Shown here: piece after piece, positions 1-20,618 of the stretch
Numbering within the stretch: the first letter of the stretch is position 1
How the letters are laid out: the number at the start of each line of letters is the position of its first letter
From: a virus
Direction: 5' to 3' (one strand)
Virus record (IMG/VR): IMGVR_UViG_3300044960_000555
Location: 1 to 20,618 of that record
DNA: 20,618 nucleotides
Notes under the pieces: generated by a model
Databases searched by the model: none
Seen by the model: the letters and a program-made list of their open reading frames with translations, nothing else
What the model was told of the DNA's origin: nothing
Position numbers and translations under genes: made by a program

Positions 1-31
1 GTATTAGCTCTGGCGGGCTGAGGAGGCTAGT

Positions 32-292
32 ATGAGTTATAGAGACGGACACCTGGCCAGCTATTTTCAAGGTCATGGGTATGGATATGGGTACTTTGAC
101 GGGGATGGGGATGGATTCGGTCATAATGGCTATGGAAATGGGAATGGCTGGGGAGGAGGAAGCGATTGGGGATTTGTCACAGCCAATGATGACGGTGACG
201 GTTTTGGCTGCGGTTATTTTGGCGAGCCTAACGGCGACGGTGCCGGAACGGACAGCGACAGCCCGTACGTCAACGGATTATTCTTCTGGTGA
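32..292 (+). CDS. Small Gly/Asp/aromatic-rich protein
   Basis: An 86-residue protein with about 26 glycines alternating with Tyr, Phe, Trp, Asp and Asn, for example GYGYGYFDGDGDGFG near residues 17-31. There is no signal peptide or membrane segment. The start is well supported: a perfect AGGAGG (21-26) lies 5 bases before the ATG. The DxDxDG stretches look superficially like calcium-binding loops, but the hydrophobic residue and terminal Glu of an EF-hand are absent, so calcium binding is only a guess. Its stop lies 7 bases before the sigma-like gene. A similar 45-residue protein follows that gene, so the two peptides bracket it. I do not recognise a family and assign no function. Translation is likely given the strong ribosome binding site; an alternative frame from 75 lacks such a site. 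Confidence 0.65.
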   Translation: MSYRDGHLASYFQGHGYGYGYFDGDGDGFGHNGYGNGNGWGGGSDWGFVTANDDGDGFGCGYFGEPNGDGAGTDSDSPYVNGLFFW

Positions 293-299
293 GGATTTT

Positions 300-689
300 A
301 TGATCGACATGCCGAAAATTGCTGGGTATTTGCGAAAGAATTTCAGTATGCAGGAGCACGATATCGAAGATATTTTGCAAATTATCAGGATGGCAACGGT
401 TGGTAAGGATTTGCGGCCAGAAACAGCCAATGCATGGGCATACACAATCGCCCGCAGGCAGGCGCAACGGATGACACGCCGGCGTCACCGGCAAGTGACG
501 ACAACCGACTTAGGCGGGATGCCGGAGATTACGGTTTTGTCCGACGCCGACCGCGAAAATATTTCGTCGGACCAGGTTTCGTTGCGCCTGCCGATTGGGG
601 ACATGGTGCGCGTGGCAAAGGCTCTATGCAAATTCTTTAAGGCGTACGATTGCGAAGTGGTCGATTTGACCGTGAAAGGTGTGCTATGA
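300..689 (+). CDS. Truncated sigma-70/ECF-like protein (region 2, no region 4 HTH)
   Basis: A 129-residue protein. Residues 8-64 resemble sigma-70 region 2 of ECF factors: an acidic core (HDIEDILQII, 20-29) corresponds to the conserved D-x-E-D-L-x-Q-E stretch, and ANAWAYTIARRQAQ followed by RRRHR (43-64) corresponds to regions 2.3-2.4, which contact core polymerase and the -10 element. The last part (about 103-129, with FFKAYDCEVVDLTVKGVL) resembles the start of region 4 (ALxxLPxxxREVLxLRYxxGLS). The protein stops where the DNA-binding helix-turn-helix should begin, and neither other frame restores it. I chose ATG 300 because GAGG (291-294) precedes it at good spacing; the same frame is open back to 75 but would overlap the Gly-rich gene. 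It could be a partial sigma, an anti-host polymerase binder, or a partner for the sigma-like protein at 11240. Confidence 0.6.
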   Translation: MIDMPKIAGYLRKNFSMQEHDIEDILQIIRMATVGKDLRPETANAWAYTIARRQAQRMTRRRHRQVTTTDLGGMPEITVLSDADRENISSDQVSLRLPIGDMVRVAKALCKFFKAYDCEVVDLTVKGVL

Positions 690-823
690 CTTGGAGTAAT
701 GGCGACGGCACCGGCTGCGGTTGTGACGCCGACGGCTATAGTTATCTCTCTGGTGATGGTTGGGGCTGCGGCTGGGGCAATGCTTGGGGCGACTCGCTGA
801 GCTACACCACCTATCTCGACTGA
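686..823 (+). CDS. Very small Gly/Trp/Asp-rich protein
   Basis: A 45-residue protein with 11 glycines and the pattern GDGWGCGWGNAWGD near residues 23-36. It starts in an ATGA overlap with the stop of the sigma-like gene, and GAAAGG (674-679) lies upstream. Its composition and spacing resemble the 86-residue protein at 32-292: alternating Gly with aromatic residues, GDG repeats and GCG. I therefore treat it as a real gene and as a possible paralogue. It has four Trp and three Cys, and no signal peptide. The function is unknown. The translational coupling suggests co-expression with the sigma-like protein. It is followed by a possible terminator, so it probably ends the cassette. Confidence 0.55.
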   Translation: MTWSNGDGTGCGCDADGYSYLSGDGWGCGWGNAWGDSLSYTTYLD

Positions 824-838
824 TCCCAACCGCGAGGG

Positions 839-870
839 CAGGCCGTGATTGTTTTGGCCTGAAATTTTTA
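839..870 (+). terminator. Possible rho-independent terminator
   Basis: CAGGCC (839-844) pairs with GGCCTG (856-861) around an 11-base loop. The stem is followed by AAATTTTTA (862-870). The stem is short and the T run begins after three A residues, so this is a weak candidate. Its position, just after the first gene cassette and before a promoter-like site, supports it. Confidence 0.4.
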
Positions 871-873
871 TTT

Positions 874-915
874 ACGTAAGCCCTTACGGCATAAGCATTT
901 GCGACGTAAGCGCCG
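874..915. repeat. CGTAAG direct and inverted repeats (possible operator)
   Basis: ACGTAAGC occurs at 874-881 and again at 904-911, exactly 30 bases apart, or about three helical turns. An inverted CTTACG (883-888) sits beside the first copy. All lie between the end of the first cassette and the -10-like site before the ParB-like gene, where an operator would be expected. The second copy extends to CGTAAGCGCCG (905-915), an 11-mer that recurs at 2601-2611. The regulator, if any, is unknown. Confidence 0.4.
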
Positions 916-963
916 AAGATTAATCAAATTTAATGAGCAAATTTCCCCAAAAATCAGTCTGTA

Positions 964-978
964 TATAATAGGGGCTTT
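964..978 (+). promoter_or_regulatory. Probable promoter -10 element (TATAAT) near the start of the ParB-like gene
   Basis: A perfect TATAAT occupies 964-969. The expected start of transcription, about 7 bases further on, would fall near 976, giving an almost leaderless transcript for the gene starting at 979. An AGGGG (970-974) could act as a weak ribosome site if transcription starts further upstream. No good TTGACA is visible at 16-18 bases; the nearest candidate, TTTCCC at 942-947, is poor. Confidence 0.5.
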
Positions 979-1854
979 ATGATACAAAATATACCAATAT
1001 CAAAAATTCGAGAGCCAAAAATTTTGTTACGCCCGGTGAGGCGTAATATAGAGTTTGAGGCCCTGCGAGATTCTATAGCCGATCTTGGCATACTCAACTC
1101 AATTTTAGTGAGGCCCCTCGGGGAGGAAACTTATGAAATTGTCGATGGGTATTACCGTTTTTCCGCAGCTGTCGAAGCTGGTCTGACGGAAATACCATGC
1201 CGCGTTGTGGATATGAGCGACGAGGACGTTGCAATAGCGCAGCTGCAAGCCAATGCTTGCCGCCCGCAAGTCAAAAGATGCGAGTACGCGGAGCGCTTAA
1301 AAGCGCTCTACGGCAAATACAAGTCACTGAGACGATTGTGCCGAATTGTAAACCAGTCACCGAGTTGGATTCGAATCCAACTAGGCCTAACCAACTTGAC
1401 TCCGGACATACAGGAAGCAGTTGACAATGGAGAAATACCGGTAGCTTCAGCGTATATGCTGGCCCGAATTGATCCAGTGTTATGGCCTAAGCTGAAAGAC
1501 TTGGCCAAGCAGTTAGACGCGAAAGAATTTGAACAGAAAGCGAGGGAAATAGCGAAAGAAATAAGAGAGAGTAAAGTTTCGGCAGTCATCAAGCGCTATC
1601 TCGATCCCCTCAGAAAACCGACCCCGCATTATCGCGCTCTAGAGGCGGTCGTTTCGGAGATTGAGGCGTTGCAATCTGGGGCAGAGTATGTTCTGCAAAA
1701 TCCAGCTGCAACTCCGCTTGAGGCTTGGAAGGCCGCTTTACAATGGGCGGTCAAACTTGATCCCGAATCGATTAAAGAATTCCGAAAAAGACAAGAAGAG
1801 TTACTACAGAAGAGAAGGATACCAAAACGTGGAAAACAATCTCGCCAGTCTTAA
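979..1854 (+). CDS. Divergent ParB/Spo0J-like nuclease/DNA-binding protein
   Basis: A 291-residue protein with the ParB architecture. Residues 1-85 form a ParB/sulfiredoxin-like N domain (IPISKIREP, then LRDSIADLGILNSILVRP at 29-46). A central helix-turn-helix-like region (about 110-140, LRRLCRIVNQSPSWIRIQLGL) follows, then a charged helical C terminus. Family members bind palindromic parS-like DNA and many bind CTP through GERRxRA. Here that box reads DGYYRFSAA (56-64), so the usual ER/HR-R pair is lost and CTP switching is doubtful. No ParA is nearby. The gene opens the long operon behind a TATAAT site. A 20-bp perfect palindrome lies within its HTH codons. A role in DNA organisation, replication or regulation is inferred. 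Confidence 0.75.
   Translation: MIQNIPISKIREPKILLRPVRRNIEFEALRDSIADLGILNSILVRPLGEETYEIVDGYYRFSAAVEAGLTEIPCRVVDMSDEDVAIAQLQANACRPQVKRCEYAERLKALYGKYKSLRRLCRIVNQSPSWIRIQLGLTNLTPDIQEAVDNGEIPVASAYMLARIDPVLWPKLKDLAKQLDAKEFEQKAREIAKEIRESKVSAVIKRYLDPLRKPTPHYRALEAVVSEIEALQSGAEYVLQNPAATPLEAWKAALQWAVKLDPESIKEFRKRQEELLQKRRIPKRGKQSRQS
1291..1308. repeat. Inverted repeat inside the ParB-like gene
   Basis: GAGCGCTT (1291-1298) and AAGCGCTC (1301-1308) are perfect 8-base arms around a 2-base centre. It lies 54 bases before a longer palindrome in the same gene and contains the AAGCGC core also seen in the CGTAAGCGC cluster. It may be a binding site, an mRNA hairpin or chance. Confidence 0.45.
1363..1382. repeat. 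20-bp perfect palindrome (parS-like candidate)
   Basis: AGTTGGATTCGAATCCAACT is perfectly self-complementary over 20 bases. It falls on codons 129-135 of the ParB-like protein (SWIRIQL), within its helix-turn-helix. parS sites are typically about 16-bp palindromes and are often close to parB. A related imperfect site, GGATTCGAAACC (8019-8030), lies inside the second ParB gene. The recognition role is inference only. Confidence 0.5.
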
Positions 1855-2548
1855 CACGACCCTGACCATTCCAACCCAACTTGGTAATGATGAGGATTTC
1901 GAAGTAGTTGCTCGATCATCCTCAATTCTTCCTCGTCTTCAGCTGTTTTCGAAGGGGCGGGCAGTCAACCGCGGGACTGTGCCCGTCGGTACTTATGGCC
2001 TTGTAATGGGCAAAGACTCCGTTATTCCTCTTGGTGCTTCCGTGGATGTTATTCCGCTGGCCCGCCGGCCGGAAGCGGTTGATTTTTCGAACGGCGAGGT
2101 TGTGTTTTCCTATAACGTTCGGTCTGCTTTGTTCGAGCGAATTCGGGAACTCGCCGATCAGCCCGGTGCCAATGCTCAATACGGCACAGCATTTTTATTT
2201 TTCGAGCGCCAGTCGGGGAACTTCTGCAAGTATTTTTTCGGTTCTCGCAGCACTCGTGACCTGGCGAATCAAGTGCGAGGATTTATGGCGCTTACGGAGG
2301 AGCAGATTGCTTCTCAGCCGGCTCTTGCTGGTGTCAAGCCACACGGCCCCCTGCCCATGACGATGAAGGTGGCGCTCCGGGAGAACAAAAAGGGCTCGTG
2401 GCACGTGCCTGATATTTATCCCTGTTCTGTACCCTTTACGAATCTCCCGCCCGTCGCGGTCATTGCGAAGGAGATCGAGAAATTCTTGTCCGTTAAGGAT
2501 ACCGTCGAAATTGCGGAGGAGGCACCCGTTGCCCGCCGGGCTCGGTGA
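1829..2548 (+). CDS. Phage protein of unknown function, 239 aa
   Basis: No ATG precedes the conserved-looking region in this frame. I chose GTG 1829, which has GAAGGA (1814-1819) nine bases upstream and gives a 239-residue product overlapping the ParB-like gene by 26 bases. An ATG at 1661 would overlap that gene by almost 200 bases. The protein has no signal peptide and no catalytic motif that I recognise. Its centre is dense in beta-type residues (SKGRAVNRGTVPVGTYGLVM, then LGASVDVIPLARRPEAVDF). A PHGPLPMTMKVAL stretch near 170 is followed by SWHVPDIYPCSVPFTNLPP near 195. The acidic/Arg tail could suggest a nucleic-acid or protein-binding factor, but I do not assign a function. It is followed after 8 bases by the secreted protease gene. 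Confidence 0.7.
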   Translation: MENNLASLNTTLTIPTQLGNDEDFEVVARSSSILPRLQLFSKGRAVNRGTVPVGTYGLVMGKDSVIPLGASVDVIPLARRPEAVDFSNGEVVFSYNVRSALFERIRELADQPGANAQYGTAFLFFERQSGNFCKYFFGSRSTRDLANQVRGFMALTEEQIASQPALAGVKPHGPLPMTMKVALRENKKGSWHVPDIYPCSVPFTNLPPVAVIAKEIEKFLSVKDTVEIAEEAPVARRAR

Positions 2549-2556
2549 GGGGAAAT

Positions 2557-3333
2557 ATGCAAAAATTTTCTGTTCTGATTGCTCTTTTCCTTGTTGCGGT
2601 CGTAAGCGCCGTAAGCGCGTCCGAAAGAGAGGTGATTGACTATCTCCAAGCCGTTTCCTGCTGCGTGAAGACCGGCGATGGAGAAGGTACTGGTGTTATT
2701 TTTACACGCGGCGACACGTCTTATGTCTGGACCGCCGCTCATGTCGTGGCATCGCTACGACATGAGCGGGAGGTAATTCAAGGAGGAACTAAAAAGACGA
2801 TTATCGAATTTGATGATGCCGCCATCGTTCAAGAATGCCGCGAAATTGGCAGGTGTGTCGGGGAAATCAAGATGGCGGCGAAGGTGATCCGATACTCAGA
2901 CGCCACAAAAGGGGAAGATTTAGCTGTCCTGGAGATTCGTAAGCGCAATTTTACCCGTGCGAAGGTTGAATTTGCGGAATCTCACGTACCTGAACTAGGT
3001 ACGAAAATTTATCACGTCGGGTGCCTGCTGGGTCAATTCGGGGCAAACAGCCTGACGAGCGGAATTATTTCTCAGGTTGGAAGAGTTCTTAATTTGCAAG
3101 CAGGAGGAACTGAGTTCGATCAAACGACAGCCCCAGCTTATCCCGGTTCTTCTGGTGGCGGTATTTTCTACACCGATGGGAGATATGTCGGCATGTTAGT
3201 TAGGGGTGCTGACGCTTCTTTCAATTTTATCGTTCCAATCAGACGGATGCGCGCTTGGGCCAAACGCGCAAATGTAGAGTGGGCGATGGACATTCACTCT
3301 CCTGTGATAGATGGCCCTATTGAAGTACCATGA
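2557..3333 (+). CDS. Secreted trypsin-like serine protease (S1/DegP-type fold)
   Basis: A 258-residue protein with a Sec signal peptide. A short basic start (MQK) is followed by a hydrophobic core at 4-17 and a likely cleavage after VSA (about residue 21). The trypsin-fold triad is visible: His62 in WTAAHVV, Asp121 in GEDLAVLEI and Ser199 in YPGSSGGGIF, consistent with GxSGG. No PDZ domain follows, unlike DegP/DegS. It probably cleaves proteins in the periplasm or at the envelope; the substrate is unknown. ATG 2557 follows GAGGGGA (2547-2553); a GTG at 2545 is in frame but sits on the upstream stop. The stop overlaps the next start by 4 bases, coupling it to a lipoprotein. Cys35-Cys36 and Cys94/Cys100 could form disulfides. 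Such a gene is unusual inside a phage replication operon. Confidence 0.85.
   Translation: MQKFSVLIALFLVAVVSAVSASEREVIDYLQAVSCCVKTGDGEGTGVIFTRGDTSYVWTAAHVVASLRHEREVIQGGTKKTIIEFDDAAIVQECREIGRCVGEIKMAAKVIRYSDATKGEDLAVLEIRKRNFTRAKVEFAESHVPELGTKIYHVGCLLGQFGANSLTSGIISQVGRVLNLQAGGTEFDQTTAPAYPGSSGGGIFYTDGRYVGMLVRGADASFNFIVPIRRMRAWAKRANVEWAMDIHSPVIDGPIEVP
2601..2618. repeat. Tandem CGTAAGCGC pair, part of a five-copy cluster
   Basis: CGTAAGCGC is repeated head to tail at 2601-2609 and 2610-2618. Further copies lie at 905-913 and 2938-2946 (+) and at 2288-2296 (- strand). I noticed none in the remaining 17 kb. The tandem pair encodes a repeated VSA within the protease signal peptide, so part of it could reflect coding sequence. 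Confidence 0.45.
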
Positions 3334-3590
3334 ACAAATTCCTGATAATTTTTGCGCTCTGTCTGTGTGGTTGTTCGCAGAGCATTCCAACCGGCGCGAA
3401 TGTAACCGTCTATGATAGAAGCGGCGTAATCTTAGCGCCGCTTTCATTTGGTCGCTATAGGGTCCGGTATAAACAGGATGTCTCGATTGCCAACCCAATC
3501 AAGTTGGGACCGAAAACAATTCAAGTCTCAATCGATTTTATCGACGTTTTCTACTCGGATGAGATTAATTACACCCCACCGCAGGACTAA
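3330..3590 (+). CDS. Small predicted lipoprotein
   Basis: An 86-residue protein starting in the ATGA overlap with the protease stop. The N terminus has a Lys, a hydrophobic stretch (FLIIFALCLC, 4-13) and a lipobox-like LCGC ending at Cys15, so cleavage before Cys15 and lipid attachment are likely. The -2 position is Cys rather than the usual Ser/Ala/Thr/Val. The mature part (about 71 residues) looks beta-rich (GANVTVYDRSGVILAPLSFG, then TIQVSIDFIDVFY), with no recognised domain. Its tight coupling to a secreted protease suggests joint work in the envelope, perhaps as inhibitor, anchor, superinfection exclusion factor or o-spanin-like part. Against the spanin option, no i-spanin or endolysin gene is near. 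Confidence 0.75.
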   Translation: MNKFLIIFALCLCGCSQSIPTGANVTVYDRSGVILAPLSFGRYRVRYKQDVSIANPIKLGPKTIQVSIDFIDVFYSDEINYTPPQD

Positions 3591-3596
3591 AAGAGC

Positions 3597-4064
3597 ATGA
3601 AGCCGGGGTGTTTGATCATTGCGAGACCGAGCGTCGATCTCGGAAATTTTTTGATTTTTGCCCAAAAATGCCTGGGCAAAAATCTGGCTGCCAAGGCGGA
3701 TGAGCGTGGGCTGCCACTCCCGGATGGCCTGAAATTCATGCAGTGTCTGACGGAAATGGGAATCCCCCAACCGCTCGGACATGCGAGTTATTCAGTGCTG
3801 CTGGTGTGCGACGCATATGAATTGTTGCCGGCCTTGTCGTGCGTGCATGGTCTGGCAATAGCTACGACTGAGTTACGAACCGGGGCCGCTTTTACCGTCT
3901 TGTCTGGCGCATTGGACAATTGGGCAGTCTCAACAATCTCAGGGTTGTCGCTGAGGAGCGACATTTGGGCAGAGATTGACAGAGTATTCAAGGCTGACAA
4001 GATTGATCTATGCTCTTTAATAGCGCCCTCCCAAGCCGTGGCGAAGTTACCGCGCATGTCCTAG
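3597..4064 (+). CDS. Hypothetical protein, 155 aa
   Basis: A 155-residue protein with no recognised family. It has no signal peptide; the N terminus (MKPGCLIIARPSVDLGNFLIF) is moderately hydrophobic. A GHASYSVLLVCDAYELLPAL stretch near 61-80 and GAAFTVLSGALDNW near 96-109 suggest an alpha/beta globular domain, with a charged helix (SDIWAEIDRVFKADKID) near the end. The ribosome site (AAAGAG before 3597) is weak but positioned after the lipoprotein stop by a short gap. Its 3' end overlaps the helicase frame by 55 bases if the helicase starts at 4010, or not at all if it starts at 4091. Its position before the helicase suggests an accessory role in DNA metabolism, which is inference only. Confidence 0.6.
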   Translation: MKPGCLIIARPSVDLGNFLIFAQKCLGKNLAAKADERGLPLPDGLKFMQCLTEMGIPQPLGHASYSVLLVCDAYELLPALSCVHGLAIATTELRTGAAFTVLSGALDNWAVSTISGLSLRSDIWAEIDRVFKADKIDLCSLIAPSQAVAKLPRMS

Positions 4065-5911
4065 TTGATAAGCGCGGCTATCAATGCAAGATGAGGGTCC
4101 GCCTCCGCATCGATGGTGGCCGAATATATTTCGTGGAGTCGCCCTACGCACTCAAAAATGAAATCAAGGTACTCCGGGGGTCCAAATGGCACGACGACAA
4201 AAAAATGTGGTCCGTGTCGAACTGCCCACGAAATAGATTCCAGCTGGAGTACCTGATGGGCGGGAACCCGTATGCGTGGTTCGACCGCCCTGTCGAGCCG
4301 GCCAGCAATCTCCCAGGCGATCTTTTCCCGCACCAAGTTGACCTGATCAACGCCGCGCTGACTTACCAATACCAGATTTGGGCCGCAGAGCCGGGGCTGG
4401 GTAAAACGAGGGCCGCCCTGGAATATATGGCTAGGTCTGGAATAGATAAGTGGTGGTGGGTGGGCCCTAAACCAACGCTGCCTGTTATCCGCGAGGAAAT
4501 TAAAAAATGGGGGTTTGAAAACCTAAACGTAGATTTGGTCACCTATGACCAGCTGGTCGCACGTTTCCGGGCCAAGGTTATCGATATCCCAGCCGGCTTA
4601 GTAGGCGACGAGTCCCAACGCTGTAAAAACGCGACAGCATTGAGGACGCAGGCCATGCAGCATTTTGCAGACCTGATCCGTGCAGAGTATGGGTTTAGCG
4701 GCTCGGTATTGCTGATGTCAGGCACCCCGTCTCCAAAGTCACCCCTCGATTGGTATTCCCAAACAGAAATTGTGTGCCCTGGATTTCTGAGGGAGGGCTC
4801 GATCGTAGCTCTAGAACAGCGGCTAGCTTTCATGGTCGCCGACTCAATCCCTGGTGGGCCTATTTTTCGCAAAAGACTCGGCTGGCGAGACAACCACCTG
4901 AAATGCAATGTGTGTGGGGTCCTGAGAGACCAACACTGCGACCCAACGCATGCATGGGAAGAGTCCCGAAACGAAGTAGCGTATTTGAAGGAGCGACTTC
5001 AAGGATTGGTGACCATCAAGCTGAAGCGGGACAATCTGGCCTGGCTCCCAGATAAGCACTTCCGAGTTGTGCGGTGCCGGCCTTCCCAATCCATGCTCAG
5101 AGCGGCAAAGGCGATTGTAGAAGCGTCGCCAAGCGCGATCCTGGCCGCGACAAAGCTGCGGGAGCTATCAGACGGCTTCCAGTATGAAGACGAGCCCGGA
5201 AAGAAGGTGCCATGCACTCATTGCGAGTCTGGCTATGTAGTCGATGTGGCTGGCGCGAGAGAGCGATATGATGGCCGGGAATTCCTCGATCCTAGCATTG
5301 CTGCTGAGATTACGCGCACGAGGGTAACCTGCCCTGCTTGCGGCGGGACAGGGCTGATGGCTAAGCTGGAAAGGGCTGTAAAACAAGTCCCGTGCCCGAA
5401 AGACCAGGTGATCCGAGATTTGTTGGACGAAATGCTTGACCAGGGAAGGATCGTAATTTATGCTGCGTTTACGGCATCAATCGACAGAGTAGTGGGAATC
5501 TGCCACGCTGCTGGTTGGGATGTCGTGCGTTGCGATGGGCGCGGCTATTCGATCTTGCGAAAAGACTCATCGCTGGTGACGGACCAGTCGCCGCTTGAGT
5601 ATTGGGCAAATACAGAAGCATATGATCGAGTAGCATTTGTGGCGTACCCAGGAAGCGGCGTCGGTCAGACGTTAGTGGAAGCTACGATGGCAGTGTTTGT
5701 GAGCAATACCTTTAGGCCGGAGGATCGTTTTCAAGCAATGGAGCGTATTCACAGACCGGGCATGGACTTGGCCAAGGGCGCTACTATAGTTGATATAATT
5801 CATCTTCCATCGGACGAAAGGGTGTTGCAAGTACTCAAGGAGAATCGGCAGTTGGAAAAAATGACTCTAGGGGAACTTTTTTCGGAAGGGTTTGACTGGC
5901 ATGCAGAATAA
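4010..5911 (+). CDS. SNF2-family (SMARCAL1/HARP-like) DNA helicase/translocase with zinc knuckles
   Basis: An ATP-dependent DNA translocase, probably involved in fork remodelling or strand annealing during phage replication. Numbered from 4010, residues 28-92 form a HARP-like N domain (RIYFVESPY, KWHDDKKMWSV). Walker A is GLGKT (129-133), motif II is DESQ (200-203), and motif III is LLMSGTPSP (about 233-241). The C-terminal RecA lobe has the arginine-finger motif ERIHRPGM (about 577-584), matching QxxRxHRxGQ. There are two zinc-binding insertions: CNVC with a later HC (299-310), and a DnaJ-like pair CTHC (402-405) and CPACGGTG (441-448). The start is uncertain: ATG 4091 (residue 28) would remove the overlap with the upstream gene, and neither start has a strong ribosome site. 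The stop overlaps the next start by 11 bases. Function is well supported; zinc binding is inferred. Confidence 0.88.
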   Translation: MLFNSALPSRGEVTAHVLVDKRGYQCKMRVRLRIDGGRIYFVESPYALKNEIKVLRGSKWHDDKKMWSVSNCPRNRFQLEYLMGGNPYAWFDRPVEPASNLPGDLFPHQVDLINAALTYQYQIWAAEPGLGKTRAALEYMARSGIDKWWWVGPKPTLPVIREEIKKWGFENLNVDLVTYDQLVARFRAKVIDIPAGLVGDESQRCKNATALRTQAMQHFADLIRAEYGFSGSVLLMSGTPSPKSPLDWYSQTEIVCPGFLREGSIVALEQRLAFMVADSIPGGPIFRKRLGWRDNHLKCNVCGVLRDQHCDPTHAWEESRNEVAYLKERLQGLVTIKLKRDNLAWLPDKHFRVVRCRPSQSMLRAAKAIVEASPSAILAATKLRELSDGFQYEDEPGKKVPCTHCESGYVVDVAGARERYDGREFLDPSIAAEITRTRVTCPACGGTGLMAKLERAVKQVPCPKDQVIRDLLDEMLDQGRIVIYAAFTASIDRVVGICHAAGWDVVRCDGRGYSILRKDSSLVTDQSPLEYWANTEAYDRVAFVAYPGSGVGQTLVEATMAVFVSNTFRPEDRFQAMERIHRPGMDLAKGATIVDIIHLPSDERVLQVLKENRQLEKMTLGELFSEGFDWHAE

Positions 5912-6137
5912 TATCACAGTTTGTCTTGGCAAAATTTTTGAGGCTGGTGGCACCCACACACTTGACGATCTTGTTACCCAGTGCGCTGGCGCGGTGGGCT
6001 ACACGCCGTCCAAGCACACCGTGCGGTTGGCTATCTCTGCTATGCGGAAGCAGGGTTGGCAGATTGTTTGCATCCGAGCGGGCCGACGGCGAGGGGCAGG
6101 AAAATATTACGCAATGGCGAAGGCTCAAACATGCTAA
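5901..6137 (+). CDS. Small winged-helix-like DNA-binding protein
   Basis: A 78-residue protein. The layout TLDDLVTQ, then SKHTVRLAISAMRKQGWQIVCI and RAGRRRGAGKYYAM resembles a compact winged helix: a first helix, a recognition helix with the next turn, and a basic beta wing. This is a structural impression, not a sure family match. I chose ATG 5901 because GGAAGGG (5884-5890) lies 10 bases upstream; the in-frame TTG 5892 would leave it too close. It overlaps the helicase stop by 11 bases and the next gene by 7. A DNA-binding or regulatory role in replication is plausible; binding sites are unknown. Confidence 0.6.
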   Translation: MQNNITVCLGKIFEAGGTHTLDDLVTQCAGAVGYTPSKHTVRLAISAMRKQGWQIVCIRAGRRRGAGKYYAMAKAQTC

Positions 6138-7342
6138 CAGCAGCTGACGTACAAAATATTAGAGAGCGTTTAGCCAAAGGGGAAAGGCAGCGTGATATCG
6201 CTGCTACCTTTGGGGTCAGCCGCTCATTAATCAGTGATATTGCCACCAGGCGGGCATATGCCAAAGTCGGCCCCGCTGAAACTGGGGGTCCAGAGGCTGA
6301 AATTCTGCTCCTGCGAGAGGAACTTGCGCACGCGCGGAAATATGCCAAGCATACGCTCAGATTGCAGGGCCTGCTTGGGTCGCTGGTGCGCGAAATGGAC
6401 AGCCGAATTTCGCCGCTCAAAGCGCCGACCCCACCCAAGCCAAAGAAGAAGCGGGGTGTGATCGAGGAGCACGCCGTGCTGCTGCTGTCGGACATGCACG
6501 CTGATCAAGTTGTCAGGCCGGAAGAAGTCGGCGGTTTGGAGCGATACGATTTTAACGTGGCGTGTGCGAGGGCAGAAAAGCTGGTCGATTCTATCCTAGA
6601 CTGGGCTCTGAACACACTTGGATCGACTTTTCATTTCCCGGTGCTGCATATTCTGAGCCTCGGAGACACCGGGAGTTTTGAGATTCACGACCACGATAGG
6701 CACTCATATTTCCAGTCGTCTTTTAAAGCAGCCCTGGCTATTGGTCAACTACAGGCATTAATGGTCCGCGACCTGGCGGCGCACTTTGAGCACGTCTCAT
6801 TTGTTGGGCTGAGCGGCAATCACGGTAGAAGGCACGCAGTTAAGGAGTTTGTCAGCGGGCCGGTGAACTCATGGGACTACCTGGTGCATGAGACTTGCCG
6901 GCTCTATTGTAGGGATATGAAACACGTTAACTTCGTTATCCCCAATGCCTTCAGTGTTAATTTGGCTATCAACGGGATCGGCGTCCACTGCTTTCACGGC
7001 GACGACGTGAAATCTAGCAGTGGCATCCCATTTTATAATCTGTTGCGCCGCCAGAAAGCTCTAGCGGCGCTCGGCAACGCCGGGCCGCCGATCCGTCTGA
7101 CTGTCTGCGGCCACTTTCACTTACCAGCTTCGCTGGCTGATGTTAAGACGGAGCTAATTGTTAATGGTGCGTTCCTCGGTTGTGATCAATATGCCTATAA
7201 CTCTTTCGCAGGGTATCGCGAGCCTAGCCAGCTAATTTTCGGTGTACATAAAGAGCATGGGGTAACCTGGCGATTGCCGATTAAGCTTAGGACGGCTGGA
7301 CAAGAGCGACCCCGCAGATATATTATCAATCATGCAACGTGA
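6131..7342 (+). CDS. Calcineurin-like metallophosphoesterase with N-terminal HTH
   Basis: A 403-residue protein with two modules. Residues 1-41 form a resolvase/sigma-type helix-turn-helix (KGERQRDIAATFGVSRSLIS). A charged linker (about 42-112) leads to a metallophosphoesterase domain. The metal-binding motifs are complete: D121-M-H123, GD at 178-179, GNHGR at 229-233, an HGDD near 295 and CGHFH near 330. Family members hydrolyse phosphomono- or diesters with two metals; the substrate here may be DNA or a nucleotide. The fused HTH suggests targeting to DNA. ATG 6131 is preceded by GAAGG (6119-6123). The open frame back to 5981 would overlap the upstream gene fully and was rejected. The gene overlaps the second ParB gene by 11 bases. 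Confidence 0.82.
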   Translation: MLTAADVQNIRERLAKGERQRDIAATFGVSRSLISDIATRRAYAKVGPAETGGPEAEILLLREELAHARKYAKHTLRLQGLLGSLVREMDSRISPLKAPTPPKPKKKRGVIEEHAVLLLSDMHADQVVRPEEVGGLERYDFNVACARAEKLVDSILDWALNTLGSTFHFPVLHILSLGDTGSFEIHDHDRHSYFQSSFKAALAIGQLQALMVRDLAAHFEHVSFVGLSGNHGRRHAVKEFVSGPVNSWDYLVHETCRLYCRDMKHVNFVIPNAFSVNLAINGIGVHCFHGDDVKSSSGIPFYNLLRRQKALAALGNAGPPIRLTVCGHFHLPASLADVKTELIVNGAFLGCDQYAYNSFAGYREPSQLIFGVHKEHGVTWRLPIKLRTAGQERPRRYIINHAT

Positions 7343-8168
7343 CGATTCTTACGACGTGTATCAAATACCGGTAGCTAGCATCGTCGCGGACGATGAGTTT
7401 AATTGCCGGGGCCCGATCGCGCCAGGAAGTGTCACAGAGTTGGTAGATTCCATTGCTGAGCTTGGCCTGGAGTCGCCGATACACGTGCGCCCTATTGAGG
7501 GGGACCGCTACCTGATCATTAGCGGGCATAGACGTTTCGCCGCGGTCTCTCAGCTGGGCTGGGAGAAAATTCCTTGCAGGGTCAGAAACGTAAGCCAGAA
7601 AGAGGCCCTGGTCCTCAATCTGGTAGAGAATCTAGAGCGGAAAGACCTTAACATTTTACAAGAGGCGTCCGCACTGAAGAAAATATATCCGAGCGGGGTG
7701 TCTCTCCGGCAGGCCAGCAACGAGTTACACAGGCCGACGCGCTGGGTGGCAGCAAGGCTGAAGCTGTTAACTCTCCCAGAATCAGTGCAGCAAATGGCCG
7801 CCGCCGGCTTACTGAGCAGTGACAATATCGTGGCAATTGCTAAATTGCCCCGCCAAGAACAGGAAGATGCGGCCAAAGCTATTATAGCGGCAAAGAAATC
7901 CGGAAAGAAGGCTCTGCGTGAATCCCTCCCGCCCAAATATAGGGCCACTTTTCAGGCCCGCAAAAGCAAAAATGAACTCCTGAAAATGGCGGCAAAGCTG
8001 TTAACATTAAATGTGTATGGATTCGAAACCTGGACTATATCGTGGGCGTGCGGGTATATCTCAGACGCCCAATTCCTGGAAAAGTGCCGGGAAAACGGGT
8101 TGGCGGCAAGAATTCAGCGGCTTGAACTCGCGGTCCAGCTGATGCAGCAACAGAACCAGAATGGCTAG
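7332..8168 (+). CDS. ParB-like partition/nuclease-family protein
   Basis: A 278-residue ParB. The N domain begins with IPVASIVADDEFNCRGP (12-28), followed by ELVDSIAELGLESPIHVRP (36-54), ISGHRRFAAV (63-72; the CTP-binding box II, GERRxRA type) and ENLERKDLNILQEASALK (about 98-115). A helix-turn-helix stretch (VSLRQASNELHRPTRWVAARLKLL) and a long C-terminal helix rich in Lys, Leu and Gln follow. It is much closer to canonical ParB than the protein at 979. It lies between the phosphoesterase and the polymerase with overlaps at both ends, implying co-expression with the replication genes. It may organise or load proteins on phage DNA, or regulate transcription. No ParA is present, so plasmid-like partition is not shown. 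Confidence 0.83.
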   Translation: MQRDDSYDVYQIPVASIVADDEFNCRGPIAPGSVTELVDSIAELGLESPIHVRPIEGDRYLIISGHRRFAAVSQLGWEKIPCRVRNVSQKEALVLNLVENLERKDLNILQEASALKKIYPSGVSLRQASNELHRPTRWVAARLKLLTLPESVQQMAAAGLLSSDNIVAIAKLPRQEQEDAAKAIIAAKKSGKKALRESLPPKYRATFQARKSKNELLKMAAKLLTLNVYGFETWTISWACGYISDAQFLEKCRENGLAARIQRLELAVQLMQQQNQNG

Positions 8169-10485
8169 ACTGTATTTAGATACCGAAACGTGCGGGTTGG
8201 CCGGGATGCCGGTGTTGCTCCAATACGCTATTGGAGACGGCCCCATCACTCTCTTCGAGCCGTGGAAGCGCCCGGTTAAGGAAACGCTCAGCCTGATCGA
8301 AAGTTTCTTGCAGCACGAGATTGTGGGGTTCAATCTGACTTTTGACGCATTCCAGCTAGTAAAGCTCTACACTATTTTCTCGCTCTGCCCCCCAGATTGG
8401 ATTCCAGAGGATCATATTGACGAGATAGCAGAGTTGGAAAAAGACGGGCGGGATGGGCCATGCATCAAGCCGCAGTCAGTGCTAGACCTGATGCTGTACT
8501 GCCGGAAGAATGAGTGGCAGAGCCTCATGGACCGAGACGATATCCGGGTGAAAAGAGTACCGAGTTGCATAGCGGCTGAGCTTGCAGAGGAGTTGGAAGC
8601 TCGGCTGGATATTGACCCAATCTATTTTGCCAAGCAGCGCTCGCCCAAAAAATGGAAGGTGTTCCCGCACAAGCGCGGTGGAAAAGTGGACCCAGACTTT
8701 TCTGATGTTGTCTTGATTTTCCATCCAGCAATGGGCCTGAAACACTTGGCCGAGCACGTGCTCCGCCTATCACCGGCTGCTCATTTTGAAGACATCGAAC
8801 CTGCTGCCAGGCCTATCGAACTCCCGTATGCCCCACTGGCGATAGCGGTCTCTTCGAAAGAGAGAGGCTGGGCAGTCGAGAAAGAGGGCAAGATCGTTGG
8901 CCACGCTTGGCCAGCCGTCATCAAGAGCCATATTGACCACTGGCATCAAGTGGCCCCCGCCCGCGAGTACGCTGAGAAGGATATTTATTACACCCGGGCG
9001 CTCGATGCTCATTTTCGGCACCCAACGACTGGCGACGACGACTCCACGCTGGCCTGGCAAGTGGCAGTCAGCCGTTGGCGGGGTTTTAAGATCGACAGGG
9101 AGGGGCTAAGCCGCCTTTTGGCGGATTCAATCAATGTCGTAAAAAGCTCGCCGGCAAATCCGGATAATCCCGGCCAGATTCGGACATACTTGCTCCAATA
9201 TATGGATGAGCTTGAGGCGGTCTCGCTAGCCGACACAACCAACAAAGCCAGACTGGAGTCCATAGCTAAGTGGACAGTGGATGAAGAGGAAGCTTGCACA
9301 CGCTGCTCCGGTGCTGACACAGCCTGTCTGCGCTGCGGGGGAGCAGGGAAAGTTGCGCCCGGACGACACCCGGCAGCCCTTGCCGTAGAGCGTATATTGC
9401 AGGTTAAACAGGCCGCCGCAGAGGTCAAAACGCTTAGAAAGCTTGTAAAGCTTGACCGCCTGCACCCAGATTTCAACGTGGTCGGCACTCTTTCATCCCG
9501 CATGAGCGGGACTGGGGGGCTTTCTGCTCACAGTATCAAACACACCGATGCTGTTCGGCGGCTATTCCCGCTAGCTTGGGACGGCGGGGCTCTATCGATT
9601 GGCGATTTTTCGGCTTACGAAGTGACCATCGCCGATGCCCATTACGGTGATCCTCAACTTCGACAAGACCTTTTGTCGGGGCGCAAGGTACACGCAATAT
9701 TCGGGGCCGCCATGTTTGGAGTCACCTATGAACAAGTCATGGATTCCAGGGGCTCTGATAATGATATGTACGCGAAAGGCAAGCAAGGGTGGTTTGCGAC
9801 GGCCCTGTACGGCGGCGACTACCGAACCCTGATGCGCAAATTAGGTGTGTCGGAAGAGCAAGCCACCGCTGCCTGCCAGCTGATTGCCGAGAGATATCCT
9901 GTCATTAAAGAGAAGCAAGCCAAATTACGCGAACGATTCTGCTCTATGCAGCAAGGAGTCTCCGGCGGACCTGTGACATGGCGGGAGCCTGCGGAATACG
10001 TAGAGTCCTTCCTGGGCCACAGGAGATACTTCCGGCTAGAGAATCATATCGCACGGACCATGTTCGAGTTAGCAAGCCGGTCCCCCAAAGAGTGGACCCG
10101 GTTCCAAGGCACAGTAACTAGAGTACGAGGTAAGCCGCAGACAGTCTGCGGTGCTACGGCTAGCGCGCTCTATGGGGCCGCCTTCACAGTACAGGCTTCA
10201 AATATGCGGGCAGCTGCGAACCACGAAATCCAGTCGCCGGGGGCTCAGTTGGTCAAAAATATTCAGCGTCGGGTCTGGGACGCCATTCAGCCCGCCGGGG
10301 TTCACCCCCTCAGGGTCAGTTTAATGAATGTACATGACGAATTAATCGCTGTCTCTTCGCCTGATGCTGTCGAAGACGTGGCTCAGGTGATCCTCGGCAC
10401 CGTGGAAGAGCTTCGGGAGAAGGTGCCACTTTTGGCTATCGATTGGCGAAAGAATGTGCGGTCATGGGGCGAGAAGAATGTCTGA
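8161..10485 (+). CDS. Family A DNA polymerase with 3'-5' exonuclease and zinc-knuckle insertion
   Basis: A 774-residue replicative-type DNA polymerase. The proofreading exonuclease motifs are intact: Exo I D7-T-E9, Exo II N58..D62 (GFNLTFDA) and Exo III Y270-xxx-D274. A CxxC-x6-CxxC zinc knuckle (C379, C382, C389, C392; ending CLRCGGAG) lies between exonuclease and polymerase domains. Polymerase motif A is DFSAYE (482-487; catalytic D482), motif B is KGKQGWFATALYG (539-551) and motif C is VHDE (724-727; catalytic D726). Motif A is divergent from DYSQIELR, and motif B seems one residue longer between the conserved aromatic and Tyr-Gly than in E. coli Pol I. There is no 5' nuclease domain. It copies phage DNA with the primase-helicase at 17228. 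The start overlaps the ParB gene by 8 bases. Confidence 0.92.
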   Translation: MARLYLDTETCGLAGMPVLLQYAIGDGPITLFEPWKRPVKETLSLIESFLQHEIVGFNLTFDAFQLVKLYTIFSLCPPDWIPEDHIDEIAELEKDGRDGPCIKPQSVLDLMLYCRKNEWQSLMDRDDIRVKRVPSCIAAELAEELEARLDIDPIYFAKQRSPKKWKVFPHKRGGKVDPDFSDVVLIFHPAMGLKHLAEHVLRLSPAAHFEDIEPAARPIELPYAPLAIAVSSKERGWAVEKEGKIVGHAWPAVIKSHIDHWHQVAPAREYAEKDIYYTRALDAHFRHPTTGDDDSTLAWQVAVSRWRGFKIDREGLSRLLADSINVVKSSPANPDNPGQIRTYLLQYMDELEAVSLADTTNKARLESIAKWTVDEEEACTRCSGADTACLRCGGAGKVAPGRHPAALAVERILQVKQAAAEVKTLRKLVKLDRLHPDFNVVGTLSSRMSGTGGLSAHSIKHTDAVRRLFPLAWDGGALSIGDFSAYEVTIADAHYGDPQLRQDLLSGRKVHAIFGAAMFGVTYEQVMDSRGSDNDMYAKGKQGWFATALYGGDYRTLMRKLGVSEEQATAACQLIAERYPVIKEKQAKLRERFCSMQQGVSGGPVTWREPAEYVESFLGHRRYFRLENHIARTMFELASRSPKEWTRFQGTVTRVRGKPQTVCGATASALYGAAFTVQASNMRAAANHEIQSPGAQLVKNIQRRVWDAIQPAGVHPLRVSLMNVHDELIAVSSPDAVEDVAQVILGTVEELREKVPLLAIDWRKNVRSWGEKNV

Positions 10486-10789
10486 TAAGACAGAGGCCAA
10501 GATTAGGCAGGAGATAAAACAGTTTCTAACCTTGCGGGGGTGGTTAGTTGAAATAACTCACGGTAATGCTTTCCAGTTTGGGTTTCCCGACCTGTATCTG
10601 GCACACCCAAAATGGGGCACACGATGGGTTGATGTGAAGCGACCGGCAAAATATTCGCTGACCAAGGCGCAAAGGTTAAAATGGCCAATTTGGGAGCAAT
10701 ATAATATAGGGATATGGATATTAACAGCTGCTAATGATGAGCAATATCTTCGGCTGTTCGGCCCCCCAAACTGGAGAGACTATGCCTAG
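10478..10789 (+). CDS. VRR-NUC domain nuclease
   Basis: A 103-residue protein spanning little more than one VRR-NUC domain, a PD-(D/E)XK-type nuclease related to Holliday-junction and flap enzymes. Visible features are Glu6 in the first helix, GFPDLYL with Asp38, and VDVKRP with Asp52 and Lys54. This fits the E...GxPDL...(D/E)xK pattern, with Asp in place of the usual Glu before xK. Stand-alone VRR-NUC proteins are common in phages near replication genes and may resolve branched DNA. I chose ATG 10478 because it overlaps the polymerase stop by 8 bases; the open frame reaches back to 10454. It overlaps the next gene by 8 bases. Confidence 0.85.
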   Translation: MSDKTEAKIRQEIKQFLTLRGWLVEITHGNAFQFGFPDLYLAHPKWGTRWVDVKRPAKYSLTKAQRLKWPIWEQYNIGIWILTAANDEQYLRLFGPPNWRDYA

Positions 10790-11243
10790 TTGGACGTGTA
10801 TGGTAGATGCCTTTTCCAGGGCGTTGGGGGTAAAGCCAGAAGATATTTATCAGTTTTTAGGCCACGATGGCGGGGAAATAGTGGCCCCCAGTCTGCCCGA
10901 TCCGTTTTGCCGACGCGGGTTCCACACCCAAGAAATTATTGATTTTTGCTCCAGTCGCGGGCGCGCCGTGATGGAATTCCATCGCTGGCCAGCCCTGGCC
11001 TATCCGCAGGCTGGTGACTTGATAAAAGAAATTTTGACTAAAGATCAAGCCGAAAGGCGTTGGCAGAGCATATTGAGTCGATATAACGGAGTGATCGAGG
11101 GGGTTCGGGAGAGCCATAAAAAGCATGCTGTGGCATATTCTGACAACATCATTTATGATAGTGCTTTGCCGCAGCCGTTGAATTATACCGAATGGGTGTC
11201 CGTGACCAAGTATCTGCCGTTTGTCTTGTACGCAATCATATGA
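10782..11243 (+). CDS. Phage protein, possibly cysteine-peptidase-like, 153 aa
   Basis: A 153-residue protein. An early WTCMVDAFSRALGV (4-17) followed by GHDGGEIV and RRGFHTQEIIDFC resembles the Cys-then-His spacing of papain/C39-like folds: a Cys at the start of a helix, then a His. It also matches my impression of a recurrent phage family of unknown role. I see no unmistakable catalytic Asn/Asp, so the peptidase reading is tentative. ATG 10782 is preceded by GGAGAG (10773-10778), giving 8 bases of overlap with VRR-NUC. The start at 10734 would lie deep inside it. It ends in an ATGA overlap with the sigma-like gene. Confidence 0.6.
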   Translation: MPSWTCMVDAFSRALGVKPEDIYQFLGHDGGEIVAPSLPDPFCRRGFHTQEIIDFCSSRGRAVMEFHRWPALAYPQAGDLIKEILTKDQAERRWQSILSRYNGVIEGVRESHKKHAVAYSDNIIYDSALPQPLNYTEWVSVTKYLPFVLYAII

Positions 11244-11683
11244 CTACTCAGCAAGCCGTCGCTCTAATCAATCGGCAAGTAGATCGGTTCCTGGCAAACA
11301 GGCCAGAACTCGAATATTTGCGTGACGAGTTTAGAGGGGCGGGGTATCTTACATACGCAAAATTGCGGAACAAGCTACCGTCGATTAAGAACCCAACCAT
11401 GTACTTGATAGTCGCGGTAGCAAATGCGTGCAAAGACGTGGCGAAACATTATTCGGCCAAGACTGTTCAGTTGCCTGAGGAATTGCTAGATGATAAAGGC
11501 TTGGCTACAAGTCAAGATTTGCAGCCATTCCTCGAATTGTGTGAGAATGACACGGAAAGGGCAATAGTACGGCTGAAAGCAGAGGATTTTGAAACTAAAC
11601 AAATAGCCAGAACATTGCAAATAAGCAGACAAACTGTAGAGCGAATCTTGCGCACCCTTTACGCCAGATATTTAGCCTCGTAG
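11240..11683 (+). CDS. Small sigma-70-like protein with region 4 HTH
   Basis: A 147-residue protein. The C-terminal part (about 105-147) reads as sigma region 4.2: TERAIVRLKAEDFETKQIARTLQIS followed by RQTVERILRTLYARY, that is LrxLxxxxxxxxEIAxxLxISxxTVxxxLxRxxxxL. The earlier part (RPELEYLRDEFRGAGYLTY, then NPTMYLIVAVANACKDVAK) may be a diverged region 2. It could direct RNA polymerase to phage promoters, or be a sigma-like transcription regulator. ATG 11240 overlaps the upstream stop as ATGA; there is little ribosome site, so coupled translation is likely. It complements the sigma-like protein at 300, which lacks this HTH. Confidence 0.65.
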   Translation: MTTQQAVALINRQVDRFLANRPELEYLRDEFRGAGYLTYAKLRNKLPSIKNPTMYLIVAVANACKDVAKHYSAKTVQLPEELLDDKGLATSQDLQPFLELCENDTERAIVRLKAEDFETKQIARTLQISRQTVERILRTLYARYLAS

Positions 11684-11684
11684 T

Positions 11685-12263
11685 ATGTTATTTCGCAAGA
11701 CCAAAACTCAACGCATATTTGTCGATATAGACGACGTGCTAAATGATTTCACCATCCACGCATTGCGCCGTGCCGGCTGCGACATTTTATCTTACGATCA
11801 GTACCCAGCAGAGTGCCGTTTTGATATCATAGCGGCTGCTAACAAAATATTAGGACATGATAAATATCGATCGAAAGCAGATTTTTGGAATCTGCTTGAT
11901 ATTATGTTCTGGGCTCATTTGCCCACGAACGAACTGACTCAGCCAATCATGGATTGGGCTGCCCGGCAAGTTGGAGCCAATAACGTATTCTTGCTGACTT
12001 CTCCCACCATAGACCCCTTATGCCTAGCGGGCAAGCTGTATTGGATTAAACAGAATCTGCCGACTGTTTATCATCGCCAGTACGCTATCACCCCCAGGAA
12101 ATTTGTCTGCGCCCAGCCGGGGCATCTACTAATAGACGACAATGAAGAAAATTGCAAGGTATGGTTAAAGAACGGCGGCCAAGTAAAAATGATCCCGCGC
12201 CCGTGGAATTCAGCCTGGCTGAGACATGACAAGACTTTTTCTTCAATCGCCTCAAATATTTAA
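11685..12263 (+). CDS. HAD-family 5'(3')-deoxyribonucleotidase-like enzyme
   Basis: A 192-residue HAD phosphatase. Motif I is FVDIDDVLND, with nucleophile Asp14 and Asp16. Motif II is LLTSPT near 103. Motif IV is LLIDDNEENC, with Asp151-Asp152, and a Lys-containing stretch (AITPRKFVC) lies before it. This order and length match 5'-nucleotidase C/deoxyribonucleotidase-type enzymes, which dephosphorylate deoxynucleoside monophosphates. In a phage it could rebalance dNMP pools or remove host nucleotides. It begins one base after the sigma-like gene's stop and overlaps the ligase-like gene by 38 bases. The exact substrate is not shown. Confidence 0.78.
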   Translation: MLFRKTKTQRIFVDIDDVLNDFTIHALRRAGCDILSYDQYPAECRFDIIAAANKILGHDKYRSKADFWNLLDIMFWAHLPTNELTQPIMDWAARQVGANNVFLLTSPTIDPLCLAGKLYWIKQNLPTVYHRQYAITPRKFVCAQPGHLLIDDNEENCKVWLKNGGQVKMIPRPWNSAWLRHDKTFSSIASNI

Positions 12264-12921
12264 CGCCAGCCGACATAATGTGTCGGGCTGGTACTGCTAC
12301 CAGGAGCCGGAGATACCAGGGAAGCGCGCTTTCTGGGACGGAGGCGTCACCAGAGGGCTACAAGCACTAGAGGTACCGTGGACAAAGCCCAAGAAAAAGA
12401 AAGCAACTGGACTGTGGTCTGAGGAGGCTGAGATAATCGACGCCCCCGACTGGTTTTTGAATCGTTTGCCAAGCTGCCCATTGGATGGAGTCATATGCCC
12501 AAAATATATGGGGGCAAAAGACTGGCAAGACTATGAGTACCAAGTATTTGCGTCCCCGCCATTGCAAGGTATCTTTACTCGTGGCTATATCGACAATTTG
12601 GGCATTTACATAGGACCTGTGGTTGAGCAATTCTTTCTTGCGAGAGCCCAGAAAATAGACGGTTTCAAATATCTGAAATACGCATCGGTGGAGTTTGAGC
12701 TTGAGTGGCTGTCCTGGCAAATTTACTCTCAAGATGACGTGTGTTACCTAGCTTACCATAAGCTTCTGCCGGAGAGCGAACTCAATTGCGCGAGAGCCTT
12801 AGCACAGCTGGCTTTGGGTGTGGGGCGGACATGGGTATTAAGAGACCCGGACGGGCAATGGAGGCCTGTTAGTCATCCCGGTGTTTTAAGGTTCGCTCCG
12901 GGACTCAGTATAGACGAGTAA
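12226..12921 (+). CDS. ATP-dependent DNA-ligase-like protein lacking catalytic motifs
   Basis: A 231-residue protein whose layout follows a compact ATP-dependent DNA ligase adenylation domain. It opens with SRHNVSGW (15-22), matching the usual KHDVSGW lead-in. The motif I position reads EIPGKRAFWDGG (29-40), where KxDGxRAxWDG is expected, so the nucleotidyl lysine is Glu. TGLWSE (61-66) and APDWFLNRLPSCPLDG (73-88) match motif III context, but the usual Glu after LDG is Val89. WVLRDPD (203-209) matches the end of motif IV, and VLRFAPG (220-226) replaces motif V LLKVKP. It is an open frame without stops. It may be a catalytically dead regulatory or structural paralogue; an active ligase may lie outside the window. 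The start overlaps the upstream gene by 38 bases. Confidence 0.65.
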   Translation: MTRLFLQSPQIFNASRHNVSGWYCYQEPEIPGKRAFWDGGVTRGLQALEVPWTKPKKKKATGLWSEEAEIIDAPDWFLNRLPSCPLDGVICPKYMGAKDWQDYEYQVFASPPLQGIFTRGYIDNLGIYIGPVVEQFFLARAQKIDGFKYLKYASVEFELEWLSWQIYSQDDVCYLAYHKLLPESELNCARALAQLALGVGRTWVLRDPDGQWRPVSHPGVLRFAPGLSIDE

Positions 12922-12923
12922 GC

Positions 12924-13889
12924 ATGCGAAAGATAAAGCATTTATCGCCGTCTAGCTTGGCGCTTTGGTATTCTGACCGGGAAGCATTCTATTGCACCTA
13001 CCTGGCGGAATGTCGGGCACCACGCCTCCCTCAGCAGCTGCCGGCAGCTGCCGGGTCGGCATTTGACGCAAGGGTGAAAAGCAAGTTGATGGAAGACGTT
13101 TTTGGTGAGTCAGGGAAATATGAATACCAAGCTCTGTTTGAAGCGTCTGTAGAGCCTCAAAATAGAGACGTAGCCGGGCCGGCGGGTGATCATATTTTCG
13201 AGTGTTACGTACAGTCTGGTGCTTATGACGATATTTTGGCGAAACTGAAGAAAAGCAGCAGCCGCCCCAGGCTAGAATTCACGGCCGAGGGAACGATAGC
13301 TGGCGTGCCAATGGTCGGCAAGCCTGATTTGCTTTTTTCAATCGACGGCGTAGACATTTGCCACGACTGGAAGGTATCGGGCTACTACTCTCAGTATGGC
13401 ATATCGCCGAGCAAAGGGTACTACCTTTGCCGAGACGCACCGGTTAGTGATAAACCCAGCCGATACCACCTTAAGGCGCATCCAGATTACTCTCCAGTAG
13501 ACTATCGGGGATTGACGATCAACGCCAATTATTTAGAGGATTCAAATCCAGCGTGGGCAGCACAGCTGGTGATTTACGCCTGGCTCATGGGAGAGCCGCC
13601 AGGGTCGGATTTTGTGCTCTCAATTGACGAGATAGTAGGCCGCCCTGGCGCTGATCGACCACTGCTACGCACTGCACACTATCTCGCCCGATCCTCCAAA
13701 GGGTTTCAGGACAGGCTGCTTGCCAAAATACAAAGCGCTTGGTACGCTATAGAGAGTGGGCATATTTTTACGTGGCTAGACAGGAAAGAAAGTGATGAAA
13801 AATGCGAGGTGTTAGAAAGAGCCGCCGTCAGCATGCACTTCCTGGACTCAACTACGCCCAAGAAGAAGTTCTCGGGGAAGCTATGTTAA
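12924..13889 (+). CDS. PD-(D/E)XK nuclease (RecB/Cas4-like)
   Basis: A 321-residue protein. The nuclease core is visible: GSAFDARVK near 44-52 (RecB motif I usually has GTxxH), GKPDLLF with Asp135, HDWK with Asp148 and Lys150, and QLVIYAWLMG with Gln214 and Tyr218 (the QxxxY motif of RecB-type exonucleases). It probably acts on DNA ends in recombination or host DNA breakdown. ATG 12924 lies two bases after the upstream stop, without a strong ribosome site. Cas4-type iron-sulfur cysteines are not evident in the expected C-terminal cluster. It overlaps the GNAT gene by 7 bases. Confidence 0.85.
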   Translation: MRKIKHLSPSSLALWYSDREAFYCTYLAECRAPRLPQQLPAAAGSAFDARVKSKLMEDVFGESGKYEYQALFEASVEPQNRDVAGPAGDHIFECYVQSGAYDDILAKLKKSSSRPRLEFTAEGTIAGVPMVGKPDLLFSIDGVDICHDWKVSGYYSQYGISPSKGYYLCRDAPVSDKPSRYHLKAHPDYSPVDYRGLTINANYLEDSNPAWAAQLVIYAWLMGEPPGSDFVLSIDEIVGRPGADRPLLRTAHYLARSSKGFQDRLLAKIQSAWYAIESGHIFTWLDRKESDEKCEVLERAAVSMHFLDSTTPKKKFSGKLC

Positions 13890-14341
13890 CAACACGCCCC
13901 GCCAAGCCAAATGACTTCCCCAGAATCAAAAGGATAGATTTGTCAACCTACCCATATCCTTGGGGCGAGGATGACTGGCTATATAAAATGAATTTTGTTA
14001 GTGTGGCCACAAGCTGGGGGGCAGTGGTCGGGTTCATAGTTTGGCGTGTTGACCAGACAAATTTAAGCACTCGTATACATAGGTTGGGCGTGTTAAAAGA
14101 TCACCGCCGCAAGGGGGCCGGGTCGGCTCTCATTGGCGACTGCATCCGGACCTGTTCTACCAAGAAAATAGATATCTTGGTGCCTGAGTATCAGGTATGC
14201 CCCGGAGGGGAGGAAGACGCGAGTCTTTTCCTGAAGTCGTTAGGCTTCGTGGCTAAGACCCCCTTCCAAAAAGGGGCCTTCTTCGAGTATGGTCGCAAAT
14301 ACGACGGTGTTCTATTCGAGCTAAAGCTAAGAAATGCCTAG
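13883..14341 (+). CDS. GNAT-family N-acetyltransferase
   Basis: A 152-residue protein. It opens with RPAKPNDFPRIKRID, typical of RimI-like GNAT enzymes. The acetyl-CoA loop is HRRKGAGSALI (about 74-84; Q/RxxGxG/A), following the RLGVLKDH strand. FLKSLGF near 120 is the usual motif B. It transfers an acetyl group from acetyl-CoA to an unknown amine, possibly a protein N terminus or lysine. ATG 13883 is preceded by GGGGAAG (13874-13880); the frame opens earlier at 13802 but inside the nuclease gene. A host-takeover or protein-modification role is inferred. Confidence 0.82.
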   Translation: MLTTRPAKPNDFPRIKRIDLSTYPYPWGEDDWLYKMNFVSVATSWGAVVGFIVWRVDQTNLSTRIHRLGVLKDHRRKGAGSALIGDCIRTCSTKKIDILVPEYQVCPGGEEDASLFLKSLGFVAKTPFQKGAFFEYGRKYDGVLFELKLRNA

Positions 14342-15041
14342 GCTTATTTGTGGGGACGTACTCGATGTTCTGCCTCGTTTAGGGCAGTTCGCTTGTTTAA
14401 TAGCGGACCCGCCTGATAACATCGGCTTGGCATATTCTGGGTATAATGATAGAAAACCAATCGCCGAGTATAAAATCCAGTTCGCTAAGTGGCTTGACGC
14501 ATTTATCGCGTCTGCTAAGGTGGTCTGGGTAAGCTTTAACGCTAGGCACCTGTGGTGGGTCGCCCGGCTTGTTGACGAGAGAATATCATCGAACCTTAAA
14601 TGCCGGTTGTTTATACAACGATTCACCTTTGGGGCGTATTTACACCACGACGCAGCGAATTGCTTCCGCCCGATTCTCAGAATAATGAGAAAGGATGCTA
14701 AACTCTATCCGCATCAAATTTTAGTCCCATCGCAACGCCTGCTAATTGGAGATAAACGAGCCAAACCAGCCGGCAGGATACCTGGCGATGTTTGGGATTT
14801 CCCCAGAATAACTGGGAATTCGCGGGAGCGTAGACGACACCACCCAACACAGCTTAGGGAAGATATGATACGACGAATGGTCAATTTTTCGTCAAAGCCT
14901 GGTGAGTCTGTTTGTGATTGCTTCAGTGGGACTGGAACAGTTCTGCGCGCTGTTAAGGATAGGGACGTGATTGCAATCGAGATTAGCCCATACTACTGCG
15001 ACATGATAGCTAAAGAGCACGGTTTAGAGGTCGAAAAATGA
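14334..15041 (+). CDS. DNA (N4/N6-amino) methyltransferase
   Basis: A 235-residue amino-DNA methyltransferase in the order catalytic motif IV then SAM-binding motif I (beta class). Motif IV is ADPPDNIGLAY with D25-P-P-D-N29, where the usual fourth residue of DPPY is Asp. HPTQL (about 179-183) precedes motif I, VCDCFSGTGTVLRA, with FSGTG at 197-201, and EISPYYCDMI near the end fits motif II/III context. It likely methylates adenine or cytosine amino groups in phage DNA, perhaps to evade host restriction. No partner restriction enzyme is present. It overlaps its neighbours by 8 and 4 bases. Confidence 0.82.
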   Translation: MPRLICGDVLDVLPRLGQFACLIADPPDNIGLAYSGYNDRKPIAEYKIQFAKWLDAFIASAKVVWVSFNARHLWWVARLVDERISSNLKCRLFIQRFTFGAYLHHDAANCFRPILRIMRKDAKLYPHQILVPSQRLLIGDKRAKPAGRIPGDVWDFPRITGNSRERRRHHPTQLREDMIRRMVNFSSKPGESVCDCFSGTGTVLRAVKDRDVIAIEISPYYCDMIAKEHGLEVEK

Positions 15042-15379
15042 ATTGGGTGCCAGTGGAGGACAAAGATCATTATAAAGAGTGGCTGTCTGAAGACGGCCAA
15101 TATCGAATCACCTGGCGAGATAGGGTGTATGGTTGCCCCATCCCGCCGAGATACCATTCGTGTGTGTTGTGCCAAGGCCCCACAGGCTCCCAATGGAGCT
15201 TTGCGGGTCGGCGAGGCCCCTATAAGACATTCCAAGCAGCTGAGAAGGCCGCCAAGCGACATCGTAAATTTTGGCTGCAATCCTTAAAGCCACGAAAGCG
15301 AAAATTGCCGGTCCCGTTGGGGGCCGCATATAACAACATTTTAGCAACGCCTCCAGCCTGGATAACTATGAGAGGATAA
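15038..15379 (+). CDS. Small basic hypothetical protein
   Basis: A 113-residue protein starting in the ATGA overlap with the methyltransferase stop. A CVLC (about 42-45) and a Lys/Arg-rich stretch (AAEKAAKRHRKFW, then LKPRKRKL) suggest nucleic-acid contact, but one CxxC does not make a zinc finger. Trp and Tyr are frequent near the start. I recognise no family. It may pair with the methyltransferase. A promoter-like site for the tandem virion-type genes lies within its 3' end. Confidence 0.55.
   Translation: MNWVPVEDKDHYKEWLSEDGQYRITWRDRVYGCPIPPRYHSCVLCQGPTGSQWSFAGRRGPYKTFQAAEKAAKRHRKFWLQSLKPRKRKLPVPLGAAYNNILATPPAWITMRG
15305..15334 (+). promoter_or_regulatory. Possible promoter for the tandem tail-like genes
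   Basis: TTGCCG (15305-15310) and TATAAC (15329-15334) are separated by 18 bases, similar to a sigma-70 promoter. It lies inside the 3' end of the preceding gene and about 48 bases before ATG 15382. An internal promoter would let these virion-type genes be expressed apart from the early operon. The match is partial. Confidence 0.3.
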
Positions 15380-15381
15380 CA

Positions 15382-16296
15382 ATGTCTGAAAAACTCAAAA
15401 ACAGAAGCAGGTCCACGCTATCGGCTTCGATTGATAATACGCAAACGAGCATTTCGGTAGCTGATGGCAGCCAATTTCCTTCTTCTGGCCGCTTCCGGAT
15501 TAGAATCGACGACGAACTTTTGGTGGTAACTGCTCGGAGTGGAAACACGCTAACAGTCGAGCGAGGCGCAGAGGGGACCACAGCCGCCAGCCATTTGGTG
15601 GGGGCTACCGTCTCCCATGTCCTCACGTATGAGGGATTGCGAAGCTATCTGAGGAACAATATTTATTATGTTAATTCAGGTCGCCCGTCACTTTCGGAAA
15701 TGACAGATACCAGCGGCAACTTGTTGTCCAAAACTGACTTTACCGCTGTTAATCAGGGATCAAGAACTTACGATGATCAATTGGGCGGGCTTATCATCAC
15801 TCAGCCCAGTCACGGAGCTTCCGATAATTGGTTCTTACTGACTCGCTCTGCTCCATCTACCCCATATAGCGTTATTGCTGCAACCAGGGGCATAGCGGTA
15901 AACACGAATTCTACGGCGGCCCTATATTGGGGCATCGGGTTCAGAGAGTCTGGGACAGGTAAATTTACTCAGACTATTTTGGGTATTAGCACAAACAACG
16001 GCGGCCTTAGATTATTAAATCAAAATTGGAATTCGCCAACGTCATTTTCAGCTACTAATCTGACATCCTCGCTTTTAATAAACTCAGATATCCAATGGCT
16101 AAAAATCCGCGACGACGGAACTAATTTAATCTTTTACCTTGGTAACGACGGATTGAACTGGATTGAAATTTATAGTGTTGGACGAACTAATTTTATGACA
16201 GGCGGTCCGAACCAGGTGTTCGTCATAAGTCAGCATTTTAATTCACAGCACACTGGTTATGTGACCGTCCTTCACTGGAGCGAAATTAGTGGTTAG
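15382..16296 (+). CDS. Virion-type (tail or receptor-binding-like) protein, copy 1
   Basis: A 304-residue protein. The N part (about 20-85) is a short beta domain (SISVADGSQFPSSGRFRIRI, then NTLTVERGAEGTTAASH) of a kind widespread in phage tail and fibre proteins, where it often repeats before adhesive domains. The C part (about 125-304), with TYDDQLGGLIIT, TRSAPSTPYSV, GIGFRESGTGKF, IRDDGTNLIFYLG and NGLNWIEIYSVG-type strands, looks like a jelly-roll/lectin-like fold. It could bind a host-surface glycan. The start has AGAGGA (15371-15376) five bases before ATG. A diverged tandem copy follows after 9 bases. Its place among replication genes is unusual. Confidence 0.72.
   Translation: MSEKLKNRSRSTLSASIDNTQTSISVADGSQFPSSGRFRIRIDDELLVVTARSGNTLTVERGAEGTTAASHLVGATVSHVLTYEGLRSYLRNNIYYVNSGRPSLSEMTDTSGNLLSKTDFTAVNQGSRTYDDQLGGLIITQPSHGASDNWFLLTRSAPSTPYSVIAATRGIAVNTNSTAALYWGIGFRESGTGKFTQTILGISTNNGGLRLLNQNWNSPTSFSATNLTSSLLINSDIQWLKIRDDGTNLIFYLGNDGLNWIEIYSVGRTNFMTGGPNQVFVISQHFNSQHTGYVTVLHWSEISG
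15445..15593 (+). repeat. 149-bp near-identical segment, copy 1
   Basis: Aligned without gaps to 16372-16520 (offset 927), this segment has 10 differences in 149 bases, about 93% identity by eye. All ten are silent. It encodes the N-terminal beta domain of both tail-like proteins, and the surrounding sequence is much more diverged. Confidence 0.85.
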
Positions 16297-16305
16297 GAGA
16301 CAAAC

Positions 16306-17223
16306 ATGCCTACAGAAAAGCTGAAAAATGACAGCAGGTCTACGTTATCATCGTCAATCACCAACTCGGCGACGAGCATTTCGGTGGCTGATGGCAGCCA
16401 ATTTCCTTCTTCTGGCCGCTTCCGAATTAGAATCGACGACGAACTTTTGGTGGTGACAGCCAGAAGCGGAAACACGTTGACAGTCGAGCGAGGCGCAGAG
16501 GGGACCACAGCCGCCAGCCACTCTTCTGGGGCTGACGTGGTTCACGTTCTCACTTACGGGGGCTTGCAGCGATACCTGAGGGATAGTTTTTATTTCGCTG
16601 ACACCGGCAGGCCTCCTTATGGCAGAATGCTCAGCACTAGTAATGCCATCCTAACTAAGAATGACTTCACAGCCGTCAATCAGGGCACCCGATCTTACGA
16701 CGATCAGCTCGGCGGGCTGATTATTACTTTGACAACACAGGGTGCTTCAAATAACTATTTTCTTCTGACGCGCTCCGCCCCATCTACGCCATACAGCGTT
16801 ACTGCTGCCGGGAGAGTGAGCAGTATAAACACAGCCTCTTCAGCCGCAACTGGTTGGGGTATTGGATTTAGAGAATCCTCTACAGGTAAATTCCATCACT
16901 TTAATTTACTCCATGTGCCAACTGATACTGGGTTTAAGCTCCGTGTCCAGAATATGGACTCCCCGACAACAACGAATTCGGGTCCGTTTACATCGTCCTT
17001 GGTCCCGGCAACTGATATCAGTTGGTTAAGAATCAGAGACGACGGCACAAACTTGACCTTTCACTATAGTTCTGATGGGATAAATTTTATCCAAGCGCAT
17101 TCTCTAGGCCGAACGACGTTTTTAGCAAGTGGACCTAATCAGGTCATCATATCGAGCCAAAATTTTAATAGCAGTGCCGAGGCCTATATTAATATTCTGA
17201 ACTGGATCGAAACGAGCGGTTAG
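16306..17223 (+). CDS. Virion-type (tail or receptor-binding-like) protein, copy 2
   Basis: A 305-residue paralogue of the upstream protein. The N beta domain (about 20-80) is identical in protein over the shared segment, while the C domain keeps the same scaffold but many surface residues differ: TYDDQLGGLIIT becomes SYDDQLGGLIIT, with GIGFRESSTGKFHHF, RIRDDGTNLTFHYS and IQAHSLGRTTFLAS. A TAGGAG (16294-16299) supports ATG 16306. The pair resembles a duplication followed by specialisation for two ligands or receptors, with the N domain as the particle or partner attachment module. The stop is 4 bases before the primase gene. Confidence 0.72.
   Translation: MPTEKLKNDSRSTLSSSITNSATSISVADGSQFPSSGRFRIRIDDELLVVTARSGNTLTVERGAEGTTAASHSSGADVVHVLTYGGLQRYLRDSFYFADTGRPPYGRMLSTSNAILTKNDFTAVNQGTRSYDDQLGGLIITLTTQGASNNYFLLTRSAPSTPYSVTAAGRVSSINTASSAATGWGIGFRESSTGKFHHFNLLHVPTDTGFKLRVQNMDSPTTTNSGPFTSSLVPATDISWLRIRDDGTNLTFHYSSDGINFIQAHSLGRTTFLASGPNQVIISSQNFNSSAEAYINILNWIETSG
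16372..16520 (+). repeat. 149-bp near-identical segment, copy 2
   Basis: This is the partner of 15445-15593. The silent-only differences indicate strong protein-level constraint, recent duplication with conversion, or both. Confidence 0.85.
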
Positions 17224-17227
17224 TTGG

Positions 17228-19828
17228 ATGGCTCTAAAAGAGATTTTCGATTTTCTTTCGGAATGTCGCCGCAAGTTTGACTGGCTGCCAAACTTGTGGA
17301 GAGATTACCTGGAAACTCAGGTCATATGTTCCCCGGGAGCCGGCACGCCAGTATCTGGTCGTCGGGGTTGCTGGAGCGACGGACGAGAGACCTGGTACAA
17401 TCTTAGAATCCCGCGAAATGCAATGCATGAGCCGGAATATGTTGACCGGCCTCTGCGGTTCAGTCTAGCGGAGCATGCATTTGCTATCGGCTCAACGGGG
17501 TGGGACTGGGTAAACAGGGTCAGTCGCTACGTAGGATTTGACTTTGACGCAATTTCTGGGCATGCCGCTGGGGTGGGCGTCTCGCCGGAGCATCTAGCAG
17601 AGATTGCGAATGCTGCCAAGGCTGTACCGTGGGTGGAAGTGCGACGGAGCACCGGCGGGGCGGGGCTCCATTTGTATGTGCACTTAAACGTCCAGACAGC
17701 GAACCATACCGAGCATGCTGCCCTGGCCAGAGCCGTGTTAGGCATGCTGTCCGAGAAGGCAGGATTTGATTTTAGCGCTGCCGTCGATGCTTGCGGCGGG
17801 GTGCTCTGGCTCTGGCACTCCAAGATAACCCCAGAAAATCGGGGCCTTGAGCTAGTAAAACCGGCTGAACGCCACTTCGATTCTTTGCCTCCATACTGGC
17901 GCGACTACATTTCAGTGGTCACACGCCGCACGTCTCAACTGCGCCCTACTGGTGCGCCGATCGAATTCGATGAAATCGCAGCGGCACAGCATAATGTAGC
18001 TCTAGAACAAGCGCACCTGGATGTAATTGCTGCCTTGCTACGGACCAAGTACAAAACTGTTTGGGTATCGGAAAAGAAATTACTCCAAACGCATACTTGC
18101 GCGCTGGCTGAGATAAGCAAAACGCTAAACATTCGGGGGCTGTTCAGAACCATTTCGAATGGTTCAAATCCGGACACGCCGAATTGTTTCGCTTTCCCCA
18201 CCGAGGGTGGCGGCTGGGCTGTGTATCGCTTTGGTCCTGGCGTGCAAGAAGCGGAAACCTGGCGGCAAGACGGCACAAACTACACTAGCTGCACCTTCAA
18301 CACCCCGCTGCCAATTAAGGTGGCTGCCAAAATACTTGGCGGGTCGGCGACAACCAAGGGTTTCTCCTTTCGGACAACTAGGGAGGCGGAAGAAGCCCTC
18401 AGAGTGGCCGGGGAATCGGTGGAATCGCCAGACTGGCTAGCAGATAGACCGGCGGAGCTGATTATCACCAAGGGGAAGGCCATTCTGAGGGCGGAGAAGC
18501 CCAAAGCTGACCTCAGAAAGCCAGAAGGGCGTCAGCAACTGGAAGAAGAAGCGCAGCGAGAGGCCCCGCCGGGATGGGCGCTAAGGAAGGACGGTTGGGA
18601 GAGGCTGGTTGAGGTAAAGAACCAGAAGGAAACAAACTACAGCGACACAGACAGATTGCTAAGGGTCGCTGTCACGGCTAATAACTCGTTTGCAGGCTGG
18701 TATGTACACACCAATAGCGGGTGGATGCACTTCCCTATCGGAGAAATTCGGGCGATCCTTGCCACCGAGGGGCTACAAGGAATCGAGAGGGATGAAGTCA
18801 TCGGTTATCAGGTCATGCACCCCTGGTCGCTGATATCAGTCCCGTTTGCGCCAGAATATCCGGGCCAACGTCGATGGAATCGTGGGGCCGCGCAGCTTGC
18901 CTTCGCGCCTTCCGATTCAGCTGACCCACAGCATCCGCATTGGGATATCGTCTTATCCCACTGCGGTAAGTCGCTCGACGAGGCGATCCTCAAGATGGGG
19001 TGGGCGAAAGAATCTGGGCTCTACTCTGGCGGGGATTACTTACGCGCCTGGATAGCTTGTTTGCTGCGAGAGCCATTTGCGCCACTGCCCTACCTGTTTC
19101 TCTTCGGCCCAGAGAATTCGGGGAAATCGATGCTCCACGAAGCTATTTCCCTTCTCATGACGCGAGGGGTTGTGTGCGCCAATCACGCTCTTGACCGCAC
19201 AGACTTCAATGGCGAACTGGTCGGGGCTGTGCTGGCCTACATCGAAGAGAAAGACTTGAATAAGAAAGGAGTTCTGGAGAAGATCAAGCAGTGGGTGACA
19301 AGCCCCCAGATTCTGATTCGCCAAATGCGCGCTGATGCGTATTGCGTGCCCAATACCTTGCATTTTATCCAGGTCGCGAATAATCCGTCGTACTGCCCGA
19401 TCATGGAGGGGGACACGCGAATCACAGCCCTGAAGGTGACTCAGCCTGAGACCGAAATCCCAAAAACCCAGCTGGTAAAGAAACTGATAGAGGAGGCACC
19501 CGATTTTATCCGCACCCTCCTTGACATGAAGCTGCCGCAGCCAGCGGCGCGATTGCGCCTCCCTGTCATCGAGACGAGGGAAAAAGAGAGCGTCCAGGCC
19601 CTGAATCAGGACGACGTAGCAAAATTTTTGTCAGAATTTTGCGCACAAAAATCCGGCTCAACAATCCAGTTCCGGGAATTCTATGCACGATTTCGTGAAT
19701 GGCTGGGGCCGGAGCAAGACAATTGGAGCAGAAAGAGAGTTGTGATAGAGCTGGCTAGCAGGGGAATTCAAACGGAGAGAATTGGCGGAAAGAGTGAGTT
19801 AATGTCACTGAGCTGGAAAGAAACATGA
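17228..19828 (+). CDS. AEP primase-SF3 (D5-like) helicase fusion
   Basis: An 866-residue primase-helicase. The N half resembles an archaeo-eukaryotic primase: metal-binding GFDFDAISGH (103-112, D105-x-D107), STGGAGLH (141-148; nucleotide-binding S-x-G-x-G-x-H type) and a third acidic/Trp block at DACGGVLWLWHSK (187 on). The middle (about 230-520) is less clear. The C half is a superfamily 3 helicase: Walker A GPENSGKS (627-634), Walker B AVLAYIEEKD (about 669), HFIQVANNPSYCPIMEGDTR (sensor 1 and arginine-finger region), then a D5-like C terminus. It probably unwinds the fork and makes primers, paired with the polymerase at 8161. The start ATG 17228 is 4 bases past the upstream stop; its ribosome site is poor. 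Confidence 0.88.
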   Translation: MALKEIFDFLSECRRKFDWLPNLWRDYLETQVICSPGAGTPVSGRRGCWSDGRETWYNLRIPRNAMHEPEYVDRPLRFSLAEHAFAIGSTGWDWVNRVSRYVGFDFDAISGHAAGVGVSPEHLAEIANAAKAVPWVEVRRSTGGAGLHLYVHLNVQTANHTEHAALARAVLGMLSEKAGFDFSAAVDACGGVLWLWHSKITPENRGLELVKPAERHFDSLPPYWRDYISVVTRRTSQLRPTGAPIEFDEIAAAQHNVALEQAHLDVIAALLRTKYKTVWVSEKKLLQTHTCALAEISKTLNIRGLFRTISNGSNPDTPNCFAFPTEGGGWAVYRFGPGVQEAETWRQDGTNYTSCTFNTPLPIKVAAKILGGSATTKGFSFRTTREAEEALRVAGESVESPDWLADRPAELIITKGKAILRAEKPKADLRKPEGRQQLEEEAQREAPPGWALRKDGWERLVEVKNQKETNYSDTDRLLRVAVTANNSFAGWYVHTNSGWMHFPIGEIRAILATEGLQGIERDEVIGYQVMHPWSLISVPFAPEYPGQRRWNRGAAQLAFAPSDSADPQHPHWDIVLSHCGKSLDEAILKMGWAKESGLYSGGDYLRAWIACLLREPFAPLPYLFLFGPENSGKSMLHEAISLLMTRGVVCANHALDRTDFNGELVGAVLAYIEEKDLNKKGVLEKIKQWVTSPQILIRQMRADAYCVPNTLHFIQVANNPSYCPIMEGDTRITALKVTQPETEIPKTQLVKKLIEEAPDFIRTLLDMKLPQPAARLRLPVIETREKESVQALNQDDVAKFLSEFCAQKSGSTIQFREFYARFREWLGPEQDNWSRKRVVIELASRGIQTERIGGKSELMSLSWKET

Positions 19829-20457
19829 AAATCATCATTGGCATTGGGCACTATAGCAGAGTTGGTAAGGACACGCTGGCGAATGCTATCATAGACTCGC
19901 TGGCTGAACGAGCGCCGAGCCTGTTCGTGGAGAAAAGGCCCCTGGCCCGGAAGCTAAAAGAGATTTGCCATGAGCTATATTTTTGGGCTGGGGTTCGAGA
20001 GCCCGATTTTTATGAGACAGAGCAAGGTGCAAAAATGCGGTACGAAGAGCTTTCCGCACTTGGCCTATCGCCCGTCGAATTGTGGGTGAAAGTCGGAACA
20101 GACTTTTTCCGCAAGCTCCACGAAGATACATGGGTGAACGCTATCCTATCGAAGATATCTTGTGACGTGACCATTATACCCGACGTTCGCTGGCCGAATG
20201 AATTCGCAGCAATTAGAGAAAGAGACGGGCTGTTGGTCAAGGTGGTACGGCCGGGGGTCCCGCCGCTCGATACTCCTGCCGATAAAGCGCTACTTGGCGA
20301 AGATGGGTGGCATTTGGTTGTAGGCGGTTCTGGTCGAATCTCCGAGCTTAAACAATGGGGCGACAAAATCGCCAAGTGGTGCCTCGGCGACAAGGGAGCC
20401 GTCCGACAAACAAAGAGCGAGAGAGAGCGCCAACTAATAATTGAAGGAACGAAATGA
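19825..20457 (+). CDS. Deoxynucleoside monophosphate kinase (T4 gp1-like)
   Basis: A 210-residue P-loop kinase. The N-terminal GHYSRVGKDTLAN holds the Walker A (G8-H-Y-S-R-V-G14-K15-D16), and PDVRWPNEF (119-127) is a hallmark of the T4 dNMP kinase family. It phosphorylates dNMPs to dNDPs, feeding phage DNA synthesis and complementing the nucleotidase at 11685. The ATG overlaps the primase stop as ATGA, indicating coupling. The length is close to the family norm; no catalytic residue appears to be missing. Confidence 0.85.
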   Translation: MKIIIGIGHYSRVGKDTLANAIIDSLAERAPSLFVEKRPLARKLKEICHELYFWAGVREPDFYETEQGAKMRYEELSALGLSPVELWVKVGTDFFRKLHEDTWVNAILSKISCDVTIIPDVRWPNEFAAIRERDGLLVKVVRPGVPPLDTPADKALLGEDGWHLVVGGSGRISELKQWGDKIAKWCLGDKGAVRQTKSERERQLIIEGTK

Positions 20458-20618
20458 CAGCCAAATATCAATCAAGCTTGTCAAACTTGCGCGGTAATAG
20501 ACTCGTTGCAATAGACGTGGAGACCACCGGTCTTGACCCAAATGAACACGAAATTATTGAAATAGCAGTGGTCGCGCTAGATAGCAATATCGAGCCAGAC
20601 CCTGCACACAGGCCATTT
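20454..20618 (+). CDS. DnaQ-family 3'-5' exonuclease (partial, cut by window edge)
   Basis: The first 55 codons of a gene running off the right edge. Residues 19-44 read VAIDVETTGLDP then EIIEIAVVAL, the Exo I motif of DEDD/DnaQ exonucleases (Asp21, Glu23). Later Exo II/III motifs lie beyond the window. It starts in the ATGA overlap with the kinase stop. It may be an extra proofreading or recombination exonuclease, alongside the polymerase's own domain. RNase T-like members cannot be excluded. Confidence 0.8.
   Translation, partial: MTAKYQSSLSNLRGNRLVAIDVETTGLDPNEHEIIEIAVVALDSNIEPDPAHRPF

Follow-up and report, generated by a model that had tools for sequence, protein, structure and literature searches.

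The 231-amino-acid open reading frame (ORF) at 12226-12921 (+) of the 20.6-kb stretch of viral DNA analysed here (the window) is, judged by its sequence, a divergent orthologue of the ATP-dependent DNA ligases of the Lig E type, from which nearly all catalytic positions and the entire C-terminal OB domain have disappeared. We think it probable that the protein has been retained as a pseudoenzyme, whose domain now serves the viral replication machinery by binding and not by catalysis. The ORF begins with ATG and is free of internal stops; its first 38 nt lie within the end of the upstream nucleotidase-like gene, and only 2 nt separate its stop from the ATG of the downstream nuclease-like gene (Table 1).

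Homology and genomic position

Since searches of Pfam and PHROGs were both empty, even at E = 1, the protein is overlooked by these databases. No match was obtained by tblastn against phages or by exact 8-mers against viral and genome contigs, and a weak tblastn match to Enterobacter phage KKP_3263 (E = 4) was judged to be due to chance. Relatives were found solely through an 83-residue probe for the intact ligase family, whose matches were independently confirmed in their own right. The probe led to 31 loci in uncultivated viruses, with full ligases of about 250-440 amino acids read from the DNA. These relatives match DNA_ligase_A_M and DNA_ligase_OB_2 in Pfam and phrog_114 (ATP-dependent DNA ligase) in PHROGs, and the best solved relatives of the viral ligase profile are Lig E structures. 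When the profile was built from 29 related viral ligases with the query excluded, it matched the window protein with 125 bits (E = 2e-37), compared to at most 4 bits for 999 shuffled controls. The match covers ligase positions 3-244 of 356, running end to end as far as motif V with the ligase landmarks in order, as the original prediction had claimed. An adenylation-domain HMM (E = 5e-40) and tblastn comparisons with the relatives (E = 1e-14 to 7e-27) gave matches as well. Identity to the intact ligases of the closer relatives is 31-38%, with no more than 25% in the C-terminal half.

The genomic setting is that of the ligase gene of this virus group. The DNA polymerase of the window is also encoded in 26 of the 29 viral records with a ligase (best full-length matches, 40-51% identity), and about 20 records share the order helicase, phosphoesterase-like, ParB, polymerase, VRR-NUC-like, sigma/HTH, nucleotidase, ligase, nuclease-like, acetyltransferase and methyltransferase. 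This order varies by the occasional gain or loss of a gene, and the ORF sits in the ligase slot. Because the slot is conserved and each record carrying a member of the family holds one ligase copy, the ORF is most likely the orthologue and not an extra paralogue. No second ligase or OB domain was found in any ORF of the window; a split ligase was rejected, the OB domain being missing from every one of these ORFs. The window is a 20.6-kb fragment and relatives are often 50-130 kb long, and a second ligase may lie outside it. The records of the closest polymerase relatives (L054 and L055) stop before the ligase slot.

Several other observations were made along the way. The adjoining of ParB and polymerase is conserved across the virus group, and the window encodes two ParB-like proteins (ParB_N plus HTH; 979-1854 and 7332-8168, both +) in one 20-kb viral segment. 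Members of the ligase family were also seen on contigs from bins assigned to Planctomycetota and Chloroflexi (L295-L297), which gives hints about hosts; one of them (L296:5001-5759), on a Planctomycetota contig of 444 kb, may belong to an integrated virus. Two adjacent window genes (15382-16296 and 16306-17223, +) encode proteins of 304-305 amino acids that are nearly identical over an N-terminal stretch (SVADGSQFPSSGRFRIRIDDELLVVTARSGNTLTVERGAEGTTAASH) and resemble each other in their C-terminal parts; by this resemblance the pair is a tandem duplication. The gene at 2545-3333 (+) encodes a trypsin-like serine protease that may have a signal peptide and of which, among the loci compared gene by gene, a homologue was seen in L054 and L055. 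Finally, a short, repetitive ORF rich in Gly, Asp and Tyr (GYGYGYFDGDGDGFGHNGYGNGNG; 32-292, +), which overlaps another frame, could encode a small protein or could be an artefact of low complexity.

Table 1. Positions in the window of the ORF in the ligase slot, its motifs and its neighbours.
Feature	Position	Strand	Remarks
DNA polymerase A	8161..10485	+	about 50% identity to the polymerase of viruses with an intact ligase
5'-nucleotidase-like gene	11685..12263	+	precedes the ligase slot in several relatives
ORF in the ligase slot	12226..12921	+	identified by ORF reading, ligase profile and adenylation-domain HMM
Motif I region GWYCYQEPEIPGKRAFWD	12286..12339	+	2-residue insertion; Lys to E29, Asp to P31; Gly32 and Arg34 kept
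Family-specific insert and TGLW (residues 38-64)	12337..12417	+	well kept; basic loop KPKKKK
Conserved AMP-contacting Arg and next Gly	12421..12429	+	SRYG to SEEA: R to E66, G to A68
Motif III scar	12481..12492	+	LDG kept, followed by a 13-residue deletion that takes ELWAGRGxFQ and the motif Glu
Motif IIIa region YQVFASPP	12538..12561	+	aromatic F108 kept
Stray KIDG (residues 143-146)	12652..12663	+	loop between two helices; off motif I in the alignment
Motif IV region	12820..12855	+	GEG to GRT, Glu to R201; LRDP kept
Motif V	12886..12900	+	LKYKP to LRFAP: K to R222, K to A224
Stop codon and 2-nt gap	12919..12923	+	place of the OB domain (about 110 aa) in relatives
Conserved downstream neighbour	12924..13889	+	probably PD-(D/E)xK nuclease-like, from GKPD...DWK; no Pfam match

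What is lost and what is kept

Of the features of an ATP-dependent DNA ligase (Lig E type / phrog_114), sequence homology of the adenylation domain is present, and the motif I Lys, the motif III Glu, the motif IV Glu, the motif V lysines and the C-terminal OB domain are missing. The KLDG of motif I has become EIPG, and residues 1-32 contain no Lys at all. Among the distinct homologues covering each position, the KxDG Lys is found in 101 of 101, the motif III Glu in 104 of 104, and the motif IV Glu and each of the two motif V lysines in 105 of 105. Since Lys and Glu are invariant in these 101-105 homologues, the catalytic loss is unique to one virus (n = 1). The original prediction was right that the nucleotidyl lysine (now E29), the motif III Glu (part of a deletion that took 12 other residues too) and the motif V lysines are gone. 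Its statement that every catalytic position is changed holds for nearly all of them and is slightly too strong, R34 and F108 being kept, and it had missed the absence of the whole OB domain, of which no remnant follows the stop in any frame.

The losses are concentrated at the active site. Where active relatives agree in 95% or more of cases at a column, the window protein differs at 7 of the 8 columns that contact AMP or metal versus 8 of the 31 others (Fisher p = 0.003), with the contact class derived from a paper on one Lig E; at other conservation cut-offs, p ranged from 0.002 to 0.008. In the Ame-Lig/DNA structure, the equivalents of most of the lost residues touch AMP or the nick phosphate, and the Lig E OB domain makes the main contacts to DNA, so key that mutating four OB residues abolished DNA binding (PMC6144786). 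By known ligase chemistry, these changes strongly imply that the protein would neither adenylate itself nor seal nicks.

Much of the scaffold has survived. The family insert retains 9 of 11 consensus columns (residues 38-60), and the surviving N-terminal pattern reads FWDGG-TRG--EVPW-basic loop-ATGLWS, then APDWFLN-LP--PLDG. Three pocket residues are still present, namely Gly32 and R34 of motif I and F108 of motif IIIa; the motif I Arg contacts the ribose in the Ame-Lig/DNA structure (PMC6144786). The structural search by which the original prediction was to be checked also went in its favour. AlphaFold2, given an alignment of 68 sequences, predicted a confident nucleotidyltransferase domain (pLDDT 93.4, pTM 0.89), in a model that leans on the alignment of active ligases, a single-sequence run having been poor and uninformative. 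The nearest solved structures to this model are those of Lig E, with the match confined to the adenylation domain (about 160 residues, Z 15.5-16.2; Foldseek E 9e-8), which places the protein in the nucleotidyltransferase fold as modelled. The scaffold is thus kept and the catalytic sites are gone, as in a pseudoenzyme.

A Foldseek lead to an uncharacterized Erwinia phage protein of 210 amino acids was set aside, because two genes near that length were read and neither was a clear ligase. The uncharacterized gp49 of Erwinia phage pEp_SNUABM_08 (L300:46810-47442, -; 210 aa) equals in length a BFVD entry from the same phage. This entry, equated with gp49 by length only, matched the window model weakly (E 0.008), and the model comparison suggests that it is possibly another OB-less protein of the nucleotidyltransferase fold.

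Retention or decay

The ligase branch of the query measures 2.09 substitutions per site, versus 0.69 for the polymerase and 0.76 for the downstream nuclease-like gene, and is 2-3 times its expected length. Identity of the ligase to its relatives is 0.344, versus 0.474 expected from polymerase divergence, which amounts to about 62 excess replacements. A neutral simulation of that many replacements, a simple model applied to one genome with in-frame indels uncounted, left the frame without a stop with a probability of about 0.008. No stop or frameshift breaks the ORF, both indels in constant regions (+2 and -13 residues) are in frame, the coding-frame score (0.105) is like that of the neighbouring genes (range 0.055-0.135), and codon statistics are normal. 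The earlier impression of a frame intact through selection therefore gains support. This was not so for a conserved loss of Lys and Glu among relatives, which would have supported the original prediction. Every sampled relative with an intact ligase gene has an intact active site, so that on present data the dead form occurs in one genome only and the catalytic loss is not common to several genomes, as it would be in an established pseudoenzyme. Polymerase- and nuclease-based scans for closer relatives produced no second dead ligase, and a scan for WFLN-LP-LDG followed by a residue other than Glu gave one spurious stretch and no dead ligase.

How such a gene decays in nature can be seen in a related virus, which serves as a control for the window gene. 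At L083:14976-15218 (+), in the same slot, lies a ligase pseudogene that reads MARREFLQLAGAYKPDKHKNGG*FVSEKLDGTR... before a frameshift; its N-terminus, KLDG and catalytic lysine are intact, it is broken by an in-frame TGA and the frameshift, and the 61.9-kb record has no other match to the ligase. Because this gene is broken yet keeps the catalytic lysine, decay in the virus group can look unlike the window gene.

The gene may instead be dying, a less probable but serious possibility. In this case the ligase became dispensable, catalysis and the OB domain went, and what is left of the ORF now drifts with little or no constraint. That the frame is still open would be due to chance, or to translational coupling in a tightly packed operon, in which a stop would impair translation of the next gene. 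The ligase seems dispensable in this virus group, since several records of 42-76 kb (G031, G047, G048 and G049), which may be incomplete, have none; the broken pseudogene in the same slot, the accelerated ligase branch, which also fits relaxed constraint, and the lack of a dead form shared with relatives all agree with decay. However, about 62 excess replacements without a stop or frameshift are hard to reconcile with neutrality, scaffold and family-insert residues are kept, and the pseudogene has the opposite pattern, a stop and a frameshift with its KLDG preserved. Retention as a pseudoenzyme is favoured because homology, conserved slot and fold coincide with losses concentrated at AMP and metal sites, and because the insert is kept, the frame has stayed open, the indels are in frame and the coding score is normal. 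The same reading is weakened by the single genome, the long ligase branch and the 25% identity of the C-terminal half, and by a contact class taken from one Lig E paper and a structural model leaning on active ligases.

The nick sensor or decoy of the original prediction, a dead domain still binding nicks or occupying ligase partners, now appears unlikely. The K25A mutant of Lig E still binds DNA, isolated T7 ligase domains bind duplex (PMC6144786), and the basic loop is kept in the insert, but the OB domain whose alteration at four positions suffices to abolish DNA binding by Lig E (PMC6144786) is absent, the Glu, the Lys and one Arg that contact nick and AMP have been lost, and the net charge is -3 versus a mean of +2.4 in the adenylation domain of relatives. 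With the clamp and most nick-contacting residues missing, a sensor is poorly supported. It is more improbable still that the protein is an active nucleotidyltransferase using K33 or K143 (of KIDG), or one completed by a trans partner that provides the OB domain and the missing residues. A KIDG is present and Gly32, Arg34 and the pocket aromatic F108 are kept, but this lone KxDG does not align with motif I. It lies in a loop between helices, far from that motif, and by estimate would arise by chance in about 5% of random 231-mers; moreover, the motif III and IV Glu and the motif V Lys are lost too, and the window supplies neither an OB domain nor a second ligase. That errors of assembly or sequencing have disguised an intact ligase is hardly conceivable even for a single metagenomic record: the changes are scattered across the entire gene, a frameshift artefact is rejected by the absence of KxDG, DGE and LKxK from all other forward frames, and the C-terminus ends cleanly just 2 nt ahead of the next gene, where none of the frames retains a trace of the OB domain.

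Under the preferred reading of a retained pseudoenzyme, the starting point would be a Lig E-type ligase between the polymerase and nuclease-like genes of an uncultivated virus group. In the lineage of the window, adenylation chemistry and the OB clamp would have been lost, and the adenylation-domain scaffold and family-specific insert kept. The retained N-terminal face (WDGGVTRG...VPW...KPKKKKATGLWS...APDWFL..LP..PLDG) would most likely contact a protein partner or nucleic acid. Since the catalytic parts and DNA clamp are lost and the rest of the fold is kept, re-use for a non-enzymatic job is probable. There is perhaps an even chance that a replicative ligase has turned into a single-domain, OB-less pseudoenzyme that works in the viral replisome as a binding factor or a regulator.

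Comparison with known systems

Catalytically dead relatives are well known among kinases and other enzymes. To our knowledge there is no such case among DNA ligases, and none was found in the part of the literature covered by our search. If the proposal is true, a ligase has been caught turning into a non-enzyme where it stood, in the original slot of its operon and with no duplicate. Across related viruses this one slot exists in three states, as a working enzyme, a broken pseudogene and an intact but erased protein, and these three states make it a tractable case in which to ask what, other than nick sealing, keeps a ligase domain in a viral replication operon.

The window protein resembles Lig E (Psy-Lig 4D05, Ame-Lig 6GDR and the N. 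gonorrhoeae enzyme 8U6X) in its adenylation fold (Z 15.5-16.2), the order of its landmarks, the motif I Gly and Arg, and the motif IIIa Phe. It differs in lacking the catalytic Lys, the motif III and IV Glu, the motif V Lys and the OB domain, and in carrying an insert specific to the viral family. With the intact ligases of its own virus group (L003-L031 and L134-L213, which match phrog_114) it shares the orthologous slot and the insert FWDGG..RG..VPW..ATGLWS, but these ligases all have, where the contig covers them, the two Glu and three Lys of the active site (K, E, E, K, K) and the OB domain. The L083 pseudogene occupies the same slot in the same viral group and has likewise lost ligase function, but there KLDG is kept and the loss lies in an in-frame TGA and a frameshift. 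The m3G-cap-binding domain of snurportin-1 (1XK5) has a nucleotidyltransferase-like fold that binds without catalysis and without an OB domain. It matched the window protein with Z 12.7 in a comparison of fold alone; snurportin-1 is eukaryotic and derives from the capping-enzyme branch, and the likeness is one of fold. By analogy, this domain may be taken as a precedent for the non-catalytic re-use of the ligase fold.
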